The translations under genes were made by a program, and so were the position numbers. Shown one piece after another: positions 1-64,000 of a DNA stretch of 64,000 nucleotides (within the stretch, counting starts at the first letter, position 1; each line of letters starts with the position of its first letter). The DNA lies in the NCBI RefSeq assembly GCF_009755225.1, contig NZ_WQKZ01000002.1, forward strand, positions 930,001 to 994,000, written 5' to 3'. The notes beneath the pieces are model-generated. The model saw nothing but the letters and a program-made list of their open reading frames with translations, ran no database searches and was not told where the DNA came from. Source of the DNA: Hymenobacter ginkgonis. Its GTDB lineage: Bacteria; Bacteroidota; Bacteroidia; Cytophagales; Hymenobacteraceae.

Positions 1-3000
1 CGCTGCTAGCCGCGCCGCCGCCGGGGGTGCCGGTGGCGTTGTTGGTGGTGCCGGCGCCGCCGCCGCCACCTAGTACAAGGCGGCTGCTGGTCACGACGCC
101 AAAGTAAGCACCGGGCTCACCGCCCACGGCTTCGTTGGTGCCGGCAAACTTGTTGCCGCCGCGGCCGCCTACGCCGCCGTTGGCGCCGCCGCCGCCGCCG
201 CTGTTGTCAATGTTGTTGCCGCCGCCGCCGCCGGCGTTGCCAGGGGCGCCGCGGCCGCTGGTGCCGCCGGGGTAGCCGTCGGTTGTGAGGGTCAGGGTCG
301 TGTTGGTGGTTGCATCGGTGGGGGTAGTCGGCGCGTTTACGTAGTGCGGCGTGCCGGCTGTGCCTTCGCCTTTCTGGGCGTTGGCATCGGCAGCTGTCGT
401 GTTCACGTAGTCGGCCTGGTTGCCCGCGGCCGTAGCCTGCGTGCGGCCGCCACCGCCGCGGAAGCCGCGAGCCGAAGCGTCAATCACCGCATTGGTGCCG
501 AAGGTCGTTTGCCCGGCCACGTCGAGGGCCAGAATGCCGCCGGTAGTGCCGTTCCAGGGGGTAGGCACAATGGTGCCGCTCAGGGTCAGGGTTGTGTACT
601 GGGGCACGCGTATCACCTGGAAGCGCTGCTGCCCGGTGGTAGTGGTCGCGTTCGCGTTGATGTAGCTGTTCTTGAGGCCCGAAACCAGGGCGATAATGCC
701 GCCCGTGCCCGCCGTGATGGGGGCAGTGTTGTTGGCCACTACATACTCGTAGGTGCCGGCCGTGAAGTTGGTGTTCAGGTTGCCGCTGGCGCCGCCACCA
801 GCCACGCCGTCGCCGTAGGCATCGGTATTCGTGTAGTTGATATCAGCCCCCTGCATCTGCACAACCAGCAGCAGGTCGCCCTTCGAAATAGTAGTAGGCG
901 TACCCGTAGTGGTGCTGCCAATGGTAGCGGCGCCCACGGTGATGCTCGTGGCATTCACCGCGGCCGATTGGGTACCGGGGTAGTAGGTGTCGGGGTTAGC
1001 GTCGAGCGTTTTGGCGCCGTCTTTGCCCGCTGTGGCGCAGGCGGCGGGCGTGCCGGCCGCGCCGGTGTTGGTTACCGGAATGGCGTAGGTGGCAGTGGGG
1101 CTGGCAATGCCCGCGTCATCGGTGGCGATATACGTGAAGCCGGCCGTGCCGCTAAACGAGGCCGCCGGCGCAAACGACAGCTGCGTCGCCTGGGTCGGCG
1201 TCAGTACCAGGCCCGGGAAGGCGGCCGTGGTCAGGGCCACGCCGTTTACGTAGTAAGTGCCCTGCGTAGCGGGGGGTAGGGCCGTGATGGTGTACGAAGT
1301 TATCGTGCCTTCGGCCGTAGCGCTCAGGCTGTTGATGCTGGCTGCGTCCTGGCCGCTGGGGCGGCTGGCGTTGGTGATGTCGTTGGCCACGGGCGCCAAG
1401 CGGCACCAAGTAAGGCGGTCGATGCCCAATACCTGGTTATTGACAGTAGTGGCCGTCGTAACGTTGCGGTACCGAATAGTGAGCGACGTAACCGGGCTGG
1501 CAAACGTGGCAATTACTGATGCATCCGTGGGGCTGCTGCTGCCTCCTACAGCTGGGTTGGCAGTAGCAGTATTGGCATTAATAGTAAAGAAAGTTGAGGC
1601 TGTGTTCACCTTGGTAAGGGTAGGCGTTACAGCGGTGGCACCGTCGCTGCCAACACCCGTAAACCGCACCTCATCGGTGTAGCCACTGCTGGGCGTTAAA
1701 GCACCTAAAACGCCGGCTGCGGTAAAAGACCCGTCGATGTCCTGCACCTGCACACTCAGGTTCGATACAGCCCGGCTAAACTTGTAGGTTACCGTGGAGG
1801 TACCATTGGCCGCCGTATAATCGGCCGACCAGCCCAACGTTTGCACCCCATTCACTTGGGCCACTGAGAATATGCTATTGGCATCGCCCGAAGCGTACGT
1901 GGTGGTGACGTTGGTAGTCGAAGTAGCCGTGGGCGCGTTTTCCGGGCCCCGGTTTTTCCAGCTGCCATCCGTGGCTGGCCGGGTAGCGTAGTTCAGCGAA
2001 ATGGCCGCCGTGGTGCAGGGGTCCGATGCTGCAGTCACGAGCAGCGTGCGGTTCTGCGAATCGTTGTCTGTGGGGTTGCTGCTGGCCGTAGTGGCCCCAA
2101 TCGTGGCCACGTTATCGTACGAGTTGGCCGCTAGCGGTGCCGTGTAGCTATAGGTAAACGAGTTGCTAGCACCCGAGGCTAGGGTAGCGAGCGTGGGGTA
2201 GGTAATCGTGTTGTTGGCGGCCGAGTAGGTTCCGCCCGTGTTGCTAGTCACCACAGCCCCGGCGGGCAGGGTTACTTGCCGGCTCACGCCGCTCGCTGCT
2301 GCGTCGGGGCCGTTATTGCCAAACTGCACGGTGTACGAGGCATTTTGGCCCGCCGTGGCCGTGGTAGGCCCCGCTGTATAGCGGGCATACACATCGGCCT
2401 GCGCGCACCAGCTAATGGTGTTAAGGCCCAGCGTTTGGGTACGGTTGGCGCCGGTGGTAAACGCCCGGGTGTTGTTGTAGCGGATAGTTAGCGACGTGAC
2501 GCCGGCGGGCATCGTCGCCGTCAGGTTGCCGCTGGCTTCTCCGGCGGCGCTAGGGTTGGTGCCCTGCACTTCGCCCCCGGTTACGTAGGCGTTGTTGGCG
2601 CCGGTGGTGAAGTTGGCGCTGGTGAGGGTAGTAGGGGTCGAGCTACCGTTGAGGTAGGGCTCAAATACCAAGTCATCCTGAAAGTTGGTATCAGAGTCTA
2701 GGTCCTGAAACTGCAGCGTCAGGTTGTTGACCGGTCGGGTAAACACCAGCGTTACATAAGAGCTGTTGGGCCCCGCGTTGCCCGTGTTGTCGAGCTGCCA
2801 CACCAGCGTTTGCCCACTAAGTGCCCCATTGGTGCCTACCGAAAACGTGTTGGTTTGAGTACCCGGTACGCTACTCGTGTAGCCGGCGTAGGCGAAGGAG
2901 GTGCCCCCCACCGTTTCCGTCGACGTCTTGCGGTTGCCGGTAGCATTATTCGTGTTGTTCAGCGTGCTGGTAGTGGTGCAGGCCTGCGCCCAGGCACTCG

Positions 3001-3160
3001 CTGGTAGCAGGTTCACCAGTGCTAGCAACAGCACGCTTAATGCCGCAGTTGTGCGGTCACCCTGGGGTAGCCAACTGCGTAGGACTCCGCATATTGGCTC
3101 ACGGGTTTCATTAGTAGCAAACCCGGCTCTTCGGCGCCAGTATTGTAGTTCTTTCATCAT
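1..3160 (-). CDS. Large secreted glycine-rich repeat protein (5' part, runs off left edge)
   Basis: The reverse strand is open without a stop for 1053 codons from the ATG at 3160 to the window edge, so the 3' end is missing. A long basic N-terminus is followed by a signal peptide core at about residues 39-58, with likely cleavage after Ala58 (AWA|QA). Residues about 60-250 and 385-580 are two copies of one module, each starting Cys-Thr-Thr, containing a QDxD motif, then a VTSLTIRY motif, and ending in Trp-Cys. Between them, about 255-375, lies a DUF11-like domain (Asn-Asn-Gly-Pro-Asp motif). A cadherin/VCBS-like domain follows at about 585-700, and from about 965 the protein is very rich in glycine and asparagine. 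Probably a cell-surface adhesin or matrix protein; a type IX sorting domain may lie beyond the edge but cannot be seen. Function is inferred from architecture only. Confidence 0.85.
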   Translation of the reverse strand, partial: MMKELQYWRRRAGFATNETREPICGVLRSWLPQGDRTTAALSVLLLALVNLLPASAWAQACTTTSTLNNTNNATGNRKTSTETVGGTSFAYAGYTSSVPGTQTNTFSVGTNGALSGQTLVWQLDNTGNAGPNSSYVTLVFTRPVNNLTLQFQDLDSDTNFQDDLVFEPYLNGSSTPTTLTSANFTTGANNAYVTGGEVQGTNPSAAGEASGNLTATMPAGVTSLTIRYNNTRAFTTGANRTQTLGLNTISWCAQADVYARYTAGPTTATAGQNASYTVQFGNNGPDAAASGVSRQVTLPAGAVVTSNTGGTYSAANNTITYPTLATLASGASNSFTYSYTAPLAANSYDNVATIGATTASSNPTDNDSQNRTLLVTAASDPCTTAAISLNYATRPATDGSWKNRGPENAPTATSTTNVTTTYASGDANSIFSVAQVNGVQTLGWSADYTAANGTSTVTYKFSRAVSNLSVQVQDIDGSFTAAGVLGALTPSSGYTDEVRFTGVGSDGATAVTPTLTKVNTASTFFTINANTATANPAVGGSSSPTDASVIATFASPVTSLTIRYRNVTTATTVNNQVLGIDRLTWCRLAPVANDITNASRPSGQDAASINSLSATAEGTITSYTITALPPATQGTYYVNGVALTTAAFPGLVLTPTQATQLSFAPAASFSGTAGFTYIATDDAGIASPTATYAIPVTNTGAAGTPAACATAGKDGAKTLDANPDTYYPGTQSAAVNATSITVGAATIGSTTTGTPTTISKGDLLLVVQMQGADINYTNTDAYGDGVAGGGASGNLNTNFTAGTYEYVVANNTAPITAGTGGIIALVSGLKNSYINANATTTTGQQRFQVIRVPQYTTLTLSGTIVPTPWNGTTGGILALDVAGQTTFGTNAVIDASARGFRGGGGRTQATAAGNQADYVNTTAADANAQKGEGTAGTPHYVNAPTTPTDATTNTTLTLTTDGYPGGTSGRGAPGNAGGGGGNNIDNSGGGGGANGGVGGRGGNKFAGTNEAVGGEPGAYFGVVTSSRLVLGGGGGAGTTNNATGTPGGGAASS

Positions 3161-3583
3161 AAAAGTGGGAGAGAAGAGAAGTAGAAATTTAATTAGATTA
3201 AAATTGGGGCGCTAAGTATAGTAATTTAAAATTCTTAGCGAATTAATACAATTTTTATAAAAACATTAGACTAGCTGTTAGTAAGTTAAAATTAGCACTG
3301 AGTTTTTTAAGCACAAATAGAGAAGTAAATTAAGGCCTAAGGCGATTACAAAAAATTGCACTTTATAAATTATTAGCTTTTCTTTTCAACGTAATAAAGT
3401 ATAAAACATTACTGGTTTATATTTAATTTATTAAATATTTTACTTAACTTTATTCGGTCTTGACAATCAAGCAGTTGTTATATAGAGTTTAACAAGTTGA
3501 AAAATTACTTAACCGCTAAAAATTGGCACTTATTTAAGCTGGTAGCGTTTATTGGAAAATATTCACGCTAATTCTCCTCAGCT
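3161..3583. other. AT-rich divergent intergenic region
   Basis: About 420 bases separate two divergently transcribed secreted-protein genes. The stretch is much richer in A and T than its surroundings and holds no open reading frame of note. It probably carries promoters for both genes, but I found no clean TAnnTTTG box. A TTGACA string at 3460-3465 is followed 15 bases later by TATAGA, a weak match to a housekeeping promoter of another phylum. Confidence 0.6.
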
Positions 3584-3973
3584 ATGTCAATTCGCCTGTT
3601 TTTTCGGGTCGCAACGGGGGTTGCCAGCCTGGCTTTAGTTAGTTCAGCGGCGCTGGCACATAGCAGCGCCGCAGCTGCTAAAGCGCCTGTAGCGGCCGAC
3701 CGATTTATAAAGTTGTGCACTAGTAAACTGGCACTTACCGAAGCACAGCGATTGAGCTTGCGGACCTACTTAGAGCAAGAAATGGACTTTATGGCCGTGC
3801 AAGCCGCCAACCACTCGCCAGCCGAGGTAGCGGCCTTGGTGCCTACCGAACGCGAGCAGTTGCAGCGTGTCGCCAACAATCTCTTATCGCCGGGGCAATT
3901 GCGGCAGTTTCGCGAATTGGAAACTACCCCCAAAATGCAGGAGTACTTGCGCCAGATGGCTCTCGCCAACTAA
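3584..3973 (+). CDS. Small secreted helical protein of unknown function
   Basis: This encodes 129 residues. The N-terminus is a classic signal peptide (basic start, hydrophobic core to about residue 24, ALA-H cleavage motif), so the product is exported. The mature part is alpha-helical and Gln/Glu/Leu-rich, with a TEAQRLSLRTYLEQEMDF segment and a later LSPGQLRQF segment. That layout recalls small periplasmic Spy/CpxP-like proteins with a helix and an L-[ST]-x-x-Q motif, but the match is loose and I do not assign a family. The gene stands alone, read away from the giant repeat protein, and is followed after 25 bases by a strong hairpin terminator. Confidence 0.75.
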   Translation: MSIRLFFRVATGVASLALVSSAALAHSSAAAAKAPVAADRFIKLCTSKLALTEAQRLSLRTYLEQEMDFMAVQAANHSPAEVAALVPTEREQLQRVANNLLSPGQLRQFRELETTPKMQEYLRQMALAN

Positions 3974-3998
3974 CGAATACGCTGGGGTACAAACCCAA

Positions 3999-4026
3999 AA
4001 AAGGCCGCTCTTTCGAGCGGCCTTTT
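3999..4026. terminator. Bidirectional hairpin terminator
   Basis: A perfect 12-bp inverted repeat with a TTTC loop (stem AAAAGGCCGCTC), flanked by A-run and T-run, lies between the convergent small secreted protein gene and malQ. It can stop transcription from both sides. Confidence 0.85.
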
Positions 4027-4056
4027 GCGTGTAGGTGGGGATAGGGAGCGCGGAGT

Positions 4057-6843
4057 TTAGTAGGTTTTGCCCCGGCCGCTCGCCTCCACCAGCGCCCGCA
4101 GGGGCTCGTTGAGGCCTACGGCCTCGTTGAGTTCTTCCAGGGGCAGGTGCAGGCGGTATTTCCAGAAGTGCTGCGGGTTGCTGGGCACATTAATTTGCTC
4201 GTCGTGCGGGTTGGCGCGGCGCAGGTGGGTGTCCATGGCCAGCAAATCTTGCAGCGGAAAAATGGCCCACATCGCCGGCGACGCCAGGTGCTGCACCACC
4301 ATTTCGCGAATCACCCAGGGCTCGGCGTAATAGGGCGCCAGCTGGCGCCAGTGGCCCAGGGTGGTTTCGAAGAAGCGCTGGGTACGCACGCGGTCCTCTT
4401 CCCACCAGCCACGCAGAGTGCTCATGTCGTGGCTGCCGGGGCTCACTACCGAGAGGTAGGGTGCGTCGGCGGGGTGGCCAAACTCCACGTTGGGGTTCGA
4501 AGGCATGCGCTGGATGTTGAGGCCCAACATGCCAAGCTGCTTCATTACACCCGGCACCGAGGCGGGGACCATGCCCAGGTCTTCGCCCGCGATAAGCATA
4601 TTGGTGGCGTAGCGCACGGGCGGCAATTTCACCAAACCTTGCTCGCGCCAAAACTCTTCGTGGCGGCGGAAGAAAAAGTCGACATAAATGTCGTCGTAGA
4701 GGCGGCGCTTGGTTTCCTCGCCATCTAGCTCGGCAAAGCTGCTCGACTTGTTGAGCGTGATGCGCGGGTGATAGAAATCATTGCCCGCGGGCAAGAACAG
4801 CACCTCATTTACAAAGTGATACAGCCCCGGCTGCACACGCAGCAAGAACTCCGCGCGCTCGGGGTGCGCCGCTAGTTGCTCGTTGATGTACGCCTCTATC
4901 TGGCGCTGGCTGGCCACCGCGGGCTTCAGCTGAATGGTGCCGTAGTCGCCGGCCACCATAAATTCGTCGAACACAGCCTGCGCCTCGCCACCGAAGGTGC
5001 GCTCCACCAAGTGCCAACGGATGTAGGGCTCGCACAAGCGGCCGTAATCAAACCAGCCCAGGCGGCGCTGTATCTCGTCGCGGTGCAGGGGTAGGGCGGG
5101 CGAAAAGTGCCCCAACAGGCCCTGTACCGAGTTGGCGGGCATTTCCCAGATGCGGAAAAAGCCCAGAATGTGGTCGATGCGCAGCGCGTCGAAGTAGCGG
5201 GCCAGGTGGCCCAGGCGCTGCTTCCACCAAGCGTAATTATCTTGGGCCATGCGCTCCCAGTTGTAGGTGGGGAAGCGCCAGTTCTGGCCGGTAGTCGAAA
5301 AATCGTCCGGCGGAGCGCCCGCCTGCTGGTCCATGTGGTAGAGTTCGGGCTGCGTCCAAGCGTCCACCGAGTGGCGGTAGATGCCGATGGGCAAATCGCC
5401 TTTCAGCACTACCCCCTTGGTGCGGCCATAGCTCACGGCGTCGCGCAGCTGCTTATCGAGGTGAAACTGCGTGAAGAAATGCAGGCCAAACTCGTCGAAG
5501 TCGGGGCCGTGCTCGTCCACCAGTTCGGGCAGTGCGAGCGGCGCCCGAAACTCCCGCGGCCACTCTTGGAAATCGGCCGTGCCGAAGCGCTCGCGCAGCC
5601 CCGAAAATGCCGCGTACGGCACCAGCCAATTGCCCTGCTCCACCTTAAACTTGTGGAACTCGGGGTCGGCCAAAAACTTAGCTTTCTCCTGCTTATACAG
5701 CAGCTTGAGAAACTTCCACTTGGCGTTCATTACCGGCTCGTAGTCTACGAAGTCCTTGGCGTTGAACTCCTCGCGCAGCTGGGCCAGTTCGGCGGCCGCG
5801 TTTTTATCCTTGAGCTTGGCAATGGCATCCAGGTTCAGGTACTGCGGGTGCAGCGCGAACACCGAGATGGCGGCGTAGGGGTAGGAGTCGACCCAGGTAT
5901 GCGTAGCCGTGGTGTCGTTGATGGGCAGAATCTGCACCAGGTTCAGGTCCGTTTTAGCGGCCCAATCTATCAGCAACTTCAGGTCAGGAAATTCGCCCAC
6001 GCCCAGGCCTTTTTCGCTGCGCAACGAAAACACGGGCAGCGCCACACCGGCCCCGCGCCACAGCCCAGCGGCATACTGAAAAGCCTCATCGTCGAGCACG
6101 CGCAGGGTACCGGGGGTAGCCTGGCTAGCGGGCAGCACCCGGTCGTCGCCGGTTTCGAGCTGCACCACGGCCTGCGCGGCCGGGTCCCAGATGCCGTACT
6201 TGTAGCGCAGCTCGGCTTCGGGGGTTGCCAGCGCCACGTCGGCCTGCCAGGCGGGGTAGGCCGCATCCGAAAGCACCAGCGGCGGGCCTTGGTCCCAGGC
6301 GCCGAGCGCGGCATCGGAGCCCAGCACGCATACTTGGTGCAGCGAGGCTACACGCGGGGCTTCGAGCCGAAACCGAACATTGGCGGTGGGCGCCGCGGGC
6401 AGCTCGGGGGCATCGGCCTTGCCTTTTTTGCCTTTGGCCACCTTGGCCGTGGCCTTGGCGGCGGGGGAGGGGGTAGGGCGCCGAAACAAGGCCTCGGTGA
6501 AGGCCGCCGTAAACAGTTCGTTCTCGTCCTGGGCCGGCGCGCGCCAGAAGTCGCGCACTTCCAGCCGCTCAAATTCATTGGTGGGCAGGGCCAGGGTGCG
6601 GTTGGCGCCCCACTCCCACACCACGCCGCCGCTCTCAAACAGCAGTACATATTTATAGCTGATGGGCGCGGTAGCGGCCTCGGCGGGCACCGCTACTTCG
6701 GCGCTCCAGCGGGTGGTGGCTTCGTCATAGTGCAGGGGTAGGGCCTGGGCTAACTGCCAGTGACCCAGCGCGGGAAGCGAGCCGCAGAGCACCAGGCGCT
6801 GGCCGAAGGTGGTGCGGTAGGGAAGGGAGAAGTGAACAGTCAT
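4057..6843 (-). CDS. malQ: 4-alpha-glucanotransferase (amylomaltase) with two CBM20 domains
   Basis: The enzyme moves 4-alpha-glucan segments between maltodextrins and releases glucose in the cytoplasm. The 928-residue product carries two starch-binding CBM20 domains (about residues 1-100 and 155-255) separated by a Lys/Ala-rich linker, then the GH77 catalytic domain. The GH77 motifs are visible: RIDH with the nucleophile Asp near residue 557, AGEDLG with the acid/base Glu, and SPGSHD with the third carboxylate. This length and order match the usual Bacteroidota MalQ. An in-frame TTG lies 27 bases upstream; I chose the ATG at 6843 because the CBM20 fold starts directly after it (MTVHFSLPYRTTFG). 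It belongs to the alpha-glucan theme of the window but stands alone, convergent with its upstream-coordinate neighbour. Confidence 0.95.
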   Translation of the reverse strand: MTVHFSLPYRTTFGQRLVLCGSLPALGHWQLAQALPLHYDEATTRWSAEVAVPAEAATAPISYKYVLLFESGGVVWEWGANRTLALPTNEFERLEVRDFWRAPAQDENELFTAAFTEALFRRPTPSPAAKATAKVAKGKKGKADAPELPAAPTANVRFRLEAPRVASLHQVCVLGSDAALGAWDQGPPLVLSDAAYPAWQADVALATPEAELRYKYGIWDPAAQAVVQLETGDDRVLPASQATPGTLRVLDDEAFQYAAGLWRGAGVALPVFSLRSEKGLGVGEFPDLKLLIDWAAKTDLNLVQILPINDTTATHTWVDSYPYAAISVFALHPQYLNLDAIAKLKDKNAAAELAQLREEFNAKDFVDYEPVMNAKWKFLKLLYKQEKAKFLADPEFHKFKVEQGNWLVPYAAFSGLRERFGTADFQEWPREFRAPLALPELVDEHGPDFDEFGLHFFTQFHLDKQLRDAVSYGRTKGVVLKGDLPIGIYRHSVDAWTQPELYHMDQQAGAPPDDFSTTGQNWRFPTYNWERMAQDNYAWWKQRLGHLARYFDALRIDHILGFFRIWEMPANSVQGLLGHFSPALPLHRDEIQRRLGWFDYGRLCEPYIRWHLVERTFGGEAQAVFDEFMVAGDYGTIQLKPAVASQRQIEAYINEQLAAHPERAEFLLRVQPGLYHFVNEVLFLPAGNDFYHPRITLNKSSSFAELDGEETKRRLYDDIYVDFFFRRHEEFWREQGLVKLPPVRYATNMLIAGEDLGMVPASVPGVMKQLGMLGLNIQRMPSNPNVEFGHPADAPYLSVVSPGSHDMSTLRGWWEEDRVRTQRFFETTLGHWRQLAPYYAEPWVIREMVVQHLASPAMWAIFPLQDLLAMDTHLRRANPHDEQINVPSNPQHFWKYRLHLPLEELNEAVGLNEPLRALVEASGRGKTY

Positions 6844-6964
6844 CGTTGCAAACCGAATTGAGGAACGCAAGATACTGCCACGGCGCGGCGGCGAACTGCA
6901 TGGGCCTGGCCGCCGTATGGGGCAATTCTGGCCGGCGGTTGTTCGGTAAGCTCTTTTCAGTACT

Positions 6965-7729
6965 ATGCGTCTTTTCCTTACTGCTCTGCTTGGTGCAAGC
7001 CTTTTAACGGCCCTCCCGGGTACTTCCCAGGCTGCCCCGCCCGGCTACCGCCCCTTGCGCCACTACTACACGCCCAGCCAACAGCCTTACCACCGGCTGC
7101 CAGTGCGCCTCACTTTTGGCCCCAACCTGGCTTATTATAACGGGGATATTGCCGATAAACTGAAAAATAATACGCTGCGTATGGGCCTCGGCCTGGGCCT
7201 CACGCAGTCGCTTAGCCCGCACCTTACCTACGGGCTCGAACTGAGCTACATTAAGCTGAAGGCCACCGACCAGGCGCCGGGCCGGGGCTACAGCTTTGCC
7301 AGCACCAATGGCCTGCTAACTACCTTCTTGCGCTACAACTTGAACGCGGACAAGAGCATGTACTTTGGCCTCAACAACCGGCCCACACCCGTGCTGGCGT
7401 TCTTGCAGGCAGGGGTAGGAGCGCTGCTCAACAACCCCACGGCGTCGCAGCAGACCGCAGATGGCGTCATCGCGCTGGCGCCCGAGCGCATTGGCGGTTA
7501 CCCTACCCTGGCCGCCGTGCTGCCCGTGGGTGGCGGCGTTACGCTGCGCGCCAGCCGCTCGCTGCACTTCACCCTCGAAGGCCTTTATTACTTCACTAGC
7601 ACCGACTTGCTCGACGACATCAGCCAGCGCGGCAACCCTAAGTCGAACGACGACTTTGCCACCGTGGCGCTGAAGATAGAGTACGCCTTCTATAAGAAGC
7701 ACGGCAAGTCCTTGGTGCACAACGACTAA
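6965..7729 (+). CDS. Outer-membrane beta-barrel protein (DUF6089-like)
   Basis: The 254-residue product has a signal peptide ending near residue 23 (SQA-A). The rest alternates short polar turns with amphipathic strands ending in aromatic residues, such as RLTFGPNLAYYNGDIAD, HLTYGLELSYIKLKA and FATVALKIEYAFYKK. This is the pattern of small outer-membrane barrels of the DUF6089/PorT-like type in Bacteroidota. The Tyr-Asn-Gly-Asp motif near the start is typical of that group. The role is unknown. It is read divergently from malQ, with 121 bases between the starts, and ends in front of a long hairpin. Confidence 0.75.
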   Translation: MRLFLTALLGASLLTALPGTSQAAPPGYRPLRHYYTPSQQPYHRLPVRLTFGPNLAYYNGDIADKLKNNTLRMGLGLGLTQSLSPHLTYGLELSYIKLKATDQAPGRGYSFASTNGLLTTFLRYNLNADKSMYFGLNNRPTPVLAFLQAGVGALLNNPTASQQTADGVIALAPERIGGYPTLAAVLPVGGGVTLRASRSLHFTLEGLYYFTSTDLLDDISQRGNPKSNDDFATVALKIEYAFYKKHGKSLVHND

Positions 7730-7770
7730 GTAGTCGCCTGTTGTTCTTGGCGAACATGGCATACTACGCT

Positions 7771-7839
7771 TGTCCTTAGGCCCCTGATTCCCACCCCCTT
7801 TCCAGAAAAGAGAGGGTAGGAATCAGGGGTCCAAGGACA
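7771..7839. terminator. Long imperfect hairpin between convergent genes
   Basis: Arms of about 21-22 bases (7771-7792 and 7819-7839, core CCCCTGATTCC / GGAATCAGGGG) enclose a 26-base loop. The element sits just after the barrel gene and 12 bases before the end of the amidohydrolase gene. It is probably a two-way terminator, although the stem is longer than usual and lacks a clear T-run. Confidence 0.6.
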
Positions 7840-7851
7840 CGGCTGCATCCG

Positions 7852-9150
7852 CTATTTCTTGCTCAAATAATCGGCGGCCAGCGTGGCCAGCGTTTTCACA
7901 CCCAGTGGGAAGGCGCTTTCATCAACCTTAAAGCCCGCAGTGTGGTGGTCGGCCACCGTAGAAAAGTCGGTGCCCGGTGTGGTGCCGCCCAAAAAGATGA
8001 ACAAGCCGGGGATTTTTTCTTGGTAGCAGGCAAAATCCTCGGCGCCGGTTACAGCTTTGATTTCGACCACATTGGCAGTGCCGGCCGTGCGCTGGAGCGT
8101 GGGCAGCATGCGCGCCGTCAGGGCGGGGTCGTTGAAGGTAACGGGCACGTAGGGCTCGATGCCGACCTCGGCCGTGGCGCCATTGGCTGCCGCAATGCCG
8201 GTGGCCGTGCGCTTGATGGCCGCCCAAATGCGCTGCTGCGTATCGGGGCTAAAGGCCCGGATAGTGCCGCTGAGCGTGGCATCGGGCGGAATAATATTAT
8301 AGCGCACGCCGGCCTGCACGGTGCCCACCGTCACTACGGCGGCATCCTGGGTGAGGTCAACCTGGCGGCTCACGATGGTTTGCAGGGCCGTGATAATTTC
8401 GGCGGCCGTCACCACCGGGTCGATGCTGCTCCAGGGTTTGGCGCCGTGCGCGCCTTTGCCCACTACCTTAATAGTGAAGCGGTCGGAGCTGGCCATTTCA
8501 CCGCGGGGCCGGTATTGCAACTGGCCCACCGGCGCCGAGGCCCAGATGTGCAGCCCAAAAATGGCGTCTACCTTGGGGTTTTCCAGCACACCTTCCTGCA
8601 CCATAAGCTTGGCGCCGCCCACCGTGCCGGGCAGCGAGCCTTCCTCGGCGGGCTGAAAAATGAATTTAACAGTGCCGGGCAGGTCGTTTTTTACTTGGCT
8701 CAAGACCTCGGCGGCGCCTAGCAGCATAGCCACGTGGGTGTCGTGGCCGCAGGCATGCATCACGCCCACGGGCTGGCCGAGGTAGGTGCTTTTGGCGGTG
8801 CTGGCGAAAGCCAGGCCGGTGGTTTCGGTGATGGGTAGGCCGTCCATATCGGCGCGCAGGGCCACCACGGGGCCGGGCCTACCCCCCTTCAGAATGCCGA
8901 CTACGCCAGTGCGGGCCACGCCGGTGTGCACTTCGAGCCCCAGGCTTTTGAGCTGGGCGGCGATGAGGGCGGCAGTACGGGTTTCTTCATTGCCGAGCTC
9001 GGGGTGCTCGTGCAGGTCGCGGCACCAGGCCACTACTTTGGCCTGCTCGGTGGCGGCCAGCTTGGCAATGCGGGCGTCGAGGGCCGCGTTTTGGGCGTGG
9101 GCAGCCGCTAGGGCAAGGCCGGCCGCCAAGAGGGGGGTAGCGATTTTCAT
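7852..9150 (-). CDS. M20-family amidohydrolase, exported
   Basis: This is a 432-residue zinc-dependent hydrolase of the N-acyl-amino-acid/hippurate amidohydrolase type (M20D), which splits an acyl group from an amino acid or peptide. Family motifs are clear: HACGHDTHVAMLLG (metal ligands), FQPAEEG with the catalytic glutamates, GLHIWASAPVGQ, and a late TGAEDFACY. The start ATG at 9150 gives a short signal peptide (AAAHAQN cleavage site), so it probably acts in the periplasm; an in-frame TTG 9 bases upstream is less likely. The gene is monocistronic and convergent with the barrel gene. The substrate cannot be read from sequence. Confidence 0.9.
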   Translation of the reverse strand: MKIATPLLAAGLALAAAHAQNAALDARIAKLAATEQAKVVAWCRDLHEHPELGNEETRTAALIAAQLKSLGLEVHTGVARTGVVGILKGGRPGPVVALRADMDGLPITETTGLAFASTAKSTYLGQPVGVMHACGHDTHVAMLLGAAEVLSQVKNDLPGTVKFIFQPAEEGSLPGTVGGAKLMVQEGVLENPKVDAIFGLHIWASAPVGQLQYRPRGEMASSDRFTIKVVGKGAHGAKPWSSIDPVVTAAEIITALQTIVSRQVDLTQDAAVVTVGTVQAGVRYNIIPPDATLSGTIRAFSPDTQQRIWAAIKRTATGIAAANGATAEVGIEPYVPVTFNDPALTARMLPTLQRTAGTANVVEIKAVTGAEDFACYQEKIPGLFIFLGGTTPGTDFSTVADHHTAGFKVDESAFPLGVKTLATLAADYLSKK

Positions 9151-9296
9151 GTAGGCCAAGGTACTGCCGGCCGCGCTCGCCCAAGGGCCTATTCGGGGCT
9201 ATCAGGCTAAAAATAACGGAAACACAACCGGCCGGGAACACCAGGCACACGTCGGCCTGTTAGCGTCAGCGGCTCGGCCAGCCACGTGGTTGGGCT

Positions 9297-9304
9297 TATT
9301 TTTG
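9297..9304 (+). promoter_or_regulatory. Candidate -7 box for the PAP2-like gene
   Basis: TATTTTTG matches the Bacteroidota -7 consensus TAnnTTTG exactly and lies 43 bases before the ATG of the PAP2-like gene. No TTG is present 17-23 bases upstream, so only half of the promoter is supported. Confidence 0.4.
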
Positions 9305-9346
9305 TGAGCTTACCCGGAGTTTTGCTTTTTCTTGCTTCTTAGCGCC

Positions 9347-10075
9347 ATGCGTGTTTCTGCTTCTGCGGCTACCCCTACTTTGCTTTCTGAACCACCCGTT
9401 ACGACGGCCGACGCGGCGGGGCGCCGCGCCTGGGCGCTGGCGCTGGCCCGGCCCGCCTTTCGGGCCAGCTGGCTGCTGCTGGTGGTGCTGCTGTTTGGGG
9501 TAGTAGTGCCGGTGGTGCCCATTTTCTTTCGCTACATCCAGCAGCGGCCGGGGCCTGTACTGGCCGACCCGCTGCTGGCGCTGCTGCCGCGCTACGACGT
9601 AGCGGTGCCTGTTTTCGCCCTGATGTATGGCAGCGTGGTAGCAGCTGTGGGCTGGCTCACGCGCCAGCCGCAGCTGTTTTTACGTGGGCTGTGGGCCTAC
9701 CTTATTACCCTGGCTCTGCGCATGGTGTGCATTTGGCTGCTGCCGCTGTCGCCGCCGGTGCTCATTCTGCCGCTGCCCGACCCCTTTCTGGCCCAGATAT
9801 TCCACACCGCCGCCAGCGAAGCCATTACAAAGGACTTATTTTTCTCGGGCCACACCTCCACGGTGGCCGTGCTAGCGCTGGCCGTGCGCGGCCGCTGGTG
9901 GCGCGGTGGCCTGGCCGCCGCTATGGTAGTAGTAGGCCTGCTGGTGCTGGTGCAGCGCGTGCACTATACCTATGATGTGCTGGCCGCGCCGCTGTTTGCC
10001 TGGCTGGCCTACTGGGTGGCAGGGCGCCTCACGCAGCGTGCTACAGGGTTGGCTAATTCGACCACGGCCGCTTAG
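9347..10075 (+). CDS. PAP2/sphingomyelin-synthase-like membrane phosphotransferase
   Basis: The 242-residue product has about six hydrophobic segments. Two catalytic motifs of the PAP2_C / sphingomyelin synthase group are visible: KDLFFSGHTS (about residue 165) and HYTYDVLAAP (about residue 205), giving the His-His-Asp triad of enzymes that transfer a phospho-headgroup to ceramide or diacylglycerol. Ordinary PAP2 phosphatases show a different KxxxxxxRP motif, which I do not see here. Sphingolipids are common in Bacteroidota, so a ceramide headgroup transferase is plausible, but a plain lipid phosphatase remains possible. The start ATG at 9347 is chosen over an in-frame TTG at 9332. The gene stands alone, with a -7 box upstream and a hairpin terminator downstream. 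Confidence 0.75.
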   Translation: MRVSASAATPTLLSEPPVTTADAAGRRAWALALARPAFRASWLLLVVLLFGVVVPVVPIFFRYIQQRPGPVLADPLLALLPRYDVAVPVFALMYGSVVAAVGWLTRQPQLFLRGLWAYLITLALRMVCIWLLPLSPPVLILPLPDPFLAQIFHTAASEAITKDLFFSGHTSTVAVLALAVRGRWWRGGLAAAMVVVGLLVLVQRVHYTYDVLAAPLFAWLAYWVAGRLTQRATGLANSTTAA

Positions 10076-10123
10076 CCCGTACTGGCCTCACGCCTACCCC
10101 CGCGCCCCGGCCAACCATCGAGT

Positions 10124-10182
10124 AACAACCCCCGCACTTACAAGCCGCAGCTCAGCCTGCGCTTGTGGGTGCGGGGGTTGTT
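10124..10182 (+). terminator. Hairpin terminator after the PAP2-like gene
   Basis: Arms 10124-10137 and 10169-10182 (AACAACCCCCGCAC and its complement) are perfect, with further partial pairing inside. The hairpin begins 49 bases after the stop codon and is followed by TGGGC rather than a long T-run. Confidence 0.6.
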
Positions 10183-10795
10183 GTTTGGGCGCGGGCTTGA
10201 AGGTTGTTGAGCAAGATTTTGCCGCTGGTGGGGTGAGCGATAGCCTACGGTTAAATACGGGTTTTGGCCAGCAAGGTGAGAAGCACGGCTGGTGGCCCCC
10301 CGCCAACACGCAGAGGTAAACAAGATTACTGACGGCGGGCGGGCCCGCGTACTCCCTTGCAGAGAAATAAACTCTTAAACTGGGTACTTCTCGAGCTTTG
10401 AATTATATAAAAAGTGGAAATGACGGCCTGAGTATTTTAAATACTTTGGCTGCTTTTATATTTGGTTCGTTGCCTGCGCAAAGGGGCAGGAAGCCAATTA
10501 CTTTGGCTTTCAAGTTCCGGTTGTTCAGGTAGCGCTTGGTTAGCTCATCCTCAATGATACCCAAGAATTTATAGGATATTTCTAAGACAAAGGTTGCGGT
10601 TTCTGTTGGCTAGAAAACGGCTTTCTAAGCGTTAGAAATAGCAGCTATAGCTCGAGTGTTCACCAGCCAATTTCGTTTGCTAGTGGGCTAAGGCGTGCCC
10701 CGACTACTATCCTCGCCGCATGGCCGAGCGGTGGCCCGCCCTATTTAAGTAAGTACCATTCGTTTCCCCACTTTATATCCCCTTTTATTCTACCT
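10183..10795. other. Low-GC gene-free stretch
   Basis: About 600 bases between the PAP2 terminator and the next gene carry no intact gene. GC is low between roughly 10370 and 10690. The only coding-like signal is the reverse-strand fragment at 10403-10609. A short tRNA-like string (GCATGGCCGAGCGGTGG, 10717-10733) resembles a tRNA D-arm but no complete tRNA can be folded here. Confidence 0.5.
10403..10609 (-). pseudogene. Possible relic of a low-GC coding sequence
   Basis: On the reverse strand 68 sense codons run to a TAA at 10403-10405. The residues look protein-like (for example ISYKFLGIIEDELTKRYLNN and LKAKVIGFLPLCAGNEPN), but no start codon is present and two in-frame stops lie just upstream. 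Base composition is much lower in GC than the genes around it. It may be the 3' remnant of a decayed or transferred gene. I do not recognise the family, and a chance open frame is possible. Confidence 0.3.
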
Positions 10796-11134
10796 ATGCG
10801 CAAGCTGATTACTAATTTCGACAACGTATCTGAGATGGATATTGGGCCGTTGGCTCAGAACTGCCTAGCCAACCTAGCCGCCAATCCCCGCTACCCCGAT
10901 GCCAAGCTTCCGGCCGCGGCGCTGCTGGCGGCCCTCACGCCTTACCAGGCGGCGGCGGCTATTCAATACCCTACCCTCACCCAAACGGCTGAGCTGGCTC
11001 AACTGCGCAGCACCCTCAACCAAGCCCTAGCCGCCGTGGCTTCGATGGCCAACGCCCAGTACTCGGATGACGAGGCAGCGCTACTCTCGACCGGCCTGGC
11101 CCTGAGCCAGGAGCTAGAGCACCAGGCTGCCTAG
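10796..11134 (+). CDS. Small cytoplasmic helical protein of unknown function
   Basis: This encodes 112 residues with no signal peptide or membrane segment. It is Ala/Leu/Gln-rich and predicted helical (LLAALTPYQAAAAIQYPTLT, LRSTLNQALAAVASMANAQY), ending in LSQELEHQAA. I do not recognise a family. Codon use matches the surrounding genes, and a strong hairpin terminator lies 48 bases downstream, which supports a real, separately transcribed gene. Confidence 0.65.
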   Translation: MRKLITNFDNVSEMDIGPLAQNCLANLAANPRYPDAKLPAAALLAALTPYQAAAAIQYPTLTQTAELAQLRSTLNQALAAVASMANAQYSDDEAALLSTGLALSQELEHQAA

Positions 11135-11182
11135 AGGCGCCCACCAAGCTTTAGTTGGCAGAATAGCCTGAGCCTCACCAGC

Positions 11183-11228
11183 GAAACGGGCCCGTCGCAT
11201 TCCCCAGGGAATGCGGCGGGCCCGTTTC
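11183..11228. terminator. Hairpin between convergent genes
   Basis: Arms of 21 bases (11183-11203 and 11208-11228) pair with one mismatch around a 4-base loop. The stem is GC-rich and flanked by GAAA and TTTC. It separates the small helical protein gene from the convergent MATE gene. Confidence 0.7.
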
Positions 11229-11275
11229 ATTTGGAGTTGCGTAGCCATGGGGGTAGGCAGGGCTTAGGCCAATGG

Positions 11276-12694
11276 CTAGGCTGGCTCGGGAGTAGCGGGC
11301 GTTGGTGCTAGCTGGGGGCCGGCCGGGGCGGCTACCAAGGCCCGAGCAAGCCAGTTGCCGCGCAAGTACCACGCGCCAGCGAGCATCGCCGAGAGCACAT
11401 TGGCCACCACAAACGACCACCACAGCCCGTGAAAGCCCAGGGCCGTGTGCCGCGACAGGTACCAAGCCACCGGAAACTGCAAGCCCCACACCCCAATAAT
11501 GGTTAATACCATAGCTCCTAAGGTGTTGCCAGCCCCGCGCAGCGCCCCCGAAATGCATTGCTGCACCCCCGTAAAGCACAAGCTGCCCACCGCAATACGC
11601 ACAAACTCCACCGCGTCGCGCGTCACGGCCTCGTCGCCTTTCAAAAAGAAGCGCACCAGCGGCTCGGCCGCCAGCCAACCAGCCACTCCTACTAGTAGCA
11701 GTCCCACAAAGCTGATGCCGATGGCGTAATTGGCCGTTTGGCGGGCGCGCGGCAGGTTTTTAGCCCCAATGTTTTGGGCTACCAGCGTGGAGCAGGCCAG
11801 CGAAATGCCCAGCGCCGGAATGATACCCAGCGCCAAAATGCGCGAGCCAATGCCATACGTGGCCAGCACGGTGGTGCCAAAAGCCGCCGCCAGCCCCGTG
11901 AGCATCGACAGCCCCAGGGCCCGCGCAGATAAGTCTACAGACGAGGGTAGGCCCAACTTCACCGAGCGGCGCATCAGGGGGAAGTCGGGCTGAAAGCCTT
12001 TGTAGCTAAGCTGAATGCCTGACTTGCCGCGCAGCAGCACCGCCATGCCGATGGCCACCGACAGCACCTGCGTGCCCAGCGTGGCCACGGCCGCACCAGC
12101 CACGCCAAACGCCGGCACCGGGCCCCAGCCATAAATAAAAAGCGGGTCGAGCGCAAAATTGAGCAGCAGCGTGCCGATGTTGATGTAAAGCGGAATCCGC
12201 ACCTCGCCTACCCCCCGCATGAGGGCCTGGAACATCAGAAAGCCGAAGTTGAACACCAGCCCCAGCATCAGCACCCGTTGGAAGGAATTGGCCAGGTTGA
12301 AAATATCGGGCCCTACCCCAAACAGGTGCAAAATGAGCGGCGAGGCTGCGTAGGCCACCACCGTGAGCACCAGCGCCAATGCCGTTTCGAGCACCAGCGA
12401 TTGCGCCGCAATGTGGTTGACCATCTTTAGGTTGCGGGCGCCGTAGTTCTGGGCTACCAGCACCGAGCCGGCCACCGAGAAGCCCGACCCCAGCGCTACC
12501 AGCAGAAAGTTGATGGGAAAGCACACCGCCACGGCCGCTACCGCATTGGCGCCCAGCCGCCCCACCCAAAAAGCATCGACCAGCTGGTAGCCGGTTTGCA
12601 GCAAGTTGCCGAATACGATGGGCAGCGCCAGCGTGAGCAGCGATTTTAGAATGGAGCCTTCGGTGAGGTTGGGGCGGGCAGCGGTTGGGTTCAT
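11276..12694 (-). CDS. MATE-family multidrug/sodium antiporter
   Basis: The 472-residue product has the 12 hydrophobic segments of a MATE exporter, which pumps cationic drugs or metabolites out in exchange for Na+ or H+. Typical signs are the N-terminal LPIVFGNLLQTGYQLVDAFW segment with its conserved Pro and Asp, an LVAQNYGARN motif after helix 3, and the matching LVAQNIGAKN in the second half, which shows the internal duplication of the family. The ATG at 12694 (MNPTAARPNLTEGSILKS) is preferred to an in-frame TTG 39 bases upstream because homologues begin at the TEGSI motif. The gene is monocistronic. The substrate cannot be predicted. Confidence 0.93.
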   Translation of the reverse strand: MNPTAARPNLTEGSILKSLLTLALPIVFGNLLQTGYQLVDAFWVGRLGANAVAAVAVCFPINFLLVALGSGFSVAGSVLVAQNYGARNLKMVNHIAAQSLVLETALALVLTVVAYAASPLILHLFGVGPDIFNLANSFQRVLMLGLVFNFGFLMFQALMRGVGEVRIPLYINIGTLLLNFALDPLFIYGWGPVPAFGVAGAAVATLGTQVLSVAIGMAVLLRGKSGIQLSYKGFQPDFPLMRRSVKLGLPSSVDLSARALGLSMLTGLAAAFGTTVLATYGIGSRILALGIIPALGISLACSTLVAQNIGAKNLPRARQTANYAIGISFVGLLLVGVAGWLAAEPLVRFFLKGDEAVTRDAVEFVRIAVGSLCFTGVQQCISGALRGAGNTLGAMVLTIIGVWGLQFPVAWYLSRHTALGFHGLWWSFVVANVLSAMLAGAWYLRGNWLARALVAAPAGPQLAPTPATPEPA

Positions 12695-12912
12695 AAGCGC
12701 TCCCAAATACGAACAACTTGCCCGAATGGCCAATGAAGCACCACCAATCTCCGGCTGGCTCGCCGCCCTATCCTACTAGTTGGCCCGAGTATACGGTTCA
12801 GCTTATTATTTTTTGAAGAAATGCCAGGATTTTATAGGGAGGAAAACGCAACTGCCTAGGGGCACTGGTCCGTAATGGCAAGTAGTTTTCCACCCTCCTA
12901 CCCCCTCTTATC

Positions 12913-13419
12913 ATGGCTGAGCAAGTTGCAGTAACCCAAGATATAAGCAAGCTTCTGGACAAAATAAAGGAAGTAAAATACGCTACCCTCACTACCCTCG
13001 ACGCGCAGCACCGCCTGCACGGCCGGCCCATGTACACCTGCGAGCCTGGCAACGACGGCGCACTCTGGTTTTTCTCGGAAAAAGATGCCCAGAAAATCAG
13101 CGAGATTAAGGCCAACTCACAGGTGGGCCTCGGCTACTCCGACCCCAGCAATGCCACCTACGTGACGGTGGCCGGCACCGCGACCGTGAGCGATGACAAG
13201 CAGAAAATCAAAGATTTGTGGCGCGAAGATTTTCGCGGCTTCTTCCCCAAAGGCGCCGACGACCCCAACCTGACGCTCATCAAAGTAGAGATTGAAAACG
13301 GCGAGTATTGGGACGAGCCCAGCAACCTCTTCGTGCGCGCCTTCGCCTACGCTAAGGCCATCACGACCGGCGAAAAGCACCACCCTACCCCCGACGAGCA
13401 GGCCAAGGTGCAAGCGTAG
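12913..13419 (+). CDS. Pyridoxamine-5'-phosphate-oxidase-fold protein (general stress protein 26 type)
   Basis: The 168-residue product matches the split-barrel flavin-binding family related to general stress protein 26. Features are an N-terminal helix, then YATLTTLDAQHRLHGRPMYT, a LWFFSEKDAQKISEI strand-helix, VGLGYSDPSNATYVTVAGTA, and a C-terminal part ending in EYWDEPSNLFVRAFAYAKA. Such proteins bind FMN, FAD or F420 and are linked with stress responses; the reaction here is unknown. There is no signal peptide. The gene ends directly before a long hairpin shared with the convergent SDR gene. Confidence 0.88.
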   Translation: MAEQVAVTQDISKLLDKIKEVKYATLTTLDAQHRLHGRPMYTCEPGNDGALWFFSEKDAQKISEIKANSQVGLGYSDPSNATYVTVAGTATVSDDKQKIKDLWREDFRGFFPKGADDPNLTLIKVEIENGEYWDEPSNLFVRAFAYAKAITTGEKHHPTPDEQAKVQA

Positions 13420-13424
13420 GGGTA

Positions 13425-13496
13425 GGGCAGGATAAGCCCGTAAAAAGCCGCCGCCCCACATTAGGAGCGGCGGCTTTTTACAGGCTTATCCTGCCC
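13425..13496. terminator. Very long bidirectional hairpin
   Basis: About 30-base arms (starting GGGCAGGATAAGCC, core GTAAAAAGCCGCCGC) pair with one bulge around a short ACATTAGG-type loop. An A5/T5 tract within the stem gives terminator behaviour in both directions between the flavin-protein and SDR genes. The stem is longer than termination needs. Confidence 0.75.
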
Positions 13497-13527
13497 TTGC
13501 GCCGGCTGGCAAATGGATGCGCAGCTG

Positions 13528-14286
13528 CTAGACCTGCGCCATGCCGCCATCCACAAACAGCTCGGCTCCGGTTACGAAGCTGCTATCGTCGGAAGCCAAG
13601 AAGACTACAGCTTTGGCAATCTCGTCGGCGTCGCCTACGCGGCCCAGCGGCACCGCGCTCACCATCTGTGCCTTGAACTGCGCTACCTGCTCGGGCGTGT
13701 CGAGTATGCCGTTGAGGCCGGGCGTTTCGATGGGGCCGGGGCTAATGGCATTCACCCGAATGCGACGCGCCTTGAGGTCGGAAGTCAGCGTGCGGGCGAA
13801 CGAGCGAATGGCAGCCTTGGTAGCGCTATATACGCTGTTGGCTTCAAAGCCCTTTATGCCCACAATGGACGCCATGAGGATAATGGCCGCCCCATCGGGC
13901 AGCAGTGGCAGCGCCTTCTGCACCGTGAAGAACAGGCCCTTCACATTGATATCGAATTGCCGGTCGTACTGGGCCTCCGTCACGGCGTCGAGGGGCGCAA
14001 ACTCGGCAATGCCCGCGTTGGCAAACAGCACGTCGAGGCGGCCTTTTTGCTCCTTAATAACGGCAATGGCCCGGTCGAGGTCGGCTAGTTTGCTCACGTC
14101 GCCCTGTATGCCGAATGCTTGGTTGCCAAGCGATTGCACGGCAGCATCCAGCTCAGCCTGCCGCCGCCCGGTGATGAATACGAACGCGCCTTCGGCCACA
14201 AAACGCTGGGCTGTAGCCAGGCCTATACCGGAATTGCCGCCCGTAACAAGGGCTATTTTACCGGCGAGTTTCTGAGAGTTTTCCAT
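13528..14286 (-). CDS. Short-chain dehydrogenase/reductase
   Basis: The 252-residue classical SDR is an NAD(P)-dependent oxidoreductase. It shows the TGGNSGIG cofactor loop (residues 16-23), the NAG motif in LFANAGIAEFAP, the catalytic Tyr-Ser-Ala-Thr-Lys (YSATK) and an INAISPGPIETPG segment. The Arg in the TGRR motif after the second strand suggests NADP(H). The C-terminal GAELFVDGGMAQV is typical of the FabG-like branch. The substrate is unknown. It is divergent from an HxlR regulator with 147 bases between the starts, which suggests that the regulator controls it. Confidence 0.9.
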   Translation of the reverse strand: MENSQKLAGKIALVTGGNSGIGLATAQRFVAEGAFVFITGRRQAELDAAVQSLGNQAFGIQGDVSKLADLDRAIAVIKEQKGRLDVLFANAGIAEFAPLDAVTEAQYDRQFDINVKGLFFTVQKALPLLPDGAAIILMASIVGIKGFEANSVYSATKAAIRSFARTLTSDLKARRIRVNAISPGPIETPGLNGILDTPEQVAQFKAQMVSAVPLGRVGDADEIAKAVVFLASDDSSFVTGAELFVDGGMAQV

Positions 14287-14380
14287 GTAGGATGTAAAGA
14301 ATTCGGGTTGGTTTCGGAAAGGAACCTACGATAGTCACTTGTGGTTACTAATAAGCCCGCGAATACTTACATAAACTAGT

Positions 14381-14388
14381 TACCTTCG
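14381..14388 (+). promoter_or_regulatory. Candidate -7 box and repeated GTTAC half-sites for the HxlR gene
   Basis: TACCTTCG at 14381-14388 is one base off the TAnnTTTG consensus and lies 45 bases before the regulator's ATG. Around it are GGTTAC (14343-14348), GTTAC (14379-14383) and the inverted form GTAAC (14389-14394 region). Repeated half-sites overlapping the box would fit an autoregulated HxlR operator. No -33 TTG is evident. Confidence 0.35.
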
Positions 14389-14433
14389 CGTAACCATTGC
14401 CGTTTTAGCTCCTTTTTTCCACTTGCCTTTACC

Positions 14434-14772
14434 ATGAAAGACGCTGCTTTCTGCACCTCGTCCTGCCCGATGACCCGCACCATGAGCGTGCTAGGCGGCA
14501 AGTGGAAGCTCATCCTTATCGACCACCTCGGCGAGCGCCGGGTGCGTTTTGGCCAACTGGCCCAGCGGGTGTCGCTCATCTCGCGCAAGGTGCTCACCGA
14601 GCAGCTTAAGGAGCTGGAAGACGACGGCATTGTGCGGCGGGAGGCCTTTGCCGAGCTGCCGCCCCGCGTCGAGTATTCGCTCACGGCGCACGGGCTGGCG
14701 CTGCTGCCTATTCTGGCGCAGCTGCGCAGTTGGCACTGCTCGGCCGCGACTGCTGAGGTAGCTGCCGCTTAG
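14434..14772 (+). CDS. HxlR-family winged-helix transcriptional regulator
   Basis: The 112-residue protein matches the HxlR/MarR-like single-domain regulators. It has an N-terminal Cys (FCTSSCPMTRTMSVLGGKWK) of the type used for redox or quinone sensing, the hallmark GGKWKLILIDHL helix, a LISRKVLTEQLKELEDDGIV recognition helix-turn-helix, then the RVEYSLTAHGLAL wing. The two Cys residues 7 and 11 could sense electrophiles, as in YodB/HypR; this is inference. It is divergent from the SDR gene and is the likely controller of it and of itself. Confidence 0.9.
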   Translation: MKDAAFCTSSCPMTRTMSVLGGKWKLILIDHLGERRVRFGQLAQRVSLISRKVLTEQLKELEDDGIVRREAFAELPPRVEYSLTAHGLALLPILAQLRSWHCSAATAEVAAA

Positions 14773-14859
14773 AGGTAGGGCGGCCGTGGGTATAACCTCC
14801 GCCGCCCGAATGGGGTACACCTGCTAGTACCAGCCCGGCGCTAGCCGGCTCCCATCCTC

Positions 14860-16644
14860 ATGACCAAACACACCTACGACATGGGCGTGGTCGGCAATTG
14901 CGCCTTCCTCGCCCTCATTGGCACCGACACGGCCGTGCGCTGGCTTTGCTGGCCGCGCTTTGATAGCAGCTTCGTTTTTGGCAGCTTGCTCGACGAGCGA
15001 AAGGGCGGCGAGTACAGCGTGCGCCCGGTGGCGGCTGATTTTAGCTCGAAGCAGTACTATGTGCAGAACACCAACGTACTCTGTACCGAGATTACGACGG
15101 CCGATGGCAGCTACCGCGTCACGGACTTTGCCCCGCGCTTCCTGCAATACGAGCGCTACTACAAGCCGCTGATGTTTATTCGGAAGATTGAGCCGCTCGA
15201 AGGCACGCCCCGCGTGCGGGTGGCTTGCCGCCCGGTGGGCGAGTACGGCGAGCAAGAGTTGACGCGCCGCCGCAGCTCCAACCACATTGCGTTTTTGGGC
15301 ATGGAGGAGGAAATTCGCCTCACCACCAATATTCCGCTTACCTACGTGCTCGACGAGGAGGATTTCGTGCTGAACGAAACCAAGTACCTCGTGCTCACCT
15401 ACGGCGCGCCGCTGGAAGCGCCGCTCGAAAGCACCGCCGAGCGCTTTCTCGTTAGCACCGTGGCCTACTGGCGGCAGTGGGTGAAGAGCACCAGCATCAG
15501 CAACTTCCACCAAACGGTGGTAATTCGCTCGGCGCTGGCCCTCAAGATTCACCAGTACGAAGACACCGGCGCCATCATTGCGGCCAGCACCACCAGCCTG
15601 CCCGAGGCGCCCGGCAGCACCCGCAACTGGGACTACCGCTTCTGCTGGATGCGCGACACATATTATATCCTCACGGCTTTCAACAACATTGGCCACTCGG
15701 AGGAGCTGGAACGCTATTTCCACTTCATCGCCAACATCTCGACTAAGGTTGAGGATAAATACCAGCCGCTCTACGGCATCGGCGGGCAGTCGAAACTGGT
15801 AGAGAAAGAGTTGCCGCTGGCCGGCTACCTCGGCAACCAGCCCGTGCGCATCGGCAACGATGCTTATACCCACATTCAGAACGACGTGTATGGCCAGGTG
15901 CTGGTGGCGCTGCTGCCGCTCTACGTCGATTGCCGCTTCCAAGACCCCGGCCGTCCTACCCCCCTCGCGCTGGTGGAGGAGTCGCTGCGCCTCATCGAGG
16001 CCACCATGGACCAGCCCGACGCCGGTCTCTGGGAGTTTCGGCACATTGCCCAGAAGCACTGCTACACCTACCTTTTTCATTGGGCTGGCAGCCACGCCGC
16101 CCTGCAAGTGGCTCGCAGCGTGGGCAATGCCGAGCTCGAAGCCAAAGCCCGGCGCTTGCTAAAAGTATCGCAGGAGCATATCGAGGCGTGCTTCGACGCC
16201 GAGCGCGGCGCTTATACCAATGCCATCGGCTCCGAAAACCTCGATGCCAGCACCATTCAGCTCATCACCATGGGCTACCTCGACCCCAACTCGGAGCGCA
16301 CCAAACACCACTTGGCTGAGCTGGAAAAGGAGCTAAAAACGCCCGAGGGCCTTTTCTACCGCTACCGCCACCCCGACGATTTCGGCACGCCCGAAACTAC
16401 GTTCCTCATTTGCTCTTTCTGGTACGTGGAGGCGCTGGCTTGCGTCGGCCGCCTCGACGAGGCCGTGGCCGAGTTCGAGCAGCTTATTACCTACACCAAC
16501 CATCTGGGCCTGCTGAGCGAAGACGTAGATGCCAAAACTGGCTCGCAGTGGGGCAATTTCCCGCAAGCCTACAGCCACGTGGGGTTGGTAAATGCCGCCT
16601 ACCGCATCGCCAAAAAGCTCGATAAGCCTAACTTCGTGGGGTAG
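14860..16644 (+). CDS. GH15 family glycoside hydrolase (glucoamylase or trehalase type)
   Basis: The 594-residue protein is a cytoplasmic GH15 enzyme without a signal peptide. The N-terminal beta domain begins with the conserved MGVVGNCAFLALIGTDTAVR and WLCWPRFDSSFVFGSLLD. The (alpha/alpha)6 barrel follows, with RNWDYRFCWMRDT, the general-acid motif GLWEFR, and the C-terminal GLLSED and GNFPQAYSHVGLVNAA motifs that hold the catalytic base. Related enzymes release glucose from dextrins or split alpha,alpha-trehalose. The trehalose-synthesis fusion gene is 1.1 kb away and convergent, which favours trehalase, but sequence alone does not settle it. A hairpin terminator follows 12 bases after the stop. 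Confidence 0.88.
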   Translation: MTKHTYDMGVVGNCAFLALIGTDTAVRWLCWPRFDSSFVFGSLLDERKGGEYSVRPVAADFSSKQYYVQNTNVLCTEITTADGSYRVTDFAPRFLQYERYYKPLMFIRKIEPLEGTPRVRVACRPVGEYGEQELTRRRSSNHIAFLGMEEEIRLTTNIPLTYVLDEEDFVLNETKYLVLTYGAPLEAPLESTAERFLVSTVAYWRQWVKSTSISNFHQTVVIRSALALKIHQYEDTGAIIAASTTSLPEAPGSTRNWDYRFCWMRDTYYILTAFNNIGHSEELERYFHFIANISTKVEDKYQPLYGIGGQSKLVEKELPLAGYLGNQPVRIGNDAYTHIQNDVYGQVLVALLPLYVDCRFQDPGRPTPLALVEESLRLIEATMDQPDAGLWEFRHIAQKHCYTYLFHWAGSHAALQVARSVGNAELEAKARRLLKVSQEHIEACFDAERGAYTNAIGSENLDASTIQLITMGYLDPNSERTKHHLAELEKELKTPEGLFYRYRHPDDFGTPETTFLICSFWYVEALACVGRLDEAVAEFEQLITYTNHLGLLSEDVDAKTGSQWGNFPQAYSHVGLVNAAYRIAKKLDKPNFVG

Positions 16645-16656
16645 GGCTTGCCTTGT

Positions 16657-16692
16657 GCCGGGCTGCCCCTACCTTCGGGCGGGCAGCCCGGC
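16657..16692 (+). terminator. Hairpin after the GH15 gene
   Basis: Arms GCCGGGCTGCC (16657-16667) and its complement (16682-16692) are perfect. There is no T-run, so termination may be partial, and the next gene on the same strand starts 36 bases later. Confidence 0.5.
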
Positions 16693-16727
16693 TTAAGCGG
16701 CTGCCAACGATTGATTTGCGGCGCTTT

Positions 16728-17759
16728 ATGACTAATCGTTTTAGGTTGGTTTGCCTGCTGGTTGGGCTGTTGGCGTGGTCTGGCCAGGTGCTCGCGCAGC
16801 GGCCAGGCGCGCCGCCGCTGATAGCGCCGCGCCTGCGCGTGATTGTGGACAACGATTTCAGCGGCGACCCCGATGGGCTCTTTCAACTGGCGCACTTACT
16901 GCTGTCGCCGTCGGTAGAAATCCGGGCTATTATTGGCTCGCACCTACGGGTAGGCGATGGGTTTGATAGCTCGACCCACCAAGCCGACAACGCCGCCAAA
17001 AAAGCTGCCGAATTGCTGCAAGTCATGCAGCTAGCGGGCCGCGTGCCCATTTTGGCGGGCTCCAACGTGGCCATGTCCACAGACAGTACCCCCGTGCGGA
17101 ACGACGCCGTAAACTTTATCATCCAGGAAGCGCTGCGCACCGATACCCAACTGCCGCTTTTCGTGCTCTGCGGCGCGGGCCTCACCGAAGTTGTTTCGGC
17201 CGCCCTTACCGAGCCGCGCATCGCCGACAAGCTGACGCTGGTTTGGATAGGAGGGCCCGAATACCCCGACCTGGCCCTACCCCCTCCGCACTACACCAAC
17301 CCCGAGTATAACAGCAACATTGACCTGGCGGCTGCCCGGGCGCTGTTTAACCGCACGCGCTTGCCGCTGTGGCAGGTGCCGCGCAACGCCTACCGGCAAG
17401 TATTGCTACCCTACTCCGTGCTAGTTACGCAAGTAAAACCCCGCGGTCAGGTAGGTCGCTACCTCAGCAGCACCATCGAAAACCTGATGGCTCGCTTGCC
17501 CCAGTACCACCTCAATATCGGCGAAACGTACATTTTGGGCGATAGTCCGCTGGTGTTGCTCACGGCTTTGCAGTCGTCGTTTGAGGCTGACCCTTCTTCT
17601 AGCGAATACATTATCCGGCAGGCACCGCGCCTGACGGAGCAGGGCACCTATGCCTTTGCCAGTACTGGGCGCCCCATCCGCATTTATACCCGGCTAGATA
17701 CGCCGCTGTTATTCAACGATTTTTTCGCCAAGCTCATGCTATTCACCACCAAAAAATAG
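16728..17759 (+). CDS. Nucleoside-hydrolase-like protein, exported
   Basis: The 343-residue product has an N-terminal signal peptide ending in VLAQR. The mature protein starts with a DNDFSGDPDGLFQLAHLLLS segment, the equivalent of the DxDxxxDD calcium-binding motif of inosine-uridine nucleoside hydrolases. An ILAGSN strand, an LFVLCGAGLTEV strand and a LTLVWIGGPEYPD segment follow that fold. The first cluster reads Asp-Asn-Asp..Asp-Pro-Asp rather than the classical DTDPGIDD, so it fits the DUF1593-like branch. It may release bases or sugars from nucleosides in the periplasm. The ATG at 16728 is chosen because it starts the signal peptide; an upstream in-frame start would put 25 unrelated residues before it. 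Confidence 0.78.
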   Translation: MTNRFRLVCLLVGLLAWSGQVLAQRPGAPPLIAPRLRVIVDNDFSGDPDGLFQLAHLLLSPSVEIRAIIGSHLRVGDGFDSSTHQADNAAKKAAELLQVMQLAGRVPILAGSNVAMSTDSTPVRNDAVNFIIQEALRTDTQLPLFVLCGAGLTEVVSAALTEPRIADKLTLVWIGGPEYPDLALPPPHYTNPEYNSNIDLAAARALFNRTRLPLWQVPRNAYRQVLLPYSVLVTQVKPRGQVGRYLSSTIENLMARLPQYHLNIGETYILGDSPLVLLTALQSSFEADPSSSEYIIRQAPRLTEQGTYAFASTGRPIRIYTRLDTPLLFNDFFAKLMLFTTKK

Positions 17760-17767
17760 CGCTGGCC

Positions 17768-19945
17768 CTACCCCAGCAATTTGCGCAGCAGCCGGCGCAC
17801 ATCAATGGGGGAGGCCAGGTGGAAGCGCGCCAACGAGCGGGCCCCAGAGCCCACGCGCACTGTGTACGCCTCGGAGGGCAGCGCCCGGAAGGTATCTTCG
17901 TCGGTGCGGTCGTCGCCGAGGGCCAGCGTGAAATCGGGCGCGTAGCGCTCGACCCAGCGCGCGGCGGCCGAGCCTTTGTTGATGCCCGCGTTCTTGATTT
18001 CAATCACTTTATTGCCTTCCAATACTTGCAGGTCGGTATTGGCCGTCATGAAGGAGAGGTGGCTAAGCATTTCGCGGGCCCGCTCGATACCCAGGTCGGT
18101 GTCGGCGCGGCGGTAGTGCCACACCAGCGAAAAGTCCTTCTCCTCGATAAACGAGCCCGCCGTGCGGGCTACGTACAGCTCCAGCACCGGGCGCAGGTCG
18201 CGTTTCCAGTCGGCGCGCAGCGGCTGAAACAACTGCCAGTCTTCGCCGGCAGTGCGCAGCCACACACCATGCTCGGCAATAAAATCGAGGGGTAGGTCGC
18301 CCAGCCAATTGGCTAGCGTAGCCCGGTCGCGCCCGCTAATAATGACCACCCGCGTACTGGGCAACTCGGCTAGCGCGCGCAGCAGTAGGCGCAGCTCCTG
18401 GCCCGGCTCGGCCCGCTGAGGGTTGGGGTGAAAGGGTACCAGCGTACCGTCGTAGTCGAGTAGTATCAAGCGCTGCTGCGACGCTTTGAAGTCGGTTAGC
18501 AGCTGGGTAGTAGCCTCGTTGCTAAGCATTTCGGTGGCCAGGGTGTGCTGCTTCATCTTGGTGTAGGCCAACTGATTAATAAACAGCCGAGACCACGAAA
18601 AGACGTTGTAGCGCCGCACCAGCGCCTGCATGGCCGTCATGCGGGTAATTTGCTCCTCCTCGGGCATCACCAGGGCCTCGTGCATCGACTCGGCCAATTG
18701 CCCCATATCGGTAGGGTTGATGATGATGGCGTCGGATAGCTCGCGGGCCGCGCCGGCGCGCTCACTCAAGATAAGTACGCCCTTCTTATCAACTTTACTA
18801 GCCACGAACTCTTTGGCTACTAGGTTCATGCCATCGCGCATGGGCGTTACCAGCGCCACTTCGGCCAGGCTATACAGCGACACCAACTCCTCGAGCGGCA
18901 GCGAGCGGTAGAAATACAGAATCGGATTCCAGCTGATGGTGCGGTACTGCGCATTGATGCGCCCTACTAGTTCGTCAATCTCTTCTTTCAGCGACGCGTA
19001 CTGGGCCACCTGGTCGCGCGAGGGCACCACTAGCATGATTAGGCTTACTTGCCCACGCCACTCGGGGTAGCGTTGCAGCAGCAAGTCGAAGGCCCGCAAG
19101 CGCTGGGCAATACCCTTGGTGTAGTCGAGCCGGTCGATGGACAGGATAACGCGGGTATCGCGCAGGGCCTCGCGGTACTCGGCCATGTGCGCCAGGGCAG
19201 CCTCCGAAGTCGCCGCCTTGGCGTAGCGCTCGTAGTCAATGCCCATCGGGAAGGCATCAACGCGAATGGTGCGGGTAGGCGTTTCAATCTGGCCATTTTG
19301 GGCCGGCCAGCCCAACAGGTGCGACACCGCACTGAGGAAGTGGCGCAAGTACCCAAAGGTGTGGAAACCAATGAGGTCGGCCCCCAGCATGCCCTCTAGC
19401 AACTCGGTGCGCCAGGGCAGCACCCGAATCAACTCCTGCGAGGGAAAGGGGATGTGCAGGAAGAAGCCAATGGCCGCCTCGGGGCGGGCCCGGCGCAGCA
19501 TTTCGGGCAGCAACAGCAACTGGTAGTCGTGCACCCAAATGGTGTCGTCGGGCCCAGCCTGGGCCAGCACGGCCTCGCAAAATTTCTGGTTCACGGCCAC
19601 ATAGGCTTCCCAGTGCGACTGCTCGTAAGTAGCTAAATCACTGAAATAATGAAAGGTAGGCCACAGGGTACCGTTGCTGAAACCTTCGTAAAAATCATGA
19701 ATTTCACTCTCCGTCAGAAAAACCGGGGCCATGTTGTCGGCCCGCAACTCTTGGCTGATGTGTGCTTCCTCGGCTTCGTCCTGCACGAAAAGTCCTGGCC
19801 AGCCTATCCACAAATTGTCGCCCCGGCGATAGATGGAGCCAAGGCCAGTGGCTAGCCCGCCTTCGCTGGGCTGAAACGTAAGGCCTTCATCGGTACGCAG
19901 GACTTTGGTAGGGAGGCGGTTAGAGACAATTAGTGTGCGAGACAT
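17768..19945 (-). CDS. otsAB: Trehalose-6-phosphate synthase / trehalose-6-phosphate phosphatase fusion
   Basis: One 725-residue polypeptide carries both steps from UDP-glucose and glucose-6-phosphate to trehalose. Residues 1 to about 465 form the GT20 synthase, with LPTKV and GGLATGLGSIYR at the start, the WVHDYQLLLLP motif near 138, the LDYTKGI motif and MRDGMNLVAKEFVASK. Residues from about 490 on form the HAD-type phosphatase, with LLDYDGTLVPF (nucleophile Asp), VVIISGRDR and LGDDRTDEDTFRAL. All catalytic signatures are present in both halves. Such fusions are common in Bacteroidota. The gene is convergent with the nucleoside-hydrolase gene with only 8 bases between stops. Trehalose serves as osmo- and desiccation protectant. 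Confidence 0.95.
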   Translation of the reverse strand: MSRTLIVSNRLPTKVLRTDEGLTFQPSEGGLATGLGSIYRRGDNLWIGWPGLFVQDEAEEAHISQELRADNMAPVFLTESEIHDFYEGFSNGTLWPTFHYFSDLATYEQSHWEAYVAVNQKFCEAVLAQAGPDDTIWVHDYQLLLLPEMLRRARPEAAIGFFLHIPFPSQELIRVLPWRTELLEGMLGADLIGFHTFGYLRHFLSAVSHLLGWPAQNGQIETPTRTIRVDAFPMGIDYERYAKAATSEAALAHMAEYREALRDTRVILSIDRLDYTKGIAQRLRAFDLLLQRYPEWRGQVSLIMLVVPSRDQVAQYASLKEEIDELVGRINAQYRTISWNPILYFYRSLPLEELVSLYSLAEVALVTPMRDGMNLVAKEFVASKVDKKGVLILSERAGAARELSDAIIINPTDMGQLAESMHEALVMPEEEQITRMTAMQALVRRYNVFSWSRLFINQLAYTKMKQHTLATEMLSNEATTQLLTDFKASQQRLILLDYDGTLVPFHPNPQRAEPGQELRLLLRALAELPSTRVVIISGRDRATLANWLGDLPLDFIAEHGVWLRTAGEDWQLFQPLRADWKRDLRPVLELYVARTAGSFIEEKDFSLVWHYRRADTDLGIERAREMLSHLSFMTANTDLQVLEGNKVIEIKNAGINKGSAAARWVERYAPDFTLALGDDRTDEDTFRALPSEAYTVRVGSGARSLARFHLASPIDVRRLLRKLLG

Positions 19946-20037
19946 AAGCCTGACTAGGATAGTGGACCCTTAGAGATACGGGATTTTTCACCAAAAAGCC
20001 ACGTTAAACCCGAATTCCCTACCCCCCAAGTCGGCCG

Positions 20038-20880
20038 TTAGTCGAAAATAATTGTCTTGTTGCGGTGCACAAACACCTGCTCGTCCAGCACTAGTTTAAG
20101 GGCGCGGGCCAGCACTATTTTCTCTACATCGCGGCCGGCCTGAGCCATTTCGTGGGCACTTTGGGTGTGGTCAATCGGGATAACGCTCTGGGCGATAATC
20201 GGCCCCTGGTCGAGTTGCTCGTTCACAAAGTGTGCCGTGGCCCCAATGATTTTAACGCCCCGCGCGTAGGCCTGCGCATAAGGGCTGGCCCCCACAAACG
20301 CCGGCAGAAATGAGTGGTGAATATTGATGAGCCGGTTGGCATAAGGCGCTACAAACTCGGGCGACAAAATGCGCATATACTTGGCCAGTACCACCAATTC
20401 GGGTTGGTAACTGGCCAGCAGCGCCAGCACCTCGGCCTCGTGGGCTTCGCGGCTGCGGCCAGCGTGGGGCAGGTAATGAAACGGAATGTTGAATTTCTCG
20501 GTCAACTCGCGCAGCACTTCGTGGTTGCTGATGACGGCCCGGATAGTCGCGTTCAGCTCGCCAAAGGCGTGGCGCACCAGTAGCTCGCTCAGGCAGTGGT
20601 GCTCTTTGGTCACGAGCAGCACCACCTCCTTGGGCCGGTGCAGGTTGCCAAGGCTAATGGTGGCCGAGGGGGGTAGGGCTGCGTGCAGCTCGGGCAGCAA
20701 TGCGGCCGGCACTACAGCCTCCGCGCACTCAAACTCCGTGCGCATAAAAAACACGTGGTCGTCGCGCTCCACAAACTCACTGTTGCGCACAATGTTGAGG
20801 CCCAGCCCGTAGAGCACGCCCGTAACCTTATAAACCAGCCCGCGCTCATCGGGGCACTGAATCAGGAGCAGGTGCAGCAT
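20038..20880 (-). CDS. purU: Formyltetrahydrofolate deformylase
   Basis: The 280-residue enzyme hydrolyses 10-formyltetrahydrofolate to formate and tetrahydrofolate, balancing one-carbon pools for purine synthesis. Residues 1 to about 85 form an ACT regulatory domain (LLIQCPDERGLVYKVTGVLY). Residues from about 88 form the formyltransferase-like catalytic domain, with INIHHSFLPAF and GATAHFVNEQLDQGPIIAQ containing the catalytic Asn/His/Asp set. Length and order match the family. It stands 92 bases downstream of otsAB in the same orientation, with no clear shared operon logic. Confidence 0.95.
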   Translation of the reverse strand: MLHLLLIQCPDERGLVYKVTGVLYGLGLNIVRNSEFVERDDHVFFMRTEFECAEAVVPAALLPELHAALPPSATISLGNLHRPKEVVLLVTKEHHCLSELLVRHAFGELNATIRAVISNHEVLRELTEKFNIPFHYLPHAGRSREAHEAEVLALLASYQPELVVLAKYMRILSPEFVAPYANRLINIHHSFLPAFVGASPYAQAYARGVKIIGATAHFVNEQLDQGPIIAQSVIPIDHTQSAHEMAQAGRDVEKIVLARALKLVLDEQVFVHRNKTIIFD

Positions 20881-20949
20881 TACAAAAGCTACCCGGTGGC
20901 CAGGTCGCTAGCTAAATGAAGCGGCAATATGCAGCCGCCTACCCCTGCC

Positions 20950-21483
20950 TCAACGCTGCACCTCGTACTTACGCTTGATGAAATCAAGCATTTCGCGCAC
21001 GTGCTCGTCGGTTTTGTTGGCCTCAATCTTCCAGAGTGCTTCAATGAGCAGCAGCAGTAAGCGGGTTTCCTTGTCGGGCTCGGGGTAGCCCAGGCGCTCG
21101 AAAGCTTCTTGCAGGCGCGCTGGCACCGGGCGCATAAAGCGCTCGTGCTGCTGCTTGGCCGTGTCGTGGTCGGCGAGGCGGTATTGCAGCTTCCAGAAAG
21201 CGGGTTCTTCGAGCACCAACTTATAGGGCAAATCAATCACGCTGTGAATGAACGTAAGCGGGTCCGTTTCGGTCAGGCCGCCGCGGTTGTGCTCGATAAT
21301 GCGCTGGTAGCCACTCTTAATAACAAAATCGAGTAACTGGTCTTTCGAGCCAAAATGCTTAAAAATCAGGGCTTCTGATACGCCGGCAGCTTTGGCAATC
21401 TGTTGGGTAGAGGTGTTCTCAAACCCCTTCTCTCCAAATAGTTGGAGGGCCACGTCGGCAATATGTTGGCGGCGGGTAATCAT
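20950..21483 (-). CDS. TetR-family transcriptional regulator
   Basis: The 177-residue protein begins with a TetR DNA-binding domain: TRRQHIADVALQLFGEKGFE, then TSTQQIAKAAGVSEALIFKH and FGSKDQLLDFVI. The C-terminal ligand domain is helical and not recognisable. I chose the ATG at 21483 because it sits directly before this domain; an upstream in-frame start would add 39 unrelated residues. A 13-bp perfect palindrome 138 bases upstream (21621-21633) is a candidate autoregulatory operator. It is followed by purU in the same direction with 69 bases between them. The regulated targets cannot be named. Confidence 0.9.
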   Translation of the reverse strand: MITRRQHIADVALQLFGEKGFENTSTQQIAKAAGVSEALIFKHFGSKDQLLDFVIKSGYQRIIEHNRGGLTETDPLTFIHSVIDLPYKLVLEEPAFWKLQYRLADHDTAKQQHERFMRPVPARLQEAFERLGYPEPDKETRLLLLLIEALWKIEANKTDEHVREMLDFIKRKYEVQR

Positions 21484-21620
21484 GGGGGCAGGTAGGGTAG
21501 AGGAGCGGTAGCAGTTGCTAGCGGCAGCGTAAGCAGTAGTAACTGGCAAAGAAGCCGCAAGTTCGGGCACAATGCCGGGATAGCCGCTTACCTGGCACAA
21601 TAAGAGTGAGTGAAATATTG

Positions 21621-21633
21621 ATTACCAGGTAAT
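21621..21633. promoter_or_regulatory. Palindrome upstream of the TetR gene, candidate operator
   Basis: ATTACCAGGTAAT is a perfect 13-base palindrome in the leader of the TetR gene. TetR proteins usually bind such sites near their own promoter. There is no second copy that I noticed in the window. Confidence 0.4.
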
Positions 21634-21646
21634 TAGGCCAAAAAGA

Positions 21647-21682
21647 AACCGGCCGGCTTGGAATACACCAAGTCGGCCGGTT
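21647..21682 (-). terminator. Strand-specific terminator downstream of the repeat array
   Basis: Arms 21647-21661 and 21668-21682 (AACCGGCC..., one mismatch) form a GC-rich hairpin. Read on the reverse strand it is followed by TTTCTTTTT, a good intrinsic terminator; the forward strand has no T-run. The SDR gene to its right has its own terminator at 22139-22172. This one would therefore end a separate reverse-strand transcript that crosses the tandem repeats. Confidence 0.55.
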
Positions 21683-21729
21683 GAAAAACATTCAGATTCT
21701 GCCGGGTCTAGGCGGGACAGAAGAGCGAA

Positions 21730-21904
21730 ACCAGCTGGGGTGGGACGACGGCTGGGTAGTTAGGATGAAGAGTGAACGGGACCAGCTGGGGTGGGACAAC
21801 GGCTGGGTACTAAGAATGGGTGGGATACTACCAGCCGGGGTGGGACGACGGCCGGGCAATTAGAGTGAGGAGGTATTACCAGCCGGGGTGGGACGACGGC
21901 CGGG
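21730..21904. repeat. Intergenic tandem repeat array, about 50-base period
   Basis: Four copies of a 27-base core (ACCAGCYGGGGTGGGACRAC followed by GGCYGGG) start at 21730, 21781, 21830 and 21878, so periods are 51, 49 and 48 bases. A fifth degenerate copy lies at 21931-21944 and a partial one near 21701-21720. Copies 1 and 2 have T and copies 3 and 4 have C at both Y positions. Within each core CCAGC and GCYGG can pair. On the reverse strand the T-to-C change keeps the pair as G-U, while on the forward strand it breaks it. Spacers differ more than cores. The array lies in a 700-base gap without protein genes. Confidence 0.8.
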
Positions 21905-21945
21905 CAATCAGAGTGGAGTGGGTCATTAGCTAACCGGGTGGGACT

Positions 21946-22136
21946 CGCTAGCTGATAACGTGACAATATTACGACATAATTTGAAATTGAGGTAAGTGTT
22001 AGCTCACCATTTGCGGGTAAGTACGCACTTACTTGTAAAATATTTCACAAGTTGCTGATTTGCAGCAGTATAATTTTCGTATAAAATTTTGTCTTTTTTG
22101 AGCACAACTCGCGGGTTTAGCTAGAAAAGCACAGAA
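21946..22136. other. AT-rich segment with several short inverted repeats
   Basis: This stretch between the tandem repeats and the SDR terminator is AT-rich and has no open frame. It holds GTAAGT-ACGC-ACTTAC (22017-22032) and the overlapping ACTTGT ... ACAAGT pair (22031-22052), and a GCTGATTTGCAGC hairpin at about 22054-22066. It may be the promoter or leader of a reverse-strand RNA that includes the repeat array. I found no perfect TAnnTTTG box. Confidence 0.4.
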
Positions 22137-22138
22137 AA

Positions 22139-22172
22139 CCCCGTTTAAGCTGGCAAGGCTGCTTAAACGGGG
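22139..22172 (-). terminator. Terminator of the SDR gene
   Basis: A perfect 12-bp stem (CCCCGTTTAAGC, 22139-22150, with 22161-22172) is followed on the reverse strand by GGTTTTCT and further T-rich sequence. It lies 30 bases after the SDR stop codon. Confidence 0.75.
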
Positions 22173-22201
22173 CTATGTATACGAAGCTGCGAAAAACAGG
22201 T

Positions 22202-22987
22202 CTATAAGTATTTTTCGTAAATGCCTGCCGCAATTTTCTCCACTAGCTTTTTGGGAACTACGCTGGTGAGGCCCGCTGAAACCTTGTTGAGCAAGCCTGG
22301 GATAAATTCGGCTTTGCCAGCAAACAGGGCTTGCAAGCCAGCGTTGGCTACGGCCTCGGGCGTCATCGACACTTTATTGGCTACTTTTTGCAGCTCGGCG
22401 CCCATGCCGGCGCGGTCGCCAAAGTTGGTGGTAGTAGCGCCGGGGCTCAGGCAGGTAACCGATATATTGCTCGGCTTCAATTCATAGCGCAGCCCACGGC
22501 TAAAGCTCAGCAGAAACGCCTTGCTGGCGGCATACACCGTGAGCGAGGGCACGGCTTGGTAGGCGGCGGTGCTAGCCACGTTCAGGATATAGCCCTGGCT
22601 GGCCTGGCGCAACTGGGGCAAGAGCGCGTAAGTGAGCTGTACCGGCAGGTTGAGGTTGAGTTGCAGCATGTTGAGCTGCTCCTCTAAATTTAACTGCTCG
22701 AAGCGCCCCCACAGGCCATAGCCCGCATTGTTGACGAGCACGGTGAGGCCGGCGGGTGCCTGGCGGGCCGCCCAAGTGGCTACTTCAGCCGCCGCGTCGG
22801 GCTGGGTAAGGTCGAGAGCCAGTAGGTGCGCAGTGCGTTGGTGCTGCACCTGCACTTCCTGGGCCACTGCCTGCAACTGGTCGGCCGACCGGGCTACGAG
22901 TAAAAGGTCATAGCCGCGTTGAGCAAGGCCCAGCGCCAGTGCCCGGCCAATACCGCGCGACGCGCCCGTGATGAGAGCAGTAGGCAT
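22202..22987 (-). CDS. Short-chain dehydrogenase (DltE/YqjQ-like branch)
   Basis: The 261-residue SDR has the TGASRGIG cofactor loop at residues 7-14, LLLVARSADQL (Arg suggesting NADP(H)), the NNAG motif in VLVNNAGYGLWG, catalytic Ser in LNVASTAAY and YAASK. The C-terminal region (LLNKVSAGLTSVVPKKLVEK) is the extended tail of the DltE-like oxidoreductases rather than the FabG type. The substrate is unknown. It is monocistronic, with its own terminator and a long hairpin repeat element just upstream of its start. Confidence 0.9.
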   Translation of the reverse strand: MPTALITGASRGIGRALALGLAQRGYDLLLVARSADQLQAVAQEVQVQHQRTAHLLALDLTQPDAAAEVATWAARQAPAGLTVLVNNAGYGLWGRFEQLNLEEQLNMLQLNLNLPVQLTYALLPQLRQASQGYILNVASTAAYQAVPSLTVYAASKAFLLSFSRGLRYELKPSNISVTCLSPGATTTNFGDRAGMGAELQKVANKVSMTPEAVANAGLQALFAGKAEFIPGLLNKVSAGLTSVVPKKLVEKIAAGIYEKYL

Positions 22988-23024
22988 AAGTACGTATTAA
23001 AAAATGGGCTGAGTAGGTAACGGT

Positions 23025-23143
23025 AAGGCAGTCGCCATTGCGAGCAAAGCGAAGCAATCGCACTAGAACGACCCCGCTAAACTGGCATGGGTATAATCGT
23101 TCTAGTGCGATTGCTTCGCTTTGCTCGCAATGGCGACTGCTTT
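23025..23143. repeat. Long hairpin repeat element, family A
   Basis: Two 47-base arms (23025-23071 and 23097-23143) pair with a single mismatch around a 25-base centre. The arms contain GTCGCCATTGCGAGCAAAGC and GAAGCAATCG. Related CATTGCGAGC...GAAGCAATC palindromes occur as interspersed intergenic elements in many bacteria. It sits between two reverse-strand genes, ending 13 bases before the stop of the PhyH gene. It is probably a non-autonomous repeat (REP/MITE-like) that may also act as terminator. Confidence 0.85.
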
Positions 23144-23156
23144 AAATGCGCGCTAA

Positions 23157-23972
23157 CTACTTGACTAAATGCAAAAACCGCAAATAGAAGGGGGTAGGGC
23201 TTTCGTTGCTTTTAGGCTGGTACTTACCCCCAATAATGGGTACGTACATCACGCGGCGGCGCGACTCGGCACCAATAAGTGGCGACTGCGCCACGCGGTG
23301 CCACATGCGGCCGTCGTGCACGGTGAGGTCGCCGGGTTCGGTCTCAACGGCCACCTCATTGGGGTCGTAGTACACGTCCTTGTAATACTTCTTACGAAAA
23401 AGCATTTTGCCGAGGCCCTGGCGGTGGGTACCGGGTATCACGCGCAGGCCGCCGTTGGTGGCTTTGGTACCGTCGAGGTGCAGGCCTACATTGAGCATGG
23501 GCCGAATGCGTTTGCCATAAAAAACATCGCGCAGCGAGTCGGTGTGCCAGCCCATTTGGCTAAATTCTGACCCTTCAACGTTCACGTAGTGGTTCACTAC
23601 CAAGCCATCGCGCTCGTTTTCGCCTACCCGGCCGTCGCCCGTCTCCAGCAGCGGAAACAAGGCTTTGAAGCGTGGGTCCTGTAAAAGCTCGTGCAAAACC
23701 GGACTATGCTGTGAGGCAAATGCAAAGCGCTGCACGATGGGGCTGCCATCGACATCCTTGCCATACTTGATGGGAACGCCGTTTACCTTCTCTACTTTGT
23801 TAGTCAGCCAGTTATGTTGTACATCCTGGGTGGCCTTAAGGTAGGCCTGCACCTGCTCGGGGGAGGCAAAAGGCCGAAAATGCAGAAAGCCATACTTCGC
23901 AAAAAACGCCCGCTGTTCGGCCGTTAGTTCGTCACCGAGAGTGAAGCGGGGATAATCGGATAAAGATGCCAT
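23157..23972 (-). CDS. Phytanoyl-CoA dioxygenase (PhyH) family protein
   Basis: The 271-residue protein fits the Fe(II)/2-oxoglutarate-dependent oxygenases of the PhyH type. The iron-binding triad is visible as GWHTDSLRD (His-x-Asp) and GRMWHRVAQS (distal His), and the oxoglutarate-binding Arg lies in RRRVMYVP. An FFAKYGFLHFRPF segment near the N-terminus is the usual start of the fold. The substrate is unknown; bacterial members hydroxylate small molecules or lipids. A perfect -7 box lies 56 bases upstream of its start. Confidence 0.85.
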   Translation of the reverse strand: MASLSDYPRFTLGDELTAEQRAFFAKYGFLHFRPFASPEQVQAYLKATQDVQHNWLTNKVEKVNGVPIKYGKDVDGSPIVQRFAFASQHSPVLHELLQDPRFKALFPLLETGDGRVGENERDGLVVNHYVNVEGSEFSQMGWHTDSLRDVFYGKRIRPMLNVGLHLDGTKATNGGLRVIPGTHRQGLGKMLFRKKYYKDVYYDPNEVAVETEPGDLTVHDGRMWHRVAQSPLIGAESRRRVMYVPIIGGKYQPKSNESPTPFYLRFLHLVK

Positions 23973-24027
23973 AGAGGGGAAATCTGGCGGAACTAGCTTC
24001 CGGCCGCCCTAAATTTAGTTGAAAGGG

Positions 24028-24035
24028 CAAAGATA
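24028..24035 (-). promoter_or_regulatory. -7 box of the PhyH gene
   Basis: CAAAGATA on the forward strand reads TATCTTTG on the reverse strand, an exact TAnnTTTG match 56 bases before the PhyH start. No TTG lies at the right distance. The rest of the 23973-24284 gap shows nothing else that I can identify. Confidence 0.45.
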
Positions 24036-24284
24036 CAGCGCCAAAGAGTGGGTAGAGATGAATTAACCTATTTTCGAATGCGCATGTGGCCTATAACCAA
24101 GTTAGGGGCGGGCAGGTTTGAGCCAGCACACTTGTTTAGGCTGGTTTAAGTCATCTTTTGCGAGATTATTTAGGTAAAGCAGCCACAAACCTGCGAGTTT
24201 ACGTGGCAGCATTCCATAAACTTGCATTGCTACACCGCTAGAAAGTAATTCACTGTTCTTTTCGCTCTTCCACCCACCGTCCTC

Positions 24285-25844
24285 ATGGTTTTCACTCCTA
24301 GCCCTATGCTTTTGAAGCTGCTCTATAACCGGGGTAGCCTGCACAACCTGCCCGATGGACAGGGCGTAGCATTCAGCATCAAAAACCGCCTCGATACGGT
24401 GCACCTCACTGGCGTAGGGCACGTGGCAATAGGGGGGGTAGTGGTGCCGCCCGAGCATATTCAGCTCGATTTGGGAGGGGGCGAGCGGCGTTTGGCTACC
24501 AGCTTGGGTGCCGCTGGCCAGGCGCTGGAACTGGCAGTGGGTCAAGTAGTAAGCTTCGTGCTCGATACAGCCTCGCTGCCCGAAGGGATGCACCAGCTGG
24601 GTGTGCGCTTCAGTACTGATGCGTTTGGGGAGCTACACGTGGAAGTGGAAGATGCCATTGTGAGCCAAGATAGCCGGGTGCGCATCCCGCGCTCGGAGGA
24701 CGACGACTACGCCGATGCGGCCATCCAGGCGCGCCAGCAGTTTGCCGAGCAGTTTACGCAGCAGGAGTTTAAGCATTTAAAGCAGTATTCGTTTGATGCG
24801 CACCAGCTGCAAGGCAACTGCGAAAGTTTTGTGGGGGTAGCGCAGGTGCCGGTGGGCCTGGCCGGCCCGCTTACTGTGAATGGCGAGCACGCGCAGGGCG
24901 ATTTTCTTATTCCGCTGGCTACCACCGAGGGTACGCTGGTAGCGAGCTACAACCGCGGTATTCAGGTGCTTAACCTATGCGGGGGCGTCAAATGCACGGT
25001 GATTGGCGACGCTATGCAGCGAGCGCCGGTTTTTGTGTTTGACGATGCCCGTGGGGCGCGCGACTTTGGCCGCTGGGTGGCCGACAGCCTGGAGCAAATC
25101 AGGCCCGAGGCCGAAAGCACGTCGCGAGTAGCCAAGCTACAGTATATTGATACCTACCTGAGTAACAAGTTTGCTTACCTGCGTTTCAACTTTTCGACGG
25201 GCGATGCAGCGGGCCAAAATATGGTGGGTAGGGCCACTTTCGCCGCTTGCTCCTGGATACTGGAGCACTACAAGGGCGCGCCCATTAGGCACTTTTATTT
25301 AGAGTCAAACTTCGCGACTGATAAAAAAGCCTCGCAAATAAACGTGATGCGCACCCGCGGCAAACGCGTGGTGGCCGAAGCCGTGGTGAAGCGTGACGTG
25401 CTACAACAACGCATGCGCGTGACGCCCGAGCAGCTCGCCTATCACGGGCAGGTGAGCAACGTAGGTGCTTTTCTGTCAGGGGCTAACAACAACGGGGCGC
25501 ACTCGGCCAATGGCATTACGGCGCTTTTCATTGCTACCGGCCAAGATGTGGCCAACGTAAGCGAATCATCGGCGGGCGTGCTCTACTCGGAGGTAACCAA
25601 GGAGGGCGACTTGTATATCAACATCACTATTCCGTCGCTCATCGTGGCTACGCACGGCGGCGGCACCGGCCTGGCTACCCAAAACGAATGCCTGCGCATG
25701 CTCGGCTGCGTAGGCCGAGGCACGATATACAAGTTTGCCGAAATAGTGGCGGGCGTGGTGCTAGCCGGCGAGCTTAGCTTAGGCGCCGCCATTTCGAGCA
25801 GCGACTGGGTAAGCAGCCACGAGCAGTATGGCCGCAATCGGTAA
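24285..25844 (+). CDS. hmgA: Hydroxymethylglutaryl-CoA reductase (class I type) with N-terminal extension
   Basis: The enzyme reduces HMG-CoA to mevalonate with NADPH, the committed step of the mevalonate isoprenoid pathway. The 519-residue product has the catalytic domain from about residue 135, with GLAGPLTVNG, the catalytic Glu in LATTEGTLVASYNRG, DAAGQNMV, the catalytic Lys in ATDKKASQ, the Asp in ATGQDVAN, GTGLATQNE and the C-terminal SHEQYGRN bearing the catalytic His. Residues 1-130 form a beta-rich domain with no membrane anchor (LLYNRGSLHNLPDGQGVAFS), unlike eukaryotic class I enzymes. A second in-frame ATG at 24306 is an equally good start. Confidence 0.93.
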   Translation: MVFTPSPMLLKLLYNRGSLHNLPDGQGVAFSIKNRLDTVHLTGVGHVAIGGVVVPPEHIQLDLGGGERRLATSLGAAGQALELAVGQVVSFVLDTASLPEGMHQLGVRFSTDAFGELHVEVEDAIVSQDSRVRIPRSEDDDYADAAIQARQQFAEQFTQQEFKHLKQYSFDAHQLQGNCESFVGVAQVPVGLAGPLTVNGEHAQGDFLIPLATTEGTLVASYNRGIQVLNLCGGVKCTVIGDAMQRAPVFVFDDARGARDFGRWVADSLEQIRPEAESTSRVAKLQYIDTYLSNKFAYLRFNFSTGDAAGQNMVGRATFAACSWILEHYKGAPIRHFYLESNFATDKKASQINVMRTRGKRVVAEAVVKRDVLQQRMRVTPEQLAYHGQVSNVGAFLSGANNNGAHSANGITALFIATGQDVANVSESSAGVLYSEVTKEGDLYINITIPSLIVATHGGGTGLATQNECLRMLGCVGRGTIYKFAEIVAGVVLAGELSLGAAISSSDWVSSHEQYGRNR

Positions 25845-25895
25845 ATACTTTCAGCGGGCGCTACTAAATATTTTCTGTTTTTCGATACATATTTA

Positions 25896-25926
25896 TTGTT
25901 TATCAATAATAAAACTTCTTTCTTTG
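25896..25926 (+). promoter_or_regulatory. Candidate promoter of the DUF2975-HTH operon
   Basis: TTG at 25896-25898, a 20-base spacer, then TTTCTTTG at 25919-25926, one base from TAnnTTTG. It lies 30 bases before the DUF2975 start, in an AT-rich gap. Confidence 0.4.
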
Positions 25927-25955
25927 TGGCGTACTAAACCCAAACGCTGCACCCC

Positions 25956-26681
25956 ATGGCCCGCCCTTTCCTCTTATATACGCTGCGCATTGCCCAAGCG
26001 CTCATGTGGCTAGCCCTACTTTCGGCGGGCGTGCTGACGCTGGAGTTAGCCGGGCGAACCTATGACGTAGCTAACGCTCAAGAGGCGGAGGTGCGGCTGC
26101 GGCTGGATACCTTCCGGCCCAATTTATTTCGCGTTTGGCACGATACGCAGGCAGGGTTTGAGGATGGCCAACAGGGTAGGGCGCGCACGCAGCGCGGCCC
26201 CCTACCGGCCCTACCCCCCACTGCGGGCTTCGAGCTAGCCGCCGACCCCCACGCGCCGCTGCTGCGCTACCGCGAGCCCAGTGCTGGCAAGCGTGCTGGG
26301 CTGCTGGCCCTAGGCGCCCTCGACGATAGCCTGTCGGTGGCAGGGCTAGTATTTTTGGCGGGTAGCAGCTGGCTGCTGCTGGGGCTGCTGCGCGAGGTGG
26401 CTTCGGGCCGGCCCTTCACGGCGGCCAATGGCCGGCGGCTCCTTCGGCTGGCGCTCCTTTTATTTGGGCTAAACCTGTGGCACTACGTGGCCTACATTTT
26501 GGTGTGGGCGCTGGTGCCCGCTTACCACGTGGCCGAGTTGGCCCAGCCCCTTAGCCACTACGTCCGCCTCAACACCGACGAGCTGGTGCCGGGCTTTGAA
26601 GTGGGTTTTATCCTGCTCATCATTGCGGCCGTGTACCAGCAGGGCGTTGCGCTAAGCCAGGAAGCCGAACTCGTTATCTGA
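25956..26681 (+). CDS. DUF2975 family membrane protein
   Basis: The 241-residue protein has four predicted membrane helices: about residues 10-30, 128-150, 170-192 and 210-230. The helix 2-3 loop SGRPFTAANGRRLLRLALLL is the typical mark of DUF2975. A polar loop of about 90 residues between helices 1 and 2 probably faces outward. The next gene, a small HTH protein, overlaps by one base (TGATG). That two-gene arrangement of DUF2975 with a small Cro/C1-type regulator recurs widely. The role is unknown; the pair may be a membrane-linked regulatory unit. Confidence 0.8.
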   Translation: MARPFLLYTLRIAQALMWLALLSAGVLTLELAGRTYDVANAQEAEVRLRLDTFRPNLFRVWHDTQAGFEDGQQGRARTQRGPLPALPPTAGFELAADPHAPLLRYREPSAGKRAGLLALGALDDSLSVAGLVFLAGSSWLLLGLLREVASGRPFTAANGRRLLRLALLLFGLNLWHYVAYILVWALVPAYHVAELAQPLSHYVRLNTDELVPGFEVGFILLIIAAVYQQGVALSQEAELVI

Positions 26682-26926
26682 TGCCCATTATCGTGAACCT
26701 CGATGTGATGCTGGCCCGGCGTAAGATGTCGCTGAGCACGCTAGCCGAAACTATTGGCATTACTTTGGCCAACTTGTCTATCCTTAAAAGCGGCAAAGCC
26801 AAAGCAGTGCGTTTCAGCACATTGGCTGCTATTTGCCAAGCGCTGGACTGCCAGCCCGCCGACTTGCTGGAGCACCGCCCCGACCCGGCCGACCTTAGCA
26901 AGCCTGATACTAGTGGCTTGGCCTAG
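26681..26926 (+). CDS. Small Cro/C1-type HTH regulator
   Basis: The 81-residue protein is almost entirely a helix-turn-helix domain of the HTH_26 type (YozG-like): LDVMLARRKMSLSTLAETIG, then ITLANLSILKSGKAKAVRFS, then LAAICQALDCQPADLLEHRP. It is translationally coupled to the DUF2975 membrane protein by a one-base overlap and probably regulates the pair. Its stop codon overlaps that of the convergent S41 protease gene within CTAG. Confidence 0.88.
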   Translation: MPIIVNLDVMLARRKMSLSTLAETIGITLANLSILKSGKAKAVRFSTLAAICQALDCQPADLLEHRPDPADLSKPDTSGLA

Positions 26927-28614
26927 CGCCCACCCAACAGGGCTAGCTGCGCAGTACTGTCTTGCACCACGTGCAGCGCTTGCTGCAACTCCGCGTCTTC
27001 GGCCATGAGCACGGCGCGGGCGGCTTCGGGACCGTAGGCGCTGCGGGCGATGTGCGCTTTGAGGCTATTGCGCACCAGCGGCGCGCAGCGGCGCATGGCG
27101 CTGGGGTTGGGGGGTAGGCCCGCCCGCGCCGCCAGCCGGGTGAGGGCGTCCAGTTCGGTGTCGGTGACGCGGAACACGGCTTGGTACTGCGCGAAACGGA
27201 GGCCGGTTAGTTCGGTTTTGTGCTGCTCATAAAAGGCCAGCGCGTAGGCACGTAGCGCGCCTATAGTGCGCAGTTTGGTAAAGTAGGCCGATTGTAGCAG
27301 CGTATCGCGGGCTACAAATACATCGGGCGAAATGCCGCCGCCGCCGTACACCGCCCGGCCGTGGTCGGTGTGGAAGCGCTCGCCCGTTGTGCCCAGCGTA
27401 CTATCGGCCCCGGTAAGCTGGCGTTCGGCTAGTTCGCGGTTGTAGGTGGCCTTATCGGGGCCGTAGGGCTTCTGAATGCAGCGGCCGCTGGGCGTGTAGT
27501 AGCGCGCCACCGTGAGGCGCAGCTCGCCGCCCTCTTGCAGCGCAATGGGCTGCTGCACCAAGCCTTTGCCGAACGTGCGGCGGCCCACCAGCAGCGCGCG
27601 GTCGTGGTCTTGCAGGGCGCCGGCCAGTACTTCGGCGGCCGAGGCGCTGTTCTCATCCACCAATACTACCAGCGGGTGCTGTTCCCACTCGCCGGCCACG
27701 TGGGCGTAGGTCTGCGTGGCGTACTGCTCGTCTTTGCCCGCCGTGTACACCAGCTTGCGCGAGCCCGCAATAAACTCGTCGGCCAGGCGGGTGGCGCGGT
27801 CGAGGTAGCCACCGGGGTTGCCGCGCAGGTCGAGCACCAGTCGCTGCAAGCCCTGGTGCTGCAAATTGGCCAGTTCGGCCTTAAACTCTTCGTAAGTATT
27901 CGTGGCGAAGCGCGACACTTTGATGTAGCCCGTTTGCCCGTCTTCCAGCATCATGCCTGGCTCGACGGACGCATTGGGCAGGCGCCCGCGCACAAACCGG
28001 AAGCTCAGTGGCTCGGGCTGGCGCGGCCGCGCCACCAGCAAGTTCACGCTGCTACCCCGCGCCCCGCGCAGCAGCTGCGTGAGCTGCGCCGTGCGCAGGT
28101 GGCTGCCCGCCACCACTACCTCGCCAATGCGCAGGAGCTTGTCGCCGGGCTGGATGCCAGCCGTTTGGGCTGGTCCGCTGGGCAGGGTCGTAACCACCGT
28201 GGCGGTATCGCGAAACAAGTTGAAATCAAACCCTACCCCGTCAAACGAGCTTTGCAAAAACGCGTCGGTCTGCTCGCGGTCGCGGGCCGGGATGTAAACT
28301 GAATGCGGGTCAAGCTTGCCCAATAGCTGCCCTACGGCGTAGTCGGTAAGGCCATCAGCATCTACCGAATCGACGTAGTTGCGGTCCACGTAGCTCAGAA
28401 TTTCCTTGTAGCGCAGGTAGCCCCGCGCCGTAGCATCGGGGTTTTCGGTGTGGGGCCGAAAGGGGTTGGTTCCTAAAATAATGCCAATCCCCAGCGCCAG
28501 TGTGGGTAGCAGCACGGCCCGCCAGCGCCGGTGGCGCACAGCGCCTGGCAAGCTAGCAGTGCCAGCCGGAACAGATAAAGGAGCGCTAGCAGGTGGCAAA
28601 AGCGGAGCGGGCAT
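26923..28614 (-). CDS. S41-family C-terminal processing peptidase
   Basis: The 563-residue periplasmic protease has one N-terminal membrane anchor (about residues 33-50), then a PDZ domain that recognises C-terminal tails (TAGIQPGDKLLRIGEVVV, about 150-230). The S41 catalytic domain carries DLRGNPGG, the nucleophile Ser in VDENSASAAEVLAGAL, and the Lys in RRTFGKGLVQ. These form the Ser-Lys dyad of CtpA/Tsp proteases, which trim or degrade envelope proteins. A 100-residue C-terminal tail is of the kind seen in Bacteroidota CtpA proteins. It has a well-formed promoter 60 bases upstream and overlaps the convergent HTH gene at the stop codons. Confidence 0.93.
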   Translation of the reverse strand: MPAPLLPPASAPLSVPAGTASLPGAVRHRRWRAVLLPTLALGIGIILGTNPFRPHTENPDATARGYLRYKEILSYVDRNYVDSVDADGLTDYAVGQLLGKLDPHSVYIPARDREQTDAFLQSSFDGVGFDFNLFRDTATVVTTLPSGPAQTAGIQPGDKLLRIGEVVVAGSHLRTAQLTQLLRGARGSSVNLLVARPRQPEPLSFRFVRGRLPNASVEPGMMLEDGQTGYIKVSRFATNTYEEFKAELANLQHQGLQRLVLDLRGNPGGYLDRATRLADEFIAGSRKLVYTAGKDEQYATQTYAHVAGEWEQHPLVVLVDENSASAAEVLAGALQDHDRALLVGRRTFGKGLVQQPIALQEGGELRLTVARYYTPSGRCIQKPYGPDKATYNRELAERQLTGADSTLGTTGERFHTDHGRAVYGGGGISPDVFVARDTLLQSAYFTKLRTIGALRAYALAFYEQHKTELTGLRFAQYQAVFRVTDTELDALTRLAARAGLPPNPSAMRRCAPLVRNSLKAHIARSAYGPEAARAVLMAEDAELQQALHVVQDSTAQLALLGGR

Positions 28615-28673
28615 ACGGAAATCCGCAGGAAGATTAAAATTTAAATCAAAGAAGAGAAGGCACAGTTAATGCC

Positions 28674-28705
28674 CAAATTTATTGCATTTTAAATGGGAGC
28701 AGCAA
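28674..28705 (-). promoter_or_regulatory. Promoter of the S41 protease gene
   Basis: On the reverse strand TTG (28705-28703) is followed after 21 bases by TAAATTTG (28681-28674). Both parts match the Bacteroidota consensus. The predicted transcript starts about 55 bases before the ATG. Confidence 0.65.
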
Positions 28706-28876
28706 GGTGATTACGTCTGCTTGGCCATTTTCGAAGGAAGGATATACATTTTGCTGGTAAAGTTCAATAATAAGTGTTACCTACCGTTGAGCTTTAGTGC
28801 GCGGTTTGGGTGGGGGTAGGGAGGTTTTTGTTCTCTAGGTCGCTCGGCCGCGCCACGTTGGCTTAAGTAGCTGGCT

Positions 28877-28910
28877 TTGGTTAAGCCCCTGCCTACGAGT
28901 CGTATCTTTG
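28877..28910 (+). promoter_or_regulatory. Promoter of the ruvX-def operon
   Basis: TTG (28877-28879), a 23-base spacer and TATCTTTG (28903-28910) match the consensus; the ATG of ruvX follows 21 bases later. The rest of the 28615-28930 gap holds the divergent S41 promoter and no gene. Confidence 0.6.
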
Positions 28911-28930
28911 CGGCTCTCGCTTTCTTGTTC

Positions 28931-29362
28931 ATGTCCATTCCTCCTACCGGCCGCATTCTTGCCATTGACTATGGCCACAAGCGGGTGGGCCTGGCCGTGA
29001 CAGACCCTTTGCAGCTCATCGCTTCGCCCCTGGATACTATTCATAGCCAAGGCTTAGTAAAATTTGTGCTTGAGTACCACCAGCGCGAAAAACTGGCTGC
29101 TTTGGTGGTTGGTATGCCCCGCACGCTGCTCAACGAGCCCACCGACTCGACCAGCGCTGTGGTGGGCCTGCTGCGTCGCCTACGCCGCGAACTGCCCGAG
29201 CTGGCCATCCATGAAATCGACGAGCGCTTTACTTCGCGGCTAGCCAAGCAGGCCATGCTGGCCGGCGGCCTGGGCCGCAAAGCCCGCCAAGACAAAGCCA
29301 CCGTCGATAAGGTGAGTGCCACGCTTATTCTTCAGTCATTTTTAGAATCCCCCCTCAGATAA
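28931..29362 (+). CDS. ruvX: Holliday-junction resolvase-like / pre-16S rRNA nuclease
   Basis: The 143-residue protein is a YqgF/RuvX RNase H-fold nuclease, thought to trim the 5' end of pre-16S rRNA. It shows the first catalytic Asp in ILAIDYGHKRVGLAV, the VVGMPRTLLNEPTDSTS segment, the acidic IHEIDERFTS strand, and a C-terminal KVSATLILQSFLE helix. The ATG at 28931 is chosen because it directly precedes the domain and follows the promoter. Its stop overlaps the start of the deformylase gene by one base (TAATG), so the two are translationally coupled. Confidence 0.93.
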   Translation: MSIPPTGRILAIDYGHKRVGLAVTDPLQLIASPLDTIHSQGLVKFVLEYHQREKLAALVVGMPRTLLNEPTDSTSAVVGLLRRLRRELPELAIHEIDERFTSRLAKQAMLAGGLGRKARQDKATVDKVSATLILQSFLESPLR

Positions 29363-29991
29363 TGATTCTCCCGATTGTTGCCATCGGCGACCCCGTTCTC
29401 AAGACTCTCGCCAAAGACCTGCCCGCCGACTACCCCGCCGCCGAATTGCAAAAGCTGGTGGAAGACATGTTCGAAACCATGTATTCGGCCCACGGCGTGG
29501 GCCTAGCCGCCCCCCAAATTGGGCGCGGCGTGCGCCTGTTCGTCATGGATTCGGGCCCGATGGTGGAGCCCGACGAGGACGACGAGCCTACCACCGAGCC
29601 CCTCGACGCCTCCACGGCCATGGCGCCGGCCGAACTGCCCGTTAAGCGCGCGTTCATCAACCCCCAAATGCTGAGCGAAACCGGCGAGCAATGGGGCTTT
29701 GAAGAAGGTTGCCTCAGCATCCCGGGCATCCGCGAATTGGTGCAGCGCTGCCCCAATATTGTGCTGCGCTACGAAGACGAGAACCGCCAGGTGCACGAGG
29801 AAGCATTTAGCGGTATGGCCGCCCGCATCATCCAGCACGAGTACGACCATCTAGAAGGTATCTTATTCACTGATAAGCTATCAGCTTTTAAAAAGCAGCT
29901 GCTCAAGGGCAAACTCTCGCGCATCAGCAAGGGCGACGTGAAGCACGACTACCGCATGAAATTTTCGGCCAGCGCCAGCGGGCGGCGGTAG
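29362..29991 (+). CDS. def: Peptide deformylase
   Basis: The 209-residue enzyme removes the N-formyl group from new proteins. All three motifs are present: GVGLAAPQIG, EGCLSIPG with the metal-binding Cys, and QHEYDHLEG with two metal-binding His and the catalytic Glu. A charged insertion of about 30 residues (from VEPDEDDEPTTEPLDAS) lies between strand 1 and the second motif; such insertions are common in Bacteroidota enzymes. It is coupled to ruvX and is followed by a strong terminator. Confidence 0.96.
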   Translation: MILPIVAIGDPVLKTLAKDLPADYPAAELQKLVEDMFETMYSAHGVGLAAPQIGRGVRLFVMDSGPMVEPDEDDEPTTEPLDASTAMAPAELPVKRAFINPQMLSETGEQWGFEEGCLSIPGIRELVQRCPNIVLRYEDENRQVHEEAFSGMAARIIQHEYDHLEGILFTDKLSAFKKQLLKGKLSRISKGDVKHDYRMKFSASASGRR

Positions 29992-30037
29992 GCAAATACC
30001 TACCCCTCGCTTTTTGGCCAACGCCTGCTCGGCTACC

Positions 30038-30074
30038 AAAAGGCGGCTTGCCCGATAGGGCAAGCCGCCTTTTT
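30038..30074 (+). terminator. Terminator of the ruvX-def operon
   Basis: A 16-bp stem (AAAAGGCGGCTTGCCC and its complement) around GATA is followed by a T-run, a textbook intrinsic terminator. Confidence 0.9.
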
Positions 30075-30258
30075 TGTGCTTTATAAATTCTGGAATTAAA
30101 CCAGGGCAGCAAGCCAAAAAGTAAGGGGGTAGGCATTTGCTAAAAAGCAAGTATGTTTACACCTTTATACTTAGTTGGCTAACTAAAGCGCGCATCAAAA
30201 ACAACTGTTTACTACCACAAGCCAGCGCGAGGGTAAGCGAGCGGCAGGACTTATTTGC

Positions 30259-31251
30259 GTGAAAAAACATTGCTTCTGGCTGCTGGTATTCGGGTTGCTG
30301 CTGGTATTGCCCGCGCCGGTCCACGCATGGGGCTTTTTTGGGCACCGGCTGCTCAACCGGCTGGCGGTGTACACGTTGCCGCCCGAGATGTTGCCGTTTT
30401 TCAAGGCCAACATCGACTACCTTACTACCAATGCTACGCGGCCCGACTCGCGGCGTACAGTGGTGCCTACCGAGGCGCCGCGTCACTTCCTGGACGTGGA
30501 TGCCTACGGCGATAGCGCCCTTACCAGCCACGGCCGCGGCCTGCCCCGCCGCTACGCCGACGCCGTGGCCCAGATGGGCGGCGAGGATTCGCTGCTGCAC
30601 CACGGCATTGTGCCTTGGCAAATAGTGAACATGAAAAGCCAGCTCACGGCAGCTTTCCGCGACCAGGATACGGACAAGATTTTGCGCCTTGCCGCCGATA
30701 TGGGGCACTACGTGGCCGATGCTTGCGTGCCGCTGCACACCACCCGCAACTACAACGGCCAACTCACCAACCAGCGCGGCATCCACGCGCTCTGGGAGTC
30801 GCGCCTGCCCGAGCTGCTAGCTGCCGACTACGACCTGCTAACCGGCCAGGCGCGCTACCTCGAGCAGCCCACTGAGGCGGCTTGGGGTGCCGTGGCTCGC
30901 GCCCACACGGCGCTCGACTCGGTTTTCACGTTTGAAAAACAGGTGTCGGCCGAGCTATCAGAAGATAGAAAATACGGCTATGAGCAGCGCGGCAACCAGA
31001 CTATTCGCACGTATTCGCGCGAGTTCAGCCAAGCTTACCACCGGCGGCTCAATGGCCAGGTCGAGCGCCAGATGCGCTACGCAGCCAGCCTCATCGGTGC
31101 TTTCTGGTACACCTGCTGGGTTGATGCTGGCCAGCCCGACCTCACCGAAATGGAGCAGCAACCCTCTACCGCCGAGCAGCTAGAGCTGGCCCGCGAGCGC
31201 AAAGAAGCCGCCAGCGCGCCAGTGAAATCTATACCCGGCCACGAAGAATAA
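30259..31251 (+). CDS. Zinc-dependent phospholipase C / S1-P1 nuclease-like exported protein
   Basis: The 330-residue protein starts with GTG and has a signal peptide (hydrophobic core to residue 21, PVHA-W cleavage). The mature N-terminus WGFFGHRLLNRLAVYTLP has the Trp and His ligands that coordinate zinc in this fold. Further candidate ligands are in HFLDVDAYG and LAADMGHYVADACVPLHTT. This matches the Zn_dep_PLPC / S1-P1 family, whose members cleave phospholipids or nucleic acids after export. The C-terminus is charged (EQLELARERKEAASAP) and probably flexible. It is a single gene between two strong terminators. Confidence 0.82.
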   Translation: MKKHCFWLLVFGLLLVLPAPVHAWGFFGHRLLNRLAVYTLPPEMLPFFKANIDYLTTNATRPDSRRTVVPTEAPRHFLDVDAYGDSALTSHGRGLPRRYADAVAQMGGEDSLLHHGIVPWQIVNMKSQLTAAFRDQDTDKILRLAADMGHYVADACVPLHTTRNYNGQLTNQRGIHALWESRLPELLAADYDLLTGQARYLEQPTEAAWGAVARAHTALDSVFTFEKQVSAELSEDRKYGYEQRGNQTIRTYSREFSQAYHRRLNGQVERQMRYAASLIGAFWYTCWVDAGQPDLTEMEQQPSTAEQLELARERKEAASAPVKSIPGHEE

Positions 31252-31262
31252 AGGCCAAAAAA

Positions 31263-31290
31263 AAAGCGCCGGCTGGGGAGCCGGCGCTTT
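31263..31290 (+). terminator. Terminator of the phospholipase-like gene
   Basis: A perfect 12-bp GC-rich stem (AAAGCGCCGGCT) with a 4-base loop, preceded by an A8 run, lies 11 bases after the stop. Confidence 0.8.
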
Positions 31291-31383
31291 CAGGATAGAA
31301 TAAAAAAGTTTTCCGAACGTCAGCACGACGTTTGGTATTTAGCTATATAAACTCTTTTCCCGCGCTGCGAGGGGGTGGGTCCG

Positions 31384-32862
31384 TTACATATCGGGGTTGG
31401 CATCAGCTAATGAGGCCTCGTAGGTCAGGTTTTCGGCCGGCGACATGTTGTTGGGCAAGCGGATGTCGTCGGCGTCGTGCACGCGCAGCGTGAGCAGGCC
31501 CGACATTATCATCGACACGCCACCGAGCACCAGCGTGAGGGCCGAGTTATTGTTGAAAACGTGCTTGGTAAAGAAGCCCAGCGTGACGCCGGCCACCATC
31601 TGGGGCAGCACGATGAAGAAGTTGAACACGCCCATGTAGTAGCCCATGCGGTTGGTGGGCAGCGCCCCGGCCAGCATGGCATAGGGAATCGACAAGATGG
31701 ATGACCACGCTACCCCAATACCAATCATGGGCACCAGCAGCGCCAGCTCGGCTACCCGGAAGGTGTGCGCCCCAAAGAACTGAAAGGTAGTGGTTTGCTC
31801 AATGGGAATATTGCCGATAAAGTAGATAGAGATGAGCCCCAGGCCGCCCAGCGCCAGGCACAGCATGTGCGTGAAGCGCCGGCTGGTAGCCCGCGCCACG
31901 AGGGGTAGGGCCAGCGCCGCCAGTGCCGACACGCCGTTGTAGACCGAGAAGCACACATTAACCCAGTCGGCGCCTTCGTTGTAGAGCGCCGAGGTGGTGT
32001 CGCTGGTGTGGTAAATGTGGCTGGTGATGGCCGGCGTAGCATAAATCCACATCGAAAACAAAGCCAACCAACTGAAGAACTGCACTATCGCCAATTGGCG
32101 CATGGTGCGCGGCATGTCGGCCACACCGGCAAAGGCTTCGCGCACACCGTGCCAGAAACCCGAGGTGCGCCGCTTTTCTTCCTCAAATGCGGCCAAGTCG
32201 TAGGGCGGGTATTCTTTGGTCGTAACTACCGTCCAGAGCACCGCCAGGAAATAAATAGTGCCGCCCGTGTAGAAAGCGTATTTCAGGGAAGGCGAAATTT
32301 CGTGGGCCGGCGCTACGTTGGAAAAGTGCAGCCACTTGGTGTAGATGTAGGGTAGCAGCGACCCCACCACGGCCCCAATACCGATAAAAAAGGTTTGGGC
32401 GCCGAAGCCCGCCGTGCGCTGGTTGCTGGGCAGCAAGTCGCCAACCAGCGCCCGAAACGGCTCCATCGAGATGTTAATGCTCGAATCCATCACCCAGAGC
32501 ATGCCAGCCGCCATCCAGAGCGCCGACACGTGGGGCATTACCAGCAGCGCCAGCGAAGCGCAAATGGCCCCCACCAAGAAAAACGGCCGCCGCCGGCCCC
32601 AGCGCGGGCTCCAGGTGCGGTCGGAGAGGTAGCCGATAATGGGCTGCACCAACAGGCCCGTAGCCGGCGCCGCCAGCCACAAGAAGGCCAGTTCGTCTTC
32701 CTTGGCACCCATCGTTTCGAAGATGCGGCTCATGTTGCCATTCTGGAGGGCAAAGCCAAACTGGATGCCCAAAAAGCCGAAGCTCATGTTCCAGATTTGC
32801 CAGAAGCTGAGGCGGGGCTTGGCCCGCATAGCGGGGTTGTCGATAATGGCAGTACCGGCCAT
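31384..32862 (-). CDS. MFS sugar transporter, probable maltose/maltodextrin importer
   Basis: The 492-residue inner-membrane protein has 12 hydrophobic helices. Loop 2-3 carries the MFS signature (IIGYLSDRTWSPRWGRRRPF), and the N-terminus (FWQIWNMSFGFLGIQFGFAL) is that of the SLC45/GPH-like sugar transporters found in Bacteroidota maltose loci. It is the last gene in line behind a SusA-like enzyme and a GH13 amylase on the same strand, which supports uptake of the maltose or maltodextrin they release, probably with H+ symport. The preceding gap of 158 bases contains a weak hairpin, so it may be transcribed partly on its own. Confidence 0.85.
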   Translation of the reverse strand: MAGTAIIDNPAMRAKPRLSFWQIWNMSFGFLGIQFGFALQNGNMSRIFETMGAKEDELAFLWLAAPATGLLVQPIIGYLSDRTWSPRWGRRRPFFLVGAICASLALLVMPHVSALWMAAGMLWVMDSSINISMEPFRALVGDLLPSNQRTAGFGAQTFFIGIGAVVGSLLPYIYTKWLHFSNVAPAHEISPSLKYAFYTGGTIYFLAVLWTVVTTKEYPPYDLAAFEEEKRRTSGFWHGVREAFAGVADMPRTMRQLAIVQFFSWLALFSMWIYATPAITSHIYHTSDTTSALYNEGADWVNVCFSVYNGVSALAALALPLVARATSRRFTHMLCLALGGLGLISIYFIGNIPIEQTTTFQFFGAHTFRVAELALLVPMIGIGVAWSSILSIPYAMLAGALPTNRMGYYMGVFNFFIVLPQMVAGVTLGFFTKHVFNNNSALTLVLGGVSMIMSGLLTLRVHDADDIRLPNNMSPAENLTYEASLADANPDM

Positions 32863-32961
32863 AGCAGCGAAGCGTAAGAGGTGGGAGTGAAGGAGGTTTG
32901 AAAGTTAAGCAGCAGCCGCGATTTGCCTTTGCTTACCGATAACTTTAGCAAGATTTTATTT

Positions 32962-32992
32962 GAAAAAAGCCCGCCTAAAACGAGCTTTTTTC
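32962..32992. terminator. Weak symmetric hairpin between the GH13 and MFS genes
   Basis: GAAAAAAGC (32962-32970) and its complement (32984-32992) can pair around a 13-base loop. The A and T runs would serve both strands. The stem is poor in GC, so it may only reduce read-through from the amylase gene. Confidence 0.4.
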
Positions 32993-33020
32993 GGCCGCAA
33001 TCGGCGCGTGCTGCTTCAGG

Positions 33021-34817
33021 CTACTGCGGCTTTATTTCGAGCACCAGCGCACTAAGGGGGGGTAGGCTCAGGGTGAGGTTGGGCTTGGCCTCGCCGCCGT
33101 TCAACAGGTCGCGGTAGGTGTGGGTGCGCTGCGGGTTGAGGCCCATGCGCTGCATCACCTCGGCCGGAATGAGGAGGGTAGGGCGGTAGGTTTTGGCGTC
33201 GCTGAAGTTGACCACCACCAGCACCTGCTGGCCCTTGGTGTAGCGCAAAAATGCGTAGAGCTTGTGCTGGTCGTACTCCTTGCCCAAGTTATTAGCGTCT
33301 TGCAGCTCGTAAAACTGGCCCTTGCGGATGGCCTCGCTGCTGCCGGCCAGCGCAAGCAGGCGCACGTAAAAATCGCGCAGCTGCTTCTGCTCGGGGCTCA
33401 GCTTGGCGCCGTCGAAGCGGCCCTGGTTCATCCATTTTTGGTGCGCGGGCACGCCCCAGTAGTCGAAGAGCGTGGTGCGGCCGTCTTCGCCCGAAAAGCC
33501 TTCGCTGCCCAGCGCCTGCTCGCCCACTTCCTGACCCATGTAGAGCATGATGGGCCCGCTGCCCAGGGTGGCGGATACCGTCATGGCCGGAATGGCGCGT
33601 CGCGGGTCGGTGGCAAAGTCCTTAGAGGCAATGCGCTGCTCGTCATGGTTTTCCAGAAAGCGCAGCATGTGCGAGCCGAAGCCATTGCTTTCCTCTTTCC
33701 ACACGTGGGTGATGTCGTCGGTGGTGCCTTCCTGGCGCATGAGGCGGCGCAGGCCGTCGTAGAGACCCACTTTGTCGTAGAGAAAATCGAAGTGGCCCTT
33801 GGTGAGGTAGGTGTTGTATTCCTTGGGATTGTAGGCCTCACCGATGAAAATAATACCCGGTTTCACCTTCTTCACCTCTGGAATTACCCAGGCCCAAAAC
33901 TCGACGGGCACCATCTCGGCCATGTCGCAGCGGAAGCCGTCCACGTCCTTCTGCGCCCAGTAGAGCAAGATATCGCGCATCTTCTTCCAGGTGTCTGGAA
34001 TGGGCTCGAAATAGGTTTTGCGGCCGTTTTGGTAATCGACGCCGTAGTTGAGCTTCACAGTTTCAAACCAGTCATCCACGCTCGGCGCCGCCGAAAATAC
34101 GTCGTTGCCAGTGGCCTTGGCCGGAAACTCGGTGTACTTCTTATCCTCCTGCGGGGCCGTGAGCGGGCCCAGCGGGTTGTAGCCGGCGGGCACCGTAAAG
34201 TGCTGGCCGGGTAGGTAATAGAAGTTGTTATTCGGCGCAAAGGCCTTGGTCTTGTCGTCCTGCGCACCCAGGTCTACTACCCCCGTCGGCTTGGCCGAGG
34301 AGCGGTACGAGCGCGCCACGTGGTTGGGGATGAAATCCATGAGCACCTTCAGGCCGTGGGCGTGGGTGCGCTGCACCAAGGCCTCGTACTCAGCCAGCCG
34401 GTTTTTGACGTTCACGGCCAGGTCGGGGTCCACGCTGTAGTAGTCGCGAATGGCGTAGGGCGAGCCCGCGCGGCCCTTCACCACGTCGGCATCGTCGGCG
34501 GGCAGGCCCGCGGCGGGGTAGCTGGTCATGGTGGCGTGCTCAATCACGCCGGTGTACCACACGTGCGACACGCCCATTTCCTTAATTTTGGTCAGGGCCA
34601 GGTCGTTGATGTCGTTAAACTTGCCGCTGCCATTCTCCAGAATAGTGCCGTAGGGCTTATTCAGGGCCACCTTGTTGCCAAAGAGGCGGGGTAGCAACTG
34701 GTAGATAACGAGCTTGTTATCCTGGGGTATTTCGGACGTCGTATTGGGGTCGTTGGCCACGGGCAAAGTAAAGGCGGCTAGAGCCAGCAGGCCGGCCGCC
34801 AGCATCAGGTTTTTCAT
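33021..34817 (-). CDS. GH13 alpha-amylase family enzyme, exported
   Basis: The 598-residue product has a signal peptide after the ATG at 34817 (KNLMLAAGLLALAAFTLP); an upstream in-frame start would place 17 unrelated residues first. The four GH13 conserved regions are present: DFIPNHVAR, GFRCDMAEM with the nucleophile Asp, FIGEAYNP with the acid/base Glu, and FLENHDEQR with the third Asp. The substrate is probably an alpha-1,4-glucan or maltodextrin. It lies 79 bases after the SusA-like gene and before the MFS gene, and probably works with both. Confidence 0.92.
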   Translation of the reverse strand: MKNLMLAAGLLALAAFTLPVANDPNTTSEIPQDNKLVIYQLLPRLFGNKVALNKPYGTILENGSGKFNDINDLALTKIKEMGVSHVWYTGVIEHATMTSYPAAGLPADDADVVKGRAGSPYAIRDYYSVDPDLAVNVKNRLAEYEALVQRTHAHGLKVLMDFIPNHVARSYRSSAKPTGVVDLGAQDDKTKAFAPNNNFYYLPGQHFTVPAGYNPLGPLTAPQEDKKYTEFPAKATGNDVFSAAPSVDDWFETVKLNYGVDYQNGRKTYFEPIPDTWKKMRDILLYWAQKDVDGFRCDMAEMVPVEFWAWVIPEVKKVKPGIIFIGEAYNPKEYNTYLTKGHFDFLYDKVGLYDGLRRLMRQEGTTDDITHVWKEESNGFGSHMLRFLENHDEQRIASKDFATDPRRAIPAMTVSATLGSGPIMLYMGQEVGEQALGSEGFSGEDGRTTLFDYWGVPAHQKWMNQGRFDGAKLSPEQKQLRDFYVRLLALAGSSEAIRKGQFYELQDANNLGKEYDQHKLYAFLRYTKGQQVLVVVNFSDAKTYRPTLLIPAEVMQRMGLNPQRTHTYRDLLNGGEAKPNLTLSLPPLSALVLEIKPQ

Positions 34818-34896
34818 AAGTGCCGGAAAGGTAGGCAGTTTGGGTGGGGTAGGGAACTCGTTGCGCAAGCAGGCTCACCCAACGAGTTCTGTAAAA

Positions 34897-36759
34897 CTAC
34901 TTGCGTAGCTCTACCACCCAGGCCGTATGCGCGGGCACCGTCAAGGTCTTCAAATTGGCAATGGCGGCGCCGCTAACTACCTCTACCCCCGACGAAAAAC
35001 CGTCGGTCCGCTCGGCGTAGCGCGTGCCGTCTACCTTCTTCACCTCCTTGGTGTTGTTGGCGATAATCATCACGCACTCACCGCCTTCGTTATACCGGAA
35101 ATACGTGTACACGCCATCCTGCGGGATAAACTGCATCAGCTTGCCCGAGCTCAAAACCGGGTGCGACTTCCGGTAGTTGGCCAGCTTGCTCACGTAGTCA
35201 AATGCCTCGCCGGCCTGGCCGGGGCGCGTAGCAAAGTAGTTGGTTTTGTCGCCGGCCCAGCCGCCGGGGAAGTCCTCGCGCACCTTGCCGTCGGGGTCCG
35301 AAAAGTTCTTCATTAGCACTTCGGTGCCGTAGTAGAGTTGCGGCGTGCCGCGCAGCGTCAGCAGCCAGGCAATTCCCATCTTGTACTTGGCAAAATCTTC
35401 GCCAATAACCGAGTAGAAGCGGCTCATGTCGTGGTTATCGAGGAAGGGCACGTTGCGCGTGGCATCGGTGTAGAGCCAGTCGCCTTGCAAGGCGTGGTAA
35501 AGCTTGCTCAGGTCGCCGTTGTCGCCCTTCAGCGCATCGCTGATGCCGAAGCAAATCTGAAAATCGAGCACGCCCGGCAGGTTCGACTTGAAGCCGTTGA
35601 CGGGGGGTAGGATGTTCTGGGCGAAGAAGGCCTGCTCGGCCTCGGTGCCTTCCCAGGCTTCGCCAAACATGGCCAGCTTGGGGTACTCGTCGGCAATAGC
35701 TTTGCCCCAGGCCATGAGGAACTTCGGCTCCGAGTACGGGTACGTGTCGATGCGGTAGCCGTCGAGGCCCGTCGATTCTACCCACCACAAGAAATTCTGA
35801 ATCAAATAAGTGGCCACCAAAGGGTTACCCTGGTTCACGTCGGGCATGCTCGTGTCAAACCAGCCATCGTTGAACAACTGGTAGTCGCGCTTCGAGGCGT
35901 AGGGGTCGTTGAGGGCGAAAGCGTTGTAGTTGCTGCGCGTGAAAGTCGGGAAAGCGTGAAACCAGTCGGCCGCCGGCTTGTCCAAGAATAAGTGGTGGTA
36001 GCTGCCCCAGTGGTTCAGTACGATGTCCTGAATCACCTTAAGCCCCTGGCCGTGTGCATTTTTCACAAACTGCACGTATTCCTGGTTGGTGCCGTAGCGC
36101 GGGTCGATTTTGTAGCAGTCCGTCACAGCGTAGCCGTGGTAGCTGGCCTTAGGCATATCGTTCTCCACGATGGGAGTAGGCCAGATGGCCGTGGCGCCCA
36201 GCTGCTTGATGTAGGCGAAGTGATTTTCGATGCCCTTGAGGTCGCCGCCGTGGCGGGCATACATCGAGTCGCGGGCAATGTGATTGACGCGGGTACTTTT
36301 CACCACGTCGTTCTTGAGGTCGCCGTTCGAGAAGCGGTCGGGCATCAGGAAGTAAATAAAATCGGCCTGCGTGAGGCCCTGCGTGCGCGCCGGGTCCTGG
36401 TTGCGCGGGCGCAGCTCGTAGCTGTAGGTAAGGCTTTTAGCGCCTTTAAACTGCAGCTTGAGCTTGCCAGGCTGGGCTTGCGGGGTCACCGTAAGGTTCA
36501 CAATCAGGTAGTTAGGGCTTTCCAGCTTCTGGAAGCCGTCGAGCGTCACGCCGGGGTAGGTGGCTAGGCTAACTTGGCTGCTGGCAATGCCGGGCGCATT
36601 CACCAGGAGTTGCAGTTTGGGGTTTTTCATGCCCACAAACCAGTAGGTAGGGTCGATGCGGGTAGAGGGGGTAGGAGCTGCCGGAGCTGCTAGGGCCGGC
36701 GCCACAGCCAGCAGCCAGGTGGCCGCTACCGCAGTTAGAAAGGAGCGAAAAAAGCGCAT
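34897..36759 (-). CDS. susA: SusA-like neopullulanase/cyclomaltodextrinase (GH13), periplasmic
   Basis: The 620-residue enzyme cuts maltodextrins, cyclodextrins or pullulan in the periplasm. A signal peptide (to about residue 24, ALA-A) precedes a cyclomaltodextrinase N-terminal beta domain (about residues 30-120, starting YWFVGMKNPKLQLLV). The GH13 barrel follows, with DIVLNHWG, GLDGYRIDTYPY (nucleophile), MFGEAWEG (acid/base) and FLDNHDMSR. A C-terminal beta domain ends in AHTAWVVELRK. Length and order match SusA. It heads the operon that includes the GH13 amylase and MFS transporter. No SusC/SusD genes are in the window, so uptake across the outer membrane must be coded elsewhere. Confidence 0.93.
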   Translation of the reverse strand: MRFFRSFLTAVAATWLLAVAPALAAPAAPTPSTRIDPTYWFVGMKNPKLQLLVNAPGIASSQVSLATYPGVTLDGFQKLESPNYLIVNLTVTPQAQPGKLKLQFKGAKSLTYSYELRPRNQDPARTQGLTQADFIYFLMPDRFSNGDLKNDVVKSTRVNHIARDSMYARHGGDLKGIENHFAYIKQLGATAIWPTPIVENDMPKASYHGYAVTDCYKIDPRYGTNQEYVQFVKNAHGQGLKVIQDIVLNHWGSYHHLFLDKPAADWFHAFPTFTRSNYNAFALNDPYASKRDYQLFNDGWFDTSMPDVNQGNPLVATYLIQNFLWWVESTGLDGYRIDTYPYSEPKFLMAWGKAIADEYPKLAMFGEAWEGTEAEQAFFAQNILPPVNGFKSNLPGVLDFQICFGISDALKGDNGDLSKLYHALQGDWLYTDATRNVPFLDNHDMSRFYSVIGEDFAKYKMGIAWLLTLRGTPQLYYGTEVLMKNFSDPDGKVREDFPGGWAGDKTNYFATRPGQAGEAFDYVSKLANYRKSHPVLSSGKLMQFIPQDGVYTYFRYNEGGECVMIIANNTKEVKKVDGTRYAERTDGFSSGVEVVSGAAIANLKTLTVPAHTAWVVELRK

Positions 36760-36922
36760 AAGTCAGATAATGAGTGGGAAAGGTGAGAAAAGTGCCGGGT
36801 GAACTGGGAGCGAAAAACGAGGCTTCCGGCGAGGTGAAAGGCCAAAAACGGCCTGCAAACCATTGCGGAACTCACTCGGTAAACCGTTAGGCAAAATACA
36901 GCGACTTGCCACGCCGGCCCGC

Positions 36923-36930
36923 TAGCTTTG
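36923..36930 (+). promoter_or_regulatory. -7 box of the phosphorylase-like gene
   Basis: TAGCTTTG matches TAnnTTTG exactly, 66 bases before the ATG. The nearest TTG (36906-36908) is only 14 bases away, shorter than normal, so the -33 part is uncertain. Confidence 0.45.
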
Positions 36931-36996
36931 GGCCGTGGGCGTTTCCTTTGCGCCACCAAACCCACTTAGTAACAACCACCTACTGACTTTTTTTTC

Positions 36997-38643
36997 ATGG
37001 CTTTTACCTTTAAAGCACCGGCTCCGGCCGCTAAATACAAGACCGCCGCGGCCTACTTCTCGATGGAGTTTGCCCTCGACCAGAGCTTGAAAATCTATTC
37101 GGGCGGCTTGGGCTTCCTGGCAGGCTCGCACATGCGCTCGGCCTACGAGCTTAAGCAAAACCTCATCGGCATTGGCCTGCTCTGGACGTACGGCTACTAC
37201 GACCAGGTGCGCAACCCCGACCAGTCTATGAAGGCGGAGTTTTTGCACAAGCAGTACTCGTTTTTAGAAGATACGGGCCTCATTTTCCCCATTACCATCC
37301 ACGATGCCGAGGTGCACGTGAAGGCGCTCTACCTGGCGCCCGAGACGTTTGGCACCGCGCCGATGTTTTTCCTCACCACCGATATTGCTGAGAACGACTA
37401 CCTCTCGCGCACCATCACCCACCACCTCTACGACCCAGATACGGCCGCCCGCGTAGCCCAAAGCATGGTGCTGGGCATCGGCGGCGGCAAGCTGCTCGAT
37501 GTGCTCGGCCGCCAAACCGACATCTACCACCTCAACGAAGGCCACGGCCTACCCCTCGCTTTTTACCTCTACGAAAAGCACGGCCGCGACCTGGCCGAGG
37601 TGCAGAAGCGCTTGGTTTTCACCACTCACACGCCCGAGCTGGCCGGCAACGAGGAGCACCCCATGCAGTTGCTCCAGGACATGAGCTTCTTCTGCGGCGT
37701 CCCCGAGGAGGAAATTCGCCGCGTAGCGCGCGTCGAAAACAACTCCCTCAACTACACCCTCACCGCGCTGCGCTTTGCCCGCAAGGCCAATGCCGTGAGC
37801 AAAGTGCACGGCGAAGTAGCCAACGAAATGTGGGGCCACTACGCGGGCATTTGTCCCATCATCTCCATTACCAACGCCCAGAACGGCACCTACTGGCGCG
37901 ACCCGCAGTTGGCCGCCGCCAACAAGGCCAAGGACGATACCGCTCTGCTGGCCCGCAAGCGGGAAATGAAAAAGGCGTTTTTCAAAATTGTGGCCGACCA
38001 AACCGGCACGCTGCTCGACCCCGACGCGCTGACCATTGTGTGGGCCCGCCGCTTTGCCGCCTACAAGCGCGCTGACCTTATTTTGCGTGATTTTGAGCGC
38101 TTTAAGAAGTTGGTAAGCGATGACTCGCGCCCGGTGCAGGTGATTTGGGCGGGTAAGCCCTACCCCAAAGACCAGGGGGCAATTGATATTTTCAACAGCA
38201 TCATCAAGCACACCCAGGACCTGAAGCGTTGCGCCGTGCTTACGGGCTACGAGCTGGGCTTGTCGGCCGAAATGAAGAAGGGTTCCGACCTCTGGCTGAA
38301 CACTCCGCGCTACCCCCGCGAGGCCAGCGGCACCAGCGGCATGACGGCTGCCATGAACGCCAGCGTGAGCGTGAGCATCGCCGACGGTTGGATTCCGGAA
38401 TTTGCCAAAGACGGTGAAAATTGCTTCCTTATCAACCACGCCGACGTGACGCTGCCCGACGGCGAGAAGGATAACCTGGAAGCCGATACGCTGCTCACGG
38501 TGCTCGAAACCAAGGTAGTACCGATGTACTACGACCAGCCCAAGCAGTTCTTGAAAGTAGTGAAGGCCGCCATGAAGGACGTCGAACCCGAGTTTGAGAG
38601 TGGCCGCATGGCTAAAGAATACTACGAGCAACTATACAAGTAG
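36997..38643 (+). CDS. glgP: Alpha-glucan phosphorylase homologue (GT35-like), PLP lysine replaced
   Basis: The 548-residue cytoplasmic protein belongs to the short alpha-glucan phosphorylase branch (TIGR02094 type). It has AAYFSMEFALDQSLKIYSGG, HLNEGHGLPLAF, TTHTPELAGNEEH, the phosphate/PLP-contact motif RRFAAYKRADLIL and EASGTSGMTAAMNAS. In active phosphorylases the last motif reads GTSGMK or GTGNMK and the Lys forms the Schiff base with pyridoxal phosphate. Here residue 450 is Thr (ACG, 38344-38346). The TNGxxxRxW motif is also changed to TNAQNGTYW. The protein may therefore not be an active phosphorylase. It is divergent from the susA operon, which suggests co-regulation. Confidence 0.82.
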   Translation: MAFTFKAPAPAAKYKTAAAYFSMEFALDQSLKIYSGGLGFLAGSHMRSAYELKQNLIGIGLLWTYGYYDQVRNPDQSMKAEFLHKQYSFLEDTGLIFPITIHDAEVHVKALYLAPETFGTAPMFFLTTDIAENDYLSRTITHHLYDPDTAARVAQSMVLGIGGGKLLDVLGRQTDIYHLNEGHGLPLAFYLYEKHGRDLAEVQKRLVFTTHTPELAGNEEHPMQLLQDMSFFCGVPEEEIRRVARVENNSLNYTLTALRFARKANAVSKVHGEVANEMWGHYAGICPIISITNAQNGTYWRDPQLAAANKAKDDTALLARKREMKKAFFKIVADQTGTLLDPDALTIVWARRFAAYKRADLILRDFERFKKLVSDDSRPVQVIWAGKPYPKDQGAIDIFNSIIKHTQDLKRCAVLTGYELGLSAEMKKGSDLWLNTPRYPREASGTSGMTAAMNASVSVSIADGWIPEFAKDGENCFLINHADVTLPDGEKDNLEADTLLTVLETKVVPMYYDQPKQFLKVVKAAMKDVEPEFESGRMAKEYYEQLYK

Positions 38644-38648
38644 AACCA

Positions 38649-38832
38649 CAGATTAAGGAAGATTTTAGCGGATTTCACGGATTTTGTGGACGCTGAAACG
38701 AGTATAAAAGCCACCCATTGGGTGGCTTTTTTCGTAAGAAAAATGCAGGGGGCAACGCGGATAAGACCTTAAGGATTGATTTGTCAATCGTCCACAAAAT
38801 CCGTGAATCCGCTAAAATCTTCCTTAATCCGT
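38649..38832. repeat. Long inverted repeat, family B, with internal terminator
   Basis: Arms of 44 bases (38649-38692 and 38789-38832) are near-identical inverted copies (AGATTTTAGCGGATT, CACGGATTTTGTGGACG). They flank about 96 bases that hold the terminator of the upstream gene. The arm sequence resembles the ATTTTAGCGGATT-type intergenic repeats seen in many genomes. The right arm ends 6 bases before the ATG of the SRAP gene. Confidence 0.82.
38706..38732 (+). terminator. Terminator of the phosphorylase-like gene
   Basis: AAAAGCCACCC-ATT-GGGTGGCTTTT with a following T-run is a strong intrinsic terminator. It lies inside the larger inverted repeat. Confidence 0.88.
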
Positions 38833-38838
38833 AGTCTT

Positions 38839-39501
38839 ATGTGTGGCCGTTACACCGTTATTTCTCCGGCGCCGGCTTTGGCCAAGCGCTTCCAGGCTAA
38901 AGAAGCTGCTACCCCCGCCCCGACTTACAACGCGGCGCCCTCGCAAGCACTGCCCATCATCACCAACGCGGTGCCCGGCCAAATTCAGTTGGTGAACTGG
39001 GGCTTGGTGCCGAGTTGGAGCCGCGACCCGGCCAGCGGCCCCAAACCCATCAACGCCCGCGCCGAGACGCTGGCCGAAAAACCGAGCTTCCGGCAGCTGC
39101 TGGCGCGGCGGCGATGCTTGGTGCTAGCCGACTCGTTCTACGAGTGGCAAGCCACCGAGCGCGGCAAGATTCCGCACCGCATTTTGCTGAAAAGTGAGGA
39201 GCCTTTTGCCTTTGCTGGGCTCTGGGATGAGTGGCTTGACCGCGGCACGGGCGAGCTGCACCCCACATTTACCATCGTCACCACCGAGCCCAATGAACTG
39301 ATGGCTAAGCTGCACAACCGCATGCCCGTCATTCTGCCCGGCCCCGAAGCCGAGCAAGCCTGGCTCGCTGACGACCTCGGGCCCGCTGCCCACCAGCAAC
39401 TGCTCGTGCCCTACGATACCCACCTGATGAAGGAATACGTCATCACCACGCGCGTCAACTCGCCCGCCCACAACGACCCCGATGTGCTGGCCGCCGCCTA
39501 A
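38839..39501 (+). CDS. SOS-response-associated peptidase (SRAP, YedK/HMCES)
   Basis: The 220-residue protein binds abasic sites in single-stranded DNA and forms a protective thiazolidine crosslink through its N-terminal Cys. The start is fixed by the motif MCGRYTV: Met is removed and Cys2 becomes the reactive residue. Other family residues are the Asn in TYNAAPSQ, the Glu in DSFYEWQA and the His in KLHNRMPVIL. An upstream in-frame start would bury Cys2 and is rejected. The start codon lies 6 bases after a 44-base inverted-repeat arm. Confidence 0.94.
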   Translation: MCGRYTVISPAPALAKRFQAKEAATPAPTYNAAPSQALPIITNAVPGQIQLVNWGLVPSWSRDPASGPKPINARAETLAEKPSFRQLLARRRCLVLADSFYEWQATERGKIPHRILLKSEEPFAFAGLWDEWLDRGTGELHPTFTIVTTEPNELMAKLHNRMPVILPGPEAEQAWLADDLGPAAHQQLLVPYDTHLMKEYVITTRVNSPAHNDPDVLAAA

Positions 39502-39530
39502 GCCTGCCGGCTGGCGCAGGGGGTAGGCGG

Positions 39531-41939
39531 TTACAAAGTGGGCTTCACTTCCAGCGTGAAGCTGGTGCTACCTGCCTGGCCATTAGCCGCTAGGCCCTGC
39601 ACCACCACCAGGTAGCGGCCCACTTGGTCGGAGGTATAGAACGTCAGTTCTTGCGCGCGACCAGCGCTGGTTTTAATTTCGGGCTGCCAGTGGAGTAAGT
39701 TGCGAAAATCGGCCAGCGTACTTTGCTGCTGCTGAGCGGTTTCGTAGCGCGGAGCAAAAAACTCGCGCTGGCCCTGCACGCCTTCGTAGTCGGCCAGCAG
39801 CGCCCGCGGGTCGAGCGGAAAACCGGCCAAATCGCTCTTGTATGTGCGGTAGCTGACTACCCCCTCGTACACCTCGGGGCCGTAGTAATAGCGGTTGGTG
39901 ACGACCGCCACCTGCCGAATGCGCAGCGGGTCGAAGGCCATGAGCTTGTTGACGTTGAACACCGGCACGCCATCTAGCAGCACCAGCGGGTCTTCGTGAA
40001 ACATGACTTGGTGCTGCTTATCGGCCACCAAAAAGTGGAAGCCATCTTTGTGCAGCCGCACGCGCACGCCCATTACGTACTCGCGCATCACCTCTTCCAT
40101 TACTTTAAAACGGGTAAAATCGTCGAGCCGGTACTGCTCGGCCGGCGTACCAAAGAAGCCCAGCGTATCGCGCGGGGGTAGGGCATACTGGGCGTGCGTG
40201 CCGAAGTATGCGCGCTGCACCTGCGTCTGGATATGGCGCTGGGTGAGTGCCGCCGTAAGCGCCGGCGCTAGGGCAAAACTGCTCGGCGTACTGGCCGCGT
40301 AGCGCGTCGAGTAAGGCGACAACAGTTCGAGCTGATAGGTGCTGTCGCGCCGCCAGTTGGTTTGCACTATCAGCTGGTGTGGGCCGTAAAGGTCCTTTAG
40401 CTCGAACTGCACCAGCCCATCGGGGCGGCTGCGCGAGCTGTAAAAACGCACCGTGCGGCTGGGCGTGGCCAGGTAGGCTACGATGCCGGGCGCCGGCGCG
40501 CCAGCTGCTGTGCGCACGCGGCCCTGCACCAGGGGGCCGTTCAATTCAGGGGGGTAAGGCAAGGCGGGCGGGCGCGGGGCCAGCACGTCGCGCCAGCTAA
40601 AGCGGCTCCAGCCGTGCGTTAGCATGAGGTTGTCGGTGGCTGCGCGGCCCACCTGGCTAGAATCGCGCAGGTAATACACCGGGTTTTCGACGGTGCCTTT
40701 GAGGTCGCTGGTCAGGCTTAAAAAGCTGCTGATATCAACCGGGGCGGCGCCAGCGGTCAGCGAATCGAGCTGGTACACGGCTAGCGATAAATTGGCTGCC
40801 TGTGGCGTAGCAAGGTGCAAGGCTACCCGTTCGCGGGGCCCGTACTGCCCTTTGGCAGCCGCGGCGCTAATGGCGAGTGGGTGCCGGGGACGCTGAAAAT
40901 ACAGCCGCTCGCACACCGGCTCGCGGCGGCTATTAAAAAGGGTGAAATGTGAAACGCCATCCAGCAACTCGCGCTTATCAACCACAAACACGGCCTGGCC
41001 CTGCGCATCGAGCCGGACAACTTGCGCCGTAGCCACGTGCTGCCCCGAGTGCGCCACCAGCGCCAAGCTGGTGGCACCCGCCACCCGCGCCGCCACGCTG
41101 ATGCGCAGCTGCGTAGCGCTAGCGTCTTCGAGCTGCAGCGCGTAGCCTTGGGCCGCTACGGCGGGCAGCTTAGCTGTGAGGCTGGTGCCATTGGCAAGCC
41201 GCAGGTCGGCCACGTAGGCAGCGCCCGCTTCGACGGGGGGGAGGGAGAAGCTGCCCAGGCCAAATTTGAGGGTACGAAAGGTGGCCACTACCGCGCCGCG
41301 GGTGTCGCGCACGGTGCCGGTAGCAGCCAAACCGTGGCCCGCCTTATCGGCAATGCGAAACGCTACCTTACTGGCCAACCCTTGCACCAGCGCGCCGCCT
41401 TCGGGGAAAAACTGCACGTCGGGTGCCAGCGCGGCCGGCGCCGGGGCTGGCCCCGAGGCGGCGAAAGTATTGATAATAGTAACAGGGATTTGGAAGTAAA
41501 ATTCCGGCCCGAAGTTCTTCATCCAACTGGTGTAGGCCCGCACCACGTAGCGCCCCGAGGGCAGCGAAGCGGGCAAGTTAAGCGAGCCCTGGCCGGTAGC
41601 GTCACGCAGGGCAATGCTGGTTTGCACCACGGGCTGCTGCGCCTGATTGAGAATTTCGACGTAAGCTACCTTGCTCAGAGCTAAAGGCTTGTGGTAGGTG
41701 CCATCGACGGCATAAAGCTTCAGCCACATCGTTTCGCGGGCCGTGTAGGTGGGCCGGTCGAGGTGCCCGTACAGCTTTTCTACGAGCACCTGCTGGCCGT
41801 AGTGCGCCAGCTGCCGGCCAATGGTGGCCGCCAGCGAATCGGGCGCCTGGGCCTGCGCCAGACGGGGGGGTAGGGTCCATACCAGCACCGCCAAACCTAG
41901 CCCCCACCCCCGCCGAAAAAACGCGTCAAAAATCCTCAT
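39531..41939 (-). CDS. Large exported MG2/carboxypeptidase-regulatory-like protein
   Basis: The 802-residue product has a signal peptide (after MRIFDAFFRRGWG, cleavage near AQA-Q). The N-terminal third contains a macroglobulin MG2-like beta domain (LDRPTYTARETMWLKLYAVD, then LPSGRYVVRAYTSWMKNFG). The middle is a chain of beta domains. The C-terminal part has a plug-like VLLDGVPVFNVNKLMAFDPL segment of the kind found in TonB-receptor plugs, but no barrel. Such proteins recur in Bacteroidota next to TonB receptors; the function is unknown. It is the last of four genes on one strand, 58 bases after the DUF4249 gene, and is probably an outer-membrane-associated accessory. The ATG at 41939 is preferred to a TTG 6 bases upstream. 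Confidence 0.8.
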   Translation of the reverse strand: MRIFDAFFRRGWGLGLAVLVWTLPPRLAQAQAPDSLAATIGRQLAHYGQQVLVEKLYGHLDRPTYTARETMWLKLYAVDGTYHKPLALSKVAYVEILNQAQQPVVQTSIALRDATGQGSLNLPASLPSGRYVVRAYTSWMKNFGPEFYFQIPVTIINTFAASGPAPAPAALAPDVQFFPEGGALVQGLASKVAFRIADKAGHGLAATGTVRDTRGAVVATFRTLKFGLGSFSLPPVEAGAAYVADLRLANGTSLTAKLPAVAAQGYALQLEDASATQLRISVAARVAGATSLALVAHSGQHVATAQVVRLDAQGQAVFVVDKRELLDGVSHFTLFNSRREPVCERLYFQRPRHPLAISAAAAKGQYGPRERVALHLATPQAANLSLAVYQLDSLTAGAAPVDISSFLSLTSDLKGTVENPVYYLRDSSQVGRAATDNLMLTHGWSRFSWRDVLAPRPPALPYPPELNGPLVQGRVRTAAGAPAPGIVAYLATPSRTVRFYSSRSRPDGLVQFELKDLYGPHQLIVQTNWRRDSTYQLELLSPYSTRYAASTPSSFALAPALTAALTQRHIQTQVQRAYFGTHAQYALPPRDTLGFFGTPAEQYRLDDFTRFKVMEEVMREYVMGVRVRLHKDGFHFLVADKQHQVMFHEDPLVLLDGVPVFNVNKLMAFDPLRIRQVAVVTNRYYYGPEVYEGVVSYRTYKSDLAGFPLDPRALLADYEGVQGQREFFAPRYETAQQQQSTLADFRNLLHWQPEIKTSAGRAQELTFYTSDQVGRYLVVVQGLAANGQAGSTSFTLEVKPTL

Positions 41940-41997
41940 TATCAAAGCCTAAAACCAGGTTGCAAAAAAGTCGCCGCGCCGTGCTGGCCAATCGGCG

Positions 41998-43206
41998 CTA
42001 CGGCCAGAAGCTGGGCTTCACGTTGGTGCCGCGCAGGCGGCAATCAACGCACTCGGGCGTGCTGGCGGTGTAAATAACCGAATTTCCCGACCCAAAAGTG
42101 ATGGCGATGGGAAGGATATTGGGCTGTCGAAAAACGTTTAAAGCATTGTCTATGATGATGGTAGGAACCTCGGGGATGGAGAGGTCCTTCGGGACTTCAA
42201 TCAGCTGGCAGGCATTATTCAAGGCATCAGAGTAGACTAGCCGGCCCTGCGGAAACTCGCCGCGGTCGATAAAAATGCGCTTTTCTACTACCGAATGAGC
42301 GCTCACGTAGCCTAGCACCGGCTCGGTAGCATCGCTGAGGCTGTGCACGTTGCCCGTCAGTTGAGACGGCAGCGGGTCGTTGATGGTGCCGATATTCTCT
42401 GTGTTTTTGCGCAGCGCTTCCCAATAGTCATACTCGGCCTGCGACTGGGCATTCTGCCGCACCAAAATGCTGTACTTAGAGCCTAGCCGTTCATTGGGCA
42501 GAGGTAGGAAAAGCAGCGGAAAATCAGTGACCACATCCTGGGCGAGCTTGGTGGTGCTGGTCTGCTTGATGGCGGTCGAAATCTCCGTGCGCCAGCAGTT
42601 ATAGATGTTTTCGGTGCGGGGCACGATGTATTTCGCGCCCGCCGGGGCGGGCGGCCCGCCGGCTATATTCTTGAATTCTACCGACGAATTGTAGGCGGAA
42701 GTGAACTCCCACGTTTCGGTATAGTCCCAGCGGTAGTAGCGCGTATTATTGCTAGCGTCGTGGGCATCGACATAAAGCTGAACCCCATCCTGCTCAAGTC
42801 GCCACTCTATGTTGTCGATGGGGGGGGTAGTCTTCACCGCCACTAGGTCCGAGAGGTACTCCTTGCCCTTGCTGGTGATGATGTGCAGCTGGTACTGGCG
42901 GGTAGGGGGCAGCGTTTGCACCGCCGACGCGTACGTGCCGGCCGGGCTCTCGGTGAGGGGGTAGTGCGTGCCGGCATTGTCCTGGATATAGACGGTAGCT
43001 TTGGCCTCGGCCGGCGCGCTGCCCGTGGCGGCCAGCCCCAGCGTGCGCGACAGCTTGACCACGGTGCTGCCCTGGCTGTTGATGAAGCCATCGACTACCA
43101 GGTAGTTCTGGGTGGCTGCCGGCACGTCGGGCGTGTACGACTCGACGCAGCCCCCAAGCCCCAGGGCGCTTCCCAGCAGGAGATAACGAATAGAAAACCA
43201 GTTCAT
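41998..43206 (-). CDS. DUF4249 lipoprotein
   Basis: The 402-residue protein has a lipobox (LGLGGC, Cys near residue 20), so it is lipid-anchored. The sequence after it (ESYTPDVPAATQNYLVVDGF) and the repeated beta segments fit DUF4249, which in Bacteroidota is nearly always coded next to a TonB-dependent receptor. Its start codon follows directly on the stop of the receptor gene, so the two are co-translated. By analogy with SusD it may bind or pass substrate to the receptor, but that is inference. Four Cys late in the sequence (CRLR and ECVDC) could form disulfides. Confidence 0.88.
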   Translation of the reverse strand: MNWFSIRYLLLGSALGLGGCVESYTPDVPAATQNYLVVDGFINSQGSTVVKLSRTLGLAATGSAPAEAKATVYIQDNAGTHYPLTESPAGTYASAVQTLPPTRQYQLHIITSKGKEYLSDLVAVKTTPPIDNIEWRLEQDGVQLYVDAHDASNNTRYYRWDYTETWEFTSAYNSSVEFKNIAGGPPAPAGAKYIVPRTENIYNCWRTEISTAIKQTSTTKLAQDVVTDFPLLFLPLPNERLGSKYSILVRQNAQSQAEYDYWEALRKNTENIGTINDPLPSQLTGNVHSLSDATEPVLGYVSAHSVVEKRIFIDRGEFPQGRLVYSDALNNACQLIEVPKDLSIPEVPTIIIDNALNVFRQPNILPIAITFGSGNSVIYTASTPECVDCRLRGTNVKPSFWP

Positions 43207-45960
43207 CTAGAAGCGAAAATTGTAGGTAACCGTCGGAATGGGCTGGGCGAAAATGGACAGTTGGTAGCCCTTAATCTGGCCGTTTTGCGACTGGAAATAA
43301 ACTGAATAGGGATTGTGGCGGCCCGTGAGGTTGTACACGGCTACCGTCCAGGAGCTGTGGGCCAGCTTTTGCACCTTGTGGTTGCCTTCGATGTTGAAGG
43401 CCAGGTCCATGCGGTAGTAGTCGGGCACGCGGTAGGCGTTGCGGTCCGAGTAGTACACGCGCACGGCGTTGTTGAGGGTGTACTTGGCGAGGGGCAAGGT
43501 AATGGGCCGCCCGGTGCTGTAGTTGAAGTTGGCCGACACGCTAAAGCGCCGGCTAAAACGGTAGTTGCTCACCAGTGTCACGTCGTGGGGTTTGTCGAAG
43601 TTGCTGGGGTAGTAAGCGCCGTTGTTGATGACGTCGGTGCCGGTACTCACCTGCACCAAGGAGCGCGAGTAGGTGTAGCTCAGCCAGCCGTTGAGCTTGC
43701 CCGTCGATTTGCGCACCAACAGCTCCACGCCGTAGGCTTTGCCCTGGGCATTTACCACGTCGGTTTCGAGGTGGTGGTTGAGCAGCAGGGTAGCACCGCC
43801 CTTGTAGTCGAGAAAGTCATGCATGACTTTGTAGTAGCCCTCGACCGATGTTTCAATGGTATTTGCCTTGAAATTGCGGTAGTAGCCCAGCGATACCTGG
43901 TCGCCCACCTGCGGCCGGATGTAGGTGTCGCTCAGCTTCCAGCTATCGGTTGGCGACACCACGGTGGTATTCGTGAGCTGGTGGATGTACTGCCGCATCC
44001 GGTTGAAGCTCAGCTTCACCGACGAGTTATCCGACACCGCGTACTTGCCCGATAGCCGGTACTCGGGGCCCTGGTAGGTGGCCATCACTTGGCCGCTGCC
44101 GTAGCTGGTGCTGCCCGTAACGGTGCCCTCGCTGCGCGACACGCCGGGCTGGTAAGTTAGCACGTCGCGCGGCCCCAACGCATTATAGAGCGAGTAGCGC
44201 AGCCCGGCCGCCACCGAAAAGCGCGGCGAAATATCGAAGCGGTCGGCCACGTACAAGGCGCTTTCCAGGGCGCGCTCGGTGCTTAGCGCATCGGGCACCA
44301 CCAAAGAGTTTTCGCCCAGCGGCGTGAGGCGGCCCGGCGCAATCTGGTACAGCAGCGAGCTCACGCCAAAGTCGATGGTATGCTTGGAGTTGAGAAAATA
44401 CGTGAAATCGGCCTGCAAGCCGCCCTGGTTCAGGTTGTAGCCAAGTTGTGAAGCCGTGGTAGGGTTGCGCTCGCTGGCCAGGCTATACTGGTAGCGGCTG
44501 AAAGTGCCCGTCAGCACCCCATACAACTTGTTGGTAATAACGTGCTTCCACTTCAAGCTGCCCGCCACGTTGCTGTATGCATACACGGTATCGGTGGCCA
44601 GCCGAAACCGGTCACGGCTGTAGTAGCCGGTGGCATACAGGCTGTTGCGGTCGCTGAAATCATACGAGATATGGGCGCTCAAATCATAAAACGACGCTGC
44701 GCTCGAACTCAGGCTTTTGCTCGGCAGCTGCTTGAGCAGCCAGTCGGAATACGAGGTGCGCCCGCCCACCAAAAACGAGCCCTTGCCCTTGGCTAGTGGC
44801 CCCTCCAGGGTGAGGCGGCTGGTGAGCAGCCCAATGCCGCCCGAAGCCGAGAGCTGCTTGCGGTTGCCCTCGCGGGTAGCAATGTCGAGCACCGACGACA
44901 GGCGCCCGCCGTACCGGGCCGGCACCGTGCTCTTGTACAGCTCTACCGACTTGAGCATGTCGGGGTTAAAGGCCGAAAAGAACCCGAACAAGTGCGCCGG
45001 ATTGTAGATGGTGGCGTCGTTGAAAAGCACCAGGTTTTGGTCGGTGCCGCCGCCGCGCACGCTCATGCCGGTGTTGCCCTCGCCCACCGATTTTACGCCT
45101 GGCAGCGTCAGGATAACCCGCAGAATATCCGCCTCGCCAAATACCGTGGGCACCTGCTTTATCGTCTTAATATCCAGCTTCTGCACACCCATTTGCAGGC
45201 TGGTCACGTTGCGGTCTTTCTCGGCTTCTATCACCACTTCCTTCAGCGGAGTAATGTCTTCCTCCACGTCCAAATCGAGCTTGCCGTTGCCCTGCACCGC
45301 CAGCAGCCGGGTCGTATTCTTGAGGCCCAGGCCGCGCACAAACAGCTGGTGCCGGCCCACCGGCAGCGTGAGCGTATAGGAGCCAAACTGGTCGGTAGAA
45401 GCCCCAATGTTGGGCGATTCGATGTACACCGAAGCGCCCACCACGGGCTCGCCGCTCTTGGCATCGCGCACGCGCCCGCTGAGGGTGGCCTTGCCGCTGC
45501 TGCTGGGCTGGGCCTGCCCAATCTCGTACACCTTGCTGGCGGCCGGGCTGCCTACCCCCGCCCGGCGGGCTAGCGCTGGCGAAGGGGGGGTAGGCGCCTC
45601 GGCGGCGGGCACCTGAAAGAAATCAGCTGGCAGCTGGGTGTCGATGGGCACCCCGGTGGTGATGTACACGTGGTGCTCTGCATCGATGGCAAACTGGAGG
45701 GGGGTAGCCTGCAAAACCTGGCGCAGCACCACGTTTAGCGGCTGCGCGGTGGCTTGCAGCGTTACCCGCACGCTATCCACTTCGGTGGGGTTGAAGTAGA
45801 AGCGGTAGGGCGTAGTGGCCGCCACCTGCCGGGCAAACTCGGCAAACGGCAGCTGCTGAAAATTGCCGCTGATGGTAGCCGGCGGCCCCTGCTGCCCATG
45901 GCTCACCAGCCTACCCCCCAGCAACCCCAGTAAAAGAATAATTCGGTAAAAATTAGCCAT
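43207..45960 (-). CDS. TonB-dependent receptor with STN and regulatory-like N-terminal domains
   Basis: The 917-residue outer-membrane receptor imports a large or scarce ligand using TonB energy. Order: signal peptide (to about residue 23), STN secretin/TonB short domain (about 30-95, ISGNFQQLPFAEFARQVAAT), a carboxypeptidase-regulatory-like domain (about 155-235, SGRVRDAKSGEPVVGASVYI), plug domain (about 245-350, VFGEADILRVILTLPGVKS and GMSVRGGGTDQNLVLFNDA), then a 22-strand barrel ending in Phe. An STN domain often signals to an anti-sigma factor, yet no FecR gene is adjacent. The ATG at 45960 is chosen because the signal peptide starts there; the 46 residues upstream are unrelated. It is the second gene of the four-gene operon. 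Confidence 0.92.
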   Translation of the reverse strand: MANFYRIILLLGLLGGRLVSHGQQGPPATISGNFQQLPFAEFARQVAATTPYRFYFNPTEVDSVRVTLQATAQPLNVVLRQVLQATPLQFAIDAEHHVYITTGVPIDTQLPADFFQVPAAEAPTPPSPALARRAGVGSPAASKVYEIGQAQPSSSGKATLSGRVRDAKSGEPVVGASVYIESPNIGASTDQFGSYTLTLPVGRHQLFVRGLGLKNTTRLLAVQGNGKLDLDVEEDITPLKEVVIEAEKDRNVTSLQMGVQKLDIKTIKQVPTVFGEADILRVILTLPGVKSVGEGNTGMSVRGGGTDQNLVLFNDATIYNPAHLFGFFSAFNPDMLKSVELYKSTVPARYGGRLSSVLDIATREGNRKQLSASGGIGLLTSRLTLEGPLAKGKGSFLVGGRTSYSDWLLKQLPSKSLSSSAASFYDLSAHISYDFSDRNSLYATGYYSRDRFRLATDTVYAYSNVAGSLKWKHVITNKLYGVLTGTFSRYQYSLASERNPTTASQLGYNLNQGGLQADFTYFLNSKHTIDFGVSSLLYQIAPGRLTPLGENSLVVPDALSTERALESALYVADRFDISPRFSVAAGLRYSLYNALGPRDVLTYQPGVSRSEGTVTGSTSYGSGQVMATYQGPEYRLSGKYAVSDNSSVKLSFNRMRQYIHQLTNTTVVSPTDSWKLSDTYIRPQVGDQVSLGYYRNFKANTIETSVEGYYKVMHDFLDYKGGATLLLNHHLETDVVNAQGKAYGVELLVRKSTGKLNGWLSYTYSRSLVQVSTGTDVINNGAYYPSNFDKPHDVTLVSNYRFSRRFSVSANFNYSTGRPITLPLAKYTLNNAVRVYYSDRNAYRVPDYYRMDLAFNIEGNHKVQKLAHSSWTVAVYNLTGRHNPYSVYFQSQNGQIKGYQLSIFAQPIPTVTYNFRF

Positions 45961-46006
45961 ATATAGCCTAAGCCAGTTGCAGAGAAATGGGCGATGTGGG
46001 GCGAGC

Positions 46007-46744
46007 CTAGCGCAGCAAAGAGGTGTAGTAGCGCAGCACCGCCACCAGTGAAGCCTCGCGGTTGTCGGCCCCAAACAACAAGCGGTTGCTGCGAGCAAAC
46101 TTCTGTAAATCAGCTTTCTTATCAGGAAAAAGCTTAAGCACCTGCCCCAACTTGCTCACCTTGTGGTAGCGGCCGTGCTCCTGCACCAGCAGGCGGGTGT
46201 CTTCCACAAAGCTGCCGCCGATGCCGCGGGCCGCCGTGCCCTTGGTGGCTGTTTTGGTGCGCCGGGCCAGCAGCTGCACCGGGCCCGCCAGCAGCAGGTC
46301 GTAGAAGCCCGCCACGATGGTCTGGGCCGAGTCGGCCCGCAGCCGCACAAAGTGGTGGCCGTCGAGGTCAAAAAAATCAACCCTTTCTTTAATAAGCTGA
46401 ATAGTAGCGGCCTGCACCGAATCGAAGAGCAGCACTTGGTCTTGGCTCATCTCGTAGAGCAGCGGTACCCGCTCGAAGTAGCTGCCGTCGTAGGCAATGG
46501 CCCCGCGCTGGGGCCGGTCGGTTTTGAAAAACGGCTTGCCCACGATGTACGCCGGCGTGAGGTCAACGTAGGCCATGCCATTTAGCAGCCGCGACTCGCC
46601 CTGCGTAGCGGCCGTGTACCGCGCTCGCAGCTGGCCGCTGGCCGCCACGAGGCTGGAGTCAGGCCGGGCCGTAGCCTGGCCGTGGGCCGGCGCACTGGCC
46701 AACCCGCTAAGTAGGCCGCTCAGGAGTAAAAAATAAAACTTCAT
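46007..46744 (-). CDS. Exported protein of unknown function, first gene of the TonB operon
   Basis: The 245-residue product has a signal peptide (cleavage near AHG-Q). The mature part is mixed alpha/beta with LLNGMAYVDLTPAYIVGKPF, FDLDGHHFVRL and a Lys-rich C-terminal segment (LFPDKKADLQKFARSNRLLF). I do not recognise a family. It lies 46 bases upstream of the TonB receptor gene on the same strand and so is probably co-transcribed. It may be a periplasmic partner of the receptor. The ATG at 46744 is preferred to an in-frame TTG one codon earlier. Confidence 0.72.
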   Translation of the reverse strand: MKFYFLLLSGLLSGLASAPAHGQATARPDSSLVAASGQLRARYTAATQGESRLLNGMAYVDLTPAYIVGKPFFKTDRPQRGAIAYDGSYFERVPLLYEMSQDQVLLFDSVQAATIQLIKERVDFFDLDGHHFVRLRADSAQTIVAGFYDLLLAGPVQLLARRTKTATKGTAARGIGGSFVEDTRLLVQEHGRYHKVSKLGQVLKLFPDKKADLQKFARSNRLLFGADNREASLVAVLRYYTSLLR

Positions 46745-47006
46745 CAAGCCTATCGGTAAAACGCAACGTATGAAGACTGGCCGGGCGGCTAGCCGCTGGC
46801 TGCGCTAGCCCTACCCCCCTCCTGAATCGTTTGCCTATAGCCGGCTGTTAGTCAACGAACAAGTGGGCCGGTTTGCCCCCGGATTAGCTTCGCAATATAT
46901 TCACGCCGCATTCATGCCCGTCGGCCAGGGCTCTTGCCTAGTGCGCGCGGCCTGCCCGTTGCTCCCTTAGCAGGGCGCGCCGGGTGCCGCAGCCACCCTT
47001 TTTCTC

Positions 47007-48224
47007 ATGAAAAAACTCTTCTCGCGCTTACTTACCCGGCTTGGTAGGGTGCGAAGAGCCGATACCGGCCTGGTCACGTTTCGCGTGACCAGCGTGCCGG
47101 CCAACACGCCGGTGGGGGCCACTATTTACCTCACCGGCAATTGCAACGGCTGGACGACCGACGACCCCGCTTTTGCCTTAGCCTTCGACCCGGCCGATGG
47201 CAGCTACGTGCTCACCCTACCCCCCGGCCGGCGCGGCACCCTCGACTACAAGTTTTGCCGCGGCAGCTGGGCCACCATCGAAACCGACGCCGACAACCGG
47301 GCCCTGCCCAACCGGCGCTACCTCTTCGGCCGGGGCGCACGCACGGTGCCGCAGCAGGTGCTGAACTGGGAGGACCAAGGTGGCATAATTCCGCCGCGGG
47401 CGCACTCGGCCTCGCCCAATGTGCATATTTTGTCGGCCGCGTTTGCCCTGCCGCAGCTGCGGCGCACCCGGCGCGTGTGGGTGTACTTGCCGCCCGACTA
47501 CGGCAGCGGCGCCAAGCGCTACCCCGTGCTGTACCTACAAGACGGCCAAAATGTGTTTGACGAGTTTACGTCGTTTGCCGGCGAGTGGGGCGTCGACGAA
47601 ACCCTGGACCACCTGGCCGCTACTGGCCAGGACTTGGGCGGCTGCTTGGTGGTAGCCGTTGACAACGGTGGCCCGCTGCGCCTCGATGAGTACTCGCCCT
47701 GGCGCAACGCCCGCAACCGGCGCGGCGGCGAGGGCGAGCAGTACGTTGATTTTCTGGCCAATACCCTCAAGCCCTACATCGACTACCACTACCGTACCCT
47801 GCCCGACCGGGCGCACACCGGCGTGGGCGGGTCCAGCATGGGCGGGCTTATTGCGACCTATGCCGCGCTGCGCTACCCGGCGGTTTTTGGGCGGGTAGGG
47901 GTGTTTTCGCCCGCCTATTGGTTTGCCGGGCAGTCGTTGCTAGCTTATGTGATGCAGCATCCACCCCTGCCCGATACGCGCTTCTATTTTTTGTGTGGCA
48001 CCAAGGAAGGCCCCACTATGGTGCCGCTGATGGCCGCCTTGCGCGATGCGCTGCACACCAGCGGCGTGCCGGATAGTGATTTGCATTTCAATACTTTAGC
48101 CGATGGCCAGCATGCAGAGTGGTTTTGGCGGCGCGAATTTGCAGCTGCCTACAGCTGGCTTTTTGCTGAGGCTGTTCCCGAGCCGCCACCCGCCAGTACG
48201 CCGGGCGCCACCACCTTGGCGTAG
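47007..48224 (+). CDS. CBM20-type domain fused to an esterase of the Fes/IroE fold
   Basis: The 405-residue protein has two parts. Residues about 20-120 look like a starch-binding CBM20/CBM48 module (VGATIYLTGNCNGWTTDDPA, LDYKFCRGSWATIETDADNR). Residues about 135-385 are an alpha/beta hydrolase of the esterase D / enterochelin esterase group, with YPVLYLQDGQNVFDE, the nucleophile in GVGGSSMGGLIA, and the His in DGQHAEWFWRREF. No signal peptide is seen (a Lys/Arg-rich start). It may remove acyl groups from glucans or bind sugar esters. The 3' end overlaps the convergent endonuclease III gene by 76 bases. Confidence 0.82.
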   Translation: MKKLFSRLLTRLGRVRRADTGLVTFRVTSVPANTPVGATIYLTGNCNGWTTDDPAFALAFDPADGSYVLTLPPGRRGTLDYKFCRGSWATIETDADNRALPNRRYLFGRGARTVPQQVLNWEDQGGIIPPRAHSASPNVHILSAAFALPQLRRTRRVWVYLPPDYGSGAKRYPVLYLQDGQNVFDEFTSFAGEWGVDETLDHLAATGQDLGGCLVVAVDNGGPLRLDEYSPWRNARNRRGGEGEQYVDFLANTLKPYIDYHYRTLPDRAHTGVGGSSMGGLIATYAALRYPAVFGRVGVFSPAYWFAGQSLLAYVMQHPPLPDTRFYFLCGTKEGPTMVPLMAALRDALHTSGVPDSDLHFNTLADGQHAEWFWRREFAAAYSWLFAEAVPEPPPASTPGATTLA

Positions 48225-48847
48225 TAGGCGCAGAAATCGGTGAGCGGGCAGATGCTGCACTTCGGCGAGCGGGCTACGCAGATGTAGCGCCCGTGCAAAA
48301 TGAGCCAGTGGTGCGACTTTGGTACCACTTCCTGCGGGATGTATTTGATGAGTGCCCGCTCCACCGCCAGGGGAGTAGTAGCCGTGCGGGGCACCAGCCC
48401 CAGCCGGTGCGATACTCGAAACACGTGCGTATCCACCGCCATCGCCGGCTGGTTGTAGATGACCGATACGACCACGTTGGCCGTTTTGCGGCCCACGCCG
48501 GGTAGGCGCTGCAATTCTTCGATGGTGCTGGGCACTTCGCCTCCAAACTCGCCGGCCAGCAGCCGGCCCAGCCCCGCTAGGTGCTTGGCCTTATTATTCG
48601 GGTACGACACGCTACGGATAAACGGGAAAATATCCTCTGCCGAAGCCGCCGCCAGCTCGGTGGGGGTAGGGAACTGCTCCAGCAGCGCGGGCATCACCTG
48701 GTTTACGCGCTTATCGGTGCACTGGGCGCTCAGCACCACGGCCACTATCAGCTCGTAGGGATTGCGGTAGGCTAGCTCAGTTTTGGGCTCCGGAAAATTG
48801 GTGGTGAAGTAGTCAATAAAGCGGCGAAACCGTTCGGGGCGAGTCAT
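48149..48847 (-). CDS. nth: Endonuclease III (DNA glycosylase/AP lyase)
   Basis: The 232-residue enzyme removes oxidised pyrimidines from DNA and nicks the abasic site. It shows the helix-hairpin-helix LPGVGRKTANVV with the catalytic Lys, the catalytic Asp in VDTHVFRVSHRLG, and the [4Fe-4S] ligands Cys-x6-Cys-x2-Cys-x5-Cys in CVARSPKCSICPLTDFC. Its last 20 residues are Ala/Gly/Ser-rich and lie in the overlap with the esterase gene. That tail is longer than usual for Nth and is probably dispensable. Confidence 0.96.
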   Translation of the reverse strand: MTRPERFRRFIDYFTTNFPEPKTELAYRNPYELIVAVVLSAQCTDKRVNQVMPALLEQFPTPTELAAASAEDIFPFIRSVSYPNNKAKHLAGLGRLLAGEFGGEVPSTIEELQRLPGVGRKTANVVVSVIYNQPAMAVDTHVFRVSHRLGLVPRTATTPLAVERALIKYIPQEVVPKSHHWLILHGRYICVARSPKCSICPLTDFCAYYAKVVAPGVLAGGGSGTASAKSQL

Positions 48848-48878
48848 GCAGAAGAAATCAGCCCAAGCAGGCTTTCCG

Positions 48879-48886
48879 CAAATTTA
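48879..48886 (-). promoter_or_regulatory. -7 box of nth
   Basis: The reverse strand reads TAAATTTG, an exact consensus match 32 bases before the nth start. The expected TTG is absent at 17-23 bases; the hairpin repeat begins just upstream. Confidence 0.4.
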
Positions 48887-48893
48887 ACCCAAA

Positions 48894-48997
48894 AAGAACG
48901 TCATGCTGAGCTCGTCAAAGCATCTTACCCGCGCCACTAGGTTACTACTCCTAACGGCGCGAGCGAGATGCTTCGACAGGCTCAGCATGACGTTCTT
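48894..48997. repeat. Long hairpin repeat element, family C
   Basis: Arms 48894-48935 and 48956-48997 pair over about 42 bases with a few mismatches. They contain AAGAACGTCATGCTGAGC and AAGCATC. The 48848-49026 gap between nth and the sigma operon is mostly this element. It shares its core (AGAACGTCmTGCTGAGC) with the hairpin at 52144-52218, which indicates one dispersed family. Confidence 0.85.
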
Positions 48998-49026
48998 CTA
49001 AAGCTCGTTCCCTCCCCGGGAAAAAC

Positions 49027-49251
49027 CTAGCGCATAAAAGTGCGCGAATACTGCAAAATAGCCGCCGTGCACGCCGGGCGCGGTGCCCGCGCCAGGTGGT
49101 CGAGCGCGCGCTGGGCCAGGAGCAGGTCGGCGCAAGCCATCGCCAGCTCGGGGTCGTGCAACAGGGCCTCCTCTATTTCGTGCTGTTCATCAGCCGGCAA
49201 TTCGTTGTACACGTAGCGAAGCAACGTTGGGTGGGGTAAGGTTTGTATCAT
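49027..49251 (-). CDS. Small protein overlapping the ECF sigma gene, possible anti-sigma-like
   Basis: The 74-residue product starts inside the sigma-factor gene (62-base overlap in another frame), so it is co-translated with it. It resembles the N-terminal part of anti-sigma zinc-finger-type regulators: LRYVYNELPADEQHEIEEAL, then ELAMACADLLLAQRALDHLA. It lacks a membrane segment and the usual HxxxCxxC motif, having a single Cys in ACADL and one in PACTA. It may be a soluble partner of the sigma factor. Evidence is position plus a weak family pattern. Confidence 0.65.
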   Translation of the reverse strand: MIQTLPHPTLLRYVYNELPADEQHEIEEALLHDPELAMACADLLLAQRALDHLARAPRPACTAAILQYSRTFMR

Positions 49252-49825
49252 AAAGGAGCGAATGGGCGGCCATTTTCTTCCGCAGGTTAATTAATGCGTA
49301 ACGCATGCGGCCCAGCGCGGTATTGATGCTAACGCCAGTTGCGTCGGCAATTTCCTGAAAGCTCATGTCGCCGTAGTGGCGCATCAGCAGCACTTCTTTC
49401 TGGGCAGCGGGTAGTTCTTGAATGAGCTGACGCAGATGAGCATGGCTTTCTTCGCGGCCCAAAATATCATCGGTCGACTCTTCTGCTAGGTGTAACGAAT
49501 TTGCCAGGCCCGCGTTGTCGTCAAGGCTGGTTTGGGGGGCGCGCTTCGCCCGGCGGAAGGCATCGATGGCCAGGTTGTGCGCAATGCGGCACAGCCAGGA
49601 GCCAAACTTGCCTTCGTCTTGGTAGCGCCCGCTTTTGAGGGTATGAATGGCCTTGATAAAGGTGTCCTGCGTCAGGTCCTCGGCCATATCCTCATCGCGC
49701 ACCACCAAATGAATAGTGGTGAACACCCGCGCCTGGTGGCGCTGGAGCAGCTGGGCAAATGCCGCTTCGCGGCCGGCCAGGTAGAGGTCGATGAGCGCGG
49801 AGTCGCTCGGCTGCATGGGTTCCAT
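49190..49825 (-). CDS. ECF RNA polymerase sigma factor
   Basis: The 211-residue sigma factor has region 2 (about residues 20-90: DEDMAEDLTQDTFIKAIHTL, SWLCRIAHNLAIDAFRRAKR) and region 4 (about 130-185: LPAAQKEVLLMRHYGDMSFQ, EIADATGVSINTALGRMRYA). It is preceded by a full Bacteroidota promoter about 104 bases upstream and overlaps the small downstream gene by 62 bases. The C-terminal 25 residues after region 4 lie in the overlap and look unconserved. The target regulon is unknown. Confidence 0.93.
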   Translation of the reverse strand: MEPMQPSDSALIDLYLAGREAAFAQLLQRHQARVFTTIHLVVRDEDMAEDLTQDTFIKAIHTLKSGRYQDEGKFGSWLCRIAHNLAIDAFRRAKRAPQTSLDDNAGLANSLHLAEESTDDILGREESHAHLRQLIQELPAAQKEVLLMRHYGDMSFQEIADATGVSINTALGRMRYALINLRKKMAAHSLLYDTNLTPPNVASLRVQRIAG

Positions 49826-49928
49826 AAAGAACTACGGGTTATAGGGGAACGTAGAGCTTCTGGTCGATAGTATGCAGAGGTTAAGAAAAAGATGGAATGA
49901 GTAGCGAATGAAGCCGCTATAATCGGGC

Positions 49929-49960
49929 CAAATGTAACAGGGACGGTGCAAGTTATGCAA
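49929..49960 (-). promoter_or_regulatory. Promoter of the ECF sigma operon
   Basis: On the reverse strand TTG (49960-49958), a 21-base spacer and TACATTTG (49936-49929) match the consensus fully. The leader would be about 95 bases. The remaining sequence up to 50169 shows no gene; the string GGTCGA recurs at about 49862, 50017 and 50038. Confidence 0.65.
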
Positions 49961-50169
49961 GCCGCCGCGGGTAGCGATGAAAAATAAAGACGGATACCTA
50001 GCGCAAGTAGTGGTTCTGGTCGACGGATGAGAACTCTCGGTCGATAATCGTTGCATTTCAGCGCTTAGTTTTTAATAACTCGCTAGGAAGCACAGCGTAC
50101 AAGCCCGGATATTTGCTACCTGCTCTTCGATTAAGCCTACCGCTCGCCTCCGCTCTTTATTATTTTAGT

Positions 50170-50886
50170 ATGTTGACTTACCTCGCCCTGCACTATTGGG
50201 CAGGCTCGGGCCGCGAATTTGAGAATTTGCGCCCGTTGCTACCCCCTGGTGCGCGCCTGCTGGCCCCCGACTTGCCGGGGTTTGGCGCCCAGGCTGCCCC
50301 CGCTGGCTTCGATTACTCCGTTAAAAGTTACACCGATTGGGTAGAGGAATACAGTACTAGTCAGCAGCTAACCGACTATGTCGTAATTGGACATAGCATG
50401 GGCGGCAAGTTTGCGCTGGCCTTGGCCGCCCGGCGGCCAGCCGGCCTGCGCAGCCTGCTGCTCCTCTCGCCCTCGCCGCCTACCCCCGAGCCCATCAGCG
50501 AGCCTGACCGGGCGGCCAGCCTTGCGGCCTACGGCCAGCCCGCCGAGGCCGAGCACACGTTTTCCAAAATTACCAATATCCCGCTGCCTGCTGCGTGGCA
50601 CGAGCAAGTAGTAGCCGACAACCTGCGCACCAGCCAGGCTGCTTGGGATGCTTGGTTGCAGGCCGGCTCCCGCGAGGATATTTCGGCCCTGATGCCGCAT
50701 ATCAACGTGCCGTGCCGCCTGCTGGTGGGCGAAAACGACCGCGCCATTCCGCTCGAAGCGCAACGCCGCCAAACGCTGCCCTTGCTGCCCCAAGGCACTG
50801 CCTTGGTAGCCGTGCCGGGCGCCGGCCACCTGCTGCCGCTAGAGGCACCCGAAGCCCTGTTTCAGGGGCAAGGCGGCGAGGGCTAG
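50170..50886 (+). CDS. Alpha/beta-hydrolase (BioH/MenH-like)
   Basis: The 238-residue protein has the alpha/beta-hydrolase fold: an early LALHYWAGSGREF oxyanion-type loop (in place of HGxxG), DLPGFG, the nucleophile elbow in VIGHSMGGKFAL, an acidic residue in LLVGENDRAIP, and the catalytic His in VPGAGHLLPLEAPE. The role could be thioesterase, ester hydrolase or a MenH/BioH function; the sequence does not decide. The ATG at 50170 is chosen because it precedes the first strand directly; 19 residues upstream look like leader DNA. The start is 182 bases before the next same-strand gene ends... it is otherwise isolated from its neighbours. Confidence 0.85.
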   Translation: MLTYLALHYWAGSGREFENLRPLLPPGARLLAPDLPGFGAQAAPAGFDYSVKSYTDWVEEYSTSQQLTDYVVIGHSMGGKFALALAARRPAGLRSLLLLSPSPPTPEPISEPDRAASLAAYGQPAEAEHTFSKITNIPLPAAWHEQVVADNLRTSQAAWDAWLQAGSREDISALMPHINVPCRLLVGENDRAIPLEAQRRQTLPLLPQGTALVAVPGAGHLLPLEAPEALFQGQGGEG

Positions 50887-51071
50887 CGCCGGTGGGCGCG
50901 CCAAAACAAGGGGGTAGGGCAGTGAAAAATCAAGTTGATTTCACAAAACTGGTGCTCGGCCAATTGTTCAGCTTACAGCAGGCGTTAGCGGGTTAGCCGC
51001 TGCCCATCATTCGCATTGCCAGTTTCTTACGTGTTGCACATCCCCTCCGAAAGCAGAGAACCGGATAGCGT

Positions 51072-52076
51072 ATGATACCCAATAAGCCCAAGAGCTCGGC
51101 TGCAGATTTTTACCAAAACCCCGTGCTCGACGCTGATTTTCCAGACCCGAGCGTGCTGTTGGCGGCCGATGGCTACTACTATGCCTATGCTACCCAAACC
51201 AAGCGGGCAGGGCAGGTAATCAATTTTCAGGTGGCCCGCTCCAATAACCTCGTGGACTGGGAATACCTGGGCGAGTCGATGCCGCACAAGCCTACGTGGG
51301 CGGCCGAAACCCAGCGCTTTTGGGCCCCCGACGTGAGCCAGCACGCGGATGGCCGCTACCTTATGTATTTCTCGGCGCAACCCAACGACCCCACAGCGGG
51401 CCTGTGCCTGGGTGTGGCCGTGGCCGAGCGCCCCGAAGGGCCATTTCGCGACAGTGGCCAGCCGCTGCTAGCGGGGGGTAAGGGCTTTGAGGATATTGAC
51501 CCTATGCGCTTTGTGGAAGATACCGGGCGGCAGCTGCTGTACTGGGGTTCGGGCTTTGGGCCGCTGCGTGTGCGCGAACTGACAGCCGACGGCCTTAGCT
51601 TTTTGCCCGGCAGCGAAACCCGCCAGATTGTGCAGCCCCGCACCGATACTACCACCTACGGCCGCCTCATAGAAGGAAGCTGGGTGCATTTCCGGCAGGG
51701 TTGGTACTACTTGTTTTACTCGGGCGACAACTGTTGCGGGCCCGATGCGCGCTACGGCGTGCTGGTGGCTCGCTCGCGCCACCCCACCGGCCCCTACCAA
51801 ACACTGGCGCAAGCCACGGGCACGGCGGGCACCATTCTTACTGGAAATGAGCGCTGGCAGGCACCCGGCCATAACACGCTCGTGACCGACGACGATGGTC
51901 AGGACTGGCTCATCTACCACGCCATCGACCGCCAGCAGCCCACCTTCGATGCCATCAACGACGAGCAGGGTTTTTCGCGCCGCGTAATGATGATGGATAA
52001 AGTGCGCTACGACGCCGACGGCTGGCCCCAGGTAGGCAGCCCCAACAATGGCCCGCAGCCCGGCCCGGCTGTTTAA
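51072..52076 (+). CDS. GH43 family glycoside hydrolase
   Basis: The 334-residue five-bladed propeller enzyme belongs to the arabinanase/xylosidase GH43 group. It starts FYQNPVLDADFPDPSVLLAA with the catalytic base Asp in DPSV. It then has WAPDVSQHADGRYLMYFSA, DIDPMRFVEDTGRQLLYWGS (pKa-modulating Asp), RLIEGSWVHFRQGWYYLFYS with the general-acid Glu, and a late PGHNTLVTDDDGQDWLIYHA with the propeller His. No signal peptide is seen, so it is cytoplasmic or exported by another route. The target is probably alpha-L-arabinan or arabinoxylan oligosaccharide. It is a single gene ending shortly before a long hairpin. Confidence 0.9.
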   Translation: MIPNKPKSSAADFYQNPVLDADFPDPSVLLAADGYYYAYATQTKRAGQVINFQVARSNNLVDWEYLGESMPHKPTWAAETQRFWAPDVSQHADGRYLMYFSAQPNDPTAGLCLGVAVAERPEGPFRDSGQPLLAGGKGFEDIDPMRFVEDTGRQLLYWGSGFGPLRVRELTADGLSFLPGSETRQIVQPRTDTTTYGRLIEGSWVHFRQGWYYLFYSGDNCCGPDARYGVLVARSRHPTGPYQTLAQATGTAGTILTGNERWQAPGHNTLVTDDDGQDWLIYHAIDRQQPTFDAINDEQGFSRRVMMMDKVRYDADGWPQVGSPNNGPQPGPAV

Positions 52077-52143
52077 AAGAGAATGCCTTGTTAGTTACTA
52101 GATAGGTCTGGCACCAGAACGACTTACCTCAACTATGAAAAGA

Positions 52144-52218
52144 GTATTTACAGAAACAAAGAAGAACGTCCTGCTGAGCTTGCCGAAGCAGGACGTTCTT
52201 CTTTGTTTCTGTAAATAC
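52144..52218. repeat. Perfect 32-bp-arm hairpin element, family C/D
   Basis: Arms 52144-52175 and 52187-52218 are exact inverted copies around an 11-base loop (GAGCTTGCCGA). The inner part (AAGAACGTCCTGCTGAGC) matches the element at 48894-48997, and the outer TATTTACAGAAACAAAG part is extra. It lies between the convergent GH43 and patatin genes, 8 bases from the patatin stop, and can act as terminator on both sides. Confidence 0.88.
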
Positions 52219-52225
52219 ATTCACT

Positions 52226-54538
52226 TTACTCCAGTGAGCGCCCGCGGAATAGAATGTAGCCGAGGTGGCCGTACAGGCCAAAGCGGTGGTTGGGGTCGTC
52301 GTAGTACACGGCGTGCACGGCCAGCGGACCAACGGGGGTAGTAAAGATGACGCCAGTCGAACCCGTGAGGTAGGGCCGGCTAACGCCGCTGGTGCGGTCA
52401 GCCAACTGGTTGTTGTCCTGTAATTGTTCGAAGTTGGCGTGCACATAAAGCTCCGAGCGCCACTCGAGGCTACCCAGCACCGGCCGCGTGTAGCGCAGGC
52501 CGGCTGCCACGTAGCGCGGCGAGCGGTAATTATCCAGAAACAAGGTGCGCGAATCGACGAGCGGCGCAAAAACCGGGGCCGACGTCAGCGACGAGCGGTA
52601 GTTCAAAAACCTACCCTGCCCGCTCACCACAAGCTCGCCAAAATAGCCCCACGAAGCCTTGTCCTGGCCCAGCGGTTTGTAGCGCTCGTAGGTGGCCCGA
52701 AATTGCAGCCAGTCGTGGTGGCGCCGGGCCTCGTCGGTGAAGATAGAGGTAGTGCCCGGCGTAAATACTTCGCCACCCGTGACGCCCCGCAGCGTCACCA
52801 CGTAGCGCCGCCCGGCCGTGGCGTACTGCTTGCGGTTGAGCGAATTGCGCGTAAAGCGCAGCGCCGCCGTGGCTCCTTTAAAGGAGGTACGGTCGAGCAC
52901 GTCGCTCGATTGAATATCGGCCGTATTGGCGTAATTGTCAATGTTGTAAAACGCGCCAATGTCGAGCACCACGCGCGAGCGGTAGCGCGGCGACAAGCCA
53001 ATTTGGCCCCCCACTTTGGTGTCTTGCTGCCGTACTTGGGTGCTCAGTACATCGCGCCCCAGCACGCCGCCGGTGTTCTGGTAGTCCCACTGATTATACG
53101 TGATTTGGGGCTGAAGAAAAAACGGCAGGCGGCCCGGCGCATTAATGCGAAATGTGCCCTGTGCCCCGTTGTAGAAGCGGCCCAGACTTACGTTGGCCGC
53201 TGTGGAGTACAGCAAGCTGCGTAAGTACTTAAATTCAATGCCAAAGTATAGATTATCAATGGGCCGCGTGCTGAGCACAAAGCCCACTTCGGCCGACACG
53301 TTATTGTTTTTCTGGGCATCGACGCTGAATACGTAGCCCTTCTGCGCGGGGTCGTAGCGGATACGCGGGTAGATGTCGCGGAAATAATCGTCCGACGCCA
53401 AACGGTAATAACCTTCCTCTAGGTCGTCGAGATTATAGGTAGAGCCGTTGCGCCGAAAAAACTTGCTGGCGTAGGCGTTTTGGTCGGGGCGCAGGCCCTG
53501 CACCTGCACCTGCACAAAGCGGGGGGTAGGGGCCGCATTCTGAAACGCCCGGCGCCGGCGCTGCAAGTCGAGGGTATCGACGCGGCGGCCAATTTTGCGC
53601 CGAATCTCCTCCAGCTTGCGCTGGGTAGCCGTGTCACCCTTGGCGATGAGGCCGCGCACCTTGTCGAAATCGGTGCCGCCAAACGTTTCGAGGTTGGGCT
53701 GAATAAAAATGCCGTTTTTGCCTACGCTGCTAGTATCGGCTACGTTGGCACCCAGGAATACCAACGTGGTGGCCAGTAGTTTGTCGTCGTCTTTGAACGG
53801 ATATTTCCGGTACGCCACGTCGCCTACGTTCACCCCGATAATGACGTCGGGCTGGAACTCTTGGCGCATCACATTGGTCGGGAAGTTGTCATAAATACCG
53901 CCGTCGAAGAGGTAGCGCCCATCGGGGTTGCGGATAGGCCGAAACGCCAGCGGCACGGCCATCGAGTTGCGCACGGCATCGGCGAGCAGGCCCGACTTCT
54001 GCACCACTTCCTTACGGGTAAAAATTTCGGCCGCTAGGCAGCGGTAGGGCACAAAGAGCTTATCGAAGTCGTAGTTGGCTTGGGCAGCGGCCGGCGCCAG
54101 CAGCCGGGCCAGTGCAAAGTTCAAATTAAGGTCGTTGACCAGATTGGGGCTGATGCGGGTATGAAACGTGGAGTCGATGGCTACCCCCAGCCGCAGGGCC
54201 GAGGGGTCGGGCTCGGCCGTGAGAAAATTAAACGTCTTGTCTTGCAACTGCTTACCCGAAACCCAATATTGAAATTCGGGCGTTAGCACAATCTGCTCAA
54301 TTTCGCGGGGCGAGTAGCCCGCCGCATACATGGCCCCAATGACGGCGCCCATGCTGGTGCCAATAATGTAATCGACCGGAATACCATTGGCTTCCAACTG
54401 CTTGAGTACTCCAATGTGAGCCAGTCCTTTGGCCCCGCCGCCGCTCAGCACCAGCCCTACTTTTTGAGCCGGCGCTGGCAATACCCACGTGAGGACCAGC
54501 AGCCAAACAACCAGCGTGCGCAGTAAAATTTTAATCAT
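52226..54538 (-). CDS. Patatin-like phospholipase fused to an outer-membrane barrel (type Vd-like)
   Basis: The 770-residue protein has a signal peptide (to about residue 24), then a patatin lipase domain (about 28-260): SGGGAKGLAHIGVL oxyanion loop, the catalytic Ser in IIGTSMGAVIGAMYA, and the Asp in LFDGGIYDNFPTN. A POTRA-like part (about 340-400, VQVQGLRPDQNAYASKFFRR) and a C-terminal Omp85/BamA-type barrel (to the last residue) follow. This layout is that of PlpD-like proteins that display a phospholipase at or across the outer membrane. Presumed substrates are phospholipids. It is a single gene; no promoter was found. Confidence 0.92.
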   Translation of the reverse strand: MIKILLRTLVVWLLVLTWVLPAPAQKVGLVLSGGGAKGLAHIGVLKQLEANGIPVDYIIGTSMGAVIGAMYAAGYSPREIEQIVLTPEFQYWVSGKQLQDKTFNFLTAEPDPSALRLGVAIDSTFHTRISPNLVNDLNLNFALARLLAPAAAQANYDFDKLFVPYRCLAAEIFTRKEVVQKSGLLADAVRNSMAVPLAFRPIRNPDGRYLFDGGIYDNFPTNVMRQEFQPDVIIGVNVGDVAYRKYPFKDDDKLLATTLVFLGANVADTSSVGKNGIFIQPNLETFGGTDFDKVRGLIAKGDTATQRKLEEIRRKIGRRVDTLDLQRRRRAFQNAAPTPRFVQVQVQGLRPDQNAYASKFFRRNGSTYNLDDLEEGYYRLASDDYFRDIYPRIRYDPAQKGYVFSVDAQKNNNVSAEVGFVLSTRPIDNLYFGIEFKYLRSLLYSTAANVSLGRFYNGAQGTFRINAPGRLPFFLQPQITYNQWDYQNTGGVLGRDVLSTQVRQQDTKVGGQIGLSPRYRSRVVLDIGAFYNIDNYANTADIQSSDVLDRTSFKGATAALRFTRNSLNRKQYATAGRRYVVTLRGVTGGEVFTPGTTSIFTDEARRHHDWLQFRATYERYKPLGQDKASWGYFGELVVSGQGRFLNYRSSLTSAPVFAPLVDSRTLFLDNYRSPRYVAAGLRYTRPVLGSLEWRSELYVHANFEQLQDNNQLADRTSGVSRPYLTGSTGVIFTTPVGPLAVHAVYYDDPNHRFGLYGHLGYILFRGRSLE

Positions 54539-54685
54539 GCAGTAAAATAAGGGGGTAGGGGCTTGGCCCTCGTTTTAAGCTCGTCTCGTAGCAATAATTG
54601 ACTAAGCAGTATAGCCCACCTAAAATTGCCAAAATGCTGTGCAATATTGGAAAGAGAGTAGAAACCTGGTCCTTTGTTTAACAAA

Positions 54686-54717
54686 TTGATAGTTAGTGTT
54701 CAACACGCTGAATTTTG
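54686..54717 (+). promoter_or_regulatory. Candidate promoter of the DUF5872-like gene
   Basis: TTG (54686-54688), a 21-base spacer, then GAATTTTG (54710-54717), one base from TAnnTTTG. The ATG follows 66 bases later in an AT-rich gap. Confidence 0.45.
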
Positions 54718-54783
54718 TGAAAAAAAAGCTAACCAGTCGATGAATTTTGCGTTAGTTTAAAGTCTACACTAAATGGCAACCCG

Positions 54784-55269
54784 ATGAAGACCCCCGCCCC
54801 CGCTGAAGACGCCAGTAGTAAACCGGTTCGCAAACGCACCAAGACCCGGCCCGCGGCTCGCCGCCGCACTATCGAAAACACGTACTCCGACCCCGCCCTG
54901 CGCGAGCGCCTAAAAGAAGAGATTCGCGCTGCGGCCAAGGGCGGCGACCCGGGCACTTGGAGTGCCCGCAAGTCGCAGCTGCTCACTCTGGCTTATCAAA
55001 AGCAGGGTGGCGGCTACTTGCAGCAACACCCCAACTCCAAACAGAAAGAGTTGAAGGAATGGACCAAGCAAGACTGGCAAACGTCTGACCAGCAGCCCGC
55101 TCGCCGCGCCACTGGTACCACGCGCTACCTGCCCAAAAAGGAATGGGAATCGCTAACGTCTGCTGAAAAAAAGGCTACCAACGCGAAGAAAAAAGCCGGC
55201 TCCCGCGCCGGCGAGCACGTGGTAGCCAACACGGCTGCCACCAAGCGCTCCCAGCTCCCGCTCAAATAG
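54784..55269 (+). CDS. Small basic DUF5872-like protein
   Basis: The 161-residue cytoplasmic protein is very basic (Lys/Arg-rich N-terminus KPVRKRTKTRPAARRRT). The core matches what I know of DUF5872: TYSDPALRERLKEEIRAAAK, then GDPGTWSARKSQLLTLAYQK with GGGY, and a second segment LPKKEWESLTSAEKKATNAK. The family is shared by diverse bacteria and large DNA viruses of eukaryotes and has no known function. The charge suggests nucleic-acid binding. A strong terminator follows. Confidence 0.75.
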   Translation: MKTPAPAEDASSKPVRKRTKTRPAARRRTIENTYSDPALRERLKEEIRAAAKGGDPGTWSARKSQLLTLAYQKQGGGYLQQHPNSKQKELKEWTKQDWQTSDQQPARRATGTTRYLPKKEWESLTSAEKKATNAKKKAGSRAGEHVVANTAATKRSQLPLK

Positions 55270-55301
55270 CCCGCGGCAAAGCCTGCGGCTACCCTACTTT
55301 C

Positions 55302-55343
55302 GCGAAGCCGATGGCACATGCCGTCGGCTTCGCTTTGTTTTTT
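55302..55343 (+). terminator. Terminator of the DUF5872-like gene
   Basis: Arms GCGAAGCCGATGGCA (55302-55316) and its near-complement (55319-55333, one G-U pair) are followed by TTTGTTTTTTG. It lies between the DUF5872-like gene and galM. Confidence 0.85.
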
Positions 55344-55347
55344 GCCC

Positions 55348-56391
55348 ATGCCTACGCCCTCTGCTGGTTACCCTACCCCCTCCCTATTTACCTTGCAAAA
55401 TGGCCGCGGTATGCAGGCCACCATTAGTGCGCGCGGCGGCACGCTCACAAAGCTGCTGGTGCCCGATAAAAGCGGCGTGCTGGGCAATGTGGTGTTAGGG
55501 TTCGACGACCCGGCCACGTATGCTAGCGAAGCCTACGAAAGCAAGAATATCTACTTTGGTGCGCTCATTGGGCGCTACGCCAACCGCATCCGGCACGGCC
55601 AGTTTACGCTGGATGAGCAAACCTATTCCTTACCCATCAACAACGGGCCTAATTCGCTGCACGGTGGCCCGCAAGGCTTCGATAAGCAGCAATGGGCGGC
55701 CCAGCCTGGCACCTCAGCCGACGGGCCTACCCTGGTGCTGCACTACCAAAGCCCGGCTGGCGAGGAAGGCTACCCCGGTACCTTGTCCGTAACGGCGGTA
55801 TATACCCTAACTGAGGCCAATGTGCTGCGCATCAGCTACTCGGCTACTACCGACCAGCCTACGGTGCTCAACCTCACCAACCACAGTTACTTCAACCTCG
55901 ACTACGGCCTGAGTTCAAATATTCTGGACCATGAGCTGCGGCTGCTCGCCGACCGCTATACGGTGGTAGACAATACGGCCATCCCGACCGGCGAATTACG
56001 GGGGGTAGGGAGCTCGCCCTTCGACTTTCGGGCTGCGCACCGCATAGGCGAGCGCATGGCCCAGGTGCCCGGCGGCTACGACCACAACTGGGTGCTGCAC
56101 GACTACCTGCGGCCCCACTCGGCGCTGGCCGCCGAGGTGTACGCTCCGCTGTCGGGCCGCACTATGCAAGTACACACCGACCAGCCGGGCGTGCAGTTCT
56201 ACGCCGGCAACTTCCTCGATGGTAGCTTGCAAGGCCACGGCGGCATCGCCTACGGCCCGAACTACGGCTTTGCCCTCGAAACGCAACACTTCCCCGATTC
56301 GCCCAACCAGCCCAGCTTCCCGACTACCGTGCTGCGGCCTGGCGAAACCTTCGAGTCGACTACTGAATACCACTTCGGCGTGCGCGAATAG
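55348..56391 (+). CDS. galM: Aldose 1-epimerase (mutarotase)
   Basis: The 347-residue enzyme interconverts alpha and beta anomers of glucose and galactose. It shows the substrate Arg in GRYANRI, the first catalytic His in NGPNSLHGGPQGF, the second in LTNHSYFNLDYG, the GGYDHNWVL segment, and the catalytic Glu in FALETQHFPDSPN. The ATG at 55348 is used, because an in-frame start 30 bases earlier lies inside the preceding terminator. No signal peptide is seen, so it is cytoplasmic. Together with the other enzymes of the window it handles glucose released from glucans. Confidence 0.95.
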   Translation: MPTPSAGYPTPSLFTLQNGRGMQATISARGGTLTKLLVPDKSGVLGNVVLGFDDPATYASEAYESKNIYFGALIGRYANRIRHGQFTLDEQTYSLPINNGPNSLHGGPQGFDKQQWAAQPGTSADGPTLVLHYQSPAGEEGYPGTLSVTAVYTLTEANVLRISYSATTDQPTVLNLTNHSYFNLDYGLSSNILDHELRLLADRYTVVDNTAIPTGELRGVGSSPFDFRAAHRIGERMAQVPGGYDHNWVLHDYLRPHSALAAEVYAPLSGRTMQVHTDQPGVQFYAGNFLDGSLQGHGGIAYGPNYGFALETQHFPDSPNQPSFPTTVLRPGETFESTTEYHFGVRE

Positions 56392-56450
56392 CATTCGGCG
56401 TTAGTAGGGGGTAGGGGCTGAACGGTTCTTTCTCGGCTACGGCGCCCCAA

Positions 56451-56503
56451 CGAAAGAAGGCCGGCCTTTTCTCTGGTAAAGAGGAAAGGCCGGCCTTCTT
56501 TCG
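56451..56503. terminator. Hairpin between galM and the Thr/Gly-rich lipoprotein gene
   Basis: A perfect stem of 20 or more bases (CGAAAGAAGGCCGGCCTTTT and complement) encloses a short CTCTGGTAAAGAG region. It can terminate both convergent genes. Confidence 0.85.
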
Positions 56504-56529
56504 TGCCTGCTTAAGCAGACGCTGAGAAG

Positions 56530-56823
56530 TTAGGAAGTAGTCGTGCCGGTGGTGGTGGTACCGGTGGTGGTGCCGGTAGTTGTGCCGGTGGTAGTCGTAC
56601 CCGAGGTAGTCCCAGTAGTAGTGCCTGAGGTGGTACCCGAAGTAGTGCCCGTAGTGGTAGAGCCCGAAGTGGAGCCCGTAGTAGTAGTGCCTGAAGTGCC
56701 GGACGTAGTGCCAGAGGTACTACCCGACGCACCATCGGTGCCGGTGGTGGCGCAGGCACTCATAAGCGCAAGCGAAGCGCAGAGGGCAGTGCCCATTAAC
56801 AGTGAAAGCCGGTTGCGTTTCAT
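56530..56823 (-). CDS. Small lipoprotein with a Thr/Gly/Ser repeat tail
   Basis: The 97-residue product has a lipoprotein signal (LCASLALMSAC, Cys at about 23). The mature part, about 70 residues, is nearly all Thr, Gly and Ser in short repeats (TSGTTSGT, TTTGTTTG, TGSTSGS). No domain is visible. This looks like a flexible, possibly glycosylated, surface tether or spacer. Repeats at the DNA level are only approximate. I chose the ATG at 56823; an upstream start adds 15 residues that precede the signal core. I do not recognise a family. Confidence 0.7.
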   Translation of the reverse strand: MKRNRLSLLMGTALCASLALMSACATTGTDGASGSTSGTTSGTSGTTTTGSTSGSTTTGTTSGTTSGTTTGTTSGTTTTGTTTGTTTGTTTTGTTTS

Positions 56824-57073
56824 AGGCTGAGAAGGGGGAAAAGTAAATGAAGTAACGCTAACGAGCACATTATCAATTATGTTGTATAAGCGCCAGTTAT
56901 TTTTTGCTGGCGCTTATACATTCCTCACTCTTCAACCAGCCAGCAAAGCCGGCAAAAAACGCTTGTTTGAAATGCTAGGCTACTAATAGCGGGTCAGCTA
57001 CTGTTGAGGTAAATACTAAGGCAAATTACCAGCCTTACCCCCATTTTCGTAGCGCTTCGGCACACGTATTCTC

Positions 57074-59119
57074 CTAATCGCGCTTACTTTTCAGCAGTTG
57101 CTTGAGGGCGCCCAGCTCGTCGCGGAGCTTGGCAGCCTGCAAGAAATCGAGTTCTTTGGCCGCGGCTTCCATCTGCTTTTCGGTAGTTTTGATGAGCTTT
57201 TCCAGCTCGGCGCGGTTCATCATGGCTACCACGGGCTCGGCGGCCATAGCCAGGGCAGCACCCCCTTCGGCGTAGGCGCCGGCCGGGGCCTGTGCCTCCA
57301 CAATGCGGTAGTCGGCCAGGTCGGTTTGGCCCATAATCTGGGCGTGCGACTTGCGCACGGTGCGTGGCGTGATGCCGTGCTCCTCGTTGTAAGCTTGTTG
57401 AGTGGCGCGGCGCCGGTTAGTCTCATCAATGGCGCGCTGCATAGAACCCGTCATGCGGTCGGCGTACAGAATAACCTTGCCATTCTCGTTTCGGGCCGCC
57501 CTACCCATGGTCTGAATTAAGGAGCGCTGGTCGCGCAGGAAACCCTCCTTATCCGCATCCAAAATGGCCACCAAGCTTACTTCTGGCAAGTCGAGGCCTT
57601 CGCGCAGTAGGTTTACACCGATGAGCACATCTACTTCGCCCAGCCGCAAGCGGCGCAAAATCTCCACACGGTCGAGCGTCTTCACATCCGAGTGAATGTA
57701 TTCGACCTTGATGCCTAGGCGCTCCATGTATTTGCTCAGCTCCTCGGCCATGCGCTTGGTTAGCGTCGTCACGAGTACCCGGTCGCCAGCTTTCACGCGC
57801 TCGTCTACTTCGTCGAGCAGGTCGTCAATCTGGTTGATGCTGGGGCGCAGGTCAATTTCAGGGTCGAGCAGGCCGGTAGGGCGAATGATTTGCTCGACCA
57901 CCACCCCGTTGGCTTGGGTTAATTCATAATCGGCGGGCGTAGCCGATACGTACACAGCCTGCCGGTACATGCCCTCAAACTCGTTGAAAGTCAGCGGCCT
58001 GTTGTCAAAAGCAGAGGGTAGGCGGAAACCGTATTCAATGAGCGCCGTCTTGCGCGAGCGGTCGCCGCCCCACATGGCCCGAATCTGCGGGATGGTGGCG
58101 TGGCTTTCATCCACAACCAGCAAATAATCCTGGGGGAAGTAGTCGAGCAAACAGAACGGCCGCGAGCCCGGCTCGCGCCGGTCGAAGTAACGCGAATAGT
58201 TTTCGATGCCCGAGCAATAACCCAGCTCGCGTATCATTTCGAGGTCGAACTCGGTGCGCTCCTGAATGCGGCGCGCTTCCACGTCGCGGCCTTCCTTCTC
58301 GAAGTACTTGTGCTGCAACACCATATCATCCTGAATTTCGTGGATGGCGGTTTGCAGCGTTTCCTTACCCGTCACAAACAAGTTGGCGGGATAGAGCGTC
58401 ATGTTTTTCTCGTCCGAGATTTTGCGGCCGCTCGCGGGGTCGATTTTCTGAATGGCCTCAATCTCGTCGCCGAAGAAGAAAATGCGGTAGGCATAATCGG
58501 CGTAGGCCGGAAACACGTCCACGGTGTCGCCCTTCACCCGAAACGAACCACGCGTAAACTCCACCTCGGTGCGCGAGTACAGAATTTGCACGAACTGGTA
58601 GAGTAGGTTATTGCGCGAATAGCGGTGGCCGGGGGCCAGAAAAATGACGTTTTTGCTAAACTCCTCGGGGTTGCCGATGCCGTAAATGCACGATACCGAG
58701 GCCACCACCACCACATCGCGCCGCCCGCTGAGTAGGGTAGAGGTGCAATGCAGCCGCAGCTTCTCAATTTCTTCGTTGATGGCTAAGTCCTTCTCAATGA
58801 AGACGTCGGAGCTGGCAATATAGGCCTCCGGCTGGTAGTAGTCGTAGTAACTGATGTAGTACTCAACGGCATTTTGCGGAAAAAATGCCTTGAACTCGCC
58901 GTAGAGCTGGGCGGCCAGCGTCTTGTTGTGGCACAGCACCAGGGCCGGTTTGCCGGTTTCGGCAATCACGTTGGCCATGGTGAAAGTTTTGCCCGTGCCC
59001 GTGGCGCCGAGCAGCACCTGGGCCGGCTCGCCGCCGTTCACGCCCTTCACGAGCTCGGCAATAGCGCGCGGCTGGTCGCCGGTGGGCTGAAATTCAGAAG
59101 TAAGCTGGTACGTGGACAT
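57074..59119 (-). CDS. uvrB: Excinuclease ABC subunit B
   Basis: The 681-residue helicase-like subunit of nucleotide excision repair loads on damaged DNA from UvrA and recruits UvrC. It shows the Walker A motif LLGATGTGKTFTMAN near residue 40, the beta-hairpin region with YDYYQPEAYI, the DEAD-type DESHAT in LLVVDESHAT, the motif VI region LIQTMGRAARN, and a C-terminal UVR domain (about 645-681, KQMEAAAKELDFLQAAKLRD). Length fits the family. Confidence 0.97.
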   Translation of the reverse strand: MSTYQLTSEFQPTGDQPRAIAELVKGVNGGEPAQVLLGATGTGKTFTMANVIAETGKPALVLCHNKTLAAQLYGEFKAFFPQNAVEYYISYYDYYQPEAYIASSDVFIEKDLAINEEIEKLRLHCTSTLLSGRRDVVVVASVSCIYGIGNPEEFSKNVIFLAPGHRYSRNNLLYQFVQILYSRTEVEFTRGSFRVKGDTVDVFPAYADYAYRIFFFGDEIEAIQKIDPASGRKISDEKNMTLYPANLFVTGKETLQTAIHEIQDDMVLQHKYFEKEGRDVEARRIQERTEFDLEMIRELGYCSGIENYSRYFDRREPGSRPFCLLDYFPQDYLLVVDESHATIPQIRAMWGGDRSRKTALIEYGFRLPSAFDNRPLTFNEFEGMYRQAVYVSATPADYELTQANGVVVEQIIRPTGLLDPEIDLRPSINQIDDLLDEVDERVKAGDRVLVTTLTKRMAEELSKYMERLGIKVEYIHSDVKTLDRVEILRRLRLGEVDVLIGVNLLREGLDLPEVSLVAILDADKEGFLRDQRSLIQTMGRAARNENGKVILYADRMTGSMQRAIDETNRRRATQQAYNEEHGITPRTVRKSHAQIMGQTDLADYRIVEAQAPAGAYAEGGAALAMAAEPVVAMMNRAELEKLIKTTEKQMEAAAKELDFLQAAKLRDELGALKQLLKSKRD

Positions 59120-59211
59120 GCAAAAGCAGCCGGAAAAAAGGCCAACCTAGCTAACCCTAAATAGGGCGCTTGGGTTTCTGCACTTCCAAAATACCCGCTT
59201 CCTAAATGGGC

Positions 59212-59643
59212 TTAGCGTGGCCGCAGGCGTAGAACAGCCGTTTTGGCCTGGCCGGTGCCGCCCGTAGTAGAGGGGTAGGGAGTGACGTTGAGCAAGCGCA
59301 GCCAGTAGTCTTGCTGGTTGAGGGTAACGGCAATGGAGTCGCGGGTGTAGTCGGGCGAGGGCTTGTTGAGCAGGCTCAGCCGCGCCGTTTGGGCCACGAC
59401 CGAGGCGTCGCTCAGCTTCAGCGTCACGGCTGCGTAGCCCGCCCAAATGCAGTAGGCGTTGATGGGGCAGCGCGAATCCTGCACGTCGGTTAGGCTAATG
59501 CTTATCGGGCTGCTCCCGGTGGCCAGTGTAGTAGTTTGGTTAAGAGGTAGCTCGAACGTTTGGTTTAGGGCAGGCCCCGGCTGGTCTTTTTTGCAGGCCA
59601 GCAGGGTGCAGCCGGTTAGCAGCGCGAAGAAGGTCTTTTTCAT
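59212..59643 (-). CDS. Small lipoprotein of unknown function
   Basis: The 143-residue protein has a lipobox (LLTGCTLLACKKD; the second Cys, after LLA, is the likely lipidation site). The mature region forms beta strands, with DSRCPINAYCIWAGYAAVTL, two Cys likely in a disulfide, and ends QAKTAVLRLRPR. Similar small lipoproteins with a CPxxxxCxWxG motif are common in Bacteroidota, with unknown function. It lies between uvrB and the barrel/anti-sigma-like gene on the same strand, 92 and 68 bases away. Confidence 0.75.
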   Translation of the reverse strand: MKKTFFALLTGCTLLACKKDQPGPALNQTFELPLNQTTTLATGSSPISISLTDVQDSRCPINAYCIWAGYAAVTLKLSDASVVAQTARLSLLNKPSPDYTRDSIAVTLNQQDYWLRLLNVTPYPSTTGGTGQAKTAVLRLRPR

Positions 59644-59711
59644 AGCAAAGGTTGGGAAAGCAAACAGCGCATTTCTGGTTGCTTAAAGCCTAAACACCAG
59701 CTGACTACTTT

Positions 59712-61433
59712 TTATTCGGCTTTTGGCCGCAGCATGTGCGGCGTCCGGCCCAGCTCTACCCCTGCTTCGAGGCCGAAGCTGTAGGGCCGTTTTTGGCTCA
59801 AGAAACCCTGCACCGGGTCGGCATTCAGACTCAAAATGCCAGCCTCAGCCACTGGCCCCAGGCTGAGGGCCCACTGGTGGCCGGTGGGCCGGTACTGCAC
59901 GCCCGCGCCACCCCGCACGCTGCCCGACAGGTGCCGGTACGGCGAGCTGGCCGACATCAAGGTGTAGGTGCGGGTAGCTTCGGCGTTGCCTTCTACCTCG
60001 CTGCGCACGTTGAGCAGCGCTGTAATGAGGCCACCTACCCGGCCATAAAACGAGAAGCCGGTTTTGGCCGGGTTGCTATAGTGCACCTCCACCGGCACGC
60101 TGGCCGAGCGGTAGCGAAACGACGTGTTGTGCAGGCGCGCCGGCGCCACGGTGTAGTTGAGGCTAAGGTCGGCCACTTGCTCGCCCACAAAGTCCATGGT
60201 AGTAGCCGAGCTCGCTGTGTTCTGCGCCAGTTCGAGGCCGGTGCGCAAGCCAAACCGCCCGTTGCCGAGGCGGCGCGTAGCCCACAAACTCAGGCGCTGG
60301 CCCAGGCCGGGGCGCAGGTTGCGGCGGTACTCGGCGGCCGCGCTGCGCGTCACATCAGCCGAAAAGCTGCCCAGTGCATTGCTATAGGTAGTGGCTTCTC
60401 TGGTGAAGTCAATGTTGGGCTGGTACGCACTGGTGGCATAGCCCAGGCCATATTGCCAGCGCCGCGCCATAGTGGGGCTCGGCTGCTCGGGCAGGGGTAG
60501 GGCCCCTAGGCTGCTAGGCAAGCCAGCAGCGTCGGCCAGTGCCAGTTGGGCCGGTCGGGTGGCTAATGCGTCGGCTGCGGCCGCTACTTCAAGCGGCTGG
60601 GCCGCAGTAGGGGCCGCCACTTCAAAGCCCGCGTTGGCTCCAGCCAGCGGCTCAACAGCCGGCTTAGTTGAGCGCGTAGCTGCGGCAAGCATGGTGCTTG
60701 GCTGCCCTGTGGCGCTGCTAGCAGCTGCCACTGAGCTAGGGTAGGGCTGGCCGGCCGCAAGTGTGGTAGCCGCCGCATCGCGGCCAGCTACCACACTTGC
60801 CAGCTCTGAGGGGGTAAGTGGGTTAGCAGCCGCTGGGCGATGAGCACCACGTTTCCGCTGAGCTAGGTCAGCATTAGCATAGCTGGCATCCGCTCCATAA
60901 GAAAGTGTATTGCTAGACTCCGGCCGGCCGCTGTTCGCCGCACTAGCCGAATAATAACGCTTAGGAGAAGGTGTAGCGGGTTGGGCGATAGTAAGTGCGT
61001 TAGGAGTGGAAGAAACAGAACTAGCTGCGCCCGCTAAGGGCGCTGCGGAAGCCACCGCTGGCGCAGCACTTGCCGCTTGGCCAGTGCTTGCCGAAGCCCC
61101 TGCCGGCAGGCGGCTAGGGCGCAGCGCTACGCGCCCGGCTGCCCCCAGCGCGCCGGGGCCGGTTGGGGTGGCCTGGGCGAGGGGGGTAGGGGCCTGCTGC
61201 TGGCTGTGCCACCAGCCGCCGCCGGCCAGCGTAGCCAGCAGCAAGCTGGCTGCCACAGCCCAGCGGTGCACGAGCAGGCGGCGGCGGTATTTCTCATTCT
61301 GGGCTAGGAGTAAGCTGTTGTCCAGCTGCTCCCACACGTGGGGGCGCGGCGGCACGGCGGCCGCTTCGCTTTCCAGCAGGTGGTGGCGAAACAGGTCTTC
61401 CAGGCTGCCTTTGGGGGGGGTAGGAGAACTCAT
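59712..61433 (-). CDS. Membrane-anchored protein with Ala-rich linker and C-terminal outer-membrane-type barrel
   Basis: The 573-residue product combines parts usually found apart. Residues 1-52 are cytoplasmic and resemble the anti-sigma part of ECF partner proteins (EDLFRHHLLESEAAAVPPRP, HVWEQLDNSLLLAQNEKYRR). One membrane helix follows at about 56-75. Then comes a linker of about 240 residues rich in Ala, Ser, Thr and Pro. From about 320 the sequence is that of an outer-membrane beta-barrel (RRWQYGLGYATSAYQPNIDF, RFGLRTGLELAQNT, FYGRVGGLITALLNVRSEVE). No signal peptide precedes the helix. It starts 35 bases after the ECF sigma gene and could be its regulator, spanning both membranes. Confidence 0.72.
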   Translation of the reverse strand: MSSPTPPKGSLEDLFRHHLLESEAAAVPPRPHVWEQLDNSLLLAQNEKYRRRLLVHRWAVAASLLLATLAGGGWWHSQQQAPTPLAQATPTGPGALGAAGRVALRPSRLPAGASASTGQAASAAPAVASAAPLAGAASSVSSTPNALTIAQPATPSPKRYYSASAANSGRPESSNTLSYGADASYANADLAQRKRGAHRPAAANPLTPSELASVVAGRDAAATTLAAGQPYPSSVAAASSATGQPSTMLAAATRSTKPAVEPLAGANAGFEVAAPTAAQPLEVAAAADALATRPAQLALADAAGLPSSLGALPLPEQPSPTMARRWQYGLGYATSAYQPNIDFTREATTYSNALGSFSADVTRSAAAEYRRNLRPGLGQRLSLWATRRLGNGRFGLRTGLELAQNTASSATTMDFVGEQVADLSLNYTVAPARLHNTSFRYRSASVPVEVHYSNPAKTGFSFYGRVGGLITALLNVRSEVEGNAEATRTYTLMSASSPYRHLSGSVRGGAGVQYRPTGHQWALSLGPVAEAGILSLNADPVQGFLSQKRPYSFGLEAGVELGRTPHMLRPKAE

Positions 61434-61468
61434 AATAGCTAGTAGTAGACTGGGTGCCGGGCCGAGGG

Positions 61469-62080
61469 TTACCGGCGAGCTAATTTTTGTTGAAGCACCA
61501 CGCGGGCGCGTGAATACTGAGATTTGCTAGTGCCTTCCGAAATGTTGAGCAGTTCGCCAATCTCCTTATGGGTGTAGCCTTCGATAGCGTATAAGTTGAA
61601 AACCAAGCGGTAGCGCGGTGCTAGCTCCTGCACAATGGCCAGCAGCTCGGCGTAGGCATAATTACTGAACGTAAATTCTTCACTGGCCAGCGTATCGGGG
61701 TAGTCGCCGTCGCTCACGGCCACGAGCGGGGCGTTGCGGCGGTGCTGGCGCAGGGCCGCATTTATCATAATGCGCCGAATCCAAAACTCTAGCGGGCACT
61801 CGCGCCGGAAGCTGCCTAGCGTCCGAAACACGGTTAGAAAACCTTCTTGCAGTACATCTTCGGCCTCGAAGGTGGTTTGGGCGTAGCGCAGGCACACGGC
61901 CATCATGCGGGCAGCGTACTTATCGTAGAGCTGCTTTTGGGCCAGCTGCCGCCCTTGCAGGCAGCCGTCGATTAGCTCCTCTTCGGTGGGCACGGCGGGG
62001 GGGGTAGGGCGGCTAGCAGTGAGGCCTTTGCTGGCCGGGTCACTCGCCCCCATGGCCAGGGCGGGCCAAACGGCGCTCAT
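61469..62080 (-). CDS. ECF RNA polymerase sigma factor
   Basis: The 203-residue protein has sigma region 2 (TEEELIDGCLQGRQLAQKQL, VLQEGFLTVFRTLGSFRREC, PLEFWIRRIMINAALRQHRR) and region 4 (LAPRYRLVFNLYAIEGYTHK, EIGELLNISEGTSKSQYSRA). This is the FecI/YlaC-like ECF type common in Bacteroidota, in which the partner gene lies directly downstream. That partner is the membrane protein with barrel 35 bases away. The first ~30 residues are Pro/Ala-rich; a later in-frame ATG at about 62053 is a possible alternative start. Confidence 0.92.
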   Translation of the reverse strand: MSAVWPALAMGASDPASKGLTASRPTPPAVPTEEELIDGCLQGRQLAQKQLYDKYAARMMAVCLRYAQTTFEAEDVLQEGFLTVFRTLGSFRRECPLEFWIRRIMINAALRQHRRNAPLVAVSDGDYPDTLASEEFTFSNYAYAELLAIVQELAPRYRLVFNLYAIEGYTHKEIGELLNISEGTSKSQYSRARVVLQQKLARR

Positions 62081-62415
62081 GCGCGGGCCCGGTGTGGGCC
62101 GGGGTAAAATCCGTTCAACATAGGCAAGGCAGAATGCAAAGGAAACGAAGTGCGTACGAAGAGTTAGCCAAACTAAACGCGCTGGCTCCGGTAAGAAGCC
62201 TAGCGCCCTCTAAACGTTGCATATGCACCTTAGTGTGTAAGCTAGTTGAAAATAGGACTCTGAAAGACAGCGTGTTATAATGCGAGCGGTAAAATTCTGC
62301 AATAATGTGCAGACATTAAATGTATGTACATGAAACAAATTGCTACTTTTATGAACCTGCTGCGTACTTAGCGCGACTACTACACCCAATTTTTCCTCCA
62401 CTTTCTCTTTTGCCC
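62081..62415. other. Gene-free gap between ECF sigma operon and wrbA
   Basis: About 335 bases of divergent intergenic DNA, AT-rich towards wrbA. I see a TACTTTTA string (62344-62351), one base from the -7 consensus, without a suitable TTG. No other signal or gene is evident. Confidence 0.4.
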
Positions 62416-63030
62416 ATGAAGACTCTTGTGTTGTTTTATTCTACGTATGGCCACGTGTGGAAATTGGCCGAGGCCATTGCTGAAGGTGCCCGCCAAGTAC
62501 CTGGCAATGATGTAATCGTTAAGCGCGTGCCCGAAACGCTCCCCAAAGAGGTACTAGATAAAACGGGCGCTACCGGCGCGCAGCAGGCTTTTGCCCACGT
62601 ACCCGTAGTTACCCCGGCCGAATTGGTAGAGTACGATGCCATCATCTTCGGTACGCCCACCCGCTACGGCAACCTTTGCGGGCAGATGCAGTCGTTTATG
62701 GACAGCACTGGCGGCTTATGGGCCACGGGGGCTTTGGTGGGTAAAGTAGGCGGGGCCTTCGTGAGCACCGCCACGCAGCACGGCGGCCAAGAAGAAACCT
62801 TGCGCGCTTTTCATACCGAGCTATTGCACCACGGCTTTATTATCGTGGGCCTGCCCTACGCCTGGCAGGGCCAAATGGGCCACGAGGAAGTAACCGGTGG
62901 CACGCCTTACGGCGCCAGCACCGTAGCCGGCGGCCAGGGTGAGCGCCAGCCCAGCAAAAACGAGTTGGAAGGAGCGCGGTTCCAGGGCCGCCACACGGCC
63001 GAAATAGCCCAGAAAGTAGCCGCCAAGTAA
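62416..63030 (+). CDS. wrbA: NAD(P)H:quinone oxidoreductase (WrbA type)
   Basis: The 204-residue flavodoxin-like enzyme reduces quinones by two electrons with FMN and NAD(P)H, avoiding semiquinone radicals. It has [20 protein letters not shown] (FMN phosphate loop), [39 protein letters not shown], and [16 protein letters not shown], all typical. The ATG at 62416 is used because the flavodoxin fold begins right after it. It is a single gene with a perfect hairpin terminator. Confidence 0.95.
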
Positions 63031-63061
63031 TAAGCCTAAAGCTGCGTTAGCAGCGTCAATT

Positions 63062-63107
63062 AACAAGAGGGGGGTAGCAACTAAGCAGTTGCTACCCCCC
63101 TCTTGTT
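63062..63107. terminator. Perfect hairpin terminator between wrbA and aroE
   Basis: Arms of 21 bases (63062-63082 and 63087-63107) are exact complements around AAGC. The stem contains the GGGGGGTAG word of this genome. It serves the two convergent genes. Confidence 0.88.
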
Positions 63108-63126
63108 GGTTAAGCCTCACACTGGC

Positions 63127-63882
63127 TTACTTCGGCAAGGCCTGCCCATTCCAGATGGCCCAGGCAGCCTCAGCCTGGAGCTCCAGCATCTCAAAACCGT
63201 TGCAGGTTTGTGCGCCAGCCGCGCGGCCCAACTCCAAAAAGCGGGTTTCGCGCGGATTGTATATCAGGTCGAACAAGTAGTGAGCCGGCGTGAGCGCCGC
63301 GTACGGAATGGCGGGGCACTCAGTCACGTTGGGGTAAGTACCGAGCGGCGTTGTATTAATGATAAGCGAATGGCCGGCCATCACTTCCGGCGTGAGCTCC
63401 GAATACGTGAGGTGCGCGCTAAGCGGGTCGCGTGAAACCAGCCAGTGCGGAATATCCAGTTCGCGCAGGGCCATGCTTACGGCCTTAGCCGCGCCGCCCG
63501 TGCCCAGCACCAGCGCCCGGTTGGCGGGACCCCGGCCGGGGTAAAAGCGACGCAGTGAGTTGCGAAAGCCCAGGTAGTCGGTATTGTGGCCTACCAAGCC
63601 ACCATTCAGCTGAATCTCAATCACATTGACGGCGCCTACAAGGGCGGCCGACGAAGCAACGCTGGTAAGGTAGGGCCAGATTTTCTCCTTATATGGAATC
63701 GTGACGTTCAGCCCGGCTAAATCGGGGTGGCGGGCTAATAGCTGGGGCAACTCATTAGGATTAGCCAGTTCAAATAGCTCGTAGTGGCAATCATCCAGCC
63801 CAAGTCGGTCGAATTTCTGCGTGAAATACGTCTGTGAGAAAGAGTGCGAAAGCGAGCGGCCGATAAGCCCGAAGGTGCGCAT
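63127..63882 (-). CDS. aroE: Shikimate dehydrogenase
   Basis: The 251-residue enzyme reduces 3-dehydroshikimate with NADPH in the aromatic amino acid pathway. It shows the substrate segment GRSLSHSFSQTYF, GLNVTIPYKEKIW with the catalytic Lys, HNTDYLGF with the catalytic Asp, the cofactor loop LVLGTGGAAKAV, and the late QTCNGFEMLELQAE. It is somewhat shorter than the E. coli enzyme (272 residues), typical for Bacteroidota. Confidence 0.95.
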   Translation of the reverse strand: MRTFGLIGRSLSHSFSQTYFTQKFDRLGLDDCHYELFELANPNELPQLLARHPDLAGLNVTIPYKEKIWPYLTSVASSAALVGAVNVIEIQLNGGLVGHNTDYLGFRNSLRRFYPGRGPANRALVLGTGGAAKAVSMALRELDIPHWLVSRDPLSAHLTYSELTPEVMAGHSLIINTTPLGTYPNVTECPAIPYAALTPAHYLFDLIYNPRETRFLELGRAAGAQTCNGFEMLELQAEAAWAIWNGQALPK

Positions 63883-63939
63883 AGAGTGCTGAGAAATACG
63901 AATTAAATGAGCAGCGCCTAGCGCAGTTGCCCCAGCAAG

Positions 63940-64000
63940 CTACGCCGCCGCGCCGCGCAGCTTGCCACGCACAAACTGCCACAGCGGCGGCAGCACCGAT
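63940..64000 (-). CDS. 3' end of a gene running off the right edge
   Basis: On the reverse strand an open frame enters from the edge and ends at TAG (63940-63942), 57 bases before the aroE start. The visible residues are SVLPPLWQFVRGKLRGAAA, a plausible basic C-terminus. Codon use is normal for this genome, but 19 codons are too few to name the protein or to exclude chance. Confidence 0.35.
   Translation of the reverse strand, partial: SVLPPLWQFVRGKLRGAAA

Follow-up and report, generated by a model that had tools for sequence, protein, structure and literature searches.

Can a single protein hold an ECF sigma factor in the cytoplasm and also reach the outer membrane? Two adjacent genes raise this question within the window, a stretch of 64,000 nucleotides from Hymenobacter ginkgonis (contig NZ_WQKZ01000002.1, positions 930,001 to 994,000). 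The first-pass annotation placed a sigma factor gene here beside a gene whose product might span both membranes. Its open reading frame coordinates and its sigma factor call are borne out: both frames lie on the minus strand, and the upstream product carries sigma domains in Pfam and NCBIfam. The genes, with a possible third operon member, are as follows.

61469-62080, minus strand: ECF-type sigma factor, 203 aa (Sigma70_r2, Sigma70_r4_2 and sigma70-ECF matches; relatives in 80 loci)
59712-61433, minus strand: predicted Dma-type dual-membrane anti-sigma protein, 573 aa, by AlphaFold2 (AF2) model, fold comparison, conservation and matches in the genus
59212-59643, minus strand: small lipoprotein-like gene downstream, 143 aa, possible third operon member

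The sigma factor matches Sigma70_r2 (2.1e-13) and Sigma70_r4_2 (9.3e-16) in Pfam and sigma70-ECF (2.3e-25) in NCBIfam, and it scores 71.2 bits against TIGR02985 (Sig70_bacteroi1), for which the cut-off is 126.4. The nearest relatives of its gene among the 80 loci are Hymenobacter records, with identity of at most 91%. The gap between the sigma ORF and the downstream ORF is 35 nt in the window. Related loci usable for the anti-sigma gene number 79 of 80, one (L101) ending before it, and in 69 of these 79 the last 4-35 nt of the sigma gene also belong to the anti-sigma frame. A search for inverted repeats around the two genes gave nothing of note.

The 143-aa lipoprotein-like product has no Pfam family at E up to 1. 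An ORF of the DSRCP/CIWxG type lies downstream in 8 of the 79 related loci. Under a loose lipobox rule the count is 38 of 79, several of these matches being doubtful (for example a 701-aa frame), with a further 10 of 18 among additional loci in which head and barrel are fused. The same rule gives 0 of 55 at loci where the anti-sigma protein lacks a barrel and 20 of 556 among control ORFs; the recount in the wider set was made without L114, L151 and L158. A separate small lipoprotein-like ORF is found in the window at 56530-56868 on the minus strand, its long tail made almost entirely of Gly, Ser and Thr.

The downstream product had earlier been described as an anti-sigma-like start, one helix, a linker of ~240 residues rich in Ala, Ser and Pro, and a barrel. 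That description proved accurate, and four segments can be delimited.

61278-61433, minus strand: residues 1-52, conserved head, predicted to be cytoplasmic and sigma-binding (conservation; the head profile lies next to a sigma gene in 88 of 90 loci examined)
61209-61262, minus strand: residues 58-75, single predicted inner-membrane helix, N-terminus inside by charge bias (hydropathy, AF2, charge)
60489-61199, minus strand: residues 79-315, low-complexity, unconserved linker, predicted to be disordered and periplasmic (entropy, AF2)
59745-60470, minus strand: residues 322-563, predicted OmpA-type beta-barrel (AF2, fold comparison, OMP_b-brl_2)

In the AF2 model, built with 20 sequences, helices occupy residues 11-24 and 31-78, the second running into the membrane segment, and pLDDT stays below 50 across nearly all of residues 79-315. 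Nine strand elements fall between residues 326 and 561; our interpretation is a barrel of eight strands with a hairpin extension at 483-491. By ten-residue blocks, most of the barrel is at pLDDT 79-98, with lower values in the loops. The mean pLDDT of the whole model (62.6) and its pTM (0.47) are low, as expected from the long disordered linker. By sequence the barrel is weak in the 573-aa protein, matching PF13568 at E 8.5e-4, below the curated cut-off, and OMP_b-brl_2 is found at E up to 0.1 in 13 of the 20 members of alignment A1. By fold it is clear: in VIA comparison the barrel aligns with NspA (Z 16.0), the N-domain of OprF (15.5) and OmpA entries (14.9-15.4) over 133-173 residues; soluble barrels, the photosystem II O-subunits, match the model at Z 9.1-10.2.

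Conservation follows the same division. Whether homologues keep all parts had been proposed as a check, and an alignment of 77 sequences shows conservation at the two ends but not in the linker. In 20-residue blocks the mean column entropy is 1.05-1.74 bits for residues 1-80, 2.60-3.06 bits over residues 81-320 and 1.39-2.67 bits over residues 321-560, where 10 of the 12 blocks lie at 1.39-1.89 and the most variable stretch is residues 421-440 (2.67). This alignment is without L049, which has a broken frame, and L108 and L109, which have no barrel. Trp34 of the head is invariant in alignments A1, A2 and A5, the last of which omits L114 (the window itself), L151 and L158. The 77 linkers are 137-267 residues long (median 214), with a pooled composition of Ala 24%, Ser 10%, Gly 10%, Thr 10% and Pro 7%, and no cysteine occurs among their 16,559 residues. 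A membrane helix is predicted in 77 of 77, with a 17-residue hydropathy of at least 1.28. Lys plus Arg average 4.43 before this helix versus 1.52 after it, the inside count being the greater in 76 of 77. Together, the fold and the charge bias support a protein that spans both membranes, its N-terminus apparently lying in the cytoplasm, its single helix in the inner membrane and its barrel in the outer membrane.

No Pfam FecR or DUF4880 match was obtained for the 573-aa protein at E up to 1, nor did the anti-sigma alignment give any sequence match to a solved structure at E up to 1. A protein of the same genome that is FecR-like by eye matches residues 19-84 (E 2.1e-4), that is, the membrane helix and part of the head.

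Is such a layout new? PMC13088901, citing PNAS 2024, describes 'dual membrane-spanning anti-sigma' (Dma) proteins encoded beside a sigma gene in B. thetaiotaomicron, composed of an N-terminal anti-sigma domain, one transmembrane helix, a long disordered tether and a C-terminal beta-barrel, and found solely among Bacteroidota. This account rules out novelty of the two-membrane anti-sigma layout, a kind in print since 2024. Because the four-part layout and the adjacent sigma gene correspond to the published description, the Hymenobacter protein is, by architecture alone, a new Dma member. The earlier suggestion that one protein links sigma control to an outer-membrane-type barrel therefore stands as far as fold, conservation, charge bias and gene order favour it, and falls as an original idea, having already been published for Dma1 and Dma2. 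To the published Dma work the present analysis adds the occurrence of the design, a split variant, and an indication that genes for outer-membrane assembly may be under its control.

As to occurrence, a full-length search matched the 573-aa protein in 37 of 37 genomes of the genus and in 0 of 22 genomes from other genera of the order, so that the Dma design is present in every searched genome of a genus far from the gut Bacteroides. Of the 30 genus loci read, 29 have head and barrel in a single open frame, and for 28 of these a sigma frame is directly upstream within the available stretch. When a profile of residues 1-85 was searched against 395 genomes sampled from the phylum, it matched in 101. 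No relatives were found on plasmids. At one genus locus (L031, in genome G010) the fused gene is in two open frames of 326 and 244 codons, a state that could be either a broken gene or a sequencing error.

The head profile finds two layouts, one fused with a barrel and one barrel-less, or split. We examined 90 loci, the window included, made up of 30 given by the search, 20 chosen mostly for long frames and 40 chosen for short frames; because the loci were partly hand-picked by frame length, the ratio of fused to split forms is not a natural frequency. A sigma gene, identified with the same profile throughout, lies within about 250 nt upstream of the head in 88 of the 90. At 55 of them the head protein is short (185-345 aa) and without a barrel. 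In 48 of these 55 loci the next gene encodes a secreted barrel-type protein of a single homologous family (one BLAST cluster); in 6 it encodes a member of a second family, and in the remaining 1 a protein of neither. Eight of the 48 run past the end of the available stretch. By a simple rule, 54 of the 55 next-gene products have a signal-peptide-like start, and 21 of the 48 individually match OMP_b-brl_2 (E up to 0.01). The second secreted family (at L184, L189, L190, L194, L197 and L198) is without a clear Pfam family.

The window's genome also has a split locus (C1, about 1388226-1390975; L142:1427-4176), consisting of a sigma gene, a 345-aa head and a 378-aa secreted barrel protein that matches PF13568 at 1.5e-9. 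In one hhalign comparison the fused barrel resembles the separate secreted proteins (probability 95, E 3.8e-8), which may reflect a general likeness among small barrels. In a quick sigma tree of 99 rows at least 5 changes between fused and split are needed, where shuffles give 32, and the well-supported branches force only 1 change. The tree omits L114 (the window), L151, which has another C-terminal part, and L158, in which neither a barrel nor, by our test, a sigma gene is present. At L151 (2439-5123, minus strand) the same head and membrane helix begin an 895-aa protein, the rest of which is by eye of carboxypeptidase-regulatory, TonB-plug and von Willebrand type. A partial literature search by titles and abstracts found no split form of such a system, and the words 'split' and 'BamA' are absent from the main text of PMC13088901 in a word search. 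Comparison of natural systems of the fused and split kinds could reveal what is gained by the physical link.

Which genes would the sigma factor transcribe? A predicted promoter lies before its own gene.

62193-62221, minus strand: predicted ECF-type promoter of the sigma gene, TGCAACG-N16-CTTCTT, ending 112 nt before the sigma ATG

Of the 80 loci, 77 carry the pattern TGCAAC[CG]-N15-18-N[ACT]TC[TCA] ahead of the sigma gene, compared with a mean of 0.42 in 50 first-order random sets and 1 in the reversed sequences. The three loci without it (L108, L110 and L111) are all outside the Hymenobacter-Pontibacter group. A stricter form ending in TCTT occurs in 30 of the 80, the -10 box being looser in most. 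PMC9723704 reports a motif of ECF type from F. psychrophilum in which the -10 box is CGT. The TGCAAC promoter type is not peculiar to the fused form: in the wider set TGCAAC precedes the sigma gene at 36 of 55 loci with the split layout and at 8 of 32 with the fused one.

Searching the window's own genome with the strict pattern TGCAACS-N15-17-YHTCTT gave 15 sites, against 4 with the pattern reversed and 3 with a changed -35 box. Of these sites, eight end 8-112 nt ahead of an ATG taken as a gene start, and none of the eight falls within an ATG-started same-strand ORF of at least 150 codons. They precede the sigma gene, uppS (followed by bamA), a family 2 glycosyltransferase gene, a gene for an S41 C-terminal protease, a 90-aa ORF, a DUF5683 gene (followed, by eye, by dapB) and two small barrel genes. 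The 90-aa ORF (L211:1217-1486, minus strand) consists largely of Gly-Ala-x-Ala-type repeats, with the predicted promoter 14 nt before it. The other seven of the 15 sites were not counted as promoters: three (L202, L204 and L206) lie inside ATG-started same-strand ORFs of at least 150 codons, and the rest are without a convincing gene start.

The uppS site was followed through the genus. TGCAACC stands before uppS in all 30 Hymenobacter loci examined, which are the best 30 matches of 60 genus genomes with the gene and so lean to near relatives. By comparison, 200 shuffled 7-mers average 0.37 matches in the same upstream regions. The strict pattern is present in 23 of the 30, and the other 7 differ in the -10 box. 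The site forms an island of conservation, the top-base frequency over the 30 loci being 1.00 in TGCAACC and 0.40 in the 56 nt upstream. The spacer between the -35 and -10 boxes (CGTAACTTGC; L217-L246) is almost as conserved as the boxes themselves, which suggests a second, overlapping element, and such an element could explain part of the conservation. Four loci were checked for frames over the site: none has one on the same strand, and 2 have one on the opposite strand. In the window's genome an opposite-strand frame of 187 codons overlaps it.

Other candidate targets are less constant. The -35 core is upstream of the S41 gene in 10 of 27 genus loci and the strict pattern in 7 of 27, 3 of 30 loci being left out because the seed used gave no start. 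Upstream of DUF5683 the core occurs in 18 of 30 and the full pattern in only 2, namely the window's genome and one other in which it lies inside the expected gene. Outside the genus, even TGCAAC is present in only 1 of the 28 uppS upstream regions examined. Conservation of the regulon past close relatives is thus weak or absent for S41 and DUF5683, and likewise for uppS beyond the genus. Since the same promoter type precedes split-form sigma genes and the window's genome also has a split system, the assignment of targets is not unique; we infer that this sigma factor, and not a paralogue, reads the uppS site. A partial search by titles and abstracts found no report of uppS-bamA control by such a sigma factor. 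The split form and the uppS-bamA promoter are the additions worth following, and the promoter with its candidate targets makes the purpose of the Hymenobacter Dma-type protein testable.

The explanation that we consider probable is that a Dma-type one-piece anti-sigma protein holds an envelope-stress ECF sigma factor, which once freed drives its own gene pair and genes of outer-membrane construction. The helical N-terminus (residues 1-55) would hold the sigma factor inactive in the cytoplasm, as family and gene order suggest. One helix would cross the inner membrane and the flexible linker the periplasm, leaving the small barrel in the outer membrane. Should that end be misplaced or altered, the anti-sigma protein would presumably be cut or pulled and the sigma factor released. 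Release on loss of the outer-membrane end is drawn from published gene deletions in Bacteroides: Dma1 or Dma2 loss takes effect by way of the cognate sigma factor, and the phenotype of Dma2 loss depends on its sigma factor Das2, according to PMC13088901. The freed sigma factor would transcribe its own gene pair and, in Hymenobacter, uppS-bamA, a step supported by promoter conservation in that genus; in this genome it may also transcribe the S41 C-terminal protease and small barrel protein genes.

The signal, presumably some state of the outer membrane, could be barrel assembly itself, which fits the predicted targets, or an outside ligand, as the Bacteroides authors propose for Dma2. In the first case the barrel would itself depend on the barrel-assembly machinery, and the signal would be whether it has been inserted correctly: on failed assembly the anti-sigma protein, lacking its anchor, would be destroyed, and the sigma factor would increase expression of uppS-bamA and envelope proteases. 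We put this forward tentatively, as possible but doubtful. If it were true, the Bacteroidota would have a one-protein equivalent of sigma-E/RseA/DegS, plus a split two-protein version. If the bamA link holds, the system is a candidate for an outer-membrane stress response of Bacteroidota. None turned up in the literature searches made, and a word search of two papers on the Bacteroidota BAM complex (PMC12611786 and PMC12578637) gave no sigma-factor or stress-response wording.

With an outside ligand as the signal, the barrel would be a receptor that recognises a glycan or other external molecule and frees the sigma factor, envelope repair not being its purpose. The same hypothesis is stated for Dma2 in PMC13088901, and the variability of barrel residues 421-440 (noted above) is of the kind often seen in outside loops. 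Against this, the predicted targets are genes of outer-membrane construction and not of uptake, and inspection of the ORFs at 55000-64000 by eye revealed no TonB-dependent receptor; we regard a receptor role as rather unlikely. It is improbable, too, that the hydrophobic segment is a signal peptide or a site of constitutive cutting, with the barrel released to the outer membrane, the head an ordinary anti-sigma factor and the two ends working apart. Head and barrel can indeed be separate, as the split form shows with its secreted barrel-type protein after 48 of 55 barrel-less heads, and they are in two frames in the one genus genome G010 (L031), but they share one open frame in 29 of the 30 genus loci, and some 55 residues of charged head precede the helix, which is not the usual make-up of a signal peptide. 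That the C-terminal domain is a periplasmic or structural barrel, paired with the sigma factor merely by co-transcription, is very improbable: the weak barrel-family match and the likeness to soluble photosystem II O-subunits speak for it, but the best structural matches are outer-membrane barrels (Z 15-16), and the head and sigma genes travel together, barrel or not, in 88 of 90 loci.

Our preferred reading, a one-piece anti-sigma protein held at both membranes, can be set beside three known systems. With the Dma proteins the Hymenobacter protein shares the single helix after the head, the long disordered tether, the C-terminal barrel and the ECF sigma gene alongside. It differs in its host and in predicted targets that include uppS-bamA, whereas those reported for Dma2 of B. 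thetaiotaomicron in PMC13088901 are its own operon and polysaccharide-utilisation loci.

The other two systems divide the task among several proteins. In FecI-FecR-FecA an ECF sigma factor is controlled from the outer membrane via an inner-membrane anti-sigma protein, and this mode of control is what the Hymenobacter system would have in common with it. Unlike that system, receptor and anti-sigma factor are here one protein, the barrel is small, and no TonB-dependent receptor is seen alongside. The split form, with its sigma factor, head and secreted barrel, comes nearer to the FecI-FecR-FecA layout, although the barrel is still of the small OMP_b-brl type where a family was matched. In RpoE-RseA-DegS of E. 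coli a separate protease senses misfolded barrels. The likeness there is in the envelope-stress output, which includes the uppS/bamA neighbourhood; the difference is that RseA has no barrel, whereas the 573-aa anti-sigma protein is predicted to have one.
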